DNA of 64,000 bases from Thermofilum sp. (GTDB taxonomy: Archaea > Thermoproteota > Thermoprotei > Thermofilales > Thermofilaceae): the NCBI GenBank assembly GCA_038741495.1, contig JAVYKX010000001.1, forward strand, positions 366,918-430,917, in the 5' to 3' direction. Below the pieces are notes generated by a model, which made no database searches, was not told where the DNA came from, and saw nothing but the letters and a program-made list of their open reading frames with translations. This document shows, one piece after another, positions 1 to 64,000 of the stretch; the stretch's first letter is position 1, and each line of letters starts with the position of its first letter. Both the position numbers and the translations under genes were made by a program.

Positions 1-884
1 TGAGAGCACGCCTACGGGTCCTCAAGCCGAGCGAATACCCTCTCCGCGTCTGGATACCTCTGCCGAGGCAGGACGAGCTGCACCCCGAGGTGAGGATCCT
101 GAAAGCGAGCCCTGAGCCGAAGCGTGTGGCACCGCCCGACCACCCGCAGCGCACTGTATACTTCGAGCTGGAGGCCGGTAGCGAGGTTGAGCTAACCTAC
201 GAGTACGTCTCCAGAGGTTTCCACGTGCAAGTCGACCCGAAAGAGGTCTCGGGCGAAGTCCCCGGTGAGCTGGAGGTGTACCTTGCCGAGAGGCCGCCGC
301 ACATCGTCTTCACACCCGCACTAAGAGAGCTCGCAGAGCGCATAGTTGGAGGTGAAACGAACCCCTACCTCAAGGCGAGAAAGATCTGGGACTGGATCAC
401 CTCGAACGTCAGGTACACCTACGCTATGGATTACGCGCTGTACGACAACATCAGCGAGTACGTAGCTACGCACCTGAGAGGTGATTGCGGCATGCAAGCA
501 CTGCTTTTCATCACGCTCTGCCGCATCGTTGGGGTGCCTGCGCGCTGGCAGTCCGGGTGGTACATGAACCCGGTGTCTCCGGGGATGCACGACTGGGCGC
601 AGTTCTACGTAGAGCCCTACGGCTGGCTGTACGCAGATCCGAGCTTCGGCGGAAGAAGGAGGGGAGAGCTATGGCGCCCCGAGTTCTACTTCGGCTCGAT
701 CGAAGGCTACAGGTTAGCGGCTAACGTTGAAGTCTCTGCTCAGTTCGACCCACCGAAGAGGTTCTTCCGCTCCGACCCTGTGGACAGCCAGAGAGGTGAG
801 GTCGAAGCGGAGGACAGGAACCTGTACTACGACGAGTGGGAGTTCTCCCTAGACATCCTAGGCGTTGAGAGACTGCCAGAGTAG
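1..884 (+). CDS. Transglutaminase-like cysteine protease-fold protein (5' end one base outside window)
   Basis: The frame is open from base 3, and bases 1-2 are the TG of a probable NTG start whose first base lies just outside the window; that start gives about 294 residues. The centre carries a transglutaminase-like catalytic triad in the expected order: Cys in GDCG (about residue 163), His in MHDWAQFYVE (about 197) and Asp in ADPSFGG (about 213). In this superfamily the core acts as a protease, peptide N-glycanase or transglutaminase, and in archaea the substrate is usually unknown. The N-terminal 100 residues look like a beta-rich domain. No signal peptide is evident in the visible part. 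The ECF transporter downstream has its own promoter, so a shared role is not implied. Family assignment is firm; activity is not. Confidence 0.82.
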   Translation, partial: RARLRVLKPSEYPLRVWIPLPRQDELHPEVRILKASPEPKRVAPPDHPQRTVYFELEAGSEVELTYEYVSRGFHVQVDPKEVSGEVPGELEVYLAERPPHIVFTPALRELAERIVGGETNPYLKARKIWDWITSNVRYTYAMDYALYDNISEYVATHLRGDCGMQALLFITLCRIVGVPARWQSGWYMNPVSPGMHDWAQFYVEPYGWLYADPSFGGRRRGELWRPEFYFGSIEGYRLAANVEVSAQFDPPKRFFRSDPVDSQRGEVEAEDRNLYYDEWEFSLDILGVERLPE

Positions 885-944
885 CGGATCAAGCACTTGT
901 AACTATTTCAACAAAATGCAGTTTTCCCGGAAGGTATCGAGAGA

Positions 945-956
945 AATATTTATAAG
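945..956 (+). promoter_or_regulatory. TATA box for the ECF S-component gene
   Basis: An AT-rich TTTATAAG core sits about 26 bases before GTG 978. This fits a leaderless transcript beginning at an internal GTG (978 or 981) rather than at the first GTG (969). Confidence 0.6.
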
Positions 957-968
957 TAGATTGCTATC

Positions 969-1817
969 GTGAAACATGTGGTGCAGCAGAGAGCGCTGGG
1001 AATTATAGCCATAGCAGCAGGGCTCCTGGTAACGGCTCTCATCATCTATGCCTTCTACGAGGCCTACCGAGCAAGGCCCGATAGCCCCTTCAGCGAGTTC
1101 ATAATCTCTAAAGCCTTCCTCGGCTCGCACCCGATAGTTTACGCCATTGGCGCCATCGTGTGGATTATAGGGACGCTGATCTTCATCGTGGAGCTTGCGG
1201 GCTACACACCCACGCTACGAGGTCTGAGGAAGAGCGGTATGGGCGTAGCGAGCTGGAGCGTTATCGACACCGCGCTGACCGCGCTCAGTGCCGCCGTCTA
1301 CGGAGCTCTCCTGGCGGCTACAGCCCCGCTGGTAATCTTCCCCGGCTTCACCTGGCTTAGGCCCGCGAACTCTCTAGCACCCCTCTTCGGCATGTTTTTC
1401 GGCATCCCCGGCTGCTTCGGAGTAGCTCTGGGCAACCTCATCGCCGACATCGTCGGGGGATTCTTCGGCGTTGGCTCGATAGGCGGCTTCGTAGGCAACT
1501 TCCTCATAGCTTACCTCCCCTACAAATTCGTGAGAGACCATACCTTCTCGACGTCCGCATCGGTTGGAGAGTTCTACCTGTGGGGAGTGCTAGTCCAGGC
1601 TATTGTTAGCGCCCTCTACATCTGCTGGTGGCTGGACGTGATGCAGAACGTTGTCGGGCTACCTATCTTCGTGACGTGGGGGATCATCGCCCCCTCGATA
1701 CTTTCCAACAACATTGTTGTCAACGCGACTCTCTCGCCGATCTTGGGCCGCGTCCTCTACCCGCTAATCAAAGGCCGCGGGCTCTACTGGAGAGACCGCG
1801 TCAGGCCCCTCGCCTAA
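969..1817 (+). CDS. Probable substrate-binding S component of an ECF transporter
   Basis: This is a polytopic membrane protein of about 280 residues with six or so hydrophobic segments. A central stretch has WLRPANSLAPL followed by a Gly-rich helix with GNLIADIVGG. That arrangement resembles the S components that give energy-coupling-factor importers their specificity, for example QueT-type proteins, but the substrate cannot be read from sequence. The main support is position: the next three genes are an EcfT and two EcfA ATPases. The first GTG is at 969; GTG 978 or 981 fits the TATA spacing better and would shorten the protein by 3-4 residues. A T-rich run follows at about 1840. It could instead be an unrelated membrane protein that happens to precede the ECF genes. 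Confidence 0.6.
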   Translation: MKHVVQQRALGIIAIAAGLLVTALIIYAFYEAYRARPDSPFSEFIISKAFLGSHPIVYAIGAIVWIIGTLIFIVELAGYTPTLRGLRKSGMGVASWSVIDTALTALSAAVYGALLAATAPLVIFPGFTWLRPANSLAPLFGMFFGIPGCFGVALGNLIADIVGGFFGVGSIGGFVGNFLIAYLPYKFVRDHTFSTSASVGEFYLWGVLVQAIVSALYICWWLDVMQNVVGLPIFVTWGIIAPSILSNNIVVNATLSPILGRVLYPLIKGRGLYWRDRVRPLA

Positions 1818-1878
1818 GCTTCGCCCTTTTGAAATGAGTTTTTTACCGCTCGTATAGTTTTGTGGGGGGCGGCGTCCC

Positions 1879-2649
1879 GTGCTCTCCGGAATGTACGTTG
1901 AAAGAAAGTCTCTCTTTCACTCCCTCGACCCTAGGGTGAAGCTCGCCTGGACACTCCTCGTCCTATTTTCTTCGATTGCCGCGCAGCATAACGGCTTGAA
2001 AAGCCTCCCTATCTTCATCTCGACAGTAGCCTCGCTGTCCCTCTCAGGCATCGGCGCGGGGCTGGCAGCGCTTCTAATCTTCAACGCCTCAGTATTCCTC
2101 CTCGTAACCACGCTGATCTGGGCCGGAATGTACGCATCGCAAGGCGTGCCGCTCATCACTCTCGGCTTTCTCAGGCTGACGGACGTGGGTCTGCTGGTAG
2201 CGCTAGGCAAGTTCTTTCTCATAATAAACCCGGTTATCGCCTTCATCGTTTTCTTCTCAACTACGCGACCATACCAGATATCCTGGGCTCTGGAGAGGTT
2301 GGGCGTTCCCTCGAAAGTCGCTCTCTCATTCGTCATCGCGCTGAGCCTCCTCCCCTCCGTTGTGAGAGCAGTGAGAGACGTCATCGACGTTCAGAGGTTG
2401 AGGGGGCTCAGCCTGGATAGGGGCGGCGTGCTGGAGAGGCTGCGAAAGCACGTTCCGATAATAGTCCCGGTAATCTCCCGCCTTCTGAGCGACGTGTGGG
2501 ATCTGAGCATGGTTCTCGCTTCAAGGTACGCTGGGGTAGCCGCTAGAAGGACCTACGTGTTCGAGCCGCGCTGGTCGGCGAGAGACCTCGCTTTCCTGGC
2601 AGTTTCTCTCACCTTCTATGGGGGTGTGATTCTATGGGCTCTGCTGTGA
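1879..2649 (+). CDS. ecfT: ECF transporter transmembrane T component (CbiQ/EcfT family)
   Basis: 256 residues, GTG start. The protein opens with YVERKSLFHSLDPRVKL, typical of CbiQ/EcfT proteins, and has several membrane segments. The cytoplasmic coupling region contains DVQRLRGLSLDRG, matching the conserved Ala/Gln-x-Arg-x-Arg-Gly coupling helix motif, followed by a second amphipathic helix around SRLLSDVWDLSMVLASRYAG. This subunit joins the two ATPases to the S component in vitamin and metal-ion importers. The gene overlaps the following ATPase gene by 16 bases, so the three energizing genes are one operon. A substrate is not indicated. Confidence 0.88.
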   Translation: MLSGMYVERKSLFHSLDPRVKLAWTLLVLFSSIAAQHNGLKSLPIFISTVASLSLSGIGAGLAALLIFNASVFLLVTTLIWAGMYASQGVPLITLGFLRLTDVGLLVALGKFFLIINPVIAFIVFFSTTRPYQISWALERLGVPSKVALSFVIALSLLPSVVRAVRDVIDVQRLRGLSLDRGGVLERLRKHVPIIVPVISRLLSDVWDLSMVLASRYAGVAARRTYVFEPRWSARDLAFLAVSLTFYGGVILWALL

Positions 2650-3476
2650 CCGTTAAAGGTTTGAGCGCGAGGTACGTGGGCTCAGAGGCTTGGGCGCTGA
2701 GGGGGGTTAACTTAGAGGTCAGAGAGGGGGAGATGCTGGTTCTCATGGGGCCCTCGGGCTGCGGTAAGAGTACTCTCCTCAAAGTTCTGGCGGGCCTCAT
2801 GCCCTGGGTAGTCCCGGGAACCGTTGAAGGCGAGGTTCGCGTGGCGGGTGTTGACGTGCTGGCCGCAGGGTACAGGGCTCTGGCGGGGCGCGTGGGGATT
2901 GTCTACCAGAACCCAGAGGTGCAGGTGATCACCAGGTCGGTCTTCGAGGAGCTGGCTATGGCTCCCGAGAACCTCGGCCTGCCGAAGAAGGAGGTTGAGG
3001 AGAGGGTGATGGACGTTGCCCGCGCGCTGGGCCTCGAAAACTACCTGTGGAGGGACCCGCAGACGCTCTCTGGAGGGGAGAAGCAGCTGGTAGCTATCGC
3101 AAGCGTGCTCACCATGAGGCCGAGAGTTCTTCTACTCGACGAGCCGACTTCAATGCTGGATCACGCTGGAACGAGAATGGTGCTGGATCTCGTCACGCGG
3201 CTCAAGGAAGAGCAGAGGTTAACGATCATAGCGGCAGAGCACAGAGTGGAGTGGGCGGTCGACGTGGCTGACAGAGTTGCTGTTATGAGCGAGGGGTCGA
3301 TTATGCTCGACGGGAGCCCTGAGGAGGTCTTCAGCAGAGTTGAGGAGGTGCAGCGGTACGGGGTAAGGCCTCCCGGAGTGAGCGAAGTCGCTTACCACCT
3401 GAGGGGGATGGGTGTGCTTGCTAGAATACCGGTCAGGCTGAAGGACTTTGAAGAGGTTCTGGGTGGGCTGGCGTGA
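2634..3476 (+). CDS. ecfA: ECF transporter ATPase EcfA, first copy
   Basis: 280-residue ABC ATPase. Walker A is GPSGCGKST (residues 39-47), the Q-loop glutamine is in VYQNPEVQ (Q92), the signature is LSGGEKQ (145-151), Walker B is VLLLDEP ending at E170, and the switch histidine is in AAEHR (H203). The Q-loop text YQNP-x-x-Q is characteristic of ECF-type ATPases. The C-terminal 60 residues form a small extra domain. It overlaps ecfT upstream and, through a GTGA, the second ATPase downstream, so coupled translation and heterodimer formation are likely. Confidence 0.92.
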   Translation: MGSAVTVKGLSARYVGSEAWALRGVNLEVREGEMLVLMGPSGCGKSTLLKVLAGLMPWVVPGTVEGEVRVAGVDVLAAGYRALAGRVGIVYQNPEVQVITRSVFEELAMAPENLGLPKKEVEERVMDVARALGLENYLWRDPQTLSGGEKQLVAIASVLTMRPRVLLLDEPTSMLDHAGTRMVLDLVTRLKEEQRLTIIAAEHRVEWAVDVADRVAVMSEGSIMLDGSPEEVFSRVEEVQRYGVRPPGVSEVAYHLRGMGVLARIPVRLKDFEEVLGGLA

Positions 3477-4288
3477 TCGTCTTCGAGGATGTGAGCTTCC
3501 AGTACCCGAGAGGCCCTCTAGCGGTGAGGGATGTCTCGCTGAAGATCGAGAGGGGGGAGTTCGTCGGGATAATAGGGCACAGCGGTGCGGGAAAGACCAC
3601 GCTAGCTAAGCTCGCTGTCGGCCTGCTGAAGCCCACGAGGGGGCGCGTCCTAGTCGACGGTGCCGACACGGCTGTCACGCCGGTCTCCGATCTTGCCCGC
3701 AGGGTCGGCTACGTTTACCAGAACCCGGACATGATGCTTTTCGCTTCGTCGATACTCGAGGAGGTGGGCTTTGCACTCAGGAACTTCGGCTTCCCCGAGA
3801 GCGAGGTCGAGGAGAGGGTTCGCGATGCGCTGCGCGCCGTGGACTTGAATAAGCCGCTCACAGCCTCTCCGCACGCGCTGAGCTTCGGGGAGAAGCACAG
3901 GCTAGCGATTGCCTGCGTGCTGGCTACGGAGCCCGAATACATTATTCTCGATGAGCCCACCACGGGCTTGGACTACGCCAGGTGCTTAACTCTATTCAAC
4001 GTTCTACGCTCTCTCAACGAGAAGGGGAAGACCGTGATCGTGATTACCCACGACCTGGACCTGCTGGCGCGCTACTCCACTAGGGTGCTCGTCCTCGAGA
4101 GAGGGATGTTGGTGCGCGACGGTCCCGCTTCAGAGGTGCTGGGAGACACCGCTTTTCTCGAGTCGAGGGGCTTCATACCGACGCACCTCCTCCGACTCGC
4201 CAGCTCCTTGAAGTGTAGCGTTCTAACTCCAGAAGCCATCGCCAAGGAGGTTTACGAGCGCATGCTGAGATCTAAGGCTACCGGCTAG
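3473..4288 (+). CDS. ecfA: ECF transporter ATPase EcfA, second copy
   Basis: 271-residue ABC ATPase and presumptive heterodimer partner of the preceding EcfA. Walker A GHSGAGKTT (35-43), Q-loop YQNPDMM (Q83), Walker B YIILDEP and switch histidine in ITHDLD are all present. The signature is LSFGEKH rather than LSGGEKQ: the second glycine position keeps Gly but the first is Phe. Such asymmetry between the two nucleotide sites is common in EcfA pairs. The start GTG overlaps the stop of the previous gene in GTGA. The gene ends about 40 bases before an 18-base perfect palindrome that separates it from a convergent MFS gene. Confidence 0.92.
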   Translation: MIVFEDVSFQYPRGPLAVRDVSLKIERGEFVGIIGHSGAGKTTLAKLAVGLLKPTRGRVLVDGADTAVTPVSDLARRVGYVYQNPDMMLFASSILEEVGFALRNFGFPESEVEERVRDALRAVDLNKPLTASPHALSFGEKHRLAIACVLATEPEYIILDEPTTGLDYARCLTLFNVLRSLNEKGKTVIVITHDLDLLARYSTRVLVLERGMLVRDGPASEVLGDTAFLESRGFIPTHLLRLASSLKCSVLTPEAIAKEVYERMLRSKATG

Positions 4289-4331
4289 TGCCTCCAGCAA
4301 CAAGGAGGGTACTGCTTTCTCTACTTTGCTC

Positions 4332-4349
4332 CGCTTAGAATTCTAAGCG
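4332..4349. terminator. 18-base perfect palindrome between convergent genes
   Basis: CGCTTAGAATTCTAAGCG is identical to its reverse complement and lies in the 99-base gap between the ECF operon and the convergent MFS gene. Position suggests a bidirectional terminator or an RNA end-processing hairpin. There is no T-run on either side, so it does not look like a classic archaeal terminator, and a protein-binding site is possible. Confidence 0.4.
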
Positions 4350-4387
4350 AAGAGAGAAAACGCTCACGTTTCTGGAAGCTCAGGGCT

Positions 4388-5683
4388 CTAGAGCTTCTCC
4401 TTCGGGTAAGTCTTGACGAGCACAGCCCAGCAGATGGCCGCGAAGATCCATAGGGAGACGATCATCGAAGCGGAGTAAGTCATCGCTTGCACGCTGTCTC
4501 CTACGATTCTCGACACAAGGCCTAGAGTGACCGCGTAGGCGGAGGGGCCGAGGGTCCACCCCAGGTTGTTCAGGACTCCGTAGACGGCGAAAACCTTACC
4601 TCTATGCTCCGGCGGCACGACGTCGCTCATTACGGTGCTTATGTTCGGGTACGCGAAGGTGGTGAACATCATTCCTCCCACCGCTATCAGCGCCGGCGGC
4701 AGCAGGTTCTCGAGGTTTTCGCGCCCGTAGGGGTAGGGGTACAGGAGCATCGTGAGCATGAAGAGGTACCCTACTATGACGCCTACAAGGGAGATCTTCG
4801 CTCTCCAGCTGATCTCGCCTTTACCAGCCATCTTGTCGCTCAGGCTTCCTCCCACTACGTGGCCCGCCGCGATGCTGGCCGTGGCGAGCGCGAGAACCAG
4901 AGAGGCCGTCTCCCTGCTCACTCCCCACTTCGCGACGAGGTAGTCGACAGACCAGTAGCTCAGCATACCCCAGGGGATCGTCCACGGGATGATCATGAGC
5001 AGTATCAGGAGCACGCTCCTCTTCTTCAGGCTGGGGAGCGCGTCCTTCAGGGAGGAGCCCCCCGCTGCGCTCTCCCTCTTCTCGGAGTACCCGATCGTGA
5101 CCCCTTTCGAAAGCATGAAGAGGGTGGTGGTGAACAGTAGAGTCATCGCTCCAGCTAGCGCGTAGGCGGGCCTCCAGTGCAGGAGAATGCCGGCGACTAT
5201 CAAGCCCAGTATCATCGCGACGACGCTTGAAGCGTAGTAGGCTGCGTAACCCTTCCCCCTGCTCTCGCTCGGAACAGCGTCGGAGATGAACGCGTAGATC
5301 GCCGGGCCTATGCCCACGAAGCCTACGCCGAAGAGCACGAAGAATGAGAGAAGCTGGAAGTAGCTGGTAGCAGCCGAGACCAGGAGCAGCCCTGCACCCA
5401 TCATGAGGCCAGCTGCAAAGATGACTGGGCGCCGGCCGAACCTGTCCGCGAAGTACCCGAGTATCAGGGAGGAGGCTAGCCCAACACCTTGGAGCACTGT
5501 GCCTATCAAGCCCGCGTAGAAGCGCCACTCGACCTCGGTCGCTCCGGGTATGAGCCCTTCCTCGCGGAGAGTTCTGATGATCGGGTTGAGCATGTAGAAG
5601 CCCATCGAGTAGAAGAGCACGAGGAGCATCAGCGACAAGATTATCGGTACGGCAGATCTCCCACCACCGCTCACTGCAACCAC
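4388..5683 (-). CDS. Major facilitator superfamily transporter
   Basis: 431 residues with about 12 hydrophobic segments and the MFS loop 2-3 signature GYFADRFGRRPV, plus a second-half equivalent (GGSLSDKMAGKG). MFS carriers of this type move small organic solutes by proton or sodium coupling, or export drugs; the substrate is not apparent. The start overlaps the end of the upstream alpha/beta hydrolase gene by 13 bases on the same strand, so the two form an operon expressed from the hydrolase promoter. The hydrolase might release the compound that is transported, but this is inference from position only. Confidence 0.88.
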   Translation of the reverse strand: MVAVSGGGRSAVPIILSLMLLVLFYSMGFYMLNPIIRTLREEGLIPGATEVEWRFYAGLIGTVLQGVGLASSLILGYFADRFGRRPVIFAAGLMMGAGLLLVSAATSYFQLLSFFVLFGVGFVGIGPAIYAFISDAVPSESRGKGYAAYYASSVVAMILGLIVAGILLHWRPAYALAGAMTLLFTTTLFMLSKGVTIGYSEKRESAAGGSSLKDALPSLKKRSVLLILLMIIPWTIPWGMLSYWSVDYLVAKWGVSRETASLVLALATASIAAGHVVGGSLSDKMAGKGEISWRAKISLVGVIVGYLFMLTMLLYPYPYGRENLENLLPPALIAVGGMMFTTFAYPNISTVMSDVVPPEHRGKVFAVYGVLNNLGWTLGPSAYAVTLGLVSRIVGDSVQAMTYSASMIVSLWIFAAICWAVLVKTYPKEKL

Positions 5684-6567
5684 CTGCTGAAGAACGATAC
5701 TACTCTCTTCTCGTACTCGCTCGTGTAGTCCTTTATCGCCGCGACGTGTCTGGCATCGTTGACCCAGATTTCAGCGTTGGGGTTCACGCCCCTGAGAAGC
5801 TGGTAGAACTTCTCTACCTCCTCCAGGGGAACTAGCTCGTCGTTCCTCCCAGCGATGATCAGGAGCGGTTTCTTGATCTTCTGCGCGTAGTTGTACATAA
5901 CCAGGTTCTCAGGGTTCACGCCAGTCTTCCTAGCAGTTAAGCGCACCACGAGCGGGTAGGAGGCGAGGAGGAGGTAGCGGAGCGGCGCCTTTACCAGCTT
6001 GATCCAGTTCCTTCCGGAGCTTCTGATGTCGATGTAGGGGCTGTCCGCTACACCGGCTCTAAGGCGCGGCTCCGCACTCAGCGCCATGAGAGTTATCGCA
6101 CCGCCCATCGAGTAGCCTATGATCCCCAGCTTCCCTCCCAGCCCTCGCGACTCCAGCCAGTCTACGATCGCGGATATGTCCCTCACCTCACGGTACCCGA
6201 GAGTCGTGTAGGCTCCCTCGCTGGCTCCGTGAGCCCTCATGTCGAAGACGGCGACGTTGAAGCCGTTGCGCGCGAGTATGTCGAGCACCATTCTCATGTA
6301 GTCGCTCCAGCGCGAGGACGTGTAGCCGTGAACGGCGATAACCGTCCGGTCGGAGCCCCGCTTCACCAGCCAGCCTCGGAGAACTAAACCGTCCTCTGTC
6401 TTGACTTCGACATCCTCGTAGTCGTACCCTAGGTCCTTCGGGGTCCACTTCTCGGTGTGGCGCGGAGGTTTTGCTAAACGCCTGGAAGCGCTCGCCGAGA
6501 GGATGACCAGCAGGAGGATCAGTAGCGCGGCTATTGCCGCTACTACTGTGAAAATGAGCTGCATCAT
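5671..6567 (-). CDS. Membrane-anchored alpha/beta hydrolase
   Basis: 298 residues. Residues 1-27 form one hydrophobic anchor, followed by a basic linker and an alpha/beta hydrolase domain. The HGYTSSRW loop supplies the oxyanion hole, the nucleophile is Ser153 in GYSMGG, the acid is Asp243 in GRNDELV and the base is His274 in DARHVAAI. This layout matches the archaeal and bacterial group of serine hydrolases with an N-terminal anchor (BAAT/peptidase S9-like). Esterase, peptidase and thioesterase activities all occur in the family. An AATTTATAAT box about 27 bases upstream fits a leaderless transcript. Confidence 0.85.
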   Translation of the reverse strand: MMQLIFTVVAAIAALLILLLVILSASASRRLAKPPRHTEKWTPKDLGYDYEDVEVKTEDGLVLRGWLVKRGSDRTVIAVHGYTSSRWSDYMRMVLDILARNGFNVAVFDMRAHGASEGAYTTLGYREVRDISAIVDWLESRGLGGKLGIIGYSMGGAITLMALSAEPRLRAGVADSPYIDIRSSGRNWIKLVKAPLRYLLLASYPLVVRLTARKTGVNPENLVMYNYAQKIKKPLLIIAGRNDELVPLEEVEKFYQLLRGVNPNAEIWVNDARHVAAIKDYTSEYEKRVVSFFSRWLQ

Positions 6568-6590
6568 ACAGCGAGGATTATTAAGAAATT

Positions 6591-6600
6591 ATTATAAATT
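6591..6600 (-). promoter_or_regulatory. TATA box for the hydrolase-MFS operon
   Basis: On the minus strand AATTTATAAT is centred about 27 bases before the ATG at 6567, the spacing expected for a leaderless archaeal transcript. Confidence 0.6.
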
Positions 6601-6670
6601 TTATTCCGAGCCCATTGGACAAACGCTAAACGCTGTAGCTGAGCCTGTCCCGCGGGGTAGGCGAGAAAGC

Positions 6671-6678
6671 TTAATTTT
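6671..6678 (+). promoter_or_regulatory. TATA box for the M42 peptidase gene
   Basis: TTAATTTT lies about 26 bases upstream of ATG 6701 in an otherwise GC-rich gap, consistent with leaderless initiation. It diverges from the hydrolase promoter about 75 bases away. Confidence 0.5.
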
Positions 6679-6700
6679 GAACCTCTTGCTCTCCCGCTAG

Positions 6701-7798
6701 ATGATAGAGTACAAAGTTGACGACTTGAGGCTTGAAGTGTTGAGAGAGATCGTAGAGGTTCCTGCGCCTTCAGGTTTCGAGGAGCCTGTTCTCAACCTCA
6801 TTAAGGAGCGTTATGGCAGGTTTGCACACGAGGTGAAGCGCGACAACCTGGGCTCTCTTGTTCTAGTGCGCCGCGGCAAGTCGGAGAAACCCAAAGTGCT
6901 CGTCGCCGGCCACGTGGACGAGGTCGGCTTCGTGGTCACAGGTATCACCAGCGAGGGGTACGTTAACTTCACGCCTTTAGGCGGCTGGTTCGACCAGGTT
7001 CTTCTCGCGCAGAGAGTTGTTATACGGACGAAGAACGGCTTAGTGCCCGGGGTTATCGCGAGCAAGCCACCCCACCTGCTCACCCCCGAGGAGAGGCAGA
7101 AGGTCGTCCAGATCAGCCAGATGTTCATCGACGTGGGGGCATCGAGCAAGGAGGAGGTGGAGAAGCTTGGCGTGAGGATCGGCGACCCGATCGCGCCGTG
7201 GTCTCCCTTCACGCGGACAGCTTTCGCTGACAGAGTGATGGCCAAGGCGTTCGACGACAGGATTGGAGCTTTCATCGCCATGGAGGTTCTGAGGCTTCTC
7301 GCCGAGAGCGGTATCGAGCACCCGAACACGTACTACGCTGCTGCCACCGTCCAGGAGGAGGTCGGGCTCCGCGGCGCGGAGACCGTGGGGTGGGTGGTGG
7401 ACCACGATATTGCTATCGTTACGGAAGTGGACATAGCGGGCGACGTCCCCGGCATTAAGCCTCACGAGGCGCCTGCTAAGCTCGGCAAGGGGCCTTCCAT
7501 CGTCGTCTACGACAGGTCAATGATCCCCAACCAGAAGCTGAAAGATTTCGTCATCCAGGTCGCCGAGGAGGCTAAGATCCCCTACCAGCTCTCAGCTGTG
7601 ACAGGGGGGACGGACGCCGGGAGGCTGCACCTCTACCGCGGCGGCCGGCCGAGCATCGTGATCGGCGTGCCCACTAGGCACATACATAGCCACGTGAGCG
7701 TTCTCAGCTTATCTGACGTGGAGAACGCCGTGAAGCTCGTAGTGGAGCTGGTAAAGAGGCTCGATGAGGAAACTGTGCGCAGTTTCACCAGTGTATGA
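6701..7798 (+). CDS. M42 family metallo-aminopeptidase (TET-like)
   Basis: 365 residues, the usual length for M42 enzymes. Zinc ligands and catalytic residues are visible: His71 and Asp73 in AGHVDEVG, Asp185/186 in AFDDRIGA, the Glu219-Glu220 pair in VQEEVGLRG, Asp244 in TEVDIAGD and the terminal His in the HIHSHVSVLS segment. M42 proteins are cytosolic dodecameric aminopeptidases that finish protein turnover; some were misannotated as endoglucanases. Specificity cannot be read here. It is monocistronic, with its own TATA box. Confidence 0.92.
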   Translation: MIEYKVDDLRLEVLREIVEVPAPSGFEEPVLNLIKERYGRFAHEVKRDNLGSLVLVRRGKSEKPKVLVAGHVDEVGFVVTGITSEGYVNFTPLGGWFDQVLLAQRVVIRTKNGLVPGVIASKPPHLLTPEERQKVVQISQMFIDVGASSKEEVEKLGVRIGDPIAPWSPFTRTAFADRVMAKAFDDRIGAFIAMEVLRLLAESGIEHPNTYYAAATVQEEVGLRGAETVGWVVDHDIAIVTEVDIAGDVPGIKPHEAPAKLGKGPSIVVYDRSMIPNQKLKDFVIQVAEEAKIPYQLSAVTGGTDAGRLHLYRGGRPSIVIGVPTRHIHSHVSVLSLSDVENAVKLVVELVKRLDEETVRSFTSV

Positions 7799-7876
7799 AG
7801 CTGCTGCCGCTCTGAGGTTGATTTATACACAGCACTATTAATTTATGTCCAGCTCGCTTATAACGGCTGAGGAGCT

Positions 7877-8308
7877 GTGCGCCTGGAAGCCTCCGCCGTA
7901 GAGGAGATCATTCGACGTGGCGTAAAACCGCTGCACGCTTTCGTAGCTCTCATGCTGGCAGCGCTCAGAGAGTTCGGCGTCATAAACTTCGGAGTAGTCC
8001 ACGAGGTCACTAAGCAGGCGGGTGAGAAGATGGCCTTGATCTACGGGAGAGGCAGCAGCCCCTCAGAGTCTCTGGAGAAAGCGGCCAGCTTGCTGGAGGT
8101 CGGTCAGTTCGAAGTAGTGCCTAACCAGGATAATGTGCTCTTCATGCTGAAGTCGAACACGTGCAGAGTTTGCCCGAAAGGTGTAGGCGGGTTAGAGCTT
8201 CCGGGAAAGCTGTGCCCCTTGGTCGGGCTTCTAGCAGGTTTCTCGGGGATGAAGGCCGAGGAAGCGAGAAAGGAAGGCAGCTACTGCGTTATAGAGTTCA
8301 AAGCCTAG
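7877..8308 (+). CDS. Small V4R-like (4-vinyl reductase/hydrocarbon-binding fold) protein
   Basis: 143 residues, GTG start preceded by GAGGAG at 7869-7874. The second half has Cys96 and Cys99 in TCRVCPKG, Cys113 in LCPLVGLLAGF and Cys137 in SYCVIEF. The pattern of a Cys motif, then a Pro/Leu-rich helix with LLAGF, then a terminal Cys with a beta strand resembles V4R domains, which bind small hydrophobic ligands or metals. V4R domains often act as ligand sensors for regulators or as enzyme accessories. No DNA-binding or enzymatic domain is fused here. Family call is by pattern only. Confidence 0.5.
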   Translation: MRLEASAVEEIIRRGVKPLHAFVALMLAALREFGVINFGVVHEVTKQAGEKMALIYGRGSSPSESLEKAASLLEVGQFEVVPNQDNVLFMLKSNTCRVCPKGVGGLELPGKLCPLVGLLAGFSGMKAEEARKEGSYCVIEFKA

Positions 8309-8761
8309 CTCAGCCTTCCCGCTTCTTCCACACTTGAAGTACGCTCTCGTCAACTCACCCGCCTCTCCCTTTACGCGCCTACTGGCGAGCTCGCCGGCTG
8401 AGACCGCACCGGGTTCTCCTGCAAGGTCGCTCAGAGGAGCGGCGGAGGCGGCGCCCGGAGCCGGAGACCGCTACGTCATCTGGATTCACGACCACGTTCA
8501 AGTAGCTACCTTTAGCGGTTCTCCAGAACTACCCTGATCCGCCACGCCCCAGCTTCTCGCCTAGAGCACAGCCTCTCGCCTGAAAGACCTCCGTCTAAAA
8601 ATCGAGAGAGGTTGCCGAAGGCGCCGGAGCCGCTAAACCAGGGCGTCGGTACAGCGCCTTATTCCAAGCAGTTAAGCCGGGAGAGCAGAGGAGCACGGTG
8701 GCTAGAAATTCATATGTCAGCTGTACATCACTGTATTTTTTCTTACACACCTGCGGCTACG
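8309..8761. other. Gene-poor stretch of about 450 bases
   Basis: No convincing gene was found on either strand between the V4R-like gene and proC. A 67-codon plus-strand frame from 8334 and a 50-codon minus-strand frame without a start are open, but their translations are low-complexity Ala/Pro/Ser/Gly or lack a start. The middle (8400-8470) is GC-rich. The last 60 bases turn AT-rich before the proC promoter. It may hold gene debris. Confidence 0.4.
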
Positions 8762-8770
8762 TTTAAAAAC
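8762..8770 (+). promoter_or_regulatory. TATA box for proC
   Basis: TTTAAAAAC is centred about 26 bases before the GTG start at 8791, giving a leaderless transcript. Confidence 0.6.
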
Positions 8771-8790
8771 CGATAAGCTGCTAGCGCGGC

Positions 8791-9645
8791 GTGGAAACAG
8801 TAGTCGCTGTGCTCGGCGCCGGGAAGATCGGGAAGGCTTTCATCTCGGCTGTTCTGCGCAGCGCTTGGGGCAAAGTTATCGCAACTGCGCGGAGCGAAAA
8901 CTCGCTGGCCGAGGCTGCCAGGCTCGGGGCTCTGGCCACGAGGGACAACAGGGAAGCTGTTAAGAAAGCGGGGATCGTGGTGCTCTCGGTGAAGCCGTTC
9001 CACTTCCCGCAGCTGCTGCGGGAGGTTGGTGGAGACGTTTGGGAGGGGAAGCTCGTTGTCTCCGTGATGGCCGGCGTGAAGCTGAGCACTCTGGCTAGCG
9101 TGCTCGAGGGCGCGGAGGTTTACCGCGCTATGCCTAACCTCAACGCTTACGTGGGCTTATCGTCGACAGCTGTCGCCTGCAACGGTAGGTGTGAGCGCGC
9201 GCAGCTGGTCGAGCAGTTTCTCGGCTTGCTGGGCAGGGTGTACTGGGTCCCTGAAGAATACCTCGACGTGTGGACCGGGCTGGCTGGCAGCGGGCCGGCC
9301 TTCATTTCCGAGATTGTGGATGCGCTCGCCATGGGGGCTGTGGCCGCGGGGCTGAGCAGAGAGCTCGCCTACATGGCTGTGCTCGACGTGCTGGAGGGTA
9401 CCGCTCAGCTTCTCAGGAGCCGGGTAGGCGTTCACCCGGCTCAGCTCAGGGACGAGGTGGCGACTCCCGCCGGGACCACTATCCGCGGGCTCATGGTGCT
9501 GGAGTCGGAGGGGGTGAAAGCCGCTTTGATGAAAGTCGTTGAGGAGGCAGCGAGAAGGTCGCGGGTGATAGGGCTGGAGGTCGATGAGAAAGTTCAGTCG
9601 GAGCTCGAGAAAGTGTTCCTCTACGGGGCTCGGAAAAGGAAATAA
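8791..9645 (+). CDS. proC: Pyrroline-5-carboxylate reductase
   Basis: 284 residues. The N-terminus has the NAD(P)-binding VLGAGKIGKA motif. Later segments are the family hallmarks: SVKPFHFPQLL, SVMAGVKLSTL, YRAMPNLNAYVG, and the C-terminal dimer region with GLAGSGPAF, a run of Ala-rich helices, DEVATPAGTTIRGL and a final acidic helix. The enzyme reduces 1-pyrroline-5-carboxylate to proline in the cytoplasm. The start is set by TATA spacing and by the position of the Rossmann motif right after the GTG. The following PAP2 gene starts 24 bases downstream and is probably co-transcribed. Confidence 0.95.
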   Translation: METVVAVLGAGKIGKAFISAVLRSAWGKVIATARSENSLAEAARLGALATRDNREAVKKAGIVVLSVKPFHFPQLLREVGGDVWEGKLVVSVMAGVKLSTLASVLEGAEVYRAMPNLNAYVGLSSTAVACNGRCERAQLVEQFLGLLGRVYWVPEEYLDVWTGLAGSGPAFISEIVDALAMGAVAAGLSRELAYMAVLDVLEGTAQLLRSRVGVHPAQLRDEVATPAGTTIRGLMVLESEGVKAALMKVVEEAARRSRVIGLEVDEKVQSELEKVFLYGARKRK

Positions 9646-9669
9646 AGGAGGGCTCGCGCAGGAGCAGGC

Positions 9670-10515
9670 TTGATGAAGGCGGTGAAGCTGAGCCGGCTCG
9701 CTTACACCCTCGCCGCGCTTCTCCTCGTATCACCCCTCCTGGCTCAAGCGGTAGGCTTCGGAGACAAGTACTGGGAGATTATCACTGATCTCGGCGACGA
9801 GCCTGCATACGTCGCGCTAGCAACAATCCTGTACGTGGGTATCTCGAGAGAGCTTGGCGCGGTAGCTCTCCTCTCGCTGATCACTTCAGCATGGGTGAAT
9901 GTCTACCTGAAGAACCTGTTCGCGCTGCCCCGCCCTCCGAGGGAGCTGTGGAAGGTAGAGGCAAGCGGCTACGGCTTTCCGAGCGGCCACGCTCAAACCT
10001 CTTCCGCTTTCTGGGTTTCCGTGGGGTTCATGCTCCGCAGCATTCCCGTGCTCGTCCTAGGAGCAGCTATCGTCGCACTCGTAGCAGCTTCACGGGTTGC
10101 TCTCGGCGTCCACTACGTGCACGACGTGGTGGGCGGAGCCGTGCTCGGCTCACTCATCGCGTGGCTCACGGCCACCGCTCTCAGGCGCAGAGAGCTGGAT
10201 GGTACGCGGCCGGCAGCCGCGCTCGCAGCTTACGGCTTCGCAATCCCCCTGCTCTACTTAATCTACCCTGACCCCACTTTCGTCAAGATGGGAGGCGTGG
10301 CTCTCGGCTTCTCAGCGTACCCTCTAGCTAGGCGCCACCTGAGCCACAACGCCTCCGCGCTCATCCGCCTAGCGGTCACCGCCTTGGTTCTCGTGGCTGC
10401 TTTCGCGCTAACCCGCTTCTTCGACAAGCAGGTGCCCGTCCTCCAGTTCGCTGGCTACGCGCTGACGACCCTCCTAATAGTGCTGTCCCCAGCATTGTAC
10501 AAGCTGCGCAGGTAG
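9670..10515 (+). CDS. PAP2-family membrane phosphatase
   Basis: 281 residues, mostly hydrophobic. The three PAP2 motifs are intact: K81 to R88-P in KNLFALPRP, PSGH at 104-107, and SRVALGVHYVHD at 141-152. Enzymes of this superfamily dephosphorylate lipid phosphates or polyprenyl diphosphates at the membrane; in archaea one role is recycling of the dolichyl or undecaprenyl-type carrier. About four extra hydrophobic segments follow the core. The start is TTG 9670 or ATG 9673, both behind GGAG. It follows proC closely, but the two have no known metabolic link. Confidence 0.9.
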   Translation: MMKAVKLSRLAYTLAALLLVSPLLAQAVGFGDKYWEIITDLGDEPAYVALATILYVGISRELGAVALLSLITSAWVNVYLKNLFALPRPPRELWKVEASGYGFPSGHAQTSSAFWVSVGFMLRSIPVLVLGAAIVALVAASRVALGVHYVHDVVGGAVLGSLIAWLTATALRRRELDGTRPAAALAAYGFAIPLLYLIYPDPTFVKMGGVALGFSAYPLARRHLSHNASALIRLAVTALVLVAAFALTRFFDKQVPVLQFAGYALTTLLIVLSPALYKLRR

Positions 10516-11589
10516 CTAGAGGATCCTGGTGAGCCTATCCCACCGGAAGCTGAAGCGGCCTAGGCCCGGCTCCTCCGGCGTTTTTCTCACACCTTTATCG
10601 ATCGAAGCTCCACCGGTGACGAGGCTCTCCGCTACCAGTAGGTCGCAGTCGAGGTCGTAGTACTTAACGTTCCTGATGGCTTGTGAGAAGTGGACCGCCG
10701 CCGTCATACCCACGCGGGACTCTCCGAAGCACCCGATCATGTTCTCGACCCCAGCTGCCTCGCAGATGCTAGCGATCCTAACCGCCCCGAGGATGCCCTG
10801 CGACTTCATCAGCTTGATGTTCACGATATCTGCGGCTTCCGCGCGGATAACGGTGAGGGCGTCCTCTGGAGTTTTCACAGTCTCGTCGAGCGCTATCGGC
10901 AAGGGGCTCTCAGCCCGTATTTCCGCTAAGCCCTCGAGGTCATCCCACCTCGTCGGCTGCTCAACCAGCTCCACTTCGTAAGACGCTATCCTGTCTATCG
11001 TTCTCAGCGCTTGCTCGACGCTCCACCCCTGGTTCGCGTCCACCCGGATTCTAACTCCCTCGCCGACAGCATCCCGCACAGCTTTCACGCGCTCGATATC
11101 CTTCTCCGGATCCTCGCCGAGCTTCAGCTTCAGGATGCGGAAGCCTCTCTCCACGTACCTTGCAGCGCGCTCAGCCATCTCGCCGGGCTCCATGATGCCT
11201 ATTGTGATGTCTGTCTCCACCTCGTCCCTGTAGCCTCCCAGGACCCTCCAGAGGGGCTTCCCGAGGCTCTTAGCGTAAAGGTCTAAGAGAGCCATGTCGA
11301 CCGCCGCCTTAACTGAGGAAGTTGCTTCTAGGCTGCTGACGAACTCGTAGATCCTCTCGAGGCTCGAGTAGTCGCTCTCGGCAATTAGGCGCGCGGCTCT
11401 GCGAAGTGACTCGACGCTATCCTCGAGCGTCTCGCCCAAAACGTTCCTCGAAGGGCAGGCCTCGCCCCATCCCTCGAGCTCGCCGTCCAGGAGGCGTATG
11501 AGGATGGTTCTGCTCTCTAGGGAGACGCCTGTAGCGATCCTGAAAGGCTCTAGAAGAGGTACCCGGTGGATGTATGCCTCGATCTTCAC
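10516..11589 (-). CDS. Enolase-superfamily L-Ala-D/L-Glu-type dipeptide epimerase
   Basis: About 357 residues from the GTG at 11589; the frame remains open 34 codons further upstream, but those codons look non-coding. The N-terminus reads MKIEAYIHRVPL. The barrel carries the muconate-lactonizing subgroup ligands and bases: the Lys-x-Lys in ILKLKLGED, Asp in RVDANQGW, Glu in VELVEQPT, Asp in IALDETVK and a late NIKLMKSQG segment. These match dipeptide epimerases, which interconvert L- and D-residues in dipeptides, although o-succinylbenzoate synthase and muconate enzymes share the fold. The gene converges with the PAP2 gene with no spacer. Confidence 0.82.
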   Translation of the reverse strand: MKIEAYIHRVPLLEPFRIATGVSLESRTILIRLLDGELEGWGEACPSRNVLGETLEDSVESLRRAARLIAESDYSSLERIYEFVSSLEATSSVKAAVDMALLDLYAKSLGKPLWRVLGGYRDEVETDITIGIMEPGEMAERAARYVERGFRILKLKLGEDPEKDIERVKAVRDAVGEGVRIRVDANQGWSVEQALRTIDRIASYEVELVEQPTRWDDLEGLAEIRAESPLPIALDETVKTPEDALTVIRAEAADIVNIKLMKSQGILGAVRIASICEAAGVENMIGCFGESRVGMTAAVHFSQAIRNVKYYDLDCDLLVAESLVTGGASIDKGVRKTPEEPGLGRFSFRWDRLTRIL

Positions 11590-11711
11590 GAAGGGTTCTG
11601 CGAAAAGCCGGGGAAAAAGCCTTTTGCCTTTAACTCTAAATGTAGTACGCCGGGAGTACGCGCTAGAGGAAAAGGATACTGTGAATACCACTGCTAACCG
11701 GTAGGCGAGCG

Positions 11712-12644
11712 ATGGAGCCCGTTAAAGCGGTGGTGGAGGGCGTTGCCCTACCCCTCCTCGACGCGACGCCGAGGAAGCTTAGGGAGCCGGCTAGAGCCAT
11801 GCTGGCGCTAGTCCTAGCGCGCTGCGGAGCCGAGTACAGGCACCTGCTGTCTGGTGTCAGAAACACGTACCTTCTCGCCAGCTTGTACGCCGAGCTGCCA
11901 ACGTACTTCCCTGACACGTGGGAGGAGTACTCGCGCGCCGCGCTAGTGCGCCTAGCAGAGCTCAGCTTAAACCGCAGGTGCGTAGTGCTGTCAAAACTAG
12001 CTGAGACTGCCGCAAGAACGGGGTCGACGCCCCACGTCTTCCTCTCAGCTGCTCTGAGGGGATCGAACCTATGCAGCAGAAGCGCTAGAGCGAGGCTAGC
12101 GCTTGCCCTGGCCGAGTGCGGCCAGCCGGAGAAAGCTCTCTCCCTGGTGAGGGGCCAGCCAGCCCTCGTGGTGGAGCTGCTTCTCCGAGCCCCTGGTGAC
12201 GGGACGCTGCTAGAAGCTGCGCGCAAGGCAGTCTCCAGGGTTCGCGACTCGCGTAGGCGCCTCGTTCTGGTTTCCAGGCTACTCGTGGGAGGCTTCAGCC
12301 TGAGCTACGAGCCAGAGGTCGTCGCCGAGAGCCTAGCTGCCGCTCTTTCACGGGACGGCGACCCGAGCAGCGTCTACTTGTCCCTAGTGATCGCCAGGAA
12401 CCTTGCTGAAGCCGGGATGCAGCAGTACGCCTGGGAGAAGGTTTCACAGATTCTGGAGAACTCTCCACCGCTGTCCTGGCTACCCCTCGATCTGGCTGAG
12501 CTGTACCTGGTGAACGCCTACCACTACCTGGGCCTAACCAGGGCCGTGGAGCTAGCTGACACTGCCGGCGAGAATAAAGGCTTTCTGCTCGCCTCGCTGC
12601 TGGACTACATCACGGCAGGCTGGGGTGGTCCGCACGCCGGTTAG
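11712..12644 (+). CDS. Unrecognised alpha-helical repeat-like protein
   Basis: 310 residues, rich in Leu, Ala and Arg, with a regular alternation of amphipathic helices suggesting a TPR- or HEAT-like superhelix throughout. No catalytic motif, signal peptide or membrane segment was seen. It overlaps the next gene by 20 bases, so the two are translated together. Because the partner is an anchored outside-facing protein, this one may be its cytosolic partner, but nothing in the sequence proves that. Codon use matches neighbours, so it is a genuine gene. Confidence 0.65.
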   Translation: MEPVKAVVEGVALPLLDATPRKLREPARAMLALVLARCGAEYRHLLSGVRNTYLLASLYAELPTYFPDTWEEYSRAALVRLAELSLNRRCVVLSKLAETAARTGSTPHVFLSAALRGSNLCSRSARARLALALAECGQPEKALSLVRGQPALVVELLLRAPGDGTLLEAARKAVSRVRDSRRRLVLVSRLLVGGFSLSYEPEVVAESLAAALSRDGDPSSVYLSLVIARNLAEAGMQQYAWEKVSQILENSPPLSWLPLDLAELYLVNAYHYLGLTRAVELADTAGENKGFLLASLLDYITAGWGGPHAG

Positions 12645-13557
12645 GCTTTCCCGAAGGAAAGCTTTCCTGCTAGCAGTCGTAATCGCTATTACTGCGGGAG
12701 CCTTAACTCTAGCGTACTTCTACCCGAAGATCGTGAAAGCTGAAGCTCCCTCGCTTGAGAGCAAATTCCGGGATCTCTACTCGCGAAACGCGGAGTTTAG
12801 GCTTGCAGTCGACGAGCTCAGGAGGCTCGCGCTAGACCCGAGCGTGCCCTACGACGAGAACAGAGCGTTCACCCTCTTCAACTCTATTCTAAAGGGTTTG
12901 GGGCTGCCCGAGGTCGATAGGCTTCACTTCAGGTACGGGAAATCTGTCAAAGCGAGAGCGGAGAAGGTTCCGGAGCCGGTGGCTTGCCGTCTCCCGGATG
13001 ACTTGAACCTGGTGATCGTTCAGCCGAAACTGGACGTCAGCGCTGGTAACCACCTCGAGAAGGTTTACGCGTGCGAGTACCAGCTCGGCTCCAAGAGAGT
13101 CGTGGAGGTCACTCTTGTCTTCAAGAATGAGAAGAGGCCCGACCGCTCTCTCGAGGACGTGTGGTACGAGGTTTGGCGCCTGGTAGCGTGGGGCCGTTCG
13201 CGGGACGTGGAAACCTTCTTCCTAGTTTACGAGGGTGGTAAGGCCTACGTGGACTTCTCCGGGCTGGCCCTGATCCTCAAGGACACGTCCGGCTTAAGGT
13301 TCATCAGCAGCATCGGCAGCGGCGGGAAAGGGTACTTTGAGTCGGCTCACGAGACGGAAAGGTGGGAGCTGAGCAGTGCGAGAATCGTAGTGTACGTCAA
13401 CACCTACAACCACGCGCTAGGGGTTAAGGACAACAACCCGGGCATGGAGAAGGTAGTTTACGAGGTAGCGCCGCGCGATGTGGTGGTTGGGAGGAGGATC
13501 GACGCCGAGAACGAGTACTCCGACCTCAAGTACGCGGGCGAAATAGTCAGCGTCTAG
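12625..13557 (+). CDS. Unrecognised protein with N-terminal membrane anchor
   Basis: 310 residues starting at GTG inside the end of the previous gene. After a basic N-terminus (RLSRRK) comes one hydrophobic segment at about residues 13-33, then a soluble region of about 270 residues with mixed alpha/beta character. The topology suggests a membrane-tethered domain outside the cell, or an uncleaved signal anchor. Motifs such as DNNPGMEKVVYEV near the C-terminus are not ones I recognise. It forms a translationally coupled pair with the preceding helical-repeat protein. Confidence 0.62.
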   Translation: MVRTPVRLSRRKAFLLAVVIAITAGALTLAYFYPKIVKAEAPSLESKFRDLYSRNAEFRLAVDELRRLALDPSVPYDENRAFTLFNSILKGLGLPEVDRLHFRYGKSVKARAEKVPEPVACRLPDDLNLVIVQPKLDVSAGNHLEKVYACEYQLGSKRVVEVTLVFKNEKRPDRSLEDVWYEVWRLVAWGRSRDVETFFLVYEGGKAYVDFSGLALILKDTSGLRFISSIGSGGKGYFESAHETERWELSSARIVVYVNTYNHALGVKDNNPGMEKVVYEVAPRDVVVGRRIDAENEYSDLKYAGEIVSV

Positions 13558-13573
13558 CTGGTGCGCCAAAGGG

Positions 13574-13581
13574 TTTAAAAG
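13574..13581 (+). promoter_or_regulatory. TATA box for the TM1367-like gene
   Basis: TTTAAAAG is centred about 25 bases before the GTG at 13602, so this gene starts its own leaderless transcript. Confidence 0.6.
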
Positions 13582-13601
13582 AAGCTTCAGCGTTCTCTTC
13601 C

Positions 13602-14333
13602 GTGTACCTGAGAATAACGTTCGGCGAGAGGCTCGAGATTCCAGCTTTCATCGAGAACCCCCAGTTTCACGAGCCCATCAGGCGCGCGCTGCCCGCGAGC
13701 TCGCAAGCCAGGGTCTGGAAGGAGGAGGTTTACTTCCCCACGGAGATCAGCCTGAGCGGCCCCATGGTCACTCGGGTTCCCGAGGGTTCTCTAGCCTACT
13801 GGCCCCCGGAGAAAGCTCTCTGCCTCTTCAGCTGGGCTAGCCAGCCTTACGGGCCGGTGCTCAAGCTGGGGTGGTTTCTCGGCCCGAAGCAGAATATCTT
13901 CGACGTCGAGGAGGGTGACGGGGTTAGAGTTGATGAGCTTAAGCGCGAGGGGTACAGCGAGCGCTTGTGGAGCATCGCTGACCAGCTCCAGCGCGGGGGC
14001 TTCCTGGCGGCGCCGAGGAGCTGGGAGGGCGTCGAGAGCGTGGTGGGCGCTTACGTAAAGCATGAAGTTAGGGTTGGGTTCGAGGTCATGGTGGAGGACT
14101 TCGGCTTCGTGATCGAGTCAGACCCCCTCTACCTGAGGGACTTCTCGGTCGTGGACGAGTCTCTGAGGCGCGCCCTGCAGTGGGCTAAGGTTGTGAGGAG
14201 CAGAGTCGACGTGAGCGAGGACGGTTTCGTCGTGCTCTCAGAGTTCGCCGCCACTCCAGCGGAGCTCGTGGACGCTGCTAGCCAGCTAGTGCAAGACTAC
14301 GTCAAGGTGCTGGACATCATACGCTTAAAGTAG
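13602..14333 (+). CDS. Cyclophilin-fold (TM1367-like) protein with C-terminal extension
   Basis: 243 residues, GTG start. The first 120 residues resemble the small cyclophilin-like TM1367 family: a strand with GERLEIPAF, then KEEVYFPTEI, then GSLAYWPPEKALCLFSW near residue 70, then a Gly-Pro segment. That family has the cyclophilin barrel without the usual isomerase active site, and its function is unknown. The C-terminal half (about 125-243) is helical and not recognised; it could be an archaeal addition. A short gene with an acidic/His tail follows 11 bases later, likely in the same transcript. Confidence 0.6.
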   Translation: MYLRITFGERLEIPAFIENPQFHEPIRRALPASSQARVWKEEVYFPTEISLSGPMVTRVPEGSLAYWPPEKALCLFSWASQPYGPVLKLGWFLGPKQNIFDVEEGDGVRVDELKREGYSERLWSIADQLQRGGFLAAPRSWEGVESVVGAYVKHEVRVGFEVMVEDFGFVIESDPLYLRDFSVVDESLRRALQWAKVVRSRVDVSEDGFVVLSEFAATPAELVDAASQLVQDYVKVLDIIRLK

Positions 14334-14344
14334 GGCTGGGAGGC

Positions 14345-14761
14345 GTGAAGAAAGTCCTCTGGGCTCTAGACTTCCCTCCCTCGAGGCAGCTGAGAGACAT
14401 GCTGGCAGGCGCCCTAGGCGATGATGTTGTCCTCGTGGGTGTGGGCCCCCTCCGGAAAGCGGAGGAAGTGCTTGAGGCTATGAGGGATGTCGGCGCGGAC
14501 GAAGTCGTGGTAGCGATCGACGACCCCTGCGAGGTCTCCAAGATGCTCGACGCAGGAGTGGAGCCGCTGATAGCTTTAGTCGAGGAAGTTTCGGCAGCAA
14601 GAGACCGAGAGGAATGCCTCCCTAAGGGGGAGGGCGAGGTCGTGATCGAGGAGGAGGAAGGCTGCAGAGTGGTCAGGGTCAGCGAGTTCGCCAGGATCAC
14701 GGACGTAATGTTCCAGCTGTCCGAGCCCAAGGAGAAGCACGAACACGAGCACGAGAGCTAA
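14345..14761 (+). CDS. Unrecognised small protein with His/Glu tail
   Basis: 138 residues, GTG start 11 bases after the preceding stop. The first 90 residues alternate strands and helices (VLWALDF, DVVLVGVG, EVVVAIDD), which suggests a small Rossmann-like or CheY-like alpha/beta fold. The C-terminus ends in KEKHEHEHES, a His/Glu cluster that could bind a divalent metal. No family could be named. Its position behind the cyclophilin-fold gene suggests co-expression. Confidence 0.6.
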   Translation: MKKVLWALDFPPSRQLRDMLAGALGDDVVLVGVGPLRKAEEVLEAMRDVGADEVVVAIDDPCEVSKMLDAGVEPLIALVEEVSAARDREECLPKGEGEVVIEEEEGCRVVRVSEFARITDVMFQLSEPKEKHEHEHES

Positions 14762-14783
14762 GGGTGGCCTGGGGATAGCCGGT

Positions 14784-15662
14784 GTGCTCAGGCTTCCGTC
14801 ACGTGGAATCGACCTGGAGCTCACCCTGAAACCCTCCTTCATCCTCGCTCTCTTCGAGAAGGAAGAGGGAAGCTACAAGAAGATTGCTGGGCGCTCGCTG
14901 GGCTGCCGGATCTGGCAGAAGAGGGGAGAGATCTTCTCCACGTGCCCCGCCGAGGAAGTCGAGTACTACACCGGGCTATGGTTCCTGGAGGTGAAGGCTG
15001 CTGAGAGCCCGCACAGGAGGTTCTCGCAGCTGGTCGACAACCTGATTGAAGTCTACGCTGGCTTAAGCCTAGCCGTCGACATCTACGACCCGCTCTACAT
15101 CTTCATAGCTGTCTTCCTCTCCCAGAACACCAGCTACCGTACCAACGTGCTCCGCTGGACTCGAGAACTTTGGAGAACTGCTCGGGACCCTGCCACTGCT
15201 GCCGAAGCTGCTCCAGGAGTCGGGGGCAGCTTCCAGCTCAAGAGGCTTCCGGAAGTGTTCCGCTGTGTTGCTGGGGAGTGGCCTAGAGACCCCTACCAGC
15301 TTAGGAGGTTTCTCGTTAGCTGCAAGTACGTGGGCCCGAAAACCGCCGATGCGACGCTGCTCTTCGCTAGAGCCGAGTCCTCAGCAGCGCCCGTGGATAG
15401 GCACTTTCTCAACATGGTGTCCAGGCTCTCCCTCTTTCCGGGAGCTGGCCCACCAGTGCCTGCTTACTGCAAGAGGTTCCCCTGCTTCGATTGCCCGAAG
15501 CGCGGCTCCTGTATCCGGTGGCTTGCCTCCAAGTACTTTGGGCGCTTAGCAGGCTGGGTGCAAACAGCTTTTTACATTCATGACGCGGAGATGTGCTCGC
15601 GGAGCATGTGCCGGGAATGCGCGCTCAAAGACTTCTGCGAGGTGGGTAAGCCTGGAGAGTGA
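14784..15662 (+). CDS. HhH-GPD DNA glycosylase with two Cys clusters
   Basis: 292 residues. The HhH-GPD core is at about 85-225: a helix with VFLSQNTSYRTNV, the helix-hairpin-helix CKYVGPKTADATLL (180-193) and the catalytic Asp205 in APVDRHFLN. Family members excise damaged bases (endonuclease III, MutY, AlkA, Ogg types). Two four-cysteine loops follow: C229-x4-C234-x2-C237-x5-C243 and C271-x4-C276-x2-C279-x5-C285. The second is placed like the [4Fe-4S] loop of endonuclease III; the first is an extra copy. Lysine in the hairpin (K186) hints at lyase activity. Substrate is unassigned. Confidence 0.8.
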   Translation: MLRLPSRGIDLELTLKPSFILALFEKEEGSYKKIAGRSLGCRIWQKRGEIFSTCPAEEVEYYTGLWFLEVKAAESPHRRFSQLVDNLIEVYAGLSLAVDIYDPLYIFIAVFLSQNTSYRTNVLRWTRELWRTARDPATAAEAAPGVGGSFQLKRLPEVFRCVAGEWPRDPYQLRRFLVSCKYVGPKTADATLLFARAESSAAPVDRHFLNMVSRLSLFPGAGPPVPAYCKRFPCFDCPKRGSCIRWLASKYFGRLAGWVQTAFYIHDAEMCSRSMCRECALKDFCEVGKPGE

Positions 15663-16419
15663 GGGCTACGACCCGCTTCTCCTATCGGAGGTAGTGAGGG
15701 AGCGTGTCGCGCGCGGTAGCGCGAGGAAGTACTACAGGTTCCGCGGCGGCAGATGGTACGGGGGTATAGCTACAGCAGACTGCGTCGGCTGTAACTTACG
15801 CTGCGTTTTCTGCTGGGGGTCGCACGCTAGAGATAACTTCGCCAGCGTGGGCGTGTTCCTCGAACCAGAGGAAGTCTACGCTAGGCTGGCGCGGATAGCT
15901 GAGAAGAGGGGCTACGACTTGGTCAGGATCTCTGGAAACGAGCCCACTCTAGCGTGGCAGCACCTTCTGAGAGTCTTAGAGCTCTTCGAGGAAGACGGGC
16001 GCTTCCGCTTCGTGCTCGAGACCAACGGGATCACCTTGGGGGCTGATAGGGGGAAAGCGCGCGACCTCTCAAAGTTCTCCTGTGTTCACGTGCGAGTCTC
16101 CTTGAAGGGAGCTAGCGAGGAGGAGTTTCACCTGCTGACCGGGGCACGGCCCGAGTTCTACGCTGTGCAGCTTAACGCGCTGAGGAACCTCCTCGACTAC
16201 GGTGTTTCCTGCCACCCCGCTGTCATGCTCTCCTTCTCTGCGCCGGATTCTGCGGATCGCCTAAAGGAGCGCCTCGCCGCGATAGACCCTGTGCTAGTCA
16301 GAGAGTTTGAGGAAGAGTACGTCTTCCTCTACCGGCACGTGGTGGAGCAGCTGCGGAGAGCTGGGCTCAAGCCTCGCGTCGCCTACGCTCCGGATAGTAT
16401 CCCGCCCGAGCTGGTCTAG
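15580..16419 (+). CDS. Radical SAM protein
   Basis: Up to 279 residues. The radical SAM cysteines are in CVGCNLRCVFCW, which contains C-x3-C-x2-C and one extra Cys just before. Downstream are the SAM-binding-type strands (LVRISGNEPTL, FRFVLETNGITLG, HVRVSLKGAS). The start is uncertain: conserved-looking sequence begins near SLESEGYDPLLL at about 15650, where only non-standard codons are available. The ATG at 15580 would mean an 83-base overlap with the glycosylase gene, and GTG 15693 would clip the N-terminus. Its tight coupling to the glycosylase suggests an operon. The reaction is unknown; the architecture resembles archaeal radical SAM proteins related to activating enzymes. Confidence 0.82.
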   Translation: MTRRCARGACAGNARSKTSARWVSLESEGYDPLLLSEVVRERVARGSARKYYRFRGGRWYGGIATADCVGCNLRCVFCWGSHARDNFASVGVFLEPEEVYARLARIAEKRGYDLVRISGNEPTLAWQHLLRVLELFEEDGRFRFVLETNGITLGADRGKARDLSKFSCVHVRVSLKGASEEEFHLLTGARPEFYAVQLNALRNLLDYGVSCHPAVMLSFSAPDSADRLKERLAAIDPVLVREFEEEYVFLYRHVVEQLRRAGLKPRVAYAPDSIPPELV

Positions 16420-16467
16420 TAATCGAGAAAAAGCAGTGTGGCTAGTTCTACATCTAGGTGAGGGCTG

Positions 16468-16701
16468 GTGACGGTCGACGAGAAGGATCCCTTAATCGAA
16501 GCAGTCCTAGCTGTTCTGCGTCTTAATCCGAGGTTTTCGAAAATCGAGGAGAAGAACGTGAAAAAGATACTTAGAAAGCTCGAGAAGAGCGACCTAACGT
16601 ACATGGCGAACACTTTCGACGCCTTCAGGGAGTTTCTCGAGAAAAATTGTACCGATATATTCAAGAAAGACGTGGGAAAAAGTTCCGAAAATGCTGTTTA
16701 G
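16468..16701 (+). CDS. Small basic/acidic helical protein
   Basis: 77 residues, GTG start with AGGTGAGG a few bases upstream. The sequence is highly charged and helical (KIEEKNVKKILRKLEKSD), ends in a Ser/Asn tail and contains no recognised motif. Length, codon use and ribosome-binding site support a real gene between the radical SAM gene and the asparagine synthetase promoter. Function unknown; a small nucleic-acid-binding or adaptor role is possible but unsupported. Confidence 0.5.
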   Translation: MTVDEKDPLIEAVLAVLRLNPRFSKIEEKNVKKILRKLEKSDLTYMANTFDAFREFLEKNCTDIFKKDVGKSSENAV

Positions 16702-16746
16702 CTTCCGCGAGATAGTCTAATGTTTTCCGCTAGTTTCTAGAAGGAG

Positions 16747-16753
16747 TTTTATC
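16747..16753 (+). promoter_or_regulatory. TATA box for the asparagine synthetase gene
   Basis: TTTTATC is centred about 26 bases before the GTG at 16775, implying a leaderless transcript. Confidence 0.5.
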
Positions 16754-16774
16754 TGGCTGTGCCCAGAGCATCCT

Positions 16775-17821
16775 GTGAGAAAAGGCTGCTTCCACCCGAG
16801 TCTTCTCGAGCTGGAGGAAGCGGTTTCAAAGCCCAGCTTCGTACAGGAGCTCGAGTCCAAACTTTCAAAGTACTGGAGGCTCCTGCACAGCAGCGAAAAG
16901 CTACAGCTGGTTCTACGCGTGCAGGCAGCCCTGCTGAGGGCGATGCGGGACTTCCTGGACTCGGAAGGCTTCGTAGAAGTTCTCCCACCCATCATAGGTC
17001 CCGTCACAGACCCCGGCATTCGGGGGGCGAAGCAAGTAGTAATCGACTACTACGGGAGGCAGTACAAGTTGATGAGCAGCGCGATCCTGTACAAGCAGAT
17101 GCTGGCTAGCTCGCTGGGGAAGATATACTTCGCCAGCCCGAACGTCCGCCTGGAGGATCCTTCGTCCGTCTACACGGGTAGGCACCTGGTCGAGTTCGTG
17201 CAGCTGGATCTAGAGATCGCGGAGGCTTCGTATCGCGAAGCAATGCGCGTAGCTGAGAGCCTGCTGAAGCACGTGGTGGAGGACGTGCTGGACAGGTTCG
17301 GGGCACACCTGGAGAAGCTTGGGAGGCAGCTCACCGTTCCGAGGACCCCGTTCAGGAGGTACACGTACACGGAGGTTGTCGAAATGCTGCGGAGGTACGG
17401 AGTGGAGCAGGATCCCTACGCGGAGATAAGCTGGGAGAACGAGGAGCTATTCTCCTCCCTTCACGACAACCCGTTCTTCGTGACAGAGTACCCTATCACC
17501 GCGAGAGGCTTCTACGACAGGGAGGATCCCTCGAGACCCGGAGTGCTCCTCGACTTCGACCTCCTGTATCCTGAGGGCTTTGGAGAGGCTGCGAGCGGCG
17601 CGGAGAGGGAGTACGAGTACGAGAAGGTTTTGAGGAGACTTATCCGCAGCGGCGAGGACCCCTCCAAGTATGGTTGGTACCTGGAGATGCTCAAAGACGG
17701 TATCAAGCCCTCTGCGGGGTTCGGCATAGGGGTTGAGAGGCTCACCAGGTACGTGTGCGGGCTGCCGCACATCTACGAGGCGCGCCCCTACCCGAAGCTT
17801 GCCGGCATAACTTCTCCTTAG
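16775..17821 (+). CDS. AsnRS-like archaeal asparagine synthetase (AS-AR type)
   Basis: 348 residues forming only a class II aminoacyl-tRNA synthetase catalytic core, without an N-terminal anticodon-binding OB domain. Class II motifs are recognisable: motif 1 region FVEVLPPIIGP, motif 2 region NVRLEDPSS followed by VEFVQLDLEI, and motif 3 SAGFGIGVERLTRY. This is the architecture of the archaeal AsnRS-related protein shown in Pyrococcus abyssi to make asparagine from aspartate. The adenylating core would activate aspartate and use ammonia. A true AsnRS or AspRS would need about 90 further N-terminal residues. Confidence 0.85.
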   Translation: MRKGCFHPSLLELEEAVSKPSFVQELESKLSKYWRLLHSSEKLQLVLRVQAALLRAMRDFLDSEGFVEVLPPIIGPVTDPGIRGAKQVVIDYYGRQYKLMSSAILYKQMLASSLGKIYFASPNVRLEDPSSVYTGRHLVEFVQLDLEIAEASYREAMRVAESLLKHVVEDVLDRFGAHLEKLGRQLTVPRTPFRRYTYTEVVEMLRRYGVEQDPYAEISWENEELFSSLHDNPFFVTEYPITARGFYDREDPSRPGVLLDFDLLYPEGFGEAASGAEREYEYEKVLRRLIRSGEDPSKYGWYLEMLKDGIKPSAGFGIGVERLTRYVCGLPHIYEARPYPKLAGITSP

Positions 17822-17851
17822 TCTGCAAGAGAAGGGGGAAAGATAACCTGC

Positions 17852-19144
17852 CTAGCTTTCTCTTTTTAGGAACGGGTCGATGTTGGTTCTCTTCAGGATA
17901 GCCAGCGCGCAGGTCGCGAAAGCGGCAGCAACGAAACCCCAGAGCAGTAGGCCTGCCGTGTAGCCCCCGTCGGGCACTTCGGGGAGGCTCATGAGGAAGC
18001 CTGTGACGGCGTACGCTATAGACTCGAAGATGTTTATGGGGATGCCCTCCAGGCCGGTGAAGAGACCGGCTCTGCTCTCACCTCTCTGCGTCTCGTACCA
18101 GTGGGCCAGGTCTGCCACTACAGCATAGGGGAAGAGGACGTAGGCTGAGACTGCTATCGCTCCTACAGCGACTATCAGGTACCCTAAAGCTATCCTGAGA
18201 GCTCCGCTCACAAAGTGCGGAAGCGGTACGAGCATGAACACGAGGATCAGCAGGAGGATCGCTCGCGAGAGAGCGTACCCCTTCCCCCTCTGCTTCGCCA
18301 CCCTGCCCCAGAGCGGGAACGCGCCCGCGACGAACAGCACTAGGACTAGACCGAAGGAAGCCGCGGCGAGCGAGTGCTCTACGCCTATAACTTTCTCGAT
18401 GTAGGCGATCACCGTAACCACGAGCATGTGCTGGGCAGCCGACATGAAGCCTCTGACCCCCAACCACTTCACGTACTCCCTGTACTTCACCACCTCCTTG
18501 AAGTCCTTGAGCACGTTGAGCCTAACCTCGGTTCTCCTCTCGACGGGGATTAAAATTACGGGAGGTGTGAAGAGAGCGATGAGAACCAAGCTGTATGCTC
18601 CGATCAGCGGCATGAAGAAGCCCATCGCGACAAGCATCTTCGCGAGGAAGCCGGTCACTGTGCTGACAACGTTCCCGAATATGTTCGCGAGATTCTGGAC
18701 CATCGAGATATCTACTCTCTCCGCCGGCTCGCTGATCTCGGCCAGCCAGGCCTGGTACGGCGTTAGAAGCCAAGCGTAGAAGAAGTGGAAGAGCGCGCTC
18801 GTTGCTACTCCCCACAGCAGTATTAGCGTGTACTCCCCTGCCGGGAGAAAGTATATCGGCGTGAAGTGCAGGAAGCCTGAGAGAGCTAGCGCTGGAGCAC
18901 CTGTGGCGATGAAAGGTTTCCTCTTCCCCCACCTCGTCCAAATGCTGTCGCTCAGATACCCTACCACTATGCTGGCCAGTATGATCGTCATCTTGCCTGC
19001 TACGCCGATGAGCCCCGCGTCGACTGGCCTAAGCTGGAAAACCTGCCAGTAGATGTAGAAGCTCGCGAAATCGTATAGCCCCATGAAGATCGTCGAGCCG
19101 AAGCGGGCGAAACCGTACCCCCAGCGCTGCAGCCTCGTTAACAC
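17852..19144 (-). CDS. GPH-family (MFS_2) sugar:cation symporter-like transporter
   Basis: 430 residues, about 12 membrane segments, GTG start. The loop GYLSDSIWTRWGKRKPF is the diagnostic loop 2-3 motif of glycoside-pentoside-hexuronide:cation symporters, with Asp, Arg-Trp-Gly-x-Arg-x-Pro in order. Members import glycosides or sugars with sodium or protons. The gene is monocistronic and divergent from the sugar nucleotidyltransferase gene. AT-rich sequence (AATTAATTTTT on the opposite strand, near 19170) about 27 bases upstream provides a probable TATA element. Specific substrate unknown. Confidence 0.82.
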   Translation of the reverse strand: MLTRLQRWGYGFARFGSTIFMGLYDFASFYIYWQVFQLRPVDAGLIGVAGKMTIILASIVVGYLSDSIWTRWGKRKPFIATGAPALALSGFLHFTPIYFLPAGEYTLILLWGVATSALFHFFYAWLLTPYQAWLAEISEPAERVDISMVQNLANIFGNVVSTVTGFLAKMLVAMGFFMPLIGAYSLVLIALFTPPVILIPVERRTEVRLNVLKDFKEVVKYREYVKWLGVRGFMSAAQHMLVVTVIAYIEKVIGVEHSLAAASFGLVLVLFVAGAFPLWGRVAKQRGKGYALSRAILLLILVFMLVPLPHFVSGALRIALGYLIVAVGAIAVSAYVLFPYAVVADLAHWYETQRGESRAGLFTGLEGIPINIFESIAYAVTGFLMSLPEVPDGGYTAGLLLWGFVAAAFATCALAILKRTNIDPFLKRES

Positions 19145-19255
19145 GTTTATAGGTGTGCGCCGAAAACAAAATTAATTTTTTTATTTCAGCATGCAGACCT
19201 GATGGGAAGCCCCACGGTGCTTCGCGGCTTCCACGGGAAAAAAGAAAAACGTAAC

Positions 19256-19263
19256 CTTTTAGG
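19256..19263 (+). promoter_or_regulatory. TATA box for the sugar nucleotidyltransferase gene
   Basis: CTTTTAGG is centred about 25 bases before the GTG at 19284, downstream of an A-rich tract. Confidence 0.45.
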
Positions 19264-19283
19264 GAGTATAATCTGGTGGTTAG

Positions 19284-20114
19284 GTGAGAGCGGGGAAAGC
19301 CGTCCTTTTAGCAGCGGGGCTAGGTACGCGCCTAGTGCCCTTCTCTAAGGAGATCCCGAAGGAGATGCTTCCGATCCCCCTTCGCGAAGGCGATCACACG
19401 TACCCTAAACCCATCATCCAGGTAGTTTACGAGCAGTTGTACGACGCGGGGGTGAGGAACTTCTGCCTTGTCGTAGGGCGCGGGAAGAGGGCTATCGAGG
19501 ACCACTTCACGCCGGACTGGGGTTTCGTGGAGTACCTTGAGAGAAACGGTAAGCACGTGCAAGCTCAAGCGCTGAAGAAGTTTTACGAGAAGATTGAGAG
19601 CTCGTTCATCGCGTGGGTCAACCAGCCTATCCCTAAGGGAACTGCCCACGCAGTCCTCATGGCGAAGGGCTTCGTCGGCGACGACTACTTCGTAGCCGCA
19701 GCTGCGGACAACGTCTTCGTGGGTGAAAACGTGTTCGCAGCAGCTCTCGAGGTTCACGAGCGCTTCTCGAAACCTGTAGTAACCGCGAAGAGAGTCGACG
19801 ACCCTAAGCGCTACGGGATTGTGGTGGGCGAGCCCCTCGGTGGCCCCCTCTACCGAGTCAGGGAGATCATTGAGAAGCCGGAGAGGCCCCCCTCCAACCT
19901 GGCTAACGCGTCCCTCTACATCCTCCCGCCAGAGATCTTCCGCGCCATTGAAAGGACAACTACAAGCAAGCGGGGAGAGATCGAGCTGCCCGACGCGATA
20001 AAGCTGCTCATAGATGAGGGCTTCGAGTTTATCGCCTACGAGGCTCAGGCGGAGTGGATAGATGTGGGCAGCTGGGAGTCCTACACTAGGGCAGTGATGC
20101 TGATGCTGAAGTAG
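19284..20114 (+). CDS. galU: UTP-glucose-1-phosphate uridylyltransferase-like nucleotidyltransferase
   Basis: 276 residues. The N-terminus has the nucleotidyltransferase signature LAAGLGTRLVPFSK followed by IPKEMLPI, which is the GalU variant with Lys-Glu-Met. The central AAADNVF provides the metal-binding Asp, and EIIEKPERPP precedes a beta-rich end. GalU enzymes make UDP-glucose for glycan synthesis. A membrane glycosyltransferase lies about 2 kb downstream, and its donor could come from this pathway. Related NTP:sugar-phosphate transferases cannot be excluded from sequence alone. Confidence 0.85.
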   Translation: MRAGKAVLLAAGLGTRLVPFSKEIPKEMLPIPLREGDHTYPKPIIQVVYEQLYDAGVRNFCLVVGRGKRAIEDHFTPDWGFVEYLERNGKHVQAQALKKFYEKIESSFIAWVNQPIPKGTAHAVLMAKGFVGDDYFVAAAADNVFVGENVFAAALEVHERFSKPVVTAKRVDDPKRYGIVVGEPLGGPLYRVREIIEKPERPPSNLANASLYILPPEIFRAIERTTTSKRGEIELPDAIKLLIDEGFEFIAYEAQAEWIDVGSWESYTRAVMLMLK

Positions 20115-20181
20115 AGCTCCCGTGCGGCGCGCTCCGCGCGGAGAGCTGAAAATATCTAGAAGCTGAAGGTTCTGCGGAGAT

Positions 20182-21507
20182 GTGTCCACTAGGTCTTCCA
20201 GGGCTGGGGAAATCCTCCTAGTGCTCGAGGCCGCTTTCGGCGGCTTCTACGTTTCGATAGCTCGCGCACTCTTCGTGCCGATGCTGACCTACAGTGGCTA
20301 CCCGCTCGAGCTTCTCTCGATGGTGATCCTGCCGACGGGATTTGCCGGAGCTGTTCTGTCGCTCTACATATACCGCCACAGCGGTTTCGTGTCCTCGAAG
20401 TTCAAGCCTCTCCTGTTCACCTCCCACATCGGTGAGCGCCTGCTCTGGGTCCTGCCGCCTTTCCTCTTAGCCTCACCGGCCGCAGAGTCCATCGTGTACA
20501 TGCTCGGCAACCTAGCAGCCCTTACCACGGGCCTCCTGCTGAGTGCGCTGATCTTCCTGTACTTCCCCGAGAGGGATGTGGTCAGGGTGGCTGTGAGCCG
20601 CTCAGCTTCAGGAGCTGCGGCTTCGCTTCTGGGCTCGCTGTACATGACTTACCTTCCGACCGTGATGCCGGCTCCCGACGTCTACTACGTGCTTTACCTT
20701 TCAGCGTTTGCAGCCGGTGTCATAAGCTCCATCTCTCTGGCACTGGTTCCCAATATCCCCTCAAGCATCCCGGAGCCTGGAGGTGCTCTCCCGGAGGAGG
20801 TTGCCGTGAAGAGCGGTAACGCTTTCCTCGTGCTTATGCTGATGACCGCTGGAGGAAACTTAGTCGGCATTGCGTGGAGCCCCCTGCTAAAGGCCCTAAA
20901 CGCCCCCCTCTACATCCCGTTGGCCTTATCCTTGGCGGGGAACCTCGGAGCTCTCCTAGGCTCTTATGCCTGGAGAGGGTACAGATCCTACCTGGCTGCG
21001 ATGCTGGTAAATTCTCTCTTCACAGCACTCGTACCCTTCTTCAGCCAGCCTGAAGCACACCCGCTCCTATCCTTCGCGATGTCCGCTACATTCATGGGCG
21101 CGAACCTCCTCGGAATGCAGCTCTTCGCGCAGCTCAGCGGTAGAATGGGCAGGGTTAAAGCCTCGGTTTTCCAGACTTCCTCCAACTACGTGGGTTTACT
21201 GCTCGCAGCTTCTCTCTCCACTCTGCTCCCGATGAGCCCTCAGGCAGCCTTGCTGGCTGCAGCCCTTATCAAGCTTTTAGGAGTGGTCGTGGCGGCTATC
21301 GCGATACCGGAGACCGCTATCGTGAAGGGTAGGAGGGTCTACGAGTACAGCAGGCTGGTGTACTCGACCAGCCTCTACGGTTTCACCTTCACGGTTCAGG
21401 CTTCTAGAGAGTTCCTGAAGACCATGCTGGAGATGCTGGCGACAGTGGCTCTAATCGTCCTAATATACGTGGTTCATCGGCTCAGCACTTTCCTGGCCGG
21501 AGCTTAG
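20182..21507 (+). CDS. MFS-like polytopic membrane protein
   Basis: 441 residues with about 12 hydrophobic segments and a long loop near residues 195-210 rich in Pro and Glu, as between the two MFS halves. The canonical loop 2-3 Gly-Arg signature is weak. N- and C-terminal halves look similar in size, and a final hydrophobic segment follows a soluble stretch at about 375-410. It could be an MFS relative or a lipid/polysaccharide flippase. GTG start 67 bases after the nucleotidyltransferase gene. Substrate unknown. Confidence 0.6.
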   Translation: MSTRSSRAGEILLVLEAAFGGFYVSIARALFVPMLTYSGYPLELLSMVILPTGFAGAVLSLYIYRHSGFVSSKFKPLLFTSHIGERLLWVLPPFLLASPAAESIVYMLGNLAALTTGLLLSALIFLYFPERDVVRVAVSRSASGAAASLLGSLYMTYLPTVMPAPDVYYVLYLSAFAAGVISSISLALVPNIPSSIPEPGGALPEEVAVKSGNAFLVLMLMTAGGNLVGIAWSPLLKALNAPLYIPLALSLAGNLGALLGSYAWRGYRSYLAAMLVNSLFTALVPFFSQPEAHPLLSFAMSATFMGANLLGMQLFAQLSGRMGRVKASVFQTSSNYVGLLLAASLSTLLPMSPQAALLAAALIKLLGVVVAAIAIPETAIVKGRRVYEYSRLVYSTSLYGFTFTVQASREFLKTMLEMLATVALIVLIYVVHRLSTFLAGA

Positions 21508-21554
21508 ACAGCACTTTAAGAGCGAGCAAAATAAAGCGCTGTTACCGTCAGGGG

Positions 21555-22172
21555 TTGGTGCGCATGTACCCAGACCTGGTGAGTCTGCTCTTAGGTCTCC
21601 TGTCCGAGATCGCTGCCCTCCTCCCGAAGGTTCTGCTGGGCGTCGGAGCCTTCTTCCTGGCGTTCTTCGTGGTAAGGCTGCTGCACAGAGCGGTTAAGGT
21701 TCTCGTCGCGGCCGGGGGTATCGAGGATAAGCTCCGCGAAATAATACCTGGCGGGATGAAGATCCCACTGGCCTCGCTTATCTCCTTTATCCTCGGTGCG
21801 ATGATCCTCGTCTCGGTAGCTTCTCTAGTCATCAGGCTTTTCATCCCCGAGTACACAGCTGCCTACAGGTCATTCGTCGACCTGCTCGCTAGGCTGGGCA
21901 GCGTCGCCGCCCTCACGCTCATCTCGGTAGTGGTGGTGGATACCTTCGCGAAGTCGATGGGTCTTGAGAGGAAGACCGAGAGGTTCTTCACGATGCTGCT
22001 CTCTCTGCTTATCGTCATGCTGGCTATCGACCTCGCAGCTCTAAGCCCCGAGGTGAAGCAGGCTCTGACCTTCGGCCTTGCGATCGGCGTCGGCTTGCTG
22101 ATAGGTGCCTTCGCGCTCTGGGCTTTCTTCGGCGACTACATAGAGAAAGTTCTCGCGAGGCATACCGGGTGA
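21555..22172 (+). CDS. Small membrane protein resembling MscS/CmpX-type TM-helix repeat proteins
   Basis: Up to 205 residues with four to five hydrophobic segments. Starts TTG 21555, GTG 21558 and ATG 21564 are all in frame; AGGGG just upstream fits the latter two. The pattern of paired helices separated by short basic loops (VRLLHRAVKVLVAAGGIEDKL, then DTFAKSMGLERKTERF) resembles the repeated helices of the CmpX/MscS-related family without the MscS beta domain. It precedes a glycosyltransferase gene by four bases, so it may help the membrane enzyme. Channel function is not demonstrated. Confidence 0.55.
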   Translation: MVRMYPDLVSLLLGLLSEIAALLPKVLLGVGAFFLAFFVVRLLHRAVKVLVAAGGIEDKLREIIPGGMKIPLASLISFILGAMILVSVASLVIRLFIPEYTAAYRSFVDLLARLGSVAALTLISVVVVDTFAKSMGLERKTERFFTMLLSLLIVMLAIDLAALSPEVKQALTFGLAIGVGLLIGAFALWAFFGDYIEKVLARHTG

Positions 22173-22176
22173 AGCT

Positions 22177-23553
22177 ATGCTGAGTGAGCTGCTCATCTTG
22201 CTGTTCTTCGCACCCATACTGCTCACCACCGCCTACTACCTAGTCATCTTCGCGGCTGCTGCGAGGAGGAAGGCCGCACCGGGAGACAGCGGGAGCGCAG
22301 GTGGCAGCTGCACCTTGGAGCTGCTGATCCCCGTAAAGAGCGAGCCGGTGAACATAGTCTCCAGGACCGTGCACCACGCGCTTTCAGCGCTAGGGAGAAG
22401 CTGCGCGCGAAGCATCACCGTGCTTTCGGACGACGATCCTCCGGCAGCGGAGGAGTTGAAGAAGGCGGCTAGCGACCCCCGGGTCAGGGTTCTCCGCAGG
22501 GATGAGCCGCGGGGAGGTCGCACCGGAGCGCTCGACGAGTATTTCCTCCACCATGCGAAGTCGGAGTACGTGCTCGTGCTCGACGCGGACGCGATCATCG
22601 GCGAGAAAGCTCTCGAAGAGGTTTGCCGCCGTGCTGACGGCTGCACAACGCTAATTCTACCCTGGAGGGCTTACTACGAGGAGAGAACGAGGGTTGCGGA
22701 GACGATGAAGTTCATCACGGATATGGGCACGATAGTCCTCTACCTGATGAGGAGCAGGGCAGGCTTCTTCGCTTTTCCCCTAGGCTCGGGCACGGCTTTC
22801 CCCACCAAGGTGATTCGCGAGGTAGGCGGATGGGGTCCCGGTATCGTGCAGGATGATATTCACATCGGTGTTAAGCTAGCACTGGCCGGCTACACCACTA
22901 AGGTTATCGAAAGCGCCTCGCTAGGCATCCTCGTACCTTCCAAGTTTCAGTCGCTGAAGAAGCAGCAGCGCAGGTGGGCCTACGGTACCAGCGAAGTCCT
23001 ATCCAGGAGCCTCCTCCCGCTGCTCAGAGCAAAAAGAATGCCTTTCTGGAAGCGTATAGAGATGATCATGTACATGTCGCAGCCGCTGCAGACCGTCCCG
23101 CTCTTCTCAGCTTTCATCCTGGCACCTGTAGTGGCTGCTCTAGAGCCGGGTGTTCCCCTCAGGTTCGTGCTCCCCGAAGTCCTCGGCTTATCTCTCGCTA
23201 CAGCTTTCCTAGTAGCCATCTACGTTTACCTCTTCAGGAAGCTCTCAGGAGTATCTGCCAAGGCTGGTGAGGTGCTCGCCAACATCGGCAGGTTCGCAGC
23301 CATACTGACTGTCCTCTCGCCTATCCTCTCGGTTAGCGCTCTGAGGGGGCTGGCCAGGGCGGGAATGCCTTTCGAAGTGACCCCGAAAGGCGAGAAGGAG
23401 AAAGCTCTTCGTGGGGATAGCCTGCCTATGGTGGAAGCTCTCTACGCGTCGGCGAGCGCATCCTTATCTCTAGCTCTAGGCAACGCGGCAGCGACCCTAG
23501 TCTCACTTGCACTTCTGGCAGCAGCCCTCTACGCTCTGGCTAGACTAAGGTAG
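22177..23553 (+). CDS. Membrane GT2-family glycosyltransferase
   Basis: 458 residues: an N-terminal membrane segment, a GT-A catalytic domain at about 45-300 and several C-terminal membrane segments. Key motifs are LVLDADAI (the DxD metal site), VQDDIHIG (catalytic acidic pair) and KQQRRWAYG (the QxxRW acceptor-site motif). This is the processive cellulose synthase/hyaluronan synthase-like layout, so the product is probably a polysaccharide or a glycosylated lipid carrier. Start ATG, four bases after the preceding gene. It ends overlapping the convergent sppA gene by nine bases. Confidence 0.85.
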   Translation: MLSELLILLFFAPILLTTAYYLVIFAAAARRKAAPGDSGSAGGSCTLELLIPVKSEPVNIVSRTVHHALSALGRSCARSITVLSDDDPPAAEELKKAASDPRVRVLRRDEPRGGRTGALDEYFLHHAKSEYVLVLDADAIIGEKALEEVCRRADGCTTLILPWRAYYEERTRVAETMKFITDMGTIVLYLMRSRAGFFAFPLGSGTAFPTKVIREVGGWGPGIVQDDIHIGVKLALAGYTTKVIESASLGILVPSKFQSLKKQQRRWAYGTSEVLSRSLLPLLRAKRMPFWKRIEMIMYMSQPLQTVPLFSAFILAPVVAALEPGVPLRFVLPEVLGLSLATAFLVAIYVYLFRKLSGVSAKAGEVLANIGRFAAILTVLSPILSVSALRGLARAGMPFEVTPKGEKEKALRGDSLPMVEALYASASASLSLALGNAAATLVSLALLAAALYALARLR

Positions 23554-24465
23554 CACGACCGCCTCAGGTGGAGGCCACATCGCGAGGATGAGGAGGCGCG
23601 GCACCGTGATGCTTCTAGCGCTGCTCGCTCCTCGCAGAAGTAGATCAAGGAGCGTCAGGGGACGGGGCTTTAGCTCAACCACCGGCGCGTCTGGCGGCAA
23701 GCCGGCGAGCTCGCGCGCCCTTCTGAGGGCTTCCTCGTAGTCTGCTACACCGTCTACCAGCCCCACGGCCACCGCTTCCTTTGGGGCGAAAGGCCGCCCT
23801 GTGAACACCTCGGGGTCCACGCTACCCCTGTACGCGACTACCTTTTCCTTGAACAGCTGGAAGTACTCGTCTACTATGCCCTCCATGACTTTCACTTCCT
23901 CCTCGCTCATCTCGCGGTAGAGCGAGCCGATGTCTTTCATAGAGCCCGACTTGATCGTGTACACCGTCACCCCGAGCTTGCCGAGCAGCTGCTCAGCCAC
24001 GAGAACGGTTGTGTAAACTCCCACAGAGCCCACCAGGCTCGCGGGGCTAGCGTATATCCTCTTCGCGGGGAGCGCTGCGAGGTACGCGCCGCTGGTCATG
24101 AGGTTTCTCGCGTACGCTACGACGGTTTTCCTCTCTGAGAGCTCGCGAACCGCCTCGAAAAGGTCGTAGGAAGCGGCTACTGTCCCACCCGGGCTGTCGA
24201 AAACCAGGATGACGGCCCCGGCCATCGGGTCGTCCCGAGCCTGCCTGATGAGCCTTATGTACTCTTCTACACCTACCGTCGCTCCCAGGAGAGCTGTGGA
24301 GGAGTAGTCGAGCGCTCCAGTAACCCTTATCTCGGCAACGTAAAGCGCTGAAACCGGTCTAGGCGTGCGGGCGATGAAGAGAGCGATACCCACCGCGACG
24401 CTGAGTAGGATGAGGATTAGGGGTAGCTTTCTCCAGAGCTTCTGACCCAGGCTGGGTACCTGCAT
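23545..24465 (-). CDS. sppA: Signal peptide peptidase SppA
   Basis: 306 residues. An N-terminal hydrophobic anchor (about 15-30) is followed by a ClpP-fold protease domain. The strand VILVFDSPGGTV sets the oxyanion region, the nucleophilic Ser lies in LMTSGAYLAALPA, and the general-base Lys is in TIKSGSMKDIGS. That Ser/Lys dyad across subunits is the archaeal and Gram-positive type SppA. It degrades signal-peptide remnants in the membrane. A TATA-like AAGTAATAAAG about 26 bases upstream overlaps the promoter region of the divergent oxidoreductase gene. Confidence 0.9.
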   Translation of the reverse strand: MQVPSLGQKLWRKLPLILILLSVAVGIALFIARTPRPVSALYVAEIRVTGALDYSSTALLGATVGVEEYIRLIRQARDDPMAGAVILVFDSPGGTVAASYDLFEAVRELSERKTVVAYARNLMTSGAYLAALPAKRIYASPASLVGSVGVYTTVLVAEQLLGKLGVTVYTIKSGSMKDIGSLYREMSEEEVKVMEGIVDEYFQLFKEKVVAYRGSVDPEVFTGRPFAPKEAVAVGLVDGVADYEEALRRARELAGLPPDAPVVELKPRPLTLLDLLLRGASSARSITVPRLLILAMWPPPEAVVLP

Positions 24466-24527
24466 AGTAAGAAAGTTCTCGGCGGCGGCTTTATTACTTT
24501 CCTCTCCGGCTGGGCTTTCGGCCCCGA

Positions 24528-25940
24528 ATGGTTAAGCATTACGACGTGATAGCTTTCGGCACCGGCTCGGCGATGAACATAGTTTCAGCTCTGCTCGAGG
24601 AGGGGTCGAGGAAGAAGGTAGCGGTTATCGAGAACAGCATGGTGGGCGGTATCTGCCTCACCAGAGGCTGCATACCTTCGAAGATGCTCCTCGAGGTGGC
24701 GAGGAACATCAGGAGGATAAGGGAGGCTGGAAAGTTCGGCATCAAGGTTACGCTCGAGCCCGTAGACTTCACCTGGACTATGGAGAGAGTGTGGCGCCGG
24801 ATCTCGGAGGAGAGCAGGATGATCGAGCGGTCGCTCGAGCGGCACCCTCTCATCGACCTCTACAAGGTCACAGGGGCTTTCATCGGCGACTACACGGTGG
24901 ACGTGGGCGGGAAGGAGATAGAGGGGGATACTGTGCTGCTCTGCCTGGGGTCGAGGCCCGCCATCCCAAAAGTGCCGGGAATAGAGGAGGTCAAGTACTA
25001 CACGTCGGATACCTTCTTCCGCGAATTGAGGAAGCTGCCTCGGCGGACTGTCGTCGTGGGCGGGGGCTTCGTCGGCCTGGAGCTCGGCTTCTTCCTCGCT
25101 ATGATGGGGAGCCAGGTGACGGTCCTCCAGAGGAGGGACAGGATTCTGCCTGAGGAGGAGCCTGAAATCTCGGAGTTCTTGAGGCAGGACCTCTCACGCT
25201 ACATGGATATACGGGTAAACCACGAGGTAGTCGAGTTCAGGAAGAGCGGCGAGCGCCAAGTCGTTGTCGCCGAGAACAAGCTGACCGGTGAGAACGTCGA
25301 GTTCGATGCAGACCTGATCCTCATAGCTAGCGGTAGAGCGTCCAACAGCGACATCACGCGAGTCGAGAAAACAGGGGTGAGGGTCGACCCGAAAGGCTGG
25401 ATCATGGTAGACGAGTATTTGAGAACGACGAAGGAGGGGATATGGGCTTTCGGCGACGCGACAGGCAAGCTGATGTTCAAGCACAAAGCTAACTACGAGA
25501 GCATCATCGTCTACAGGAACGCTTTCCTCGGCGAGCAGGTCAAGGCCGACTACCACGCGGTTCCTCATGCAGTGTTCACCGAACCTGAAGTCGCGAGCGT
25601 AGGGATGAAGGAGGAGGAAGCGGTGAAGAAGCACGATATCCTCGTAGGCATAGCCGCCTACGGAGAGACGGCTAAGGGGGAGGCGATGATGGCGGAAGAC
25701 TACTTCGTGAAAGTGATTCTAGAGCGGGAGAGCCTGAGAATACTGGGCGCCCACATCATAGGACCCGAGGCGTCAATCCTTATCCAGGAAATCGTAAACT
25801 TAATGTACTCTCACGGCACTGCCGAGCCGATCTACCGCGGAATGCACATCCATCCAGCTCTCTCGGAAGTTGTCGAGAGAGCGTTCTACCACCTGCACGA
25901 ACCGGAGGATTGGAAAAGGCACATTCATCATGCGCACTAA
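24528..25940 (+). CDS. Pyridine nucleotide-disulfide oxidoreductase (dihydrolipoamide dehydrogenase-like)
   Basis: 470 residues. The N-terminal FAD motif is modified (FGTGSAMNIVSALLE) but the redox disulfide CLTRGCIPSK is intact. A second Rossmann motif VVGGGFVGLELG binds NAD(P)H, and WAFGDATG is the distal FAD motif. The C-terminus has HIHPALSEVVERAF, with the His-Glu active-site pair of lipoamide dehydrogenase and mercuric reductase. No lipoyl-enzyme complex genes are nearby, so the substrate may be another disulfide or a CoA disulfide. It is divergent from sppA. Confidence 0.85.
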   Translation: MVKHYDVIAFGTGSAMNIVSALLEEGSRKKVAVIENSMVGGICLTRGCIPSKMLLEVARNIRRIREAGKFGIKVTLEPVDFTWTMERVWRRISEESRMIERSLERHPLIDLYKVTGAFIGDYTVDVGGKEIEGDTVLLCLGSRPAIPKVPGIEEVKYYTSDTFFRELRKLPRRTVVVGGGFVGLELGFFLAMMGSQVTVLQRRDRILPEEEPEISEFLRQDLSRYMDIRVNHEVVEFRKSGERQVVVAENKLTGENVEFDADLILIASGRASNSDITRVEKTGVRVDPKGWIMVDEYLRTTKEGIWAFGDATGKLMFKHKANYESIIVYRNAFLGEQVKADYHAVPHAVFTEPEVASVGMKEEEAVKKHDILVGIAAYGETAKGEAMMAEDYFVKVILERESLRILGAHIIGPEASILIQEIVNLMYSHGTAEPIYRGMHIHPALSEVVERAFYHLHEPEDWKRHIHHAH

Positions 25941-26001
25941 CTTTTCTTTGGAAATATTTTAGAAAGCTGTTAAGGTAAAAAAGTGGTATTTGATATCTTT
26001 C

Positions 26002-26652
26002 CTATCCTTCGACCCGCACCGCTCCGTACCAGGGCGTCCACTTCCCCCAGCCGGGGATATGACCAAAGACCGCGTTGACACCTATGAAGAGCGCGATTAT
26101 TCCGGCGACCACCAGGAAGGCTATAGCGAGGTACGCGAGGGTCTTGCTCTTCTTGTAGAAGAACACCGGGGATAGCAGGACTGAGAGGCCTGTGAGGAAG
26201 TACATCAGGAATGTTAGCTCAGGTGTTCTCGTTAGCCTGTACGTCAGGATTCCGAGGCCGTGTGCAATCGGGATAATGCCGAGAAACGCGAAGCCTAGGC
26301 TCGTGTACATAAGCTCTATCCGCATTAACAGGGATAAGCCTAAGACCAGGCAGGCTACGCCGAAAATCGCCCAGGGATCCATGAGGACGATGTTGTAGGG
26401 ACCTGGGAACGGCCAGGTGATCGTAGCCCACACGCCAGTAGCGAGTGCGTAAACTCCTACGGCTAGGTAGTAGGCTCCGAAGCCGCGGTCTAGCTTCTCT
26501 TTCTCTGCTAGCGGCTTGACGAGGCTGAAGAACAGGTACACAGCTGAGGCGAAAAGCGTGGCGGCGAGCAGCATAAGCCAGGTGTCAAGGGGGTCCACGA
26601 CGAGAAGCCGTTGTTGGTACAGCGTGTCGACGAGGGTCTGCTGCTGCAGCAT
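26002..26652 (-). CDS. DUF981-family membrane protein
   Basis: 216 residues from ATG 26652, chosen because a TATA box lies 26-28 bases upstream; the frame is open 12 codons further, overlapping that box. Six or seven hydrophobic segments are present. The segments TGVWATITWPFPGPYNIVLMD and GLGILTYRLT match what I recall of the archaeal DUF981 proteins, which are small membrane proteins of unknown function widespread in Thermoprotei. It is monocistronic and divergent from the DJ-1 gene. Confidence 0.72.
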   Translation of the reverse strand: MLQQQTLVDTLYQQRLLVVDPLDTWLMLLAATLFASAVYLFFSLVKPLAEKEKLDRGFGAYYLAVGVYALATGVWATITWPFPGPYNIVLMDPWAIFGVACLVLGLSLLMRIELMYTSLGFAFLGIIPIAHGLGILTYRLTRTPELTFLMYFLTGLSVLLSPVFFYKKSKTLAYLAIAFLVVAGIIALFIGVNAVFGHIPGWGKWTPWYGAVRVEG

Positions 26653-26675
26653 CGTGGTATATAACGATGCAGAGG

Positions 26676-26685
26676 CATATAAAAA
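26676..26685 (-). promoter_or_regulatory. TATA box that fixes the DUF981 start
   Basis: On the minus strand TTTTTATATG is centred about 28 bases before ATG 26652 and overlaps the longest possible ORF. This rules out the upstream start and implies leaderless initiation. Confidence 0.6.
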
Positions 26686-26851
26686 CACATATGTCGAATT
26701 ATGAATACTTCTTTCTTTTCATCGCTACTACGTTATTACTACGTCATGAATAATGTAATACATTGCCTAGATACCGAGTAGAGTTTCCATACCTCTGTGT
26801 GGGATGCATCCTGCAAGATACCTCTTCCTTTGCGTGAGGAAACCGCAAACG

Positions 26852-26859
26852 CTTTTTAC
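26852..26859 (+). promoter_or_regulatory. TATA-like element for the DJ-1 family gene
   Basis: CTTTTTAC is centred about 30 bases before ATG 26888. A second T-rich element follows at 26869-26875. Confidence 0.4.
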
Positions 26860-26887
26860 GGTCTTTTTCTTTAAGTTTCGATGGGAG

Positions 26888-27403
26888 ATGAAGGCAGCAG
26901 TTCTGGTAGAGGATTTGTTCGACGAGAGAGAGCTCATATTCCCCCTTTACAGGTTGAAGGAGCTCGGCTTCCAGGTCGACGTCGTGGGGCCTGAGGTCAG
27001 GGAGTACCGCGGCAAGGTAGGCTTAACTGTCAAGGCGGATAGAGACGCGCAGAGCGCGCTCCGCGAGGAGTACAGCGTGCTCTGGATACCTGGCGGCTAC
27101 GCTCCCGATAGGCTCAGGCGGAGCCGCGCGATACTAGAGCTTGTGAAGAAGGTTGCGGAGAAGGGCGTGGTTGCGGCGGTGTGCCATGCGCCCTGGGTGC
27201 TGATCTCTGCAGGGCTCGTGAAGGGTCGCAGGATCTCCGCTTTCTTTTCGATCCACGACGATTTGCGGAACGCTGGAGCGCTCGTCGTCGACGAGCCGTA
27301 CGTGCGCGACGGCAATATAATCACGGGCACTGACCCGGAAGCGATGCCGGGGATGTTCAAGCTGCTGGTGGAAGCCTTGAAGGAAAGAGGGCTTCTAGCC
27401 TAG
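26888..27403 (+). CDS. DJ-1/PfpI family protein
   Basis: 171 residues from ATG 26888; the frame is open 28 codons upstream but that part is hydrophobic nonsense overlapping the promoter. The class I glutamine amidotransferase-like fold is evident: VLWIPGGYAPDRLR and the nucleophile elbow AVCHAPWVL with Cys99-His100, plus an acidic residue in FDERELIFP. This is the archaeal PfpI layout, reported as intracellular protease and as protein/DNA deglycase or glyoxalase. It converges with the ThiF gene, overlapping by nine bases. Confidence 0.87.
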   Translation: MKAAVLVEDLFDERELIFPLYRLKELGFQVDVVGPEVREYRGKVGLTVKADRDAQSALREEYSVLWIPGGYAPDRLRRSRAILELVKKVAEKGVVAAVCHAPWVLISAGLVKGRRISAFFSIHDDLRNAGALVVDEPYVRDGNIITGTDPEAMPGMFKLLVEALKERGLLA

Positions 27404-28171
27404 CGCTTTCACATGCCCGCAAACCGGGCAGTTCTCCCTCTTCTTTACGTTGATCACGTCGAAAGAGCCCTGCACCCCGTCGAATATGAGCAGCTTACCT
27501 GCTAAGGGCTGCCCATAGCCCGTGATGAGCTTCACTGCCTCCAGTGCTTCGAGTGTGCCGAGGACGCCCGGTGTAGGGCCAGCTACGGGGAACGTTTTCT
27601 CCTCGGGCGGGTCCTCGGGCAGCAGGCAGCGCAGGCATGCGCTTTCACCAGGCTTCACGACCATGAGCTGCCCGTAAAGCCCCCTGACCGCCGCGTGAAC
27701 CAGAGGCTTGCCCAGCTTCACGCACGCCTCGTTTAGGAGGAACCTGGTCTTCCAGTTATCGAGGCAGTCCACCACGACATCTGCCTCCGCTACTAGCTGC
27801 TCGGCTCGCTCGAGCGTTTCGAGCTTCCCGAAGACCTGAACGACTTTCACGTGAGGGTTCAGCTCGCTTAGCTTGCTCGCCGCGCTGGACACTTTTTCCC
27901 TACCGATGTCGGGTGTCCAGTGCAGCACCTGCCTGTTGAGGTTGCTGAGCTCAACCTTCTCGGAATCCACGAGGATGATTCTACCCACGCCTGCAGCCGC
28001 CAGGTACATCGCAGCTGGAGAGCCGAGCCCGCCCACCCCCACGACGAGCACCGTGGAAGACTTCAGCTTCTTCTGGGCTTCCAGCCCCCACACTCTAAGC
28101 TGCCTGTCGTACCTCTCAACCTCCTCCGGGGTTAAGTCCACCATCCTCCCACCTCGAGGGCTGTCGCCCAC
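27395..28171 (-). CDS. ThiF/MoeB/HesA-type E1-like adenylyltransferase
   Basis: 258 residues from GTG 28171, or 249 from ATG 28144; the latter starts close to the conserved LTPEEVERYDRQLRVWG. The ATP site has VVGVGGLGSPAA (about 43-54) and a strand ending VDSEKVELSNLNRQVL. Zinc cysteines come as CLRC and CPVC. Such enzymes adenylate the Gly-Gly tail of small ubiquitin-like sulfur carriers for molybdopterin, thiamine or tRNA thiolation, or activate archaeal SAMPs. The MobB-type gene next door, divergent, favours a molybdenum/tungsten cofactor role; AOR at 35 kb would need such a cofactor. Confidence 0.87.
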   Translation of the reverse strand: MGDSPRGGRMVDLTPEEVERYDRQLRVWGLEAQKKLKSSTVLVVGVGGLGSPAAMYLAAAGVGRIILVDSEKVELSNLNRQVLHWTPDIGREKVSSAASKLSELNPHVKVVQVFGKLETLERAEQLVAEADVVVDCLDNWKTRFLLNEACVKLGKPLVHAAVRGLYGQLMVVKPGESACLRCLLPEDPPEEKTFPVAGPTPGVLGTLEALEAVKLITGYGQPLAGKLLIFDGVQGSFDVINVKKRENCPVCGHVKALG

Positions 28172-28312
28172 CCACCGGCGCGCCGCTTCATTCTCGGCCT
28201 GGAGCCGCGTCGCGGCGTGTGCGTAGGGTGGGCGAGTCAGGCTACCTACCTCAGATCACCTTTCACGCCAAGGGGAACGCTCATCACTCCAGACTTGTAT
28301 ACGCGTTAGCCG

Positions 28313-28319
28313 TTTTAAG
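28313..28319 (+). promoter_or_regulatory. TATA box for the MobB fusion gene
   Basis: TTTTAAG is centred about 25 bases before GTG 28340, giving a leaderless transcript. Confidence 0.5.
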
Positions 28320-28339
28320 CTATCGCGCCTATCGGGCTT

Positions 28340-29062
28340 GTGAAAGCGTTCGCAGTTGTAGGCTTCAAAGACTCTGGGAAAACAACGCTTGCGGAGAAGC
28401 TGGTCGGGATCCTGGCCTCGCGGGGCTACCGGGTAGCGGCGGTGAAGCACGCTCACAGCGGGCTGAACTTGCAGGGCGACTCTGCCAGGCTCTTCGCCGC
28501 TGGCGCTGAGCGGGTGATAGCGCTGTCTGAGAACGCCTCAGAGGTGATCGCCGGGAGCTTGAGCCTAGAGGAGGCTCTGGCAGCGCTGAGAGCTTACGAC
28601 TTCGTGGTTGTGGAGGGCTTTAAGGAGCGCTTCCCGGGGGTAAGGGTCGCGGTTGCTAGGAGCCGGGAGGAGCTGGAGAAGCTGCAGAGCCCGCTGCTGG
28701 TCGCCGCCTACTCGGCAGCTGAGCTGGGGGGTGCTAGCGTTCCCGTCTTCAAGCCTGGGGAGGAGGAGCGGCTGGCCGACTTGCTTACCGAGAAGGCTTT
28801 CGAGCCGCCTGCCGGGCTTAACTGCGGTTTCTGCGGGTTTAGCAGCTGTATCGAGTTCGCTCGTGCTGTAGCAAAGGGCGAGGTTTCGCCCTCGGGCTGC
28901 CGGGTGCTAGCTTCGAGAGTCAAGCTCGTCGTCGACGGTAAAGCAGTCGAGCTCAACCCCTTCGTGCAGGACGTAATAAGGAACGTGGTCAGAGCCCTGG
29001 TTTCCACGCTGAAGGGGGTTGGAGAGAGGCCGGGTAGAGTGGAGCTCGTGCTTATAGATTAG
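28340..29062 (+). CDS. mobB: MobB-like GTPase fused to a four-Cys Fe-S domain
   Basis: 240 residues. The N-terminal P-loop GFKDSGKTT (8-16) followed by VAAVKHAHSG and FVVVEGFKE identifies a MobB domain, which assists attachment of a nucleotide to molybdopterin. Residues 160-190 carry Cys162, Cys165, Cys170 and Cys187 in a CGFCGFSSC...GC pattern, the form seen in PF04060-type [4Fe-4S] domains of RnfB and corrinoid proteins. The fusion suggests redox coupling or iron-sulfur-dependent cofactor insertion. About 50 residues follow. A neighbouring ThiF/MoeB gene supports a pterin-cofactor role; the cofactor is likely tungstopterin in such an organism, by inference. Confidence 0.8.
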   Translation: MKAFAVVGFKDSGKTTLAEKLVGILASRGYRVAAVKHAHSGLNLQGDSARLFAAGAERVIALSENASEVIAGSLSLEEALAALRAYDFVVVEGFKERFPGVRVAVARSREELEKLQSPLLVAAYSAAELGGASVPVFKPGEEERLADLLTEKAFEPPAGLNCGFCGFSSCIEFARAVAKGEVSPSGCRVLASRVKLVVDGKAVELNPFVQDVIRNVVRALVSTLKGVGERPGRVELVLID

Positions 29063-29103
29063 TGCCGCGAAGTTTTTGTCCACGCAGTGCCGGTGAAGCC
29101 TCG

Positions 29104-30057
29104 ATGGAAACAACGCTCGTGGGGAGCTTCCCCCTTGAGCCGAAGAGGGAGAACCTAGCCCGCGCGTTAGAAGATCAAGCGGAGCTCGGCGTAACGTACC
29201 CCGTCCTGCCGCAGCTGAGGGATTTTGTGCTGATGTACGTTGAGCCCCTCGTCGCTAAGGGGGTTCTCAGCCTCGAGCACACGGGCTACGTGCTCCGCGG
29301 CGATCCTCTCAGCGTGGAGCCCGAGGTGCCTGAGGATCTCGTCGAGGCGGCGGATATAGCGGCGGATCTGGGGCTCCGGTACCGTGTCCCCTTCACAGGC
29401 CCTTTCACTATCGCGTCGCGGATAGCTCTCCCCGGGGGGAAGCCCGGGGATATCATGTCCTCTGTCCTTTCCTCCCGGGAGGCTCTGGAGCCCCTGCTCG
29501 AGTACGTGCGCGGGATGGCGCGTGAAGTCTACTCCAGTCTTCGCGGTTACATCTACTGTGTCGACGAGCCTGTGCTCTCCGTAATCGTCGGGTCGAGAAG
29601 CGTGCTCTTCGGGTACTCTCCAGGAGAGCTCGCGGAAACCCTCGATAGCGTGCTCGAGCAGCTTAAAGCGCCTATGAAGGGAGTTCACGTCTGCGCGAGG
29701 CTGCCGCCCCTCCTGAAGAGGATGCTGCTCAGCCTTCGCTACGCGAATTTCCTGGATCACGAGCACAGTGATGTCCCGGAGAACAGGGCTTACTACACGA
29801 GGGACGAGCTGGCGGGCAGCGGTAAGGCTCTCGGTTTCGGTGTAGTGTCGTCGAAGAACCCGAGGGTGGAGAGGCGCGAGGATGTCGAGAAGCTTGCACG
29901 GGAAGCTGTTGAGCGCTACGGGGAGCGCCTAGCTTTCCTCAAGCCTGACTGCGGCTTCGGCGGGCTCAGGGGCTACCTCAAGGGGAGGGAGTACGAGGAG
30001 GTTGTGCTGAGGAAGATACGGGTTTTGGTAGAAGTGGCCTCTGAGCTCAAGGTGTAA
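29104..30057 (+). CDS. metE: Cobalamin-independent methionine synthase-like protein (MetE C-terminal domain)
   Basis: 317 residues from ATG 29104; the frame is open 14 codons upstream. Only the catalytic barrel is present, as usual in archaeal MetE. Zinc-site features are HVCARLPPLL, a Glu in the DHEHSDVPE neighbourhood and the final Cys in LKPDCGFGGLRGY. Archaeal short MetE proteins transfer a methyl group to homocysteine from a donor that may be a corrinoid protein or a folate analogue. It is followed by sfsA after three bases, so the two are co-transcribed. Confidence 0.87.
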   Translation: METTLVGSFPLEPKRENLARALEDQAELGVTYPVLPQLRDFVLMYVEPLVAKGVLSLEHTGYVLRGDPLSVEPEVPEDLVEAADIAADLGLRYRVPFTGPFTIASRIALPGGKPGDIMSSVLSSREALEPLLEYVRGMAREVYSSLRGYIYCVDEPVLSVIVGSRSVLFGYSPGELAETLDSVLEQLKAPMKGVHVCARLPPLLKRMLLSLRYANFLDHEHSDVPENRAYYTRDELAGSGKALGFGVVSSKNPRVERREDVEKLAREAVERYGERLAFLKPDCGFGGLRGYLKGREYEEVVLRKIRVLVEVASELKV

Positions 30058-30060
30058 TGC

Positions 30061-30762
30061 TTGCCCTTAGAGCTGCTCAGGCTGCCTGAACCCGTGCCCT
30101 GCACTATAGTCAGGAGGAGGAACCGCTTCGTCGTCGAGGTCCAGGTAGCTGGCAGCGTGAGAGCTGCTAGCATCAACAACACGGGCAGGCTCCTCGACTA
30201 CGTGGCCCAGGGTAGGCTGGGCTTCTGCTTCCCGAGGAGTGGTGGGCGGACGGATTACCGCCTCTTCGCGGTAGCGGAGGGTGAGGCAGCCGCCCTGATA
30301 GATACTCAGATGCAGATGAAAGCCTTCGAGTCCCTGCTGGGCCTGAAGGGAACAGTGTGGGAGCGTTGCCGCTTGCTCTCCAGGAGCCCCAGGGTCGGCG
30401 ACTCGACGCTCGACTACCTTCTATCCTGCGGTGGCGACGAGATTTACACGGAGCTGAAGAGCGCAGTGCTTCGCGAAGGGCCTTACGCGATGTATCCGGA
30501 CTGTCCGACGCTCAGAGGCAGGAGGCATATAAGAGAGCTGACCGAGCTTGCTAGGAGCGGCTGGAGAGCGCTCATCGTGTTCATCGCAGCGGCTCCCGGA
30601 GTCTCGGCGTTCAAGCCCTACGAGAGAGGCGACCCGGAGGTGGCGAGGCTCCTAAGGCAAGCTAAAGAGTCGGGAGTGCTGCTGAGAGCCGTGTCCATGC
30701 ACTACGACCCCGCTCTCTCCGCAGTTGTCCTCGATAACCCCTCCTTACAGGTGCTTGTGTAG
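30061..30762 (+). CDS. sfsA: SfsA family protein (sugar fermentation stimulation homologue)
   Basis: 233 residues from a TTG start three bases after metE. SfsA hallmarks are present: an OB-like N-terminal part with VEVQVAGSVRAASINNTGRL, then a nuclease-like core with EIYTELKSAVLREG, AMYPDCPTLRGRRHIREL and a final SMHYDPALSAVVL. The core has the Glu-x-Lys motif of PD-(D/E)xK nucleases. SfsA was first linked to maltose metabolism in E. coli and binds DNA; its archaeal role is unknown. No better start exists. Confidence 0.88.
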   Translation: MPLELLRLPEPVPCTIVRRRNRFVVEVQVAGSVRAASINNTGRLLDYVAQGRLGFCFPRSGGRTDYRLFAVAEGEAAALIDTQMQMKAFESLLGLKGTVWERCRLLSRSPRVGDSTLDYLLSCGGDEIYTELKSAVLREGPYAMYPDCPTLRGRRHIRELTELARSGWRALIVFIAAAPGVSAFKPYERGDPEVARLLRQAKESGVLLRAVSMHYDPALSAVVLDNPSLQVLV

Positions 30763-30793
30763 AGCTCTTCTTCAGCTTCTAGTCCCGCAGCCT

Positions 30794-31061
30794 GGGTCCC
30801 GCGCCGGTGCTCATCTCCCCCTTTGGCCGTTGCGGGCCTCTGGGGCCCGCCCTGCGGCCTCCTCGCGGGAGACCGGGGCGGGTCATGGGGTCGGCCGCCG
30901 CCCTTGGCGGTGGCCTACACCCCCTCCTTTCAGCGCCCCGTCGCCGGGGCGCATCCCCGGAGGGGGACCTCCCGGTTGGTAGCGGGGGTGGACCCTCGAT
31001 CCCGCGCGCGGAGCACCCGGGCACCAGCGCCGAAGCGGCGAGGTCCCGGGAAGCGGGGCTC
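30794..31061 (-). ncRNA. Candidate structured RNA gene of about 270 nt, family unknown
   Basis: The block between sfsA and the next gene is far more GC-rich than its surroundings and folds on itself. A closing helix pairs GGGTCCCGC (30794-30802) with GCGGGGCTC (31053-31061), all nine positions with two G-U. Inside, GGTGCTC (30806) pairs with GAGCACC (31011). Hairpins: 30825-30859 (GGCCG and GCGGGCC arms), 30893-30915 (ten pairs), 30920-30966 (CCCCCTCC with GGAGGGGG around an inner GCGCCCC/GGGGCGC), 31028-31040 (CGCCG AAG CGGCG). A minus-strand TATA box lies 26 bases upstream of 31061, so transcription from 31061 toward 30794 is most likely. I could not match it to SRP RNA or RNase P RNA: neither the SRP helix 8 loop nor the RNase P P4 boxes were found. 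Confidence 0.6.
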
Positions 31062-31083
31062 CGTGTGGGGCGGTTGTGTAGAA

Positions 31084-31092
31084 TTCTTTAAG
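31084..31092 (-). promoter_or_regulatory. TATA box for the candidate RNA
   Basis: On the minus strand CTTAAAGAA follows a run of five C (BRE-like) and is centred about 26 bases before position 31062, exactly where the closing helix begins. Confidence 0.5.
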
Positions 31093-31153
31093 GGGGCTAC
31101 TTATTGCTTGTGTGGGGTTTTTCGCTGCTAGCGGGTTTAGCTAGCTGTAGGGT

Positions 31154-31768
31154 TTGAGCGGTGGGGGGCTGCTGATTGTTGAAGGTTTTGGGTTGCTCGG
31201 CGGGAGGATGGCTGTCTACCCGGAGGGCAGGGTGCTGGTGATCAGCGGGGACAGGACGATAGCGGCGGAAACAGCGCTGCCGGTGAGGGCGGAGCGGGCT
31301 TTCAGCGTCGACTGCAGGGAGGTGCCCGGCGACGTTGTGGCGGCGGAGGTGAGGAGCGAGGGGGTGCTGGTGGTGAGGACGAGGGAGGGTGAGGAGCTCG
31401 TCCTCGGCGGTGAGGGGCTGGAGGCGCTTAAGCTCCCGCCTGCCGAGAAGTGGTGCGATTTCCCGTGCGGGGTGCTTGAAAAAGCTGCTAGAGCAATGGA
31501 GGGGGAGTGGGGTTTCGCGGGACTCGAGCTGGAGGGCGACTTGCTGACGGTGAGCTTCAACGGCTTGAGGTGGAGGGCGGTGCTGGGAGGCTGCAGCTGC
31601 AGCTTCAAAGCGGAGGTGAACGTGCACACGCTGAGGAAGATCCACGAGGTCTTCAGAGCCGCGGGGCTGAAGCCGGTGAGCGTAGCGTTCAACACCCTGG
31701 GGCGCACGGTGCTGATGAGGCTGAGGGGTGGGTGGCTCACCGTGTACACGGCTTTCGCCACGGGGTGA
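31154..31768 (+). CDS. Unrecognised beta-rich protein beside the RNA candidate
   Basis: Up to 204 residues from TTG 31154; ATG 31207 is an alternative. The composition is rich in Gly, Glu, Val and Leu with alternating strands (RVLVISGDRTI, GVLVVRTREGEELVL, GDLLTVSFNGLRWR) and one helix before the C-terminus. Four Cys occur (DCREV, CDFPC and CSCSF), with no clear metal pattern. It has no signal or membrane segment. I could not assign a family. The plus strand is unusually G-rich here compared with neighbours. Confidence 0.5.
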   Translation: MSGGGLLIVEGFGLLGGRMAVYPEGRVLVISGDRTIAAETALPVRAERAFSVDCREVPGDVVAAEVRSEGVLVVRTREGEELVLGGEGLEALKLPPAEKWCDFPCGVLEKAARAMEGEWGFAGLELEGDLLTVSFNGLRWRAVLGGCSCSFKAEVNVHTLRKIHEVFRAAGLKPVSVAFNTLGRTVLMRLRGGWLTVYTAFATG

Positions 31769-31888
31769 GTGGTGTGGAGAGGCTGGCGAGCGGCGAGGGC
31801 ATGAGGGAGCTGCGTGAAGCTGGGGAGAAAGGCGGTATACTCCCCGGGGCATCGAGCCTAGAGGACGCCTACTGTGCTGCGGATCAGG

Positions 31889-32860
31889 CTACTGAGCGTA
31901 GAACTCCCTCACTGTAGCTGTGCTGCCTAGAGCTTTAGCGATGCTGTAGGCTCCCGAGAGAAGCAGCCCGGATGCAGCGGTGAGCGCGAAGAAGGGTGCA
32001 CGAGGTATCGTGGAGAGTACTGCGAGGGCGATGGCTACCGACACTGCGCCGGCGATGCCCGCAACAACTCTGAACCTCGTCTCTTTCGGCACCTCCGCGT
32101 AAATGATTCTCGATGTTCCCGCCTCGGCTACGAACACGTGCCTGCGCGGGCCGTACACGTACTCGCAGATGTAAACAGGGACGTGGACGAGCCTCCTCTC
32201 GAAAGTTTTCTTCTCTACTAGCTTCGCAGCAGCTTGCTTGCCGAACCTTCGGGACAACCTGCGCGCAACCTCCTCCTCCGCCCTGCGCTCAGCGGCTCTA
32301 TCTGCCTCCTCAGGAGGAATATCGGGGTTCAGGAGCACTCCTCCTCTCTGCTGCACGTAGCGGTAGCTGAAGTAAACCTTCCCCGCGGGGCTGAGCGTTA
32401 GCCGGCCGAGAGCGCTCTCCAGATCGCGCCTGAGCCCGGGTACGGAGACGATGGCTGTAGCGGTCTCTTCGCCTGCCTCCTCGGCGAAGCCCCGGGGGAC
32501 TATACTCTCGGGAAGTATAGCCAGCGGTCTTAAGCGCACGTAGCTGCTCCCGCCCTGCACCGTGTACGCGAACACTCCGCTGATCTCGTAGAGCCAGTAC
32601 GGGTGGAACTCTAAACGGCACCTAGATATCGTCGCTGAGGCGAAGAAATCGTTTGGCGTCTCGGGCATGCGGAGAGCCCACTGCGCGAAGATCTTGAACA
32701 CCTCTCCAGGCTCGTAATTTATGCGCTCCATGAGGTGGTCGCCCACGCTTCCCTGTCTGGAGAAAGCTGTCCCGCAGCTAGGGCAGGTGAGGACGGATTC
32801 TCCTCTCCACTCGACCTCAGTCCCGCAGTAAGGGCACGGTAGCCTCCTCTCCGCGCTCAC
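31889..32860 (-). CDS. Zinc-ribbon membrane protein, second of a paralogous pair
   Basis: 323 residues. The N-terminus has a rubredoxin-like zinc ribbon, CPYCGTEVEW then CPSCGTAF (about residues 9-31). A middle region of about 220 residues contains a conserved-looking sequence shared in layout with the upstream gene (a Tyr/Trp segment, then an Arg-rich helix and VHVPVYICEYVYG). Two hydrophobic segments near the C-terminus (about 265-310) anchor it. Start overlaps the end of the upstream paralogue by four bases. Function unknown; a metal-dependent membrane assembly factor or a protein-quality protein is only speculation. Confidence 0.7.
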   Translation of the reverse strand: MSAERRLPCPYCGTEVEWRGESVLTCPSCGTAFSRQGSVGDHLMERINYEPGEVFKIFAQWALRMPETPNDFFASATISRCRLEFHPYWLYEISGVFAYTVQGGSSYVRLRPLAILPESIVPRGFAEEAGEETATAIVSVPGLRRDLESALGRLTLSPAGKVYFSYRYVQQRGGVLLNPDIPPEEADRAAERRAEEEVARRLSRRFGKQAAAKLVEKKTFERRLVHVPVYICEYVYGPRRHVFVAEAGTSRIIYAEVPKETRFRVVAGIAGAVSVAIALAVLSTIPRAPFFALTAASGLLLSGAYSIAKALGSTATVREFYAQ

Positions 32861-34065
32861 TTTCTCACCCTTCTCGCAGGCTTGTACGCGGTCCGAACCA
32901 GGAAGTAGACGCCGGCTAGCCCAAAGAAGAAGATTAGGATCGCAAGCTCGCCGAGCCCTACGCTCGTAAACGACTCTACCGCGGCCCCGGTCGCCAGGGA
33001 GAGTGCCCAGGATCCTGCTAGCGCCGCGGCGCGCCTCATGTTCGATAGGGGTGCCTCCGCAACTCTCGATGAGGCTTCGGGGCCCACAGCGGCACCTGCG
33101 AATAGGCCTTCAGGCCTGCGGTAAGTGAAGTACCAGTAGGGGACGAAGACCAGATGAATCCACTCCACGTTCACTTTCGGGTTGAACTCGTTCAGCACCA
33201 CATCCTCAACGCTGCCGGGAGCCCTCGCCCTAGCTTCGGCTTTCGCTTTCTCAGCCAGGTTATCCTCGATCGTGTCGACCACTATGCTTGCAGCCCCCTC
33301 CTTCCCGATCTCCGGCGCCAGGATGAAGCCCGCCAGAGGCTTCGCTTCCTCGGCTGACAGCTCCTTCGGCTTGCTCAGCGCCCACGCGCTCCTGACCCAC
33401 TCGGTGATCTCCTCCGCTCCGAAAATCTCCGCGTTGAGCCTAGCTATCACGGGCTCGATAGTTTTCGCGCTCACGGTTCCCGAGACACTCATCCTCCTAC
33501 GCTCGCTGACCGTCTGCTTCCCATGCTGGCGGGTCACAACGTACGTCACGGTTGCTCTGTAGCTCGCCGCCCCCTCAGCGCCTGCAACCCACACAGGGAC
33601 GTACCTCAGCTCCGCTGAAACAAGAGTTCCGCCGAGCCTGCCTGCAAGCCTCTCTACCGCGCTTCGCGGAGCTGGAGGCCAAGCGAGGATCTTCAAGACT
33701 CTCCCGTAAACGTCGCCCGCCCACCCACAGTAGGGACACACGTAGACTACTGTTTCCGGGCTGAGTTGGAGCGATGCCGCGCACTGGGGGCAGCGGAGCG
33801 AGACTGTGATCTCCAGCTCCTCGACGGGGAAGCCTATCTCCCTAAGCTTCCTCGAGAGGTCCAGCCGAATCCTGTCCCCGTGGAGCTCCGCGAAGTCTCT
33901 CCTCCCCAGCTCGTAGAGGAGGCTTGTCAGCACCTGCTCGAGCCCCGGCCGGGCAGGCCTAGCTGCAGCCGAGAGGTACACTAGCCTGCCGTCCCGCGTG
34001 GTGAGGGATACGAAAGCTGTCGCTGCTTGGCTTAAACCGCTAGGCGCCTGGCTCAGAGCCCCCAC
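32857..34065 (-). CDS. Zinc-ribbon membrane protein, first of a paralogous pair
   Basis: 402 residues with the same plan as the next gene: an extra N-terminal domain of about 85 residues, then a zinc ribbon with CPQCAASLQL and CPYCGWAG (about 93-120), then a mixed domain ending in WIHLVFVPYWYFTY, and two membrane segments near the C-terminus. The final basic tail (YKPARRVRK) should be cytoplasmic. The similarity of layout and the four-base overlap with the downstream gene suggest tandem duplication and a heteromeric membrane complex. GTG start. No family recognised. Confidence 0.7.
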   Translation of the reverse strand: MGALSQAPSGLSQAATAFVSLTTRDGRLVYLSAAARPARPGLEQVLTSLLYELGRRDFAELHGDRIRLDLSRKLREIGFPVEELEITVSLRCPQCAASLQLSPETVVYVCPYCGWAGDVYGRVLKILAWPPAPRSAVERLAGRLGGTLVSAELRYVPVWVAGAEGAASYRATVTYVVTRQHGKQTVSERRRMSVSGTVSAKTIEPVIARLNAEIFGAEEITEWVRSAWALSKPKELSAEEAKPLAGFILAPEIGKEGAASIVVDTIEDNLAEKAKAEARARAPGSVEDVVLNEFNPKVNVEWIHLVFVPYWYFTYRRPEGLFAGAAVGPEASSRVAEAPLSNMRRAAALAGSWALSLATGAAVESFTSVGLGELAILIFFFGLAGVYFLVRTAYKPARRVRK

Positions 34066-34161
34066 CCCTTCGGGCCTCCCTCGACGAGCCGTAAGCCGGC
34101 TTGCATAACCAATCCTGTGCTCTCTAACTAAAAACGGTTACTATTTTCCCGGGCGCCTCCG

Positions 34162-35928
34162 CTAGTTAGCGAGCATTGACCGGATAAAGCCCGCGTACGT
34201 TTTTCTCATGCTCTCGAGGAGCGCTGGATCCAGCCTCCCGTGAGGCGTGGGAGTCTCGAAGATCCGCTGGGGGAAGCTGACGTGGTCCGGGTCGAAGCCT
34301 AGCTCCACTTTGAGCCTGTACTTCTCGCGGTATATCTTCCGCCCGATCTCCGCGAGGTCGGAGGGGCTGAGGTCGTACCCCGCGATCTTGAGGGCTTCTG
34401 ACACGACTTCGGGCTTGTAGACCTCGCGGGCGAACAGGCACACGACGAGGCTGGTCAGCACCTGCCTCCAGGCTTCCTCTTCGACCAGCTTCTGCACGAG
34501 CTCTTCGGGCTGAGGAGTCTTCCCTATTGTTTTCTGGTCGAGAGAGTAGCCAGCGCTGTCCAGGTGGCTGTGCCTTAAACCGAACGCGTAGTTCAGGTAC
34601 GCTGCAGGGCCGGTGTGGTAGCCGGCCATCTCGTTCCCCCCGAAGGCTAGGGCGAACTCCCCCCCACCGTACTTCTCCGACGCGTGCGCCACCCCTCTCG
34701 CCAGCGCTTTGTAGAGCTCTGTCGGCTGCTCGACGATATTCTTCACGGCCTCGATGTAGGCGCTGTAGTCACCCCAGCGCAGCTCGACTCCCGCCAGGTC
34801 CTCCCTCGAGATCAACCCCTTCTCGTAAGCCTCCGTCGCCCACGCCAGCACTACGCCTGTGCTCATCGCGTCGAGGCCGTAAGCCTCGACCACGTCCAGC
34901 AAGCGCAGCATACCCTCAGGTTCTCTAGCCCCGAGCATCGCTCCAAGCGCGTAGATAGGCTCGTAGTCGTAGCCGATGAACGAGGTCTTGAAGAAGAACG
35001 GTTCCTCCTCGTAAGGCTCCCTGAGGGCGGCGAGGTGGATGCATGCAACGGGGCAGTGAGCGCAGGAGACTCTCCTGCCCAGGTAGTTCTCGGCAAGGTA
35101 CTCTCCCGATATCTTATCTGCCGTGTCGAGCCTGCACTGCTTCAGGTTTAGTGAGGGGAGAGCTCCAAGCTCGTTCAGGTGCCTCACGTTCACCGGGGTT
35201 CCGATCTCGTGGTATTTCCGCATTAGCGGGCTCTCCGTTATCACCTTGAAGAGCTTGTCGTAAAGCTCCCGGTAAGCTCTCCGGTCAGCCACAGGGAGCG
35301 AGCTCTTGCCTGAGATGACGAGAGCTTTCAGCTTCTTGCTGCCGAATACTGCCCCGAGCCCCAGGCGGCCGAAGTGCCTGTAAGTCTCCGTTACGACGCA
35401 CGCGTAGCTTACCAGCTTCTCGCCGGCTTTACCTATCCTCATTATTGCTCTCAAACCGCTCCCTGGCTCTGCCTCCCTGAGTATCCTGCCCACGGTATGG
35501 CTGCTAGTCATCCCCCACAGCGCGCGGGCATCGCGGAAGTAGACCCTCCTCCCGTGGACGGAGACCCAAACGGGGATGTCGCTCGCCCCCTTAATCACGA
35601 TGGCCCCGTATCCCGCTAGCCTGATGGCGATCGCGCTCCTACCGCCGGCGTGGCTCTCCCCCAAGTTGCCCGTGTGAGGGCTCCTGAACATCGCGACGGT
35701 CTTCGAAGCTGTCGGGAATAAGCCGTTGAGCGGCCCCACAGCGAAAACGATAACGTTGTCGGGGCTCAGCGGGTCGGCGCCGCGCGGGAGCTCCTCCTCG
35801 AGGAGCTTAGTGGCTACGCCTGTGCCACCGATATACTCCTCGAAGATGTCCCTCCGCTCCTCAACCCAGTACTTCTTGCTGGAGAGATCGATGTAGAGGA
35901 CGTTTCTAAGCGGGTCGCTGAGCAGCAT
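34162..35928 (-). CDS. Aldehyde:ferredoxin oxidoreductase (tungstopterin enzyme)
   Basis: 588 residues from ATG 35928. The frame is open 20 codons upstream but would run into the ferredoxin gene, and GGGGGTGAGGGGG sits directly before 35928. The N-terminal domain has VLYIDLSSKKYWVEE and IGGTGVATKLL, both typical of AOR, then FRSPHTGNLGESHAGGRSA for pterin binding. The [4Fe-4S] ligands appear as CAHCPVAC and a later Cys in VVCLFAREVY. AORs oxidise aldehydes to acids and reduce ferredoxin. Length is near the family norm of about 600. The upstream polyferredoxin gene is the likely electron acceptor. Confidence 0.92.
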   Translation of the reverse strand: MLLSDPLRNVLYIDLSSKKYWVEERRDIFEEYIGGTGVATKLLEEELPRGADPLSPDNVIVFAVGPLNGLFPTASKTVAMFRSPHTGNLGESHAGGRSAIAIRLAGYGAIVIKGASDIPVWVSVHGRRVYFRDARALWGMTSSHTVGRILREAEPGSGLRAIMRIGKAGEKLVSYACVVTETYRHFGRLGLGAVFGSKKLKALVISGKSSLPVADRRAYRELYDKLFKVITESPLMRKYHEIGTPVNVRHLNELGALPSLNLKQCRLDTADKISGEYLAENYLGRRVSCAHCPVACIHLAALREPYEEEPFFFKTSFIGYDYEPIYALGAMLGAREPEGMLRLLDVVEAYGLDAMSTGVVLAWATEAYEKGLISREDLAGVELRWGDYSAYIEAVKNIVEQPTELYKALARGVAHASEKYGGGEFALAFGGNEMAGYHTGPAAYLNYAFGLRHSHLDSAGYSLDQKTIGKTPQPEELVQKLVEEEAWRQVLTSLVVCLFAREVYKPEVVSEALKIAGYDLSPSDLAEIGRKIYREKYRLKVELGFDPDHVSFPQRIFETPTPHGRLDPALLESMRKTYAGFIRSMLAN

Positions 35929-35933
35929 CCCCC

Positions 35934-36329
35934 TCACCCCCTTAAGGCCAGTACCCCGTATGGGCAGTAGCCGATGCAGAAGCCGCAATGGACGCAGATT
36001 ATCGGTTTGTTCATCTCATCGTCCCACATCACGGCTCCTATGGGGCAGGCGCCGCGGCAGTTACCGCAGCCTATGCACTTCGAGGGGTTTAGGATTACTC
36101 CCCCGCCAGCTCTCCTCACGAGCGCTCCCGTGGGGCAGGCCGCCGCGCAAGAAGGATCTTCGCAAGCCCTGCAGACGATAACCCTGTACCCGCGCTCCAC
36201 GCCCCCGATGCTGGAGACGTGGATGGCCGACCTCGATAACCCTCCTTCGCTGAACCTGCGGGAGCAGGCGAACATGCAGGACATGCAGCCCACACACTTC
36301 TCAACATCTGTTACGTTGAGCCTAGGCAT
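35934..36329 (-). CDS. Polyferredoxin-type electron carrier partner of AOR
   Basis: 131 residues with four Cys clusters in order: CVGCMSCMFAC (with a later Cys), CRACEDPSCAAACP, CIGCGNCRGACP and CVHCGFCIGYCP. The arrangement is that of HycB/DmsB-type iron-sulfur subunits carrying up to four [4Fe-4S] centres. It ends five bases before the AOR start, so the two form an operon and this subunit should take electrons from AOR. Divergent from the CBS gene. Confidence 0.9.
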   Translation of the reverse strand: MPRLNVTDVEKCVGCMSCMFACSRRFSEGGLSRSAIHVSSIGGVERGYRVIVCRACEDPSCAAACPTGALVRRAGGGVILNPSKCIGCGNCRGACPIGAVMWDDEMNKPIICVHCGFCIGYCPYGVLALRG

Positions 36330-36396
36330 GCCGGCCAGAAAACCGCGAGGGTAGAATATCTACCTTTCATTATCATATTTGTTCTGAACCGCTGAG

Positions 36397-36405
36397 CTTT
36401 AATAC
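36397..36405 (+). promoter_or_regulatory. TATA box for the CBS-domain gene
   Basis: CTTTAATAC is centred about 28 bases before ATG 36430. Confidence 0.5.
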
Positions 36406-36429
36406 TACACTTTTGCAATTATTGCTTGC

Positions 36430-37545
36430 ATGCAGAGTGACCTGCTTCTCAGAGTAGAGCCTGCTAGGGTAAACACGACCCTCGATGTCATCGCCGAGAG
36501 AATGTGGGAGGCCCAGTCCCCGGTAATTCCTGTAGTGGATGAGGAGCAGCGCCTCCTCGGCGTGGTATCCATATTCTCGATACTCAGGACGAGGCTGCAG
36601 CCCACCACGAAAGCGAAGTCCGTCGTCGAGAAAGTTCCCGCCGTGGAGGACCCCTCCGATACCCTCGCGGTGGCCAGGCTTTTCGTCAAGACAGGATTCC
36701 CCGGACTGCCCGTAGTGCAGGGCGGGAAAGTCGCCGGCGTCATCTCCGCCAGGAGCGTTATCCGAGCCCTCTCGCTGAGAGCGGGCGTCCCGAGCCGGCA
36801 CCTAGCCTACCCGCTACAGCCTTTAAGCCCCGAGGACACTGTGGAGAAAGCGAGGAAGCTTCTCGCCGATGTCGGGCTTCGGCTCGTGCCTGTTGCAAGT
36901 CGGGGGAGGCTTGAGGGGGTGGTTCGCGTCTACGACCTTGCGAGGTTCCTTTACGGGACGCCGCTCCGCAGGGGTAAGCTTGGTGAGGTTGGAGGCGATG
37001 CTGAGTACTTTCTTGACCAGCCGGTGAAGAAGGTCATGGTGGAGCCAGGCCGTGTGGTTAGGCTTGACTTGGCGCCGTCCCCGGAGGACATAGCTGAGGG
37101 TGCCGTGGTTGTGAACGAAAGGGAGGAGGTTGTGGGCGTGATATCTCCCTACCTTCTCCTCCGCAGGCTCTTCCCGGCCGTGGAGGAGGCGGGGCTCCCG
37201 GTGCGGGTCGAGGGTATAGACGAGAAAGTGGATCTGATCGCGCAGAGGCTGATATACAGGAGGTGCGTGGAGGTCGCTAGGGATGTTTCTCGCCGGGCTC
37301 GCCTGCTCGAGCTGTCGCTTGTTCTCAAGCCGCGTGATAAGGGCGGTGAGCGTAGAAGGTACGAGGTCTTCGCCACCGTGAAGCTGGACGTGGATATCTT
37401 CTCAGCGAAGGCGGAGGCGTGGGACCCGGTTCAGGCAGTGTACGATGCTCTCGACTCTGTTTACAAGAGCTTTTCGAAAGCGAAGGAGAGGCGTAGGGAC
37501 AGGAAGATAGACTTCGCGCGGTTGAGGAAAACGCTGGGCTTTTAA
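36430..37545 (+). CDS. Four-CBS-domain protein with RaiA/HPF-like C-terminus
   Basis: 371 residues. Four CBS motifs can be traced: SPVIPVVDEEQRLLGVVS, FPGLPVVQGGKVAGVIS, LRLVPVASRGRLEGVVRV, and a fourth around AEGAVVVNEREEVVGVIS. The last 100 residues have LELSLVLKPRD, RRYEVFATVKLDVD and AWDPVQAVYDALDSVYKSF, similar to the small ribosome-hibernation factor fold (HPF/RaiA), as in known archaeal CBS-HPF fusions. CBS domains bind adenosine nucleotides, so energy-dependent control of ribosomes is a reasonable guess. It ends before a strong hairpin and T-run. Confidence 0.75.
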   Translation: MQSDLLLRVEPARVNTTLDVIAERMWEAQSPVIPVVDEEQRLLGVVSIFSILRTRLQPTTKAKSVVEKVPAVEDPSDTLAVARLFVKTGFPGLPVVQGGKVAGVISARSVIRALSLRAGVPSRHLAYPLQPLSPEDTVEKARKLLADVGLRLVPVASRGRLEGVVRVYDLARFLYGTPLRRGKLGEVGGDAEYFLDQPVKKVMVEPGRVVRLDLAPSPEDIAEGAVVVNEREEVVGVISPYLLLRRLFPAVEEAGLPVRVEGIDEKVDLIAQRLIYRRCVEVARDVSRRARLLELSLVLKPRDKGGERRRYEVFATVKLDVDIFSAKAEAWDPVQAVYDALDSVYKSFSKAKERRRDRKIDFARLRKTLGF

Positions 37546-37603
37546 GCCCTCCGGGGCTTCCCCTCACCGGATGATGAAGTCTCGGGGTGTTTCCGCACCG
37601 GTG

Positions 37604-37645
37604 GGGAGTCAGCGACCCCGTCGCTGACTTCCAGCTAGATTTTTT
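37604..37645 (+). terminator. Hairpin plus T-run after the CBS gene
   Basis: GGGAGTCAGCGAC (37604-37616) pairs with GTCGCTGACTTCC (37620-37632): 13 pairs with one G-U and a three-base loop. Seven bases later comes a run of six T (37640-37645). This would work as an intrinsic-type terminator, and the T-run also serves as the AT-rich promoter of the next gene. Confidence 0.55.
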
Positions 37646-37669
37646 ACGCTCGTTCTGATCTTTTCTCCT

Positions 37670-38320
37670 GTGGCGCTCGTTTTCCGCAACAGGGAGGAGG
37701 CCGGCCGCTTGCTCGGGGAAGCCTTGAAGCGTGAAGGTATTTCTGGGAGCGAGGTCAGGGTGCTTGGTATCCCGCGCGGCGGCGTGATCACCGCTAAGGC
37801 TGCGAGCGAGGTTGTGGGCGGCCAGCTCGACGTGATCGTCTCCAGGAAGCTGAGAGCTCCTTTCAACCCAGAGCTCGGCCTGGGTGCTGTCAGCGAGCTG
37901 GAGGCTGTATACATCAACTGGGATATCGTGAGGGAGCTAGGCGTAGGCAGAGATTACCTCGATAGAGAGGTGGAGTACCAGCGCGAGGTGGTAAAGCGCT
38001 ATGTGGAGAAGTTCCGGCTGGGCTCCCCCTTGAGCCTGAGAGGGACTACGGCGGTAGTCGTGGACGACGGGATAGCTACTGGTGCGACGGTGATCGCGGC
38101 TTCGATAGCTTGCCGCAACGCGGGCGCTGAGAGAGTTGTGGTTGCAGCCCCCGTAGTGTCGGAGGACGTTGCGCCGATCGTTTCCCGCTACTGTGACAGG
38201 CTTGTCTACGTCATCAAGCCGGCCGTACTCTACGCTGTCGGCATGTACTACGAGGACTTCAGCGAGGTCAGCGACGAGGAGGTGCTGCGCCTGCTCGGGA
38301 GGAGCCGGCAGGCCGGCTAG
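37670..38320 (+). CDS. Phosphoribosyltransferase family protein
   Basis: 216 residues, GTG start about 26 bases after the T-rich ATTTTTTAC element. The PRPP-binding loop is VVVDDGIATGATVIAA (about 122-137), the family signature. The N-terminus has FRNREEAGRLL and RVLGIPRGGVITA, and the end contains VYVIKPAVLYAVGMYYEDF, as in the predicted archaeal and bacterial phosphoribosyltransferases that resemble erythromycin-esterase-linked or ComF types. Real base specificity is unknown. Convergent with the Sua5 gene, overlapping by four bases. Confidence 0.85.
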   Translation: MALVFRNREEAGRLLGEALKREGISGSEVRVLGIPRGGVITAKAASEVVGGQLDVIVSRKLRAPFNPELGLGAVSELEAVYINWDIVRELGVGRDYLDREVEYQREVVKRYVEKFRLGSPLSLRGTTAVVVDDGIATGATVIAASIACRNAGAERVVVAAPVVSEDVAPIVSRYCDRLVYVIKPAVLYAVGMYYEDFSEVSDEEVLRLLGRSRQAG

Positions 38321-39402
38321 ATCCTCACGATCCTAAATCCGGAAGCTTTGCGAAGCCTGTTCATGATCGCTAGCCCGAGCCCCCGCTCCTCCAACCCTTC
38401 CGCTACTATGAACTCGCAGCCCGTCGCGTCCGCTTCTCTGAGAACTTTGAAGAGCCTGCGGGCTATGGAGAACACTTCCCCTCTAGACCCTAGGCACAGC
38501 GTTATGGCCTGCAGCCCGGAGTAAGCTGGCTTTGTCTCCTCAGTGCAGAGAATGCAGACGCGCAACCCCTCAGCCATCTTCTCTCGAGCTAGCTCGGATA
38601 CCGCGGCCACGACTCTCGAAAGGTCTCCGTAGTCACTGCTCTCAACTACTACCATCGGCGCCCGAGGAGCGTAGTGCCGGTACTTCGTGCCCGGCGCCAG
38701 CGCGGCCTCTGCCTCCCCAAGCCCCCTGGCGAAGCCCGGGATAGCCACCCTCCTGCCGAGAGCAGCCTCCACAGCGTCGACAGGCAGGGCTCCCGGCCTC
38801 AGCAGCGTTGGAGGATCCGTGGTCATGTCGATTATCGTTGACTCGAGGCCGTGCACCGTCTCGCCAGCGTCGATGATGACCTCGACGAGCCCATAGAGAT
38901 CCTCGATCACGTGCTGTGCCTCCGTCGGCGAGGGCCTGCCGGAGATGTTCGCGCTTGGAGCAGCAATAGGCTCGCCCACCTCCTTGACGAGAGCGAGCGC
39001 GACCGGGTGCGCCGGCATTCGCACGGCAACCTTCTCCAGCCCGCCCGTCACCTCCTTGATCACGCGCGGCGACTTCGAGAGCACTAGCGTGAGGGGGCCC
39101 GGCCAGAACTTTTCGGCGAGCTTGAGGGCGTCCTCCGGCACGCGGTTTGCCAGCTCGAAAAGCTGGTCTACCTCGCAGATGTGCAGGATCAGCGGGTTGT
39201 CGGGCGGCCTCCTCTTCACTTCGAAGACCCTCAGCACTGCACGCGGGTCGCTGGCCAGCGCTCCTAGGCCGTACACAGTCTCGGTGGGGAAGGCTACGAG
39301 TCCCCCTCCGCGTAGCACCTGCGCTGATGCCCTGATGACCTCGGGGTCAGGGTGCTCGGGGTCGACCTTGTACACGACTGTGCGCATAGCCCGAGTTCTC
39401 AT
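38317..39402 (-). CDS. sua5: Threonylcarbamoyl-AMP synthase (Sua5 type)
   Basis: About 361 residues from ATG 39402 (ATG 39387 is an alternative; the frame is open 24 codons further). The YrdC domain occupies about 1-200, with VLRGGGLVAFPTETVYGLGA, KRRPPDNPLILH and SANISGRPSPT. The C-terminal Sua5 domain (about 220-360) includes PGTKYRHYAPRAP. This enzyme makes threonylcarbamoyl-AMP from threonine, bicarbonate and ATP for t6A in tRNA. Two domains distinguish Sua5 from the short TsaC/YrdC. A TTTAAAG box sits 15-30 bases upstream. Confidence 0.92.
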   Translation of the reverse strand: MRTRAMRTVVYKVDPEHPDPEVIRASAQVLRGGGLVAFPTETVYGLGALASDPRAVLRVFEVKRRPPDNPLILHICEVDQLFELANRVPEDALKLAEKFWPGPLTLVLSKSPRVIKEVTGGLEKVAVRMPAHPVALALVKEVGEPIAAPSANISGRPSPTEAQHVIEDLYGLVEVIIDAGETVHGLESTIIDMTTDPPTLLRPGALPVDAVEAALGRRVAIPGFARGLGEAEAALAPGTKYRHYAPRAPMVVVESSDYGDLSRVVAAVSELAREKMAEGLRVCILCTEETKPAYSGLQAITLCLGSRGEVFSIARRLFKVLREADATGCEFIVAEGLEERGLGLAIMNRLRKASGFRIVRI

Positions 39403-39514
39403 AGGTGAGAGACCTTTAAAGATGGGCTTCGCCCAGCTTCCCTCATCGCCCCCGTCTGACTCGCAACCCTCCAATAGGGGAGTTTAACGATTGTCGAATG
39501 CCCCGCGGCGAATG

Positions 39515-39522
39515 TTTTATAC
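39515..39522 (+). promoter_or_regulatory. TATA box for the dolichol-kinase-like gene
   Basis: TTTTATAC is centred about 23-26 bases before GTG 39541. Confidence 0.55.
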
Positions 39523-39540
39523 CATGTAGGTCACGGAGGC

Positions 39541-40230
39541 GTGATGATAACCACTAGTGAGCTGCTCTGGACGGGAGCGCTGTTCGTCTGGGTGATGTTC
39601 GTAGTCCTAGTAGTATCCAAAGCGGTGTACAACTTCTTCGAGAAGAAGCACGGCCACAAAGTCGCGATCTACTACGCCCGGAAGGCTATCCACATCCTGG
39701 CTGCCGGAGTCGTCACACTGCTTATCGCGCTCCTACCCATATTCTCCACGCCGGTGCTGCCATTCATCATGGGGCTAGTTCTTGCCCTGCTGACGTACCT
39801 ACCGCACCGCACAGGTAAGCTCATGTACTGGTTCCAGGATCCCGAGAACATCTACGAAGTCGACTTCTGCATCATGTGGTCTATTTTCATCGCGCTAGGC
39901 TGGTTCGCGGGTGTGCAGTTCGGGTACAACAGCCCCTTCTTGTTCAGCGTGCCAGCGCTGCTCTTCATGGCCGTCGGCGACGGGGTCACGGGCATCGTTA
40001 GGAACGCGCTCTTCAAGAGAAGGGTAAAGCACTGGAGCGGTAACGTAGCCATGTTCATAGTTTGCACCGCCATAGCCCTGGCCCTCGGCTTCGGGCTCCC
40101 CGGAGTCCTCGCCGCGCTGGCGGCGAGCCTCGTTGAGCGTGTCGAGTACTTGGGCGGAATCAGGCTAGACGACAACATTACGGTGCCGATCGTCTCCTTC
40201 GGAGCACTCTACCTGCTCCACCTCCTCTGA
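39541..40230 (+). CDS. Dolichol kinase/CDP-archaeol synthase-like membrane protein
   Basis: 229 residues with about seven hydrophobic segments. Motifs fit the CTP-dependent kinase/cytidylyltransferase group: ARKAIHILAAG in the first third, LFMAVGDGVTGIVRNALF, KHWSGNVAMF and a late ERVEYLGGIRLDDNITVPI with an Asp-Asp-Asn. In the SEC59/dolichol kinase family these carry the catalytic Asp residues. It could phosphorylate dolichol (a carrier for N-glycans) or geranylgeraniol. Start GTG-ATG just after a TATA box. Confidence 0.75.
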   Translation: MMITTSELLWTGALFVWVMFVVLVVSKAVYNFFEKKHGHKVAIYYARKAIHILAAGVVTLLIALLPIFSTPVLPFIMGLVLALLTYLPHRTGKLMYWFQDPENIYEVDFCIMWSIFIALGWFAGVQFGYNSPFLFSVPALLFMAVGDGVTGIVRNALFKRRVKHWSGNVAMFIVCTAIALALGFGLPGVLAALAASLVERVEYLGGIRLDDNITVPIVSFGALYLLHLL

Positions 40231-40557
40231 GGCTCAACTGCCCAGGCGCCGCGAGTTTTTCTAGGCTACTGCAGCGTCTGGAGTGATTTTTCGCACGCAG
40301 GGAAGCCTCCCGAAGTCACCGAGAGTGCTTTTAATCTATTTACGAAATGGTCGCTTGCGTGCTTCATAGAAGAGCTTAAGCTAGGCTCAAGAGGCAGGAG
40401 GTTTTACGCGTCGCGGGTAGGAGCAGTGGCCTGGCTAAGCACGAGCCAGTCGAGGCTGGAAAAGAAGTTTAGACTTCTAGCTGAGATGAAGATCGGGCCG
40501 AAACCGGACGACTTTGACGAGTATCAGGTCCTCGAGAATCCCGGAGCTCGCTGTTAA
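40231..40557 (+). pseudogene. Orphan reading frame without a start codon
   Basis: From the stop codon of the preceding gene to TAA 40555-40557, 108 codons are open, with coding-like composition (ending KKFRLLAEMKIG and DDFDEYQVLEN), but no usable ATG, GTG or TTG in the first two thirds. An AT-rich TTTTAATCTATTTAC near 40330 resembles a promoter inside it. A second short frame (40597-40688, RQLIGAAAYLEGFAIS) follows. It reads like the remains of a gene. Family unknown. Confidence 0.4.
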
Positions 40558-40800
40558 GGCCTGAGAGTACGCGGCGCCTCAGAGAGCAGGGCTCGGTGTA
40601 TCTTCGCCAGCTGATAGGGGCGGCAGCTTACCTGGAGGGCTTCGCGATATCTGAAGGGAGCGCTAAGATAGGAGCTGCCACGGCATGAGGATGAGGGTAC
40701 TCGCCGTGATAACTGTGTGAAAGTTCTCTCAGGTTGTGAACTAGGGTCTGCTATCCTGTGTAGTGCTCGCCCGCCTGAGTGCGGGGTTAAGGTGGGAAAG

Positions 40801-40808
40801 TTTAAAAT
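40801..40808 (+). promoter_or_regulatory. TATA box for vapBC
   Basis: TTTAAAAT is centred about 26 bases before GTG 40831. Confidence 0.55.
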
Positions 40809-40830
40809 TGTGGGTCACACAATTCTCCAT

Positions 40831-41112
40831 GTGGAGACGATCAGGGTGGATAGTAGGGGTAGGATCGTGCTGCCCCGGAGCGTGAGGACTGCCCTCGGAG
40901 TAAAGCCGGGAGATGTAGTGGTGATCCATTTGGAGGGCGATCGTGCTGTCCTAAGGAAGGCATGCGACCCGGAGGAGGTGCTTGAGAAGCTCTTGGGGGA
41001 CTTGACCTTCAGTAGGGAGCTCCGCAGGGCGGCTGAGAGGATGGCTCTAGAGGTGGTCGAGAGTGAGCCTCGTGGAGACAGGGTTCCTACTCGCGCTCAA
41101 CCCCCGGGATAG
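40831..41112 (+). CDS. vapB: VapB-type AbrB/SpoVT antitoxin
   Basis: 93 residues from GTG 40831, the start set by the TATA box; the frame is open 38 codons upstream but that segment contains the promoter. The swapped-hairpin AbrB motif is METIRVDSRGRIVLPRSVRTALGVKPGDVVVIH at the very start, followed by a helical toxin-binding tail. In a type II module the antitoxin blocks the PIN RNase and represses its own promoter. The end overlaps the vapC start by 50 bases. Confidence 0.85.
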   Translation: METIRVDSRGRIVLPRSVRTALGVKPGDVVVIHLEGDRAVLRKACDPEEVLEKLLGDLTFSRELRRAAERMALEVVESEPRGDRVPTRAQPPG

Positions 41113-41464
41113 GAACCACGATTGGGCGCTCAATCTGCTGAGGGAGGCGAGGAGCGGGAGGTTGAAGCTGTACTTGTCGCCCGCCGCCCCCATCGAGCTC
41201 TCGCTCATCCTAAAGTCGAGGGGCCTAGCTGAGAAAGAGGCCGCGCTGGTTCTGGAGGCTATGAGCTTGGCCGTCAGTAGGTACACGAAACCCGTCTACC
41301 CGCCTCCCACCCTCGAGGTAGCGTCTCTCGCGGCAAGCCTCAGGGAGCGGCACCCCGAGCTGACGTTCTTCGACTCGTTGCATGCCGCTGTTGCTATCTC
41401 CAACAAGCTCGAGTATCGCGACCTGGACGAGACGGTTCGGAGAGTCGTCGAGAAGGAATCCTGA
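41063..41464 (+). CDS. vapC: VapC-type PIN-domain toxin
   Basis: 133 residues, GTG start inside vapB. PIN-domain acidic residues are in LVETGFLLAL (Glu in place of the usual first Asp), IELSLIL (Glu) and FFDSLHAAVA (Asp). Family members cleave RNA with a Mg2+ or Mn2+ centre. The Asp to Glu change at the first position is conservative and occurs in archaeal VapC families with the VETGFLLAL start. It is the intact half of the only clearly functional TA module in the 40-44 kb cluster. Confidence 0.83.
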   Translation: MSLVETGFLLALNPRDRNHDWALNLLREARSGRLKLYLSPAAPIELSLILKSRGLAEKEAALVLEAMSLAVSRYTKPVYPPPTLEVASLAASLRERHPELTFFDSLHAAVAISNKLEYRDLDETVRRVVEKES

Positions 41465-41509
41465 TGGGGACGCGAGCCAGCGCTGGGGACGCGCTCTCGC
41501 CAGAGCTCT

Positions 41510-41942
41510 TCACGGGTCGACTGAGATCTGGGCTGCTGTTTGCAGCAGCTTCGAGGCTAGGGTCAGCATGTCCCTGTACTTCCCTTTGCTTAGGATCGAG
41601 TGGACAAGCTCCTTGTTTATGCCTAAGTAGCCGTGGACTACAACGTTGCGGAAGCCGGCGATCTTGCGAAGCAATGCGGCTTCCTCCCTCGAGAGCGCCC
41701 CACATCCTTCGAGCATACCGGCGGCCTCGGAGTAGCTAGAGGGCGGTTTCTCGCCGAGGAGGGAGAGAAGCCGGTAACCCATGTCCAGTATCGCTTGAGC
41801 AGCCGTCTGCAGCATGTGGAGCACGGCGTTCATTAAAACGTAAGTCCTCGAGAATCTCGTCGGCCCCGCGCTCAGCTACGAGCTTATCCAACCACTCGAC
41901 GTTCCTCTTCACCAGGTCGGAGAGCTCGGCAATCCCACCCAC
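41510..41942 (-). pseudogene. hepT: HepT-type HEPN toxin gene with a frameshift
   Basis: The N-terminal third (from GTG 41942: GGIAELSDLVKRNVEWLDKL, ending EILEDLR) and the rest (from NAVLHMLQTA to the end at 41510) are in different frames. Removing one T from the four-T run on the minus strand (complement of 41835-41838) restores one 143-residue protein. The second part has the HEPN catalytic motif RNVVVHGYLG (Arg-x4-His-x-Tyr). It starts within the upstream mntA gene, the usual HepT/MntA order. The frameshift could be a real inactivation, a programmed event or an assembly error. Confidence 0.75.
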
Positions 41943-42387
41943 TTCCAGTGCACCTGGTGTAGGCTTCCGCGTACTTCCTTAAGTAATCGAGTTTGCGCAG
42001 CTGCACCAGGTGGTCGGTGTAGAGGGAGGCGATACGCGCTAAATCCTCGGCATAGGCCTCAGCGTCACCCCAGACGAGAAAGCCGTGCGCTAACGCCTCG
42101 TAGAGGAAGGAAAGGTTCTCGCACTTCTCCACGTCTAGCAGCGCGAGGTCCACGCGGTCGATGGGGAGTCCGAGGCAATCGGCTACTTCAACTGCGAGCT
42201 CGGGCAGGACTTCGAAGAGCTTGCCAGCTTGACGGGGCTTCGGCCTTAAGCCTACATCGATGTCGCTGTCAACTCGAGGGGTACCTCGAGCCAATGAGCC
42301 GAAGATCACGGCGTAGAGCACCAGATCTCTGTAGCCAGCCAACACCTCAGATAGGCGCGCTACCACCGCGTTTAGGTCTAAGCGCAT
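41884..42387 (-). CDS. mntA: MntA-type minimal nucleotidyltransferase antitoxin
   Basis: 167 residues. The nucleotidyltransferase signature GSLARGTPRVDSDIDVG (Gly30-Ser31, Asp42, Asp44) is intact. MntA proteins neutralise the HEPN RNase HepT by adding AMP to its catalytic-site Tyr. The C-terminal helix region (DYLRKYAEAY) is typical, but the last 30 residues are basic and odd, and run over the start of hepT. The operon order, antitoxin then toxin, is canonical. With a frameshifted toxin, the antitoxin may be a remnant under relaxed selection. Confidence 0.83.
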   Translation of the reverse strand: MRLDLNAVVARLSEVLAGYRDLVLYAVIFGSLARGTPRVDSDIDVGLRPKPRQAGKLFEVLPELAVEVADCLGLPIDRVDLALLDVEKCENLSFLYEALAHGFLVWGDAEAYAEDLARIASLYTDHLVQLRKLDYLRKYAEAYTRCTGSGWDCRALRPGEEERRVVG

Positions 42388-42455
42388 CCCTGAGCGAAAA
42401 TCGGTTAAGGTTACAAAACTTAAAAATTAAAAGAAAAATGCTTGGAATGGTTGGA

Positions 42456-43494
42456 TTATGAGTATGCTACATGGACCCTCCTACCAGTTCTAGCGGATTC
42501 CAGGATGGCATCTATGATTACGTTGCAACGGTAGCCGTCCTCAAAGGTTGCACCTATCGGTCCGGCATCCTCGTCTCTGACGATGCAGTTGAGGAAGTGA
42601 TACACCTCGTTGATGAAGGTGTGCTCCCTCCGATTATGTGGCCCGGCGGCCAGTACCTATCGATGTACGGGTGCCTCCTCTCCGTGACGAGAACGGTGCT
42701 CCAGCCGGTCAAACCCTTCTCCTCCCACTCCCTCAGGTAGACTCGGAGCTCGTTTAAGCGCTCCAGGTTGACTCGATGGATCCGTGGTCGCCATTGATCT
42801 CGAAGTTGTTGTAGTTCTTCCTACCGGTGGTGAACCTGGAGGCCTCGAGCGTGCCGATCGCCCCGTTCTCGAACTCGACGGTCACTCTTCCCTTCTTCGA
42901 CGGGTCCTCGGCCAACGGGCGCTCCTCAATGAACGTCCTCACAACACCCGTCACAGCGGTGATCTCACCGAATAGGAAACGGGCTAGGTCGATGATGTGG
43001 CTCCCCAAGTCGCCTAGGGGCCCGCTGCCCGCCTCCTCAGCCCTAAGCCTCCATGTGAGCGGGGCACTGGGGTTGGCGAGCCAATCCTGCAGGTACCTGG
43101 TCCTGAAGTGGTAGATCCTATCCAGAACCCCCGACTTGACCAGCTGCCTTGCTAGCTGGACGGCCGGAACGAAGCGGTAGTTGAAGGCTACCATTGTCTT
43201 CACCTTCGCCCCTCTCGCCGCATCGCGGAGCACGCGGGCTTCTTCCGTATTCCTCGCGAGAGGTTTCTCGCAGAGCACGTGCTTCCCAGCCTCCAACGCC
43301 TCCAGTGTCGGCTTGAGGTGCATGTTGTTGGGGAGCGAGTTGTCGACGATCTCCACCTCCGGGTCTCTAGCGGCGGCGCGCCAATCGGTCGTGTACCTCT
43401 TAAAGCCGTAGTTCCTCGCGGCCTCCCTAACCCTGTTCTTGTGCCTGCCATAAATGATGACCAGCTCAGGGAAGCGCTTATCTATGGTGTGCAT
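42456..43494 (-). pseudogene. Gfo/Idh/MocA-family oxidoreductase pseudogene
   Basis: The readable part begins at [16 protein letters not shown], so the N-terminal NAD(P)-binding Gly-x-Gly-x-x-Gly strand is missing. [11 protein letters not shown], the conserved Lys-Pro, and [16 protein letters not shown], the substrate-site Asp and His, are intact. Near 42772 the frame shifts: [19 protein letters not shown] continues in another frame. A second shift near 42630 leads to EHTFINEVYHFLNCIVRDED, the normal C-terminal region, ending at 42456. Three lesions make it a pseudogene. The family oxidises sugars, inositol and similar compounds. The missing 5' end abuts the antitoxin remnant at 43498. Confidence 0.85.
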
Positions 43495-43497
43495 TCT

Positions 43498-43734
43498 GTG
43501 ACCATCACAGTGAAGGTGAGGAAGAGCGCTGCGAGGCTGGCGGATCGGATGGTGAAGCTCGGGTTAGCTTGAAGCATGTCGCATGCGATCAACATAAGGA
43601 TTGAGAGGGTGAAGGAGGAAATGAGCTTCTGGGAGAGGGTAGAGGAGCGGGTCTCGCAGCTGCTGAGGGAAGCCTGGAGGGTTTTGCACGGCGGGCTCTC
43701 AAAGCTGCTTGAGGAAGGAAGGAGCGAGAGGTAG
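43498..43734 (+). pseudogene. Ribbon-helix-helix antitoxin gene broken by an in-frame stop
   Basis: From GTG 43498 the frame reads [23 protein letters not shown], then TGA at 43570-43572, then continues without a shift as SMSHAINIRIERVKEEMSFWERVEER to TAG 43732. The whole resembles an RHH antitoxin: a beta strand, then two helices with a LVKLGLARSRSEA-like turn. CGA to TGA at the break would explain the stop by one change. A start at ATG 43576 could still make a 52-residue tail fragment. It precedes a PIN toxin gene, as in VapBC. Confidence 0.7.
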
Positions 43735-43758
43735 CCTACATTAATAGCCTACATTAAT
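43733..43758 (+). repeat. 13-base tandem duplication at the toxin 5' end
   Basis: AGCCTACATTAAT occurs twice head to tail (43733-43745 and 43746-43758). It separates the antitoxin stop from the PIN toxin and changes the upstream reading frame of the toxin, whose conserved N-terminal strand YINTSVI is encoded across the second copy. Confidence 0.75.
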
Positions 43759-43764
43759 ACGAGC

Positions 43765-44166
43765 GTGATCGTAGCCTTCATCGACGAGAAGGATGCCAAC
43801 TACGGGAAGGCCGTCGAGATGCTCAATCAGCTGGAGGGCTACTGGAAGGTCATCAGCGAGCTGGTTCTCGTTGAGCTGGCCTCCGCCTTCTCACGGGCGG
43901 GTTTCAGCGAACCAATGGAGCTCACGTTCTACTCCGTAAGGAGATGCGGAGCTCGGCTTGCCTCGATTGACTTCAGCAGAGTGATTCGCACGGCGCTCTT
44001 GTACTCCAGAGAACTCATGATGAGAAAGCTGGATCTGCTCCACGTGGCGTTTTGCTGTATAATTGGTGCAACTGTGTTCGCAACACTCGACCGTGAACTC
44101 GCGCGCAGGAAGAACGCTATAGCAAACCTCCTGGGAATCGAGGTTCTCCACTCGCTCTCTGGATAG
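43765..44166 (+). CDS. PIN-domain toxin, N-terminus probably altered
   Basis: 133 residues from GTG 43765. The PIN fold is recognisable: VIVAFIDEKD at the start, LVLVELASAF with a Glu, KLDLLHVAFCCI with an Asp, and FATLDRELARR with the last Asp. The sequence YINT that normally supplies the first strand and catalytic residue lies upstream of the GTG in the same frame but has no ATG, GTG or TTG. Translation from GTG would remove it. With a broken antitoxin, this toxin may be weakened or silent. A start at a rare codon cannot be excluded. Confidence 0.6.
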   Translation: MIVAFIDEKDANYGKAVEMLNQLEGYWKVISELVLVELASAFSRAGFSEPMELTFYSVRRCGARLASIDFSRVIRTALLYSRELMMRKLDLLHVAFCCIIGATVFATLDRELARRKNAIANLLGIEVLHSLSG

Positions 44167-44323
44167 TGGACACTGCGAGAGAGCCGGTGCGGCATCGTTC
44201 TTTTCTCAATAAATGTTTAGGTAAAAAGTTTGCGTGACATGATTAAAATTCGGATTATATTGGGTAGGCTGTTAAAGACTGTGCATGTTTATAAGCTAGA
44301 AGTGAGCAGAGTTGTGGAATCCC

Positions 44324-44331
44324 AAAGGGGT
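44324..44331 (+). promoter_or_regulatory. Shine-Dalgarno-like site choosing the DppD start
   Basis: AAGGGGTG precedes ATG 44342 by ten bases. A TATA box TTTATAAG near 44293 puts transcription start near 44319, so the longer TTG start at 44312 would be upstream of the mRNA. This is one of the few leadered genes here. Confidence 0.5.
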
Positions 44332-44341
44332 GTGTGCCCGA

Positions 44342-45298
44342 ATGGAGAAGCTGCTGGAGATTAGCGGTTTGAAGACCTACTTTTTCACAGACCGTGGTGT
44401 CGTGAAGGCGGTTGACGGCGCCCACCTTGACCTTTCGAAAGGTGAGGTTGTAGGAGTGGCGGGCGAAAGTGGGTGCGGAAAGAGCACGCTGGGGCACTCG
44501 ATCATCAGGCTTGTCCCTCCCCCCGGCAGGATCGTCGGAGGGAAGATCCTGTACAGAGGTTTGGATCTGCTCAGCCTGAGCGAGGAGGAGTTCAGGAAAA
44601 TCAGGTGGAGGGAGATCTCGATGATCTTTCAGGCCGCGATGAACGTTTTAAACCCAGTCTACACCGTAGGCGAGCAGATCGCTGAGGTCTACACGGTTCA
44701 CAACGGCTTGAGCAAGAAGGAGGCTCTGGAGAAGGCTCGGGAGCTGCTCTCGCTTGTGGGCGTGGATCCCCGGCGCGTGAACAGCTACCCGCACGAGCTG
44801 AGCGGGGGTATGAAGCAGAGAGTCGTCATAGCGATGGCGCTCGCTCTAAGCCCGTCAGTGGTCGTTGCCGATGAGCCGACGACGGCGCTCGATGTCATCG
44901 TCCAAGCCCAGATCATCAACCTCTTAAAGAGGTTAAGGAGCAAGCTGGGGCTATCGATGATCTTCATCTCCCACGACTTGAGCCTAATTGCGGAAATCGC
45001 CGATAGGGTGGCCGTCATGTACGCCGGGCAGATCGTGGAGCTCGGCTCAAGCAGCATGCTCTACCGTGAGCCCAGGCACCCCTACACGAGGGGGCTCTTG
45101 GAGAGCATCCCGAGGCTTAGAGGGGATTTGAGGAAGTTGACGTGGATTGAGGGGGCTCCACCTGACCTCGTGAACCCGCCCGAGGGGTGCAGGTTCGCTC
45201 CAAGGTGCGGCTATAGGATGAGCATCTGCAGCAGGGAGGAGCCGCCGCTGGCGAGCATCGCGCCAGGCTACTACGTTAAGTGCTGGCTGTACGCGTAG
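44342..45298 (+). CDS. Dpp/Opp-type ABC transporter ATPase (DppD-like)
   Basis: 318 residues from ATG 44342. The ABC core has Walker A GESGCGKST, signature LSGGMKQR, Walker B VVVADEP and the switch His in FISHDLS. The C-terminus, with PRLRGD, WIEGAPPDL and a Cys-rich RFAPRCGYRMSIC, is the oligopeptide/dipeptide-type domain, and the Cys residues may bind a [4Fe-4S] cluster as in DppD. In hyperthermophiles these importers often take up oligosaccharides rather than peptides. It is first in a DppD-DppF unit, separated by a hairpin terminator from the SBP-permease unit. Confidence 0.9.
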   Translation: MEKLLEISGLKTYFFTDRGVVKAVDGAHLDLSKGEVVGVAGESGCGKSTLGHSIIRLVPPPGRIVGGKILYRGLDLLSLSEEEFRKIRWREISMIFQAAMNVLNPVYTVGEQIAEVYTVHNGLSKKEALEKARELLSLVGVDPRRVNSYPHELSGGMKQRVVIAMALALSPSVVVADEPTTALDVIVQAQIINLLKRLRSKLGLSMIFISHDLSLIAEIADRVAVMYAGQIVELGSSSMLYREPRHPYTRGLLESIPRLRGDLRKLTWIEGAPPDLVNPPEGCRFAPRCGYRMSICSREEPPLASIAPGYYVKCWLYA

Positions 45299-45308
45299 GT
45301 GAAGGGTC

Positions 45309-46418
45309 GTGACGAAGGGCAATGACCTGGTCTACGCGCCTGAGATCAGCGAGAGAGTCAAGCTGATGGTAAAAGACCTCAGAGTTTACTTCCCCCTTAG
45401 GAGGAAGCTTCTCGACGTGCTCCGGGGAGTCCCTCGACCCTTTATTCGAGCCGTGGACGGTCTGTCGTTCGAAGTATTCGAGGGAGAAGTCTTCTCGCTC
45501 GTCGGTGAGAGCGGCTGCGGCAAAACTACGACGGGTAGGACTGTGCTAAGGTTAATCAAGCCGTACTCGGGCTCTATCCTCTACAAGCCGGGGGCTGCCG
45601 TGAACCACAACAGGTTGCGCCCCGAAACCGAGTACGGGCACATCGACTTGGCCAAGTACGACGAGAAGGAGTTGAAACCGCTCAGGAGGGATCTGCAGAT
45701 CTGCTGGCAAGACCCCTTCAGCAGCATCAACCCGCGCAAGACCATCTTCAAGATCCTCGAGGAACCTCTCCTGATCCACAGGATCGGCTCTACCCGGGGC
45801 GAAAGGTACGAAATCATCGCGAAGGCGCTGGAGATGGTCAAGCTGGTCCCCCCGGAGGAGTACATGCGTGCCTATCCCCACATGCTCTCCGGCGGGCAGA
45901 GGCAACGCGTGGTTATAGCGAGAGCCCTCATCCTCAACCCATCCTTCCTAGTAGCCGATGAACCCGTCTCCATGCTCGACGCTTCCGTCCGTGCGGAGAT
46001 CCTCTACCTGATGCTGGAGCTGAAGGAGAAGTACAACCTCACCTACCTGTTCATCACGCACGATTTAGCTGTGGCCCGCTACATCTCGAGCAGAATAGGA
46101 GTCATGTACCTAGGCAAGATGGTCGAGATGGGTAACGCGCAGAAAGTGCTGAGCGACCCTCTCCACCCCTACACGCAGGCGCTCATCGAAGCGATCCCGG
46201 AGCCGGAGCCCGAGAGGCAGCTCACCGTGAGAGAACTTCCCATTAAGGGCGAAGTCCCGAGCGCTGTAACTCTGCCGAAGGGGTGCAGGTTCCACCCGAG
46301 GTGCGTGGTTTGCGAAAGCAACCCAGCTCTAGCTGAGAAATGCAAAACTCAGGAACCACCTCTAATCAAAGCTGAAGGAGACCGATACGTTGCTTGCTGG
46401 CTAGCAGCCCGCGAGTAG
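45309..46418 (+). CDS. Dpp/Opp-type ABC transporter ATPase (DppF-like)
   Basis: 369 residues, GTG start ten bases after the partner ATPase. Walker A GESGCGKTT, Q-loop CWQDPFSS, signature LSGGQRQR, Walker B LVADEP and switch His in FITHDLA are intact. The C-terminal Cys motif FHPRCVVCESNPALAEKC differs a little from the DppD copy. The N-terminus is longer than usual, with a PLRRKLLDVLRG segment before the core and an insertion after the Walker A. It pairs with the DppD-like ATPase. Confidence 0.9.
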   Translation: MTKGNDLVYAPEISERVKLMVKDLRVYFPLRRKLLDVLRGVPRPFIRAVDGLSFEVFEGEVFSLVGESGCGKTTTGRTVLRLIKPYSGSILYKPGAAVNHNRLRPETEYGHIDLAKYDEKELKPLRRDLQICWQDPFSSINPRKTIFKILEEPLLIHRIGSTRGERYEIIAKALEMVKLVPPEEYMRAYPHMLSGGQRQRVVIARALILNPSFLVADEPVSMLDASVRAEILYLMLELKEKYNLTYLFITHDLAVARYISSRIGVMYLGKMVEMGNAQKVLSDPLHPYTQALIEAIPEPEPERQLTVRELPIKGEVPSAVTLPKGCRFHPRCVVCESNPALAEKCKTQEPPLIKAEGDRYVACWLAARE

Positions 46419-46440
46419 ACTTTTAGCGCAAGTCTTTTTT
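46417..46440 (+). terminator. Intrinsic-type terminator after the ATPase genes
   Basis: AGACTT (46417-46422) pairs with AAGTCT (46430-46435) across a seven-base loop, and a T-run continues to 46440. It overlaps the DppF-like stop codon by two bases. Confidence 0.6.
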
Positions 46441-46512
46441 ATGAGAAGATTTGCAACCTTAGTCGAAAAATGTAAAATCAATTTACTGAGTCAATAAAAA
46501 GTGCTCTAGAAA

Positions 46513-46549
46513 TATTTATAAACACTGATTCCTAGTAACATTTATAAAC
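46513..46549 (+). promoter_or_regulatory. Two tandem TATA boxes before the SBP gene
   Basis: ATTTATAAACA occurs twice, at about 46514-46524 and 46540-46550, in an AT-rich gap. The second predicts a start near 46571, ten bases before ATG 46581; the first would give a leader about 40 bases long. Duplicated boxes may raise expression of the binding protein. Confidence 0.55.
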
Positions 46550-46580
46550 AGGCATCTGATGGGCTGGTGCTGAAAACGGC

Positions 46581-48200
46581 ATGCCCGGTGCACGTAAGCC
46601 GCTCCTGATAGGAGTGATCGCGGCCGTAGTCGTCGTGGCGCTAGCTGCTGCAGTCCTCTTCTTCTTCCAGCAACCTCAGCAGCCAGCTCCAATCCCCGGC
46701 CCATCTGAGGAGACCGCTGCTCCCGTTAGACCACAGGAGATACCCGTTAGACCACAGGAGATAGAGGTTCTAAGGATCTCCCAGAGAGCCGATCTTTCAA
46801 CGATTGATGTTCAAGTGGCTACAGATTCCCCCACACTGAACGTTTTCGGGCACGTGTACGAGACGCTGTTCAAACTGCGTTTCACCCCGGATGGAACACC
46901 CGTTTTCGAGCCCCACCTAGTAGAGAGCTACAACTTCGTGAACGAAACAGCCATTAAATTTAAGTTGAGAAGCGGTATTCGGTTCCACGACGGTAAGCCT
47001 TTAACGGCGGAGGATGTTGTAGCCACTTTCAGGAGAGGCCCGGTTGTCGGCTCGATACCGAGGACGCTTTTGGGACCGGTTAAGAGCGTGGAAGCGATCG
47101 ATGACCTGACGTTCGTAATAGTTTTAAAGTACCCATTCGCCCCGATCATCGCCCACCTTGCGCACCCATCCACAGCGATCATCCCTGCTTGGGTTGCTGA
47201 GCTGTTTCCCGATAAACCGATAAACAGCACCGCGTACATCATCGGTACGGGCCCCTTCAGGTTCGTTGAGTTCAGAAAACTAGAAAGAACGGTCTTAGAG
47301 AGGTTTGAGGACTACTGGGGTCCCCAACCCACCGTTAAGAGGTTGGAGTGGGTCCCCGTTGAGGACGATGATACGAGAGCCGCAAAGCTGGAAGCTGGAG
47401 ACGTTAACATAATCACGCACGTTCCCCCACACCTTGCCCGCCTGCTACGCGACAGGGGCTTCAAGGTTGTCCAGATGCCGAGCACGAGGATAATATATAT
47501 CGGCATAAGCGTTGACAGAATCACCGATCCTCGCGTCAGGCAGGCGTTGAACTTAGCCGTGGACAAAAACGCGATCGTCAGCAGGATCCTCGAGGGTGCG
47601 GGAACCGTTGCCACCGCTCCCATTCCTCCAGCAGTATTCGGCTACTCGCCGCAGACACCTTACGGCTACGACCCCGATAGGGCGAGGAAGCTCCTCGAGG
47701 AGGCTGGCTGGGCCGGGCGCGAGCTTATAATGATCGCTCCCTCAGGCAGGTACTTGAAGGATAGGGAGATCGCTGAAGCCATTCAGATGTACCTGCAGGC
47801 TATCGGTCTAAACGTGAGGCTGACGACGATGGAGTGGGCCGCCTACATAGCGAAGGTGATGGGTGAGGTGAGGGACTTCGACCTCTTCCTTCTCGGCTGG
47901 TCAACCGCTACCCTGGATGCAGACTACGGGCTCTACTCGCTCTTCCACAGCAAGGCCCCGTTCAACCGGATGCGTTATTCGAACCTAAAGGTCGACGAGT
48001 TGCTGGAAGCGGCTAGAGCTGAAGCAGACGTTGAGAAGCGTAAGCAGCTGTACAGGCAGGCTCAGGAGCTGATATGGCAAGACGCGCCCTGGATCTTCCT
48101 GCACGTTGAGGACCTTATAGTGGTCATGGACCCCAACCTCGAGAACGTCGAAGTGCAACCGATTGAGCGTTGGATTCTCACGTACGCTACAAGGCGTTAA
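46581..48200 (+). CDS. Family 5 (Dpp/Opp-type) substrate-binding protein
   Basis: 539 residues. A hydrophobic anchor (about 8-29) precedes a Gln/Pro-rich linker in which PVRPQEI is repeated twice. The binding domain has the family's LRISQRADLSTIDVQ start, IKFKLRSGIRFHDGKPLTAEDV, GTGPFRFVEF, RQALNLAVDKNAIV and a terminal WIFLHVEDLIVVMDP. It holds the substrate outside the cell and passes it to DppB/C. Anchoring by an uncleaved signal is usual in archaea. The ligand is unknown: peptides, or oligosaccharides as often in hyperthermophilic archaea. Confidence 0.92.
   Translation: MPGARKPLLIGVIAAVVVVALAAAVLFFFQQPQQPAPIPGPSEETAAPVRPQEIPVRPQEIEVLRISQRADLSTIDVQVATDSPTLNVFGHVYETLFKLRFTPDGTPVFEPHLVESYNFVNETAIKFKLRSGIRFHDGKPLTAEDVVATFRRGPVVGSIPRTLLGPVKSVEAIDDLTFVIVLKYPFAPIIAHLAHPSTAIIPAWVAELFPDKPINSTAYIIGTGPFRFVEFRKLERTVLERFEDYWGPQPTVKRLEWVPVEDDDTRAAKLEAGDVNIITHVPPHLARLLRDRGFKVVQMPSTRIIYIGISVDRITDPRVRQALNLAVDKNAIVSRILEGAGTVATAPIPPAVFGYSPQTPYGYDPDRARKLLEEAGWAGRELIMIAPSGRYLKDREIAEAIQMYLQAIGLNVRLTTMEWAAYIAKVMGEVRDFDLFLLGWSTATLDADYGLYSLFHSKAPFNRMRYSNLKVDELLEAARAEADVEKRKQLYRQAQELIWQDAPWIFLHVEDLIVVMDPNLENVEVQPIERWILTYATRR
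46722..46763 (+). repeat. 21-base tandem repeat in the SBP linker
   Basis: The unit beginning CCCGTTAGACCACAGGAGA occurs twice without change (46722-46742 and 46743-46763) and encodes PVRPQEI twice in the linker between anchor and binding domain. Confidence 0.85.
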
Positions 48201-48218
48201 GCAGGGAGGACTCGGGAA

Positions 48219-49145
48219 ATGCTAAGGTATATAATCAAAAGGTTTTTTACCAGTCTACTTACCTTCTTCGCGATCCTGCTGTTCACGTTCATCCTCGCAC
48301 GCTTACTTCCAGGCGACCCGATAACCGTCATGTACGGTGAAATGCAGCCAACACCCGAGGTTCGGGCTGCGCTCGAGAGGGAGCTCGGCTTGGACAAGCC
48401 GATAGTAGTGCAGTTCTTCATCTACGCGTCAAGAATGCTGAGGGGGGATTGGGGCCTTTCGGTCCACACGCGTGTACCGGTCGCCGCTCTGGCGGGAGAC
48501 GCCTTCCTCTCCACGCTGGTTTTAACAGCGTTCAGCATCACGCTGGCAGCTGCCCTCGGTTTGCTGCTAAGCTACCTAAGCGTCGTGCGCTACAATACCC
48601 TCGTGGACAAGGTTATCCGGGGTGTCTCGGTGGGAACTTTCTCGCTCCCGGTTTTCTGGTGGGGTTACATCCTGATCCTCGTTTTCGCCGTGCAGCTCAG
48701 GTGGCTTCCCGCAGGTGGTAAGGGCGGGATCGAGCACTTGATACTCCCCTCGTTAACACTAGCTATGGTCAACCTAGGGATGATCACCAGGGTTTCAAGG
48801 GCAGCCATGATTGAGGTGTTAATGCAGGATCACGTGGTACTGGCCAAGGCGAAGGGGCTCAGCAACGGCGATGTCATGGTTAGGCACGTGATCCGGAATG
48901 CGTTGGTCGCCATAGTCACCGTAATAGGGTTGAGGTTCGGCGTCCTGCTCGGCGGCGCGGTGATCACTGAAACTGTTTTCGCCTACCCGGGAATGGGCAA
49001 GATGATCGTCGATGCTATCCTCACAAGGGACTATCCTGTCCTCATCGGCGGGATGTTCATCGCATCGCTAGCTGTGATGATCGTGAACCTGGCCGTCGAT
49101 ATGGCTTACGCCCTTCTTGACCCTAGGGTCAGAGTGGGTGGTTAG
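48219..49145 (+). CDS. Dpp/Opp-type ABC permease (DppB-like)
   Basis: 308 residues with six hydrophobic segments. It opens with IIKRFFTSLLTFFAILLFTFILARLLPGDP, the classic DppB/OppB start. The EAA coupling loop is around QDHVVLAKAKGLSNGDVMVRHVIRNAL with the conserved Gly and Ala. ATG start, 18 bases after the SBP gene. It forms a channel with the DppC-like partner, which overlaps downstream at the level of the longer frame. Confidence 0.92.
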   Translation: MLRYIIKRFFTSLLTFFAILLFTFILARLLPGDPITVMYGEMQPTPEVRAALERELGLDKPIVVQFFIYASRMLRGDWGLSVHTRVPVAALAGDAFLSTLVLTAFSITLAAALGLLLSYLSVVRYNTLVDKVIRGVSVGTFSLPVFWWGYILILVFAVQLRWLPAGGKGGIEHLILPSLTLAMVNLGMITRVSRAAMIEVLMQDHVVLAKAKGLSNGDVMVRHVIRNALVAIVTVIGLRFGVLLGGAVITETVFAYPGMGKMIVDAILTRDYPVLIGGMFIASLAVMIVNLAVDMAYALLDPRVRVGG

Positions 49146-49146
49146 C

Positions 49147-50034
49147 ATGCTTAGGCGCAATGTGAGCGTCAAAGAAGCCGCTCGCCGCTCGCTCGGCGGC
49201 CGTGGGCCTGCAACGCTGCTTAAGTCGCCGTCCATGGCCGTCCCGCTGGCTTACCTAGTCCTGCTAGTTGTGGTCACCGCTTTAGCCGACTACATAGCCC
49301 CCTACCACTACGCGCGGGGGGATCTTGCAGCGAGCCTTGAGCCCCCCTCACCCCAACATCCCCTGGGCACCGACCACCTCGGCCGCGACGTGTTGAGCAG
49401 GCTCATCTACGGAACGAGACCGCTCATCCAGGTGATATCCATCGTGCTGGCCGTATCGATCCCTCTCGGCGTGCTAATCGGTATTACGGCAGGCTACTAT
49501 GGCGGTCTCTTTGACCTTGTCGTCTCGAGGGTTGTCGACGCACTCATGGTTTTCCCAACGATACTGATAGCCCTGTTCATCGTCGCCGTGCTCGGGCCGG
49601 GCCTAGAGAGCGTGGTCCTGGCGATCACTATCGCGGAGATCCCAACTTTCGCTCGCTTAACGAGAGCACTGGTACTCGTGGAGAAGGAGCTCACCTACGT
49701 TGAGGCCGCTAAGGCTTTGGGCGCCAGCTCGCCTGAGATAATCCTCCGCCACATCCTGCCCAGCATTGCCGGCCCCCTACTCGTACAAGCAACCTTCAGC
49801 GCGTCAACGGCGATCATGTGGGAGGCCGCCCTCAGCTTCCTCGGACTCGGGATTCAACCTCCAACCCCCAGCTGGGGTTTGATGATGTACGAAGCTAGGA
49901 GGTACTTCAGGACGCACCCCTACCTGATGATCTGGCCCGGCTTAGCCATCTTCGTGACGGTATTCATGCTGAACACGCTAGGTGAGAAGCTGAGGGACCT
50001 CCTCGACCCCAGAATGAAGCACGTAAGAGTGTAA
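49147..50034 (+). CDS. Dpp/Opp-type ABC permease (DppC-like)
   Basis: 295 residues from ATG 49147, directly after the DppB-like stop; the frame is open ten codons upstream. The DppC hallmarks are LGTDHLGRDVLSRLIYG near residue 80, the EAA loop EAAKALGASSPEIILRHILP and a terminal GEKLRDLLDPR. It has about six membrane segments. It completes the importer. Genes on both sides of the transporter, an oxidoreductase and a creatininase, are pseudogenes. Confidence 0.92.
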   Translation: MLRRNVSVKEAARRSLGGRGPATLLKSPSMAVPLAYLVLLVVVTALADYIAPYHYARGDLAASLEPPSPQHPLGTDHLGRDVLSRLIYGTRPLIQVISIVLAVSIPLGVLIGITAGYYGGLFDLVVSRVVDALMVFPTILIALFIVAVLGPGLESVVLAITIAEIPTFARLTRALVLVEKELTYVEAAKALGASSPEIILRHILPSIAGPLLVQATFSASTAIMWEAALSFLGLGIQPPTPSWGLMMYEARRYFRTHPYLMIWPGLAIFVTVFMLNTLGEKLRDLLDPRMKHVRV

Positions 50035-50099
50035 AAGCTGAGTAAGTTATTTTTTCGAGCGAAACGTTCTTTCAACCGCTTCCCCGAGCGTGCTGTGAA

Positions 50100-50806
50100 T
50101 TGGATCGAGCTTGCGTACCGGTCGGGTCGATCGAGGTTCACGGCCCCGTGCTCGATGGGCTCGTGATTTACAGCGTTGCTTCGGAGGCGAGTCGCCGCTC
50201 GCCGACCGCCCTCGTGCTCCCACCGCTTTACTACGCTTACGTCCCCGAGATCCGGTACTTCCCTGGGGTGATCTCCTTGAGCGGCTCAACCTCCCTGAAG
50301 CTCTTTGAAAGATCTGCGATGAGGTTTACAGGAACAGGTTTAAACGCATCCTGATCCTGAAGGGGCACGGTGGTAACAGGCGCCCCCCTGTTCGTAAGGG
50401 AGATGCAGGAGAAGGGGAAGCGATACCTGCTCTACGCCTGGGTAGAGCCGATGGAGGGCCTTGAGGATCTGGTCAGCGAGATGAGGGAGACCGAGCCGAT
50501 CGGGCATGCCTGCGAGATCGAAACCAGCTTAGCGCTCCACCTCTTCCCCGCCTCTGCAGGCTCGAGTACGTGGAAGGCCCCGCCAAGCTCGGTCCAGCAT
50601 AGATCGCGAGGAACGTCAGGACAATGGCCGATTGGATCTGCTACGCCATAAAGAGCTACGTCGGTGACCTGCGAGCGGCGACAGCTGAGAAGGGCAGAGA
50701 CTCTTCGGGGGTGGTCTCACGGGCTGCGAAGCTGCTCGAGGAGATAAGGAGCGACCGGTTGTACGAGAAAGTGATGGACGACTACTACAGGCGTGCTGGT
50801 AAGTAA
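50100..50806 (+). pseudogene. Creatininase-family amidohydrolase pseudogene
   Basis: Pieces of one protein lie in successive frames. VPVGSIEVHGPVL then VLPPLYYAYVPEIRYFPGVIS (from 50112) is the metal-site start, although the usual HLPLGTD stretch is missing. RILILKGHGGN (about 50345) is next, then EMQEKGKRYLLYAW and IGHACEIETSLALHLFP (50403-50555), and finally DWICYAIKSYVG to RRAGK ending at 50806. At least three frameshifts and a deletion separate them. The family hydrolyses cyclic amides such as creatinine and formamides. It follows the Dpp-like importer and may have processed its substrate. Confidence 0.85.
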
Positions 50807-50924
50807 CTGATCACGCAAACACCCCATCAGCAGCTCTTCTACAGAGTAGGCTCCGGCCCCCTCTTTCCGCTATTTTTGCGCAGGTACGATCTCCCGGTTA
50901 CTTTCGAGGCAGTCTTAAGGCTAC

Positions 50925-50932
50925 CTAAAATA
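50925..50932 (+). promoter_or_regulatory. TATA box for nurA
   Basis: CTAAAATA is centred about 26 bases before GTG 50955, favouring that codon over TTG 50943 as the nurA start. Confidence 0.55.
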
Positions 50933-50954
50933 CCCCCGTGGATTGTATCACGCT

Positions 50955-52256
50955 GTGCCGCGCTTTGCTGATCTCTTCGTTGAGGAGGTTCGCAGGAAGA
51001 GGAGCGAGATTCTCCGAGTTGCAGCGGGTAGCGCTGATCTAGTGTCCCGGTACAGCGAGCTCGTGAGAGGCGTGTGGGTGGAGGGTGTTGAGGCGCGGAA
51101 CGAGTTTGATGGAGTTTACGCGGTGGATAGCAGCAGCGACGAGATCGAGGTAGCTGGAGGAGGAGTTATCCTCTTCACCAGGGCTGTAGCACTCGGTGCG
51201 AACGGGAGGGAGCTGAGGAAGCTTAGAGTCGATGCACTCTTCCCTAAGAGCATCCGCGACTACGAGGACTTCAAGCGTCTTCTGAGGGAGCACCTTGAGC
51301 ACGAAGTCGCCCTCGAGGCGGTGGAGGAGGGCGCCGATCTTGTGCTGCTTGACGGGTCCCTCTTCGGCAGGATGAGCCACGTCGTCAGGGAGCTGAGCGT
51401 TGATGGGAGGGAGGGCTTTTTGCTCGACTACGTGGAGACGTACGGGCAACTGCTCTCGAGAGCTGTTAGAAAAGGTGTTATCATCGCGGGGGTGAGTAAG
51501 GACTCGAGGTCGACGGTTCTAAAAGAGGAGCTCCTCCTATCCGAGCTGAGGAAGTGCCTCGAAGGCTGCCCAACCGGTCTGGCGGAGAAGGTTCTCGAAC
51601 TGTGGGCGAGGCTGAGGAGGAGGCCGTCGCAGGTACTCGAGGAGGTTAGGAGGCTCGTGAGGGAGGGGCTTGACCCGAGGATCTACGAGCTGTTCGAGGA
51701 GGCAAAGAGTCCAGTGCCGGACTCGAAGCTCCTACTCTTAATGAACCTGGGGCCCGGTTTCACGGTACCGATTAGACTCACTCTGGAAAGAGTTCAAATG
51801 GGCGTTATCGAGGTGGCTCTAACCGAGGAAACTCGTCTCATAGCGCTGCTAGACGCGATTTTCGAGAAAGTGTCCGACGAGCTCGGCCCCAGGTTCGCTG
51901 AAAACGTTAACAGAGTGCTCGCAGCCCTGAGGAACTACCCCGCCGTTCTCGCAAGCTACGTGATTTTCTCTAGGGGTGATGACCCCGTGAGAGTCGATAT
52001 CGCCGTCAACCGCGAGGATCTTGCAGCTAGCTCTTCTCGGTTTGTCAGCAGCCCACCGGATTCCTTCATCAGAGTTCTGCGGCAGCTAGCTTTCCTCTAC
52101 TCGGGGAGGACGAGCTACAACGTGCTCCTCCTTGAGGCGGACAAGAGGGTCAGAGCGACTACTGAAACGCTCGACCTATACCACAAGCTCGCTATGAAAG
52201 AGCTCGGGGAACTTATCGTGCACTCGCGCGGCGAAAGGCGATACTTCGTACCCTAA
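50955..52256 (+). CDS. nurA: NurA nuclease
   Basis: 433 residues from GTG 50955 (TTG 50943 would add four). The nuclease core begins with VYAVDSSSDEIEVAGG at about residue 55, with the metal-binding Asp of NurA, followed by LVLLDGSLFGRM (second Asp, about 131) and a C-terminal DPVRVDIAV segment. NurA is a 5'-3' nuclease that works inside the HerA hexamer during resection of double-strand breaks. herA, mre11 and rad50 follow on the same strand after one antisense gene. Confidence 0.88.
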   Translation: MPRFADLFVEEVRRKRSEILRVAAGSADLVSRYSELVRGVWVEGVEARNEFDGVYAVDSSSDEIEVAGGGVILFTRAVALGANGRELRKLRVDALFPKSIRDYEDFKRLLREHLEHEVALEAVEEGADLVLLDGSLFGRMSHVVRELSVDGREGFLLDYVETYGQLLSRAVRKGVIIAGVSKDSRSTVLKEELLLSELRKCLEGCPTGLAEKVLELWARLRRRPSQVLEEVRRLVREGLDPRIYELFEEAKSPVPDSKLLLLMNLGPGFTVPIRLTLERVQMGVIEVALTEETRLIALLDAIFEKVSDELGPRFAENVNRVLAALRNYPAVLASYVIFSRGDDPVRVDIAVNREDLAASSSRFVSSPPDSFIRVLRQLAFLYSGRTSYNVLLLEADKRVRATTETLDLYHKLAMKELGELIVHSRGERRYFVP

Positions 52257-52275
52257 CAGCTGGTCGCGGCTTTGA

Positions 52276-52647
52276 CTACTGCTTTGGCGGCCCTCGAGCT
52301 TCTCGCTCTAGCGCTTCGATTATGCTCTCCACCTTCTTGATAGCGTACTTGACCTCATCAGGCTGGTAAACCCCCTCGTAGAAAGCTTCCTCGTGAAGGG
52401 TCTTCATCAAGTCGCTGTAAAGTGCGCGGAGATCCTCACGCCCTATCTCCCTCAGCACGCGCCTCCTCTCTGAGTGGCTTCTCGGCACCAACCCCCTTAT
52501 AGAGTGCACGTACTCGTTCACAGCGATGATAAGAGCTAGGAAGGCCTTGTCAGCCGCATTACGGTAGAGCAGGTAGTCTCGCAGCTTTTCAGCGCGCTCC
52601 AGCTCCTCACGCGCGTACCCTAAGATTTCCCTCGCTGTTTCGAACAC
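52276..52647 (-). CDS. HEPN-like (PaREP1/PaREP8-type) protein in antisense between nurA and herA
   Basis: 123 residues, GTG start with a TATA box (complement of 52672-52683) 26 bases upstream. Helical throughout: ARELLGYAREELERAEKLRDY then NAADKAFLALIIAVNEYVHS and a late EEAFYEGVYQPDEV. This layout matches PaREP1-type HEPN proteins, a lineage-specific expanded family in Thermoproteales. Function is not known; related HEPN domains are RNases. It splits the otherwise conserved nurA-herA order and is transcribed opposite to it. Confidence 0.7.
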   Translation of the reverse strand: MFETAREILGYAREELERAEKLRDYLLYRNAADKAFLALIIAVNEYVHSIRGLVPRSHSERRRVLREIGREDLRALYSDLMKTLHEEAFYEGVYQPDEVKYAIKKVESIIEALEREARGPPKQ

Positions 52648-52765
52648 CGCACCATTTCTTACCCAGCGGGCTCTTATAACGTTAGCTCGTCCCCGCCGCT
52701 GGCCTGCTCAAGTACCTACGGTATACTCAAAGCGATGCCTACTTATTCTTCGTCCGAGGCGAAAC

Positions 52766-54418
52766 GTGGGGTTCATCTTGCCGGCGATCAGTGAGGCATT
52801 TCTCCATTCTTCAGGCGAGAGGCTGCTCCACTTGAGGCAGGTCGGCAGGATTGTAGAAGAAGCGACGCCGGACAGCTTCATCTTCGTTACTTCCAGGCGC
52901 GAGCACCCTCCAAAGTACGAGTACGTCGTAGTTCGATCCGTCGAGCCCGTGGGTGGGGAGGAGAGGGAGGTGCTGGTGCTGTGCCAGGTGAGGGGCGTCG
53001 TATCCCGGAGCTCAGCGTACAGCTCGAAGCTCGACGTGGAGACTCTAGAGCGCATCTACCAGGCCGGGATTGACGACGCGAACCTGCTTTGCCTGGCGAG
53101 GTCTCTCGGCTTCCTGGCGGAGGAGGATGGGCGTAAGGTCGTGCTCGCCCCGCGCCGCGCCTTCTACCCGGGAAACCCAGTCTACTTGGCTCCCGACGAG
53201 CTTGTGCGCGAGTTCTTCAGCTACCAGCCCGACGAGGGCATCCACATAGGGAGGCTCGTCTCGCGCAGGACGGTGGACGTCTACCTTTCCGTCAACGGCT
53301 TCAGGAGGCACGTTGCGGTTATCGCTCAGACTGGAGCTGGCAAGTCCTACACGGTGGGCGTCATCCTGGAGGAGCTGATGAGGCTTGGCGCTACAGTCGT
53401 CGTTATCGACCCGCACGCAGACTACGTTTTCCTCAGCAGGGACCGAGACATGCGGCGGCACGAGTACTCCAACAGAGTCGTGATCTTCAGGAACCCGAGC
53501 AGCATGGGCCGCTACGACCCCAGCCAGCTCGACAACGTGAGGGAGCTGACGGTCAAGTTCAGCGAGCTCTCCCCGGAGGCTGTGGCCAGGATAGCCGATA
53601 TCCCCGAGAAGTGGACGAACGTGAGGAAGGCGATCAGGAGGGCGGTCGAAGAGCTGCGGAAGCAGGGAGACTACGAGCTTGAAGACTTACTTGAAGCGCT
53701 GAAGAGGATGTCGAACGGTAAGGGCGAAGAGGCCCGAAGCGCCGAGAGGGCTTACCAGAACCTCCTGAGGCTTAGGAAGGTCAAGGTGTTCGGAGCCTAC
53801 ACGACCTCGGTGAAGGATGAGGTCCTCAAGCCGGGCCAGATCAGCGTGCTCGACCTCTCCGGCTTGAACGACTCGAGCCAGGACTACATTGCGAGCTGGG
53901 TGCTTGAGGAAGTATTCCGGTTGAGGCAGACGGGTGAGTTCCCGTGGCCGGTCTTCGTCGTTATTGAGGAGGCTCATCGCTTCGTGCCTGCGGCGAGCCT
54001 GGAGAGGCGCACGATGTCCTCCTCAATCATCGAGACGATCGCGTCGGAGGGGAGGAAGTTCGGCGTCTTCCTAATCCTGGTGACGCAGAGGCCGAGCAGG
54101 ATCGACGCGGACGCGCTCAGCCAGTGCAACAGCCAGATTATCCTGAGGATCACGAACCCTCATGACCAGCGCGCTGTGGCGGAAGCAAGCGAGAGGCTCG
54201 GCGAGGAGCTTATGCGGGACCTGCCTGGGCTGAACGTCGGGGAAGCCATTATCGTCGGGGAGCTTACTAGAGTTCCCGTGATCATCAAGGTCAGGAGGAG
54301 GTTAACGAGGGAGGGTGGCGCAGACATCGACCTGGTTAGCGAGCTAAGGAGAGCGAGAGAGTCCCTGAACCTCGCGCCCACGTGCTACGGAGCGGGCGGC
54401 CTCCTCTCCGAGGTGTGA
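52766..54418 (+). CDS. herA: HerA hexameric DNA translocase
   Basis: 550 residues, GTG start. An N-terminal HAS-barrel domain leads to the ATPase core: Walker A IAQTGAGKSYTVG (187-199), Walker B VFVVIEEAHRF (about 395-405), an arginine-finger region and ILVTQRPSRID with a sensor. The terminal FSPGLNVGEAI-like segment (LPGLNVGEAIIVG) is typical of HerA. It pumps DNA to NurA with Mre11-Rad50 in end resection. It overlaps nothing upstream and is followed by mre11 after four bases. Confidence 0.95.
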   Translation: MGFILPAISEAFLHSSGERLLHLRQVGRIVEEATPDSFIFVTSRREHPPKYEYVVVRSVEPVGGEEREVLVLCQVRGVVSRSSAYSSKLDVETLERIYQAGIDDANLLCLARSLGFLAEEDGRKVVLAPRRAFYPGNPVYLAPDELVREFFSYQPDEGIHIGRLVSRRTVDVYLSVNGFRRHVAVIAQTGAGKSYTVGVILEELMRLGATVVVIDPHADYVFLSRDRDMRRHEYSNRVVIFRNPSSMGRYDPSQLDNVRELTVKFSELSPEAVARIADIPEKWTNVRKAIRRAVEELRKQGDYELEDLLEALKRMSNGKGEEARSAERAYQNLLRLRKVKVFGAYTTSVKDEVLKPGQISVLDLSGLNDSSQDYIASWVLEEVFRLRQTGEFPWPVFVVIEEAHRFVPAASLERRTMSSSIIETIASEGRKFGVFLILVTQRPSRIDADALSQCNSQIILRITNPHDQRAVAEASERLGEELMRDLPGLNVGEAIIVGELTRVPVIIKVRRRLTREGGADIDLVSELRRARESLNLAPTCYGAGGLLSEV

Positions 54419-54422
54419 AGCC

Positions 54423-55598
54423 GTGACCGTGATCAGAGTTCTCCATACGGCGGACAACCACGTAGACCCCAAGCTGACTTTCCTCGGCCCTAAGTCTCTC
54501 GAGAGGAGAAGGGACTTCATGGATGCTTTCCGCCGCGTCGTCGAGTATGCGGTTGAGAGAAAGCCGCACCTGTTCTTGGTGTCGGGCGACCTCTTCGACT
54601 CCGTGAACCCGAGGAACCCTCCGAGGACGCAGGTGATCAGGGCGTTCAGGAGGCTCCACTCGGAGGGAGTTAGGGTCTTCCTGATAGCTGGGAACCACGA
54701 CATGCCGCGAAGCGTGGAGGAGGGCATGTCTCCTCTCCACGAGGTGGAGGCTTCAGGGTACGCGAGGTTCTTCTCCTCGGTGAGCAGACCCGAGGTAGAG
54801 CACGTCAGTATTGATGGGGTCGACGTGGCCGTGGTCGGGCTCTCCTTCAACCCTGAGGTCCCTCCGGACGAGAACCCGCTCAGGTTCCTAGGTGCGAAGC
54901 TACCTGTGGAAGGGGATATCAACATCGCGATGCTTCACTACAATCTCGCGGGCGTCAAGGCCCCTGCAGCCTGGAGGGCTCCGACGATCGCTAGAGAGGA
55001 TGTCCCGGACGGCTACATCTACGTGGCTCTCGGGCACGTGCACTCGCGCACGGTGATCAATCTCGGCAGTGTGATCTTCGCGTACCCTGGCAGTACGGAG
55101 AGGAGAAGCTTCAACGAGGAGGGGGATCCGGTGAAGGGCTTTCTCTGGGCGGAGCTGCCGCTCGGCGGGAAGCCCAAGGTCGAGTTCGTAGAAGTTCCCA
55201 CCAGGCCCATGAGAACAGTGAGCGTGGAGCTACCCCCGGCTGTCGAGGACCCTATAGGCCACGTACTGCAGAGCGTGCCCGCCGCTGACCCCCAGCTGCT
55301 GCTCAGGCTTTCTGTGAGGGGTAGGCTGCCGCTCGCTAAGCTAGGTAGGTACAGCCGAGCAGCACTGCTGAGGCACTTGGAGAGGCTTTTCTTCTACGTG
55401 GTGATCGACGACTCCGAGCTCCGGTGCGAGATCCAGCCTGCGGGTTCCCCCTCTCTCGAGGCTAAGAGTCCGATAGAGGCTTTCCGAGAGGAGTTGGAGG
55501 AGCGCCTAAAGAGCTCTCAGTCCCAGGAGGAGAGGGAGGCCCTCACGCTCGCTCTGAAGATAGGTGTCCAGAAGCTAGAGGAAGCTGGAGGGTGGTAG
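54423..55598 (+). CDS. mre11: Mre11 nuclease
   Basis: 391 residues, GTG start. The phosphodiesterase motifs are in order: TADNHVDPKL (Asp11, His13), SGDLFDS (Asp56), AGNHDMP (Asn91, His92), MLHYNLAG (His near 172) and GHVHSRT (His205, His207). This is the manganese nuclease of the double-strand-break repair complex. The C-terminal 100 residues would contact Rad50. The reading starts at GTG 54423, four bases after herA. A GTG at 54429 would delete two residues. Confidence 0.93.
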   Translation: MTVIRVLHTADNHVDPKLTFLGPKSLERRRDFMDAFRRVVEYAVERKPHLFLVSGDLFDSVNPRNPPRTQVIRAFRRLHSEGVRVFLIAGNHDMPRSVEEGMSPLHEVEASGYARFFSSVSRPEVEHVSIDGVDVAVVGLSFNPEVPPDENPLRFLGAKLPVEGDINIAMLHYNLAGVKAPAAWRAPTIAREDVPDGYIYVALGHVHSRTVINLGSVIFAYPGSTERRSFNEEGDPVKGFLWAELPLGGKPKVEFVEVPTRPMRTVSVELPPAVEDPIGHVLQSVPAADPQLLLRLSVRGRLPLAKLGRYSRAALLRHLERLFFYVVIDDSELRCEIQPAGSPSLEAKSPIEAFREELEERLKSSQSQEEREALTLALKIGVQKLEEAGGW

Positions 55599-55599
55599 C

Positions 55600-58113
55600 T
55601 TGGTCAAGCTGGTCAGCCTCAAGGCGGAGAACTTCCGCCGTCTCAGCTTGAAAGAGCCTCTCGAGTTTCCCGACGGCCTGGTAGTGATCCGCGGCAGGAA
55701 CGAGGCCGGGAAGTCAACGATCCTCGAGGCCATCCTCTTCGGCATTTATGGTGATTTCCGCATTCCCGCTGCGCTGAGGGGCGGCCGCCAGGGGCTTGAG
55801 AGCGTTGTAAACCACAGGTCGAGCCGTGCAAGAGTCGAGGTGGTTTTCGAAGCTGGTGGTAAGCGCTACAAGGTCGAGCGGATAGTTGAGGGTGGCGCTG
55901 AAGGGGGACGCCAGGTAGATGCGAAGCTTGTAGAGCTTGATGGCGCCGGGGGGAGGTTGATCGCTACGGGAGTGACGAAGGTTAACGAGCTTGTGCAGAA
56001 ACTTCTCAGGGTTTCGTGGCGAGAGATGCTGGCGACCAACGTGATCGCGCAGAAGGATCTCGAGCGTATTCTAAGGATGGATAGGAGCGACCGCGAGCGG
56101 GTGATCAACATGATGATGGGCTTCGAGAGCTACAACAAGGCTATCGAGAAGCTATCCGAAGAGGCGGGAAACTTGCAGCGCGACCTGGATTACTCGAGAG
56201 AGAATGAGAAGATGCTGGAAGAGAACATCAAGATGCTTGAGGAGAAAGCCGAGAAGCTAGCTGGGTGGAGGACCTGGCTACAGAGAATCGAGGAGAAGCT
56301 TCCTCAGCTCGAGCTCGCCCTAAGCCGTGAGAGGGCAGCTTACGAGTACCTAGTTGAGCTCGAGACGGCTCTCAGGCGCAGGCGCGAGCTCAAGCTGCGG
56401 CTCGAGTCGCTGCGCCGGGTGAGAGAGGAGCAGATCGCCAGGCTTGAGGAGGCTAGGGCGCGCTACAGCAGGGCTCTCGCAGATCTAGAGTCGCGGCAGA
56501 GGGAGGCAGTAGAGCTCGCGCCTGCCCTGGAGCATGCTGAGCGCGAGTTGAGCGAGGCTGAGAGCGAGGTTAGGCGTCTCGTCGAGCTTAGGTCGAAGGT
56601 CGAGGAGCTTTGGGACAGCTACCGCTTAGCCGAGCGCGAGCTGGAGAGTCTGAGGGGCAGGATCGCGAGCCTCAAGGAGAGAGTGGGGAGGAGGAGCTCG
56701 CTAGAGGCGGAGGTGGGGAGCGCGAGAGCTTCTCTCGCTAGTGTCGAGAGCGCTATGAGCTCCATCCGCTTACCTGCGTGGAGCTTGGCTGGGGCTGTTT
56801 CCGCTGCGGTCGCTTCAGCTCTGCTCGGCCTCTTCCTTCACCCTGCGGCGCTTGCAGGTGCTTCACTGGCTCTAGTTGCACTGTTTGCCGGTTTTCAGGT
56901 GAAGCAGCAGAAGCTCCGGCTTCTCGGAGAGAAGCGCTCCGAGCTTAGGGAGAGAATCTCTCTCCTGGATGCCGAGCTCCGGAACATCGAGAGAGACGAG
57001 AAAGAGCTAGAGGCCTTGAAAACCGGTGAGCAGAGCTTGTTGGAGAGGCTGAGAAGGGTAAAGTCTCAGCTAGCTATGGTGGCGGGGAGCGCCGGCCTTG
57101 AAGGTGACTTTGAGAGTCTGGCGGGAGCTGTAGCTGAGCGCTTGAGAGCGGCCGAGGAGAGGAAGGCTGAGGCTTTCAGGAAGCGGAACGAGCTGAGCGA
57201 GAAGCGCTCAAACCTGTACGCAGTTATAGAGGCGCTCAAGAGAGAAGTATCGAGGCTTGAGAGCGAGATTAGTAGCGCTCAGGCGAGGTTGACGGAGCTA
57301 GCTTCTCTCGAGCGCGAGCTGGTGGAAGAGCTTTCGGGCGTCGCGGTGCCGGAGCCTCCTCCCGGGGTCGATGGGGTGCTGCACCCTCCAGTGGAGGATG
57401 ACCTGGATGCAATCACGTCCATGAGGCGAGAACGCGAGGAGCGCTACAGGCGTGCGAATGCAGAGCTCGAGAAAGCGAAGGCTGAGGCTGGGAGTCTCAG
57501 GAGGCAGATCGAGGAGGCTGAGAGGGAGCTGCAGCAGCTGCCTAAGCTAAAAGCTGAGCTGGAGGAGGTCAGGGAGAGGACCCGGAAGCTGGAGCTCGAG
57601 CTGAAGGCGAGGAGGTCTGCCATAGACGCGATGAAGAAGGTGGCTGAGCGCAGGAGAGCCATTTTCGCCCCGAGCGTCGAGAGCAACATGAGCTGGATCG
57701 TTTCATACATCACGGGCGGCAGGTACAAGGCGGTGCGCGTAGATCCTCAAACCTACGACGTGGAAGTCTACGATGCGGAGGCAGGCAGGTGGATGCGCCG
57801 CGACATCTACAGCGGGGGGACTAACGACCAGTTCCTTCTCGCTATGAGGATCGCGTTTATCCTCTCGCTCCTCCCCGCTGCTAAGGGGACTTACCCGAGG
57901 TTTCTCTTTCTTGACGAGCCGCTCGGCTCCTCTGACTCCGAGAGGCGTAGCAGGATCATCGAGCTGCTGAGCAGGGAGCTCACCCGCTTCTTCGACCAGA
58001 TCTTCCTTATCACGCACGTGGAGATCGACGAGCCGCCGGGCTCCACGATCATCGAGTTGGATGACGGTAAGCCGGTGAGAATCTACGCCACGGGTTCTGT
58101 AGAAGCCGAGTAG
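55600..58113 (+). CDS. rad50: Rad50-like ATPase with a membrane-type hairpin and no zinc hook
   Basis: 837 residues, TTG start after GGAGGGTGG. The ABC halves are normal: Walker A GRNEAGKST (32-40), then signature YSGGTNDQ (about 737-744), Walker B FLFLDEPLG (about 768-776) and THVEID. Two long coiled coils (about 180-390 and 435-720) meet at the centre. There the zinc-hook Cys-x-x-Cys is absent, and I see no Cys in the whole protein. Instead residues 393-413 and 414-433 are two hydrophobic segments separated by His-Pro. A similar hairpin occurs in bacterial YhaN/SbcC-like proteins. It ends the nurA-herA-mre11-rad50 series. Confidence 0.92.
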   Translation: MVKLVSLKAENFRRLSLKEPLEFPDGLVVIRGRNEAGKSTILEAILFGIYGDFRIPAALRGGRQGLESVVNHRSSRARVEVVFEAGGKRYKVERIVEGGAEGGRQVDAKLVELDGAGGRLIATGVTKVNELVQKLLRVSWREMLATNVIAQKDLERILRMDRSDRERVINMMMGFESYNKAIEKLSEEAGNLQRDLDYSRENEKMLEENIKMLEEKAEKLAGWRTWLQRIEEKLPQLELALSRERAAYEYLVELETALRRRRELKLRLESLRRVREEQIARLEEARARYSRALADLESRQREAVELAPALEHAERELSEAESEVRRLVELRSKVEELWDSYRLAERELESLRGRIASLKERVGRRSSLEAEVGSARASLASVESAMSSIRLPAWSLAGAVSAAVASALLGLFLHPAALAGASLALVALFAGFQVKQQKLRLLGEKRSELRERISLLDAELRNIERDEKELEALKTGEQSLLERLRRVKSQLAMVAGSAGLEGDFESLAGAVAERLRAAEERKAEAFRKRNELSEKRSNLYAVIEALKREVSRLESEISSAQARLTELASLERELVEELSGVAVPEPPPGVDGVLHPPVEDDLDAITSMRREREERYRRANAELEKAKAEAGSLRRQIEEAERELQQLPKLKAELEEVRERTRKLELELKARRSAIDAMKKVAERRRAIFAPSVESNMSWIVSYITGGRYKAVRVDPQTYDVEVYDAEAGRWMRRDIYSGGTNDQFLLAMRIAFILSLLPAAKGTYPRFLFLDEPLGSSDSERRSRIIELLSRELTRFFDQIFLITHVEIDEPPGSTIIELDDGKPVRIYATGSVEAE

Positions 58114-58289
58114 CGCCACTCACTGAGAAACTTTCTCCTCGTCGGCGGGAACTCGCGGCATGCCGCGAATCATTGAATGGTGCTGCGGGTCGCGGAGCTT
58201 CAAGAGATAGTAGGTGGGCGGATGGTTTTCGCGCTTACCCGCCTGCGAGCGTGCGGAGAAGCATCCTCTACTGCAAGTCCATCAATGTC
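58114..58289. other. Spacer after rad50
   Basis: About 175 bases with no gene seen. GGCATGCC at about 58158 is a short palindrome. The spacer leads into the operator-like palindrome at 58290. Confidence 0.3.
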
Positions 58290-58310
58290 TTTCTCTTAAT
58301 TTAAGAGAAA
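58290..58310. promoter_or_regulatory. Perfect 21-base palindrome upstream of the ABC exporter promoter
   Basis: TTTCTCTTAA (58290-58299), one T, then TTAAGAGAAA (58301-58310). The arms match perfectly. The next TATA box begins eight bases downstream, so the site covers the BRE-adjacent region, as expected of an activator or repressor operator for a dimeric regulator. Confidence 0.65.
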
Positions 58311-58318
58311 TTCCAGGC

Positions 58319-58326
58319 TTTAAATA
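58319..58326 (+). promoter_or_regulatory. TATA box for the ABC exporter operon
   Basis: TTTAAATA is centred about 28 bases before ATG 58351. Confidence 0.55.
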
Positions 58327-58350
58327 CACTAAATGACGGAAAATTAACGT

Positions 58351-59142
58351 ATGATCGAGCTGGGAGAACTTCGGGTATCTTACGGCCGGGGAGAAGTTGT
58401 GAAAGGCGTGTCGACAGTCTTCAACAGCAAGCACATCGTTCTAGGTCCGAACGGGCACGGGAAAACCACGCTGTTTAAAGCGATAGCGGGATTAGTGCCC
58501 TACAAGGGTGAAGTTGTCATTGAGGGGATCTCCCTCGCCAAGTTGGGAGAAGGAGTTGGGCTGCTGGCCGTCAACCTACCTGAAGTCTACAAGCTGGTTC
58601 CAGTTACCGCTTGGGAGACAGCCCGACTGTACTCCGACATTATGGATGTGGATCTCGCGCTCGTTGAGCATATGCTATCAGAGCTCGGCATCTCTAGGAA
58701 GGATCTCGAGAAAAAGAAGATGTGGGAGCTCTCGGCCGGAATGCTGAAGGCTTACTGCACAGCGCTTGCAGTAGCGAGCGGCGCCAAGAACGTCTTGCTC
58801 GACGAGCCTTTCGAGCAGCTCGACCCTGCGAGGAAAGGGCGTCTCACCCAGACACTGGAGCGCTACAGCGGAACACTGGTGCTGAACACCCACGAGACGT
58901 GGATTCTTAACCGTTTCCCCGACTGGCACGTCCACGTCATGGTGGACGGCCGCCTCTACGGCCCTGCTCCAGCGGGGAAGCTGGCGTCTGCTAAGATAGC
59001 GACTGGCGCTGTGGAGCAAGCGCTTCTCAGAGTGCCGATAGGGGACACGACCGTGAGTTTTGTTGAGACGGGGTCTGGCGAGCCTATCTCAAGCCTCCTA
59101 ACTCTAGACAGGCTGTACGACACTGTGCTGAGGGGTGGTTGA
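58351..59142 (+). CDS. ABC transporter ATPase with degenerate signature
   Basis: 263 residues. Walker A is GPNGHGKTT, Walker B VLLDEPFEQLD and the switch His is in LNTHETW. The signature is ELSAGMLKAY instead of LSGGQ, a deviation seen in ABC-2 exporter-like proteins. No Q-loop glutamine in its normal position was recognised. It is the first gene of a set with two membrane proteins and lies behind the palindromic site, so its expression is probably controlled. Likely export of a lipid, antibiotic or peptide; substrate unknown. Confidence 0.82.
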   Translation: MIELGELRVSYGRGEVVKGVSTVFNSKHIVLGPNGHGKTTLFKAIAGLVPYKGEVVIEGISLAKLGEGVGLLAVNLPEVYKLVPVTAWETARLYSDIMDVDLALVEHMLSELGISRKDLEKKKMWELSAGMLKAYCTALAVASGAKNVLLDEPFEQLDPARKGRLTQTLERYSGTLVLNTHETWILNRFPDWHVHVMVDGRLYGPAPAGKLASAKIATGAVEQALLRVPIGDTTVSFVETGSGEPISSLLTLDRLYDTVLRGG

Positions 59143-59980
59143 GGTGACGCGCTACCTGATCTACAAGTTCAAGGGCCTCGCGACAAGCAGGAGCGTACTC
59201 TTCTGGGGCATCGGCTTCATGCTGTTCTGGGCCGTCATGTGGGTTTACGTATTCCTCCAAGTGAAAGAACCCCTACCACCCCGCGAAGTACTCGAGCAGG
59301 TTCTCAAAATAACAGCAGCGCTCAGCTACTCGTACCTCGGCGTGCTCTCAATGTCCTCAGTCGCAATCGGGTTAACTCAGGACAAGCTCGTCTCCTCCAG
59401 CGCTTCAGCCTTTGTCGTACGTTTCTCGCGGCTCACTTCTCTCAGGCTCCTCCTCGAAGATTTCATCGCGGGAGTCGCGGCAGTAACCTTTTACGCTTTA
59501 GCCACTATAGCGGCTGTAACAGGGCTAATGTACTCTAGATTCAGCATTCTCCTACTTCCCGAGAAGCCGGTGGAGCTCTTCGCTTACATAGTATTGGCCG
59601 GCGTCGAGTGGTACTGGTTTAGCTACTTCCTCTGCACAGCTATGCTTGCGTTGAGAAAGCCCAGGTCTCAGCTGTTAGGAATGCTACCTCTGATGCTCGG
59701 CTTCAGCATCTACGCGACGCTCTGGCTAGATCCCGGGGAAGTGGTCTACGCGCTGCCTGTAGCCCCATTGGCCCCTCTAGTCGTCAGCTCCGCATCAGGC
59801 GTTGATGCTGCAGCGGGAGGGTGGCTCTCCTATCAGCCTTGGCGGGGCTCTAGCGCGATTACAGTCGTAGAGCCGCTGCCAGCCCTGATCTCGACCTTCG
59901 CATGGATACTCTTACTCGCCTTGGCATCCCTCCTCCTGGCTAAGAGGATTACCGGAATCCCAGTAGAAGAAGTATCTTAA
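59135..59980 (+). CDS. ABC exporter membrane protein, first
   Basis: 281 residues, GTG start overlapping the ATPase gene by eight bases. Six hydrophobic segments, with LSYSYLGVLSMSSVAIGLTQDKLVSSSA after the second, reminiscent of ABC-2-type permeases. A soluble loop (QPWRGSSAITVVEPLP) precedes the last membrane helix. It is translationally coupled to the ATPase and followed by a second membrane protein after three bases, so the three proteins form one transporter. Confidence 0.75.
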   Translation: MVEVTRYLIYKFKGLATSRSVLFWGIGFMLFWAVMWVYVFLQVKEPLPPREVLEQVLKITAALSYSYLGVLSMSSVAIGLTQDKLVSSSASAFVVRFSRLTSLRLLLEDFIAGVAAVTFYALATIAAVTGLMYSRFSILLLPEKPVELFAYIVLAGVEWYWFSYFLCTAMLALRKPRSQLLGMLPLMLGFSIYATLWLDPGEVVYALPVAPLAPLVVSSASGVDAAAGGWLSYQPWRGSSAITVVEPLPALISTFAWILLLALASLLLAKRITGIPVEEVS

Positions 59981-59983
59981 CAG

Positions 59984-60625
59984 GTGAGAGACATGAGGGC
60001 GGAAGACTCTGAACTGAGCGATGCGGTTGCGCTAGCTGATCTAGCTCGGAGGATGAGAAGGTACTTCCTAACGGTCCAAACGGCTTACGCGTTCCTCTTC
60101 AACGCCACGATAATTTGCGCCTACTGGCTGGCGGTGATATCCTTGGCTTTCCTGTTCGACCTTGTCGAGCCGCTTCTGTTCTGGGTGGCCGCCCTCATCA
60201 TCCTTATACCAGTTGTGCTCCTAGCTGCCTACGTGAGTGGGGTTGCCTCCCCGAGTGCCACTTCCCAGGTCTGGAGGACTCGAGGCAAGTACTTCGGGCT
60301 GTTCTTCGCCGTGCCTTTCGTCATCACGTATTCCATGCGCCTGCCACCGTACATGTACTCCATAGCTTGGTACCCTGCGCTCGCGGTCTCACTGCTCCTC
60401 GTACACGTCTTCATCGAGAGAGAATCCTACCGGCGTGGCGAAGTCCTGGCTATGCCCTTCCTCATCTCATCGGTACTTACGCTGCTGACCTCCCCTCTCA
60501 TCATCGTCATAATTAACAAGTCGCCACTCGCCGCTTGGACGCTAGCTCTATCCCTCATGCTCACCAGCTACACTTCCGCCGCCTTCATAGCACTATACAA
60601 AGCTAGAAGGGCTCTAGTGGGTTAG
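59984..60625 (+). CDS. ABC exporter membrane protein, second
   Basis: 213 residues, six predicted hydrophobic segments. The N-terminus is soluble and acidic (EDSELSDAVALADLARRM), then come helices with FAVPFVITYSM. No family motif was recognised. Its position three bases after the ABC-2-type permease suggests a third component of the same complex. It ends right before the partial copy of the GC-rich RNA-like element. Confidence 0.62.
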   Translation: MRDMRAEDSELSDAVALADLARRMRRYFLTVQTAYAFLFNATIICAYWLAVISLAFLFDLVEPLLFWVAALIILIPVVLLAAYVSGVASPSATSQVWRTRGKYFGLFFAVPFVITYSMRLPPYMYSIAWYPALAVSLLLVHVFIERESYRRGEVLAMPFLISSVLTLLTSPLIIVIINKSPLAAWTLALSLMLTSYTSAAFIALYKARRALVG

Positions 60626-60628
60626 GAT

Positions 60629-60697
60629 GGTTCCGCGCCAGTTCACTTCCCCCTTCACTGGCTTAGGCCTTCGGGCCCGCCTTGCTGCCTCCGCGAG
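60629..60697 (-). repeat. Partial second copy of the structured RNA-like element
   Basis: This stretch aligns with 30795-30870, about three quarters of positions by eye. Shared landmarks are TCCCGCGCC versus TTCCGCGCC, TCTCCCCCTTT versus TTCCCCCTT, and GGGCCCGCC versus GGCCCGCC then TGCCTCC. Its inner stem is GGCC TTCG GGCC (60666-60677), a UUCG tetraloop where the other copy has a longer stem and another loop. Strand is given as for the full copy; this copy could be on either strand. Confidence 0.55.
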
Positions 60698-60700
60698 AGT

Positions 60701-61140
60701 AGGAAAGAGCTGAGGGCGAGGCTGGAGGAGCGGGTTGAGAGGCGCGGCGCGGAGCTCCAGCAGCTCTTCGGCGAGTACGGTTTGGGTGTTGACGCGCGGA
60801 AGCTGCTGCGCAGCGCGGTGAGGGATCTGTGTTCTTCAGCCTGCCTCGCAGCCCGCTGAGCTGGTACGGCTCGCTGATCGAGGAGGTTAGGGAGGGCTTG
60901 GAGGGAGCTGGGGACGAGGTTTGGGAGGAGCTGATGCTCCACTACAGCACTGCTATCGTGGTGAGGGGCTCTACAGCTTGGGTGAAGGTGGGCTACCCTC
61001 CCTCAAGGCTCTACACCGCCAAGTTCAGGAGAAGCGTGAGCGTGGCTGAAGCTGTAGTGGCGCCGGTGGCGAGGTACCTCATCCCTCCAGGAGAGGTGAA
61101 GGTCGTCATGGAGGGTGCTTCCACTTTCCAGGCGGGCACG
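60701..61140 (+). pseudogene. Probable decayed gene after the RNA-like repeat
   Basis: 60701-60859 reads as a charged helix-rich peptide (RKELRARLEERVERRGAEL, then FGEYGLGVDARKLLRSAVRDL) with no start codon. At about 60829 a second frame continues as SWYGSLIEEVREGLEGAGDE, then HYSTAIVVRGSTAWVKVG and RRSVSVAEAVVAPVARYL, which also look like protein. A single frameshift near 60830 would join them. After 61140 the frame is low-quality. The family is unknown. Confidence 0.45.
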
Positions 61141-61246
61141 GGAGGAGGCTATGCCGCGCCGAAAACCCTCAAGCTTTTCCTCCTATCTTTTCCTCTGCGT
61201 GCTCTAGGGGCTGGTGCAGCGCAGCGGTGTTGCCGCGCGGGGTGAA

Positions 61247-61256
61247 GGTTTAAAAC
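61247..61256 (+). promoter_or_regulatory. TATA box for the winged-helix regulator
   Basis: GGTTTAAAAC is centred about 26 bases before GTG 61277, so a leaderless start at GTG 61277 or 61280 is possible besides ATG 61295. Confidence 0.45.
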
Positions 61257-61294
61257 GCGGGCTAAAGCCGGTGAGCGTGGTGTTCTGGGTTAGG

Positions 61295-61630
61295 ATGGAG
61301 GAGCTCTCTGGGCTCCTGCACGAGGTTGACTCGGATCTGCTCAACCCCAAAAGGTTCGCGATTGTAAGCCTCCTTTACGCGATCGGGCCGATGAGCCTCA
61401 GGGAGCTAAGGCAAACTCTCAACCTCACGTGGGGGGACCTGGACAGCAACATACGCAGGCTCCACGAGAAGGGTTACATACGCCTCTGGAGGGGGCTCGG
61501 CAGCGGCCCCCGAATCCTAGAAGTGAAAACGGAGCTCACCGAAGCTGGGATCCGGGAGTACGAGAAGCTAGCTCAGCAGCTAAGCGCAGTCCTGCGGAAG
61601 GTGGAAGAAGCCAAGAAGCAGGCCTGTTAG
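61295..61630 (+). CDS. Winged-helix transcription regulator (MarR/PadR-like)
   Basis: 111 residues from ATG 61295; GTG 61277 would add six. The fold is wHTH: FAIVSLLYAIGPMSLRELRQTLNLTWGDLDSNIRRLHEKGYIRLWRG at about 20-65, followed by a wing and a helix with EYEKLAQQLSAVLRKVEE for dimerisation. It belongs to a group of small archaeal regulators that sense ligands or redox. It lies downstream of the ABC exporter and could be its regulator through the 58290 palindrome, but this is inference. Confidence 0.8.
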   Translation: MEELSGLLHEVDSDLLNPKRFAIVSLLYAIGPMSLRELRQTLNLTWGDLDSNIRRLHEKGYIRLWRGLGSGPRILEVKTELTEAGIREYEKLAQQLSAVLRKVEEAKKQAC

Positions 61631-61877
61631 CAGCAACCAGAGCGGTCCAGCTCGAGTGCTACGCTGATGCTGTGGCGAGACATTATTCAAGCTGCTAGGC
61701 ATACTGCGAAAGCGGTGCTACCCATACTTTCCCCTCGTCAGTGCCCTCTACAGGGAGGCTTTCGAAACACCTAGAGCAGGCTCCGCCCTCTTTCTTCTCC
61801 ACCTGGATTAGAGTGCAACCGCCGGGTGTGCAGCGCGAAGCTTAATATCACTGTAAGGCCGAAACTTCCCCGTATCT
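61631..61877. other. Spacer with no gene seen
   Basis: About 245 bases between the winged-helix gene and the HEPN gene. The last 40 bases contain AGCTTAATATC, a likely TATA box for the HEPN/MNT pair. Nothing else was recognised. Confidence 0.4.
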
Positions 61878-62264
61878 ATGGAGCTGCCCAGCGAGTGGGT
61901 TGAGAAGGCTGACATCTTCTTTCGTGAAGCTAAAAGACACATCGAAGAGGGGGTTTACTGGCTGTCATGCTTCGAAGCCCAGCAGGCTGCCGAACTGTAT
62001 CTAAAAGCGCTTCACGTAGCAGCTGCAGGCCTCTACCCCTTCACTCACGACCTCTCCGAGCTGCTTAACTCTCTAAAAGCTCTCAACTTTAACCCTCCGG
62101 ACGATCTCTTCGTGGTCGCTGACGCTCTCACAGCTCACTACACTCTTTCAAGGTACCCGGGAAGGAAACCTGTTTCCTACACGAAAGATCTCGCTGAGAG
62201 GTGCATCTCATATGCGGAGAGAATCATCGAGTGGGTTAAGCGAGTATCTAAGGTGGAGGGCTGA
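61878..62264 (+). CDS. HEPN-domain protein of a HEPN/MNT pair
   Basis: 128 residues. The HEPN bundle is clear: WVEKADIFFREAKRHIEEGVYWLSCFEAQQAAELYLKALHVAA, then FTHDLSELL and YTKDLAERCISYAERIIEWV. The pattern Arg-x4-6-His is not obvious, so RNase activity is uncertain. Genes of this type pair with MNT-domain proteins as TA-like units in hyperthermophiles. It overlaps the next gene by 53 bases, a close translational coupling. Confidence 0.85.
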   Translation: MELPSEWVEKADIFFREAKRHIEEGVYWLSCFEAQQAAELYLKALHVAAAGLYPFTHDLSELLNSLKALNFNPPDDLFVVADALTAHYTLSRYPGRKPVSYTKDLAERCISYAERIIEWVKRVSKVEG

Positions 62265-62625
62265 ACTCCTGAAGCGGCAAAACGAGCTTCTAAATGAATT
62301 CGTAGAGAGGGTTGTAGAGAGGCTGGGGAAGTGCGCCGTGCTACTCTTCGGCTCTAGAGCCCGAGGCAACCACCTGCCCTACAGCGATTTCGACATCGCT
62401 GTCGTTGTGGAGGAAGCTGTAGACAAGCTCTCCTTGATTGAGGAGCTGCGAGCCTTGAAGCCGAGAGGGCTACCCCTCGACCTCGTGGTCTTTGGAAGGG
62501 AGGATCTGGAGAATCCAGTTGTGAAGAAGATGCTAGAAAGCGCTATCGTCCTGCACGACAGCCTCCAGCTCAGCGAACTCGTCTCAAGCTGTTGCACTCG
62601 CGGCTTGTCGAAGCCTGAGCTTTAA
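62212..62625 (+). CDS. MNT-domain nucleotidyltransferase of a HEPN/MNT pair
   Basis: 137 residues. The motif LLFGSRARGNHLPYSDFDIAVV (Gly47-Ser48, Asp59, Asp61) is intact, with a third acidic strand LPLDLVVFGRED. It is the minimal nucleotidyltransferase partner of the HEPN protein. ATG 62212 lies within the HEPN gene; later starts would cut the first helix. Confidence 0.85.
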   Translation: MRRESSSGLSEYLRWRAELLKRQNELLNEFVERVVERLGKCAVLLFGSRARGNHLPYSDFDIAVVVEEAVDKLSLIEELRALKPRGLPLDLVVFGREDLENPVVKKMLESAIVLHDSLQLSELVSSCCTRGLSKPEL

Positions 62626-62686
62626 ATGGTAGGCAGCGTTACTCTGATCGAGGGAAGAGATGTTCCAACGCTCGCATAGCGCAACG

Positions 62687-63133
62687 CTAGGTTTCACCGG
62701 CCGGGAGCCGTGGCAGGACTTTTACGCCAGGCATGTTGTGGAAGTGCTTGTCGAACGTGTACACCTCCTCGACCCCCTCCTCCTTCATCTTCACGTACGC
62801 GAGAGCATCATTTACGCTCACACTGTAGCGTTGGGCAACATCCAACGAAGCGTCGAAATCCCGAGGCTCTACGGGTAGGACCTCTATGTTCTCCTTCGAG
62901 AGTATGCCGCCGGCCACCAGCTTAATACTGTAGGATAACCCCAGTCTCGCTTCAACTACGTTCGCCACCTCGCTCACGTGGACAACGGTTGTGACCACAG
63001 GCTCCCCTTCCTCAACCCTCACCAAAACCTCCTGCGCAGCCCTTTTAACCGCAGCCTCTCTCGGGGTCAAGCTGCGCTTCGGCTTCAAGTAGGCGTGCAG
63101 AAACACGCTGGAGTCCAGGAACCTAGCCCTCAC
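62687..63133 (-). CDS. vapC: VapC-type PIN-domain toxin
   Basis: 148 residues. Catalytic acidic residues: Asp7 in RFLDSSVFLHAYL, Glu in TVVHVSEVANVVEA, Asp in SVSVNDALAYVKM and Asp in VYTFDKHFHNM. All four PIN positions are present, so it should be active. It overlaps its antitoxin gene by 11 bases. It converges with the HEPN/MNT pair after about 60 bases. Confidence 0.87.
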   Translation of the reverse strand: MRARFLDSSVFLHAYLKPKRSLTPREAAVKRAAQEVLVRVEEGEPVVTTVVHVSEVANVVEARLGLSYSIKLVAGGILSKENIEVLPVEPRDFDASLDVAQRYSVSVNDALAYVKMKEEGVEEVYTFDKHFHNMPGVKVLPRLPAGET

Positions 63134-63359
63134 GGTAGAGCGCCCCCTTCAACGCGTGAGTATCCGCGAAATCCTCAACGTCAACCTCGATTGCGTCGAA
63201 GAGTTCCGTCAGCTTCAGCGCGCCCAAAGGCTTCAACCTCAACTCACCATCATCCAATACCTCGAGCATAAACACCCGCGCACCCACCCTCCTACGCACA
63301 CTGGAGGGAATCAAGATCCTGCCAAATTTATCCATCTTCACCAGATAGCTTTCAATCAC
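63123..63359 (-). CDS. vapB: VapB-type AbrB antitoxin
   Basis: 78 residues, GTG start. The AbrB hairpin is SYLVKMDKFGRILIPSSVRRRVGARVFMLEVLDDGELRLKPL. The last 30 residues form the toxin-binding tail. It comes before vapC in the operon, as usual. No strong TATA box was identified; ATTTAGAG at about 63382 is weak. Confidence 0.85.
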   Translation of the reverse strand: MIESYLVKMDKFGRILIPSSVRRRVGARVFMLEVLDDGELRLKPLGALKLTELFDAIEVDVEDFADTHALKGALYREG

Positions 63360-63785
63360 AGCTTACACCAGAATCTCTAAATCATCCAGAAATATAATTC
63401 TTACCATCAATGCTGGGTTAGCCATCAACCAACGACCACTGTAGAGAGCATTCAGCCCGAAGATTTTAACCTTTAAGCCGGCCACGATGATCAGTAATGC
63501 CATTTTCTAACTACCACCCCTAAGCGTAAAACAAGGCTTGAAGTCCCCCGCATCAACTCCCCGAGAACTTACGAAGCATGCCTCGCTACAGACTCATATC
63601 TACGCTTCCTCCTACCCGTCCCAATAGCCGCGGCAACCCAACGTGCCTAGCGTCGCCTTGCAGGCTATGCTTGAAAGGTGAAACCTGGCTACGTACCGAT
63701 GGTTGAAGCACGGCATCGGGGACGAGTTAAACGGGAGTATCGAGGGAAGCCTTGAAAAAGTGAACGGATTGAGTTTCAAGTGGAG
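63360..63785. other. Gene-poor 426-base stretch
   Basis: Between the vapBC promoter and the surface-protein remnant I find no gene, tRNA or repeat. AATATAATTC (63393-63402) is AT-rich. The rest is ordinary sequence with frequent stops in all frames. Confidence 0.4.
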
Positions 63786-64000
63786 CTACTTTCTCCTTCT
63801 AGCCCGGATGACTAAGAGCACAGCCACCGCTAGGACTGCAAGCGCGGCAGCGATCAGCAGTAGGTTGTTTAAGTCCAGAAATCGGTGGTTTCCGGCTTGG
63901 GCTTCCAGTATGCAACGAGGTTGACGGGCTAGTTCACGGTGAAACTGTAGGTTGGTGACGTGGGGGCTGTCTCTCCGTAGGAAGTACTTAAAGGTGTAGT
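63786..64000 (-). pseudogene. C-terminus of a decayed surface-anchored protein (continues beyond window)
   Basis: On the minus strand the tail ends LDLNNLLLIAAALAV then LAVAVLLVIRARRRK and a stop at 63786-63788, a C-terminal membrane anchor with a basic end typical of archaeal surface or binding proteins. Upstream, coding-like sequence SYGETAPTSPTYSFTVN then PVNLVAYWKPKPETTDF is in another frame and is broken by a TAG (one change from CAG) between TVN and PVN. A frameshift joins it to the anchor. The 5' part lies outside the window. Confidence 0.6.

What the first reader, a model, noticed from the sequence alone, without database searches (positions are those of the whole stretch)
30794..31061. 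GC-rich, self-complementary block with its own promoter: candidate new structured RNA
A 268-base stretch without a plausible gene is much richer in G and C than the DNA around it and has a nested set of complementary arms: a nine-pair closing helix (30794-30802 with 31053-31061), an inner seven-pair helix (30806 with 31011) and four hairpins with five to ten pairs each. A TATA box with a C-rich BRE lies 26 bases upstream of the closing helix on the minus strand. In hyperthermophiles such GC islands are usually stable RNAs. I looked for SRP helix 8 (GGAA loop with AGCA) and RNase P P4 boxes (GAGGAAAGTCC, ACAGAA) on both strands and did not find them, so it may be an undescribed RNA.
Basis: partly seen in the sequence, partly recalled or inferred. 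Interest (0 to 1): 0.8.

Follow-up and report, generated by a model that had tools for sequence, protein, structure and literature searches.

The report
Guide-RNA-like end of TnpB element
The GC-rich block is one of about 21 scattered copies of the structured tail of a mobile genetic element whose intact copies carry a very divergent relative of the RNA-guided DNA-cutting protein TnpB, so it looks like an undescribed kind of guide RNA (omegaRNA) left behind without its protein gene.

Summary
The block is real and GC-rich (75-79%) and matches no Rfam family. RNase P and SRP RNA lie elsewhere in the genome. It is not a single-copy RNA gene. About 21 related copies are scattered in this genome, and more occur in another Thermofilaceae genus. 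In the six full-length elements it lies immediately 3' of, and partly overlapping, a TnpB/Cas12f-like gene on the same strand (window minus strand). All copies share a sharp 3' end (GATGAGC..CCGGCGCGG), followed by different host DNA in each, which is where a TnpB omegaRNA carries its guide. A covariance model of the core finds 26 copies at E<0.001. 32 of 48 pairs show two-sided changes. Two congeners have separate but similar RNAs 3' of 22 of 23 tnpB genes.
Best explanation: the block is the right end and omegaRNA-like scaffold of a TnpB element. In the window tnpB is deleted; the block, a cargo gene and another gene's stub remain. The TnpB family is confined to Thermofilaceae, seems to lack the RuvC-II glutamate, and has multiplied without a recognisable Y1 or serine recombinase. 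Transcription and guide function are not shown.

The parts
30796..30987 (-). Core of the omegaRNA-like scaffold (tnpB-sense strand); its constant 3' end (..GATGAGCACCGGCGCGG) is at about 30797
   Evidence: R1 covariance-model match, 79.1 bits, E 1e-14 to 1e-15; same constant end in about 20 other copies
30798..31061 (-). Whole remnant of the mobile element's right end: RNA core plus variable 5' hairpin and the out-of-context 3' tail of tnpB
   Evidence: 94% identical to the tnpB-linked copy G000:C4:27879-28143 (L006/L039) and 90% to G000:C2:136100; homology stops at 31061, where tnpB would continue
30988..31061 (-). 5' variable hairpin region, overlapping the tnpB 3' tail in the intact copy
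   Evidence: the tail of P0005 matches the translation of window ORF 30779-31024 minus
30776..30795 (-). Host-derived flank directly after the constant 3' end: the position of a TnpB guide (inferred)
   Evidence: flanks after the constant end differ in every copy except an inverted duplicate; the 17-mer occurs nowhere else in the genome with up to 2 mismatches
31083..31089 (-). TATA-like CTTAAAG proposed as promoter; lies in window-specific DNA and could equally serve gene X on the plus strand
   Evidence: sequence; region not covered by homology with other copies
31154..31768 (+). Gene X: cargo ORF of the element (likely start ATG 31208), no family found; fragments of its 3' end lie just 5' of tnpB in other copies
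   Evidence: relative beside a block copy in G010 (L040)
31769..31825 (+). Stub of gene Y (MERLASGEGMREL..), second cargo gene; homology to the other elements ends here
60630..60782 (-). Second remnant of the same RNA family in the window, a right-end stub joined to a gene Y pseudogene (60781-61140, plus)
   Evidence: R1 match 48.1 bits, E 4e-8; tblastn of gene Y

Best explanation
The block is the right end of a Thermofilaceae-specific TnpB element. Read on the minus strand it is the element's omegaRNA-like scaffold. In intact copies the order is: left end, cargo genes, tnpB, then this structured RNA, which starts within or just after the 3' end of tnpB and ends at a constant GGCGCGG. Host DNA follows and would be the guide. 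The encoded TnpB-like protein would bind this scaffold and use the adjoining host sequence to recognise the site where the element inserted, cutting or blocking a copy that lacks the element and so helping the element persist. In the window tnpB has been deleted, leaving scaffold, gene X and a stub of gene Y. This copy is therefore a relic or a non-autonomous derivative that could at most act with a TnpB made elsewhere in the genome. Shown: dispersal, linkage and strand relation to tnpB, constant end, structure with covariation, TnpB/Cas12 fold. Inferred: transcription, binding, guide use and any effect on DNA.
For: About 21 dispersed copies in this genome plus copies in G010. Six full-length elements carry a TnpB-like gene (five read as open frames of 486-513 codons, one with internal stops) ending in or at the block, on the same strand. 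The ORF has Pfam Cas12f1-like_TNB (38.7 bits, cut-off 26.3), weak NCBIfam TnpB matches, profile matches to TnpB and Cas12m4 structures, and a model (pLDDT 80) whose best PDB matches are Cas12f and TnpB-reRNA complexes. Constant 3' end with unrelated flanks. The CM of the core retrieves 20 copies here and 6 in G010. 91.7% of cells paired and 32 of 48 pairs with two-sided changes, against 8.5 in shuffles and at most 16 in slid controls. In congeners G013/G014 an RNA with similar motifs lies 3' of 22 of 23 tnpB genes, same strand, with no other hit in 158 kb. The tnpB-sense strand folds better in 21 of 22 of these, and a consensus fold favours that strand in the G000/G010 set (-72.4 vs -62.2). 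G015 keeps SfsA but has neither block nor gene X after it.
Against: No transcript data. The TnpB family is very divergent: NCBIfam scores of about 23 bits against a cut-off of 100. The RuvC-II glutamate appears replaced, so nuclease activity is doubtful. The window copy and its closest relatives (L006, L009) fold better on the PLUS strand. The model built from G013/G014 RNAs does not recover the G000 copies, so common descent of the two sets rests on position and short shared motifs. The counts were made on an alignment fitted to the model. No guide-target or TAM test was possible.
Confidence: 0.82

Rival explanations
1. The block is only a DNA end of the transposon: a GC-rich, foldable right terminus recognised by a transposase (as in MITEs or IS200/IS605 ends), with no RNA function.
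For: Constant end, truncated and tnpB-less copies; hairpins in DNA would also covary; no expression data.
Against: A conserved fold of about 180 nt is far longer than known IS200/IS605 end hairpins (own knowledge); G.U pairs outnumber A.C cells 30 to 3 on the tnpB-sense consensus, although the plus-strand consensus shows a similar count (27 to 8), so this alone is weak; sense strand folds better in 21 of 22 congener copies; no Y1 transposase in this genome or in G013/G014.
Confidence: 0.12
2. An independent structured RNA gene with its own promoter, transcribed from the minus strand of the window.
For: TATA-like CTTAAAG about 25 bases before the block on the minus strand; strong folding.
Against: Repeat family linked to tnpB; the promoter lies in DNA the other copies lack; the closing helix is not conserved and fails on that strand.
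Confidence: 0.03
3. The plus strand is the functional RNA of the window subfamily (for instance a 5' leader of gene X), since it folds better there and gene X follows it in both G000 and G010.
For: Plus-strand fold z -4.3 with identical MFE and centroid; the block-gene X order recurs in G010 C8.
Against: Most relatives favour the other strand; only two cases, with gene X 33-35% identical.
Confidence: 0.03

Closest known systems
TnpB omegaRNA/reRNA of IS200/IS605 elements (e.g. ISDra2; PMC8612924, PMC10278001)
   Same: Structured RNA at the 3' end of tnpB, same strand, overlapping the ORF, ending at a constant element end followed by host DNA
   Different: No Rfam match; only distant TnpB similarity; no Y1 transposase in the genomes of this genus that carry the family (searched: G000, G013, G014, G016); transcription and guide use untested
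RAGATH-18 reRNA of IS607 TnpB (PMC11061315)
   Same: Precedent of a structured RNA noticed first and later found to be a TnpB guide RNA; scaffold about 187 nt plus 20-nt guide
   Different: Not matched by Rfam models here; no serine recombinase in the genome; overlaps the ORF in several copies, unlike IS607
Cas12m2 (type V-M, non-canonical RuvC triad, silences without cutting; PMC10442227)
   Same: Related fold, RuvC site lacking a canonical residue, so DNA binding without cleavage is conceivable
   Different: CRISPR-associated and the replaced residues differ (HDD there; here the RuvC-II Glu position holds V/A/I followed by D)
Haloarchaeal sotRNAs / circular omegaRNAs (PMC12558985)
   Same: Archaeal tnpB sense-overlapping RNAs
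   Different: Different lineage and IS200/IS605 TnpB; no sequence match found here

Membership tests
TnpB (RNA-guided nuclease family) | RuvC/TNB zinc-ribbon domain and Cas12/TnpB fold | tested here: met
   PF07282 38.7 bits in P0005 (24.7, just below cut-off, in P0001); PDB profile and fold matches
TnpB (RNA-guided nuclease family) | NCBIfam curated cut-off for guided_TnpB | tested here: not met
   23.3 and 22.2 bits against 100: a divergent relative, not a standard member
TnpB (RNA-guided nuclease family) | Catalytic RuvC triad D-E-D | tested here: inconclusive
   D193 and D395 invariant in 13 sequences; the position aligned with Glu is V/A/I, followed by invariant D324; no residue-level superposition
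omegaRNA of TnpB elements | Structured RNA at the 3' end of tnpB on the same strand, with constant 3' end | tested here: met
omegaRNA of TnpB elements | Guide taken from DNA next to the right end, with a TAM at the left end | not testable with these tools
   Flanks are unique; left end of G000 elements and TAM not defined; no targets assayed
omegaRNA of TnpB elements | Match to a described Rfam family of TnpB-associated RNA | tested here: not met
   no match for window block, L030 or L110 RNAs to any of 4227 Rfam families
IS200/IS605 or IS607 element | Y1 (PF01797) or serine (PF00239) recombinase in the element or genome | tested here: not met
   none in G000, G013 or G014; the only hits in the genus are in G011
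RNase P RNA / SRP RNA | Rfam model match | tested here: not met
   the genome's own copies lie at C2:1960-2249 and C2:70585-70900

The most novel reading that the evidence does not exclude
A Thermofilaceae-only TnpB lineage with its own undescribed omegaRNA and a RuvC site lacking the usual glutamate acts as an RNA-guided DNA binder (or cuts with a rearranged site), and spreads to more than 20 copies per genome without a known transposase, with tnpB-less copies supplying extra guide RNAs in trans.
Probability: 0.25. Interest if true: 0.8.

Novelty: new variant of a known kind. Interest (0 to 1): 0.58.

Why it matters
It adds what appears to be an undescribed omegaRNA family from hyperthermophiles, attached to a TnpB branch that curated TnpB models miss. 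If functional it offers a heat-stable RNA-guided protein with an altered active site. The lack of a recognisable transposase in genomes carrying six to about twenty tnpB elements makes it testable how such elements spread.

Tried and rejected
RNase P and SRP RNA: both found elsewhere. Rfam at E<=5: nothing. Single-copy ncRNA: rejected by about 21 dispersed copies. LINE-like retroposition from 'constant 3' end, variable 5' truncation': considered, but the DNA search used the right end as query, so only copies keeping it could be found, and gene X fragments without the block exist. Gene X as a sliding-clamp-like protein: no family or PDB match, model too poor to use (pLDDT 51). A phage source: no match for P0005 in phage records. 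Reciprocal RNA search with model R2 in this genome's loci: negative. Trans target for the window flank: no second site. MAFFT plus RNAalifold on mixed RNA subtypes gave no clear fold, hence the split by subtype.

Full report
Observation. The block at 30794-31061 is much richer in G+C than its surroundings and lies between SfsA and a small ORF of no known family. Both strands fold better than shuffled sequence, the plus strand more strongly. There is no Rfam match in the window or, at E<=5, in the block. The genome's RNase P RNA and SRP RNA are elsewhere.

A repeat family. A DNA search found 20 matches in the genome itself (one copy split into two) and a few in two genomes of another genus of the family, but none in six congeners. 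Oriented alike, the copies share a sharp end, TTCCGCGCCGGTGCTCAT on the window plus strand in most copies (ATGAGCACCGGCGCGG on the minus strand), beyond which every copy has different host DNA except for one inverted duplicate. On the other side copies differ in length.

Linkage to tnpB. Six loci extend into elements of about 1.75 kb with a TnpB-like gene on the strand that is minus in the window, running up to or into the block; five of the six read as open frames of 486-513 codons and one has internal stops. The protein carries the Cas12f1-like TNB domain, scores weakly with TnpB and Cas12f models, matches TnpB and Cas12m4 structures by profile, and its predicted structure (mean pLDDT 80) is closest to Cas12f and TnpB-reRNA complexes. 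D193, D324 and D395 are invariant in 13 sequences. In the profile alignment the canonical RuvC-II glutamate falls on a hydrophobic position just before D324. I regard that as likely but not proven.

Distribution. Strong matches occur in 6 of 81 genomes of the class, all in the same family; named members are Thermofilum sp. NZ13 and Thermofilales archaeon RSNS8. G013 and G014 have many full-length elements, with a shared left end (GTAGCAATGCTAC..) and right end. Upstream they carry a small winged-helix-like ORF and a SWIM-like ORF (these names are from motif reading only). No Y1 transposase or serine recombinase is found in G000, G013 or G014, so the mobilising enzyme is unknown.

RNA structure. 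Model R1, built from nine cores on the tnpB-sense strand, finds 20 places in G000 and 6 in G010, including the window block (79 bits) and a second stub at 60630-60782 (48 bits). On 27 distinct aligned sequences 91.7% of pair cells are standard and 32 of 48 pairs have two-sided changes, against 8.5 in shuffles and 8-16 in slid controls; the alignment was fitted to the model, so this leans in its favour. The consensus fold of the nine cores is better on the tnpB-sense strand (-72.4 vs -62.2 kcal/mol). In G013/G014 a separate model, R2, finds 22 places in 158 kb, all at the 3' end of a tnpB on its own strand, 10 of them not in its training set. Seven of the nine weak R1 hits in these genomes also fall there. 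Shared motifs are CCGCGCGC near the 5' side, CCCAUGA, GUGAAGGGG or AUGAAGGG, and GAUGAG..GGCGCGG at the end. R2 does not find the G000 copies.

Strand. Sense folds better in 21 of 22 G013/G014 copies and in all eight tightly related B-group copies of G000, but worse in the window copy and its nearest relatives L006 and L009. The window subfamily therefore gives no strand evidence of its own; that comes from the relatives.

The window copy. Homology to the tnpB-linked copy L039/L006 covers 30798-31061 and stops where the conserved part of tnpB would begin. Gene X (31154-31768) and a stub of gene Y follow. Fragments of the same genes lie on the tnpB-start side of intact elements, and gene X is found only in G000 and G010 among 17 genomes of the family. 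In G015, SfsA is followed after 77 bases by another gene, with neither block nor gene X. So the window most likely holds an inserted element that has lost tnpB. The TATA-like site lies in DNA that the other copies lack, and could serve gene X.

Function. By analogy with TnpB (PMC8612924, PMC10278001, PMC11061315) the RNA would be the scaffold and the adjoining host DNA the guide. Transcription, binding, TAM and activity are not shown. With an altered RuvC-II site the protein might bind without cutting, as Cas12m2 does (PMC10442227). The window copy is most likely a relic or non-autonomous; its would-be guide matches only its own site.

Verdict. An apparently undescribed RNA family, but of a known kind: omegaRNA of a divergent TnpB element.

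Noticed in passing
window 60629-61140: Second remnant of the same element: a right-end stub just after the stop of ORF 59984-60625, fused to a gene Y pseudogene.
   Followed up: partly
L037 1823-1985 and 3679-3842 (G000:C3): A full-length tnpB element is bracketed by a 164-base inverted repeat (98.8%) made of the right end plus about 72 bases of host flank; could be a biological inversion or an assembly artefact.
   Followed up: no
G000, G013, G014 genomes: No Y1 transposase or serine recombinase although tnpB elements are present in many copies; mobilising enzyme unknown.
   Followed up: partly
L092-L110, upstream of tnpB: G013/G014 elements carry a conserved small winged-helix-like ORF near the left end and a SWIM-like zinc-finger ORF on the opposite strand, often disrupted by internal deletions.
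   Followed up: partly
L040 6271-6882 (G010:C8): Same order as in the window, block copy followed by a gene X relative without tnpB, in another genus.
   Followed up: partly
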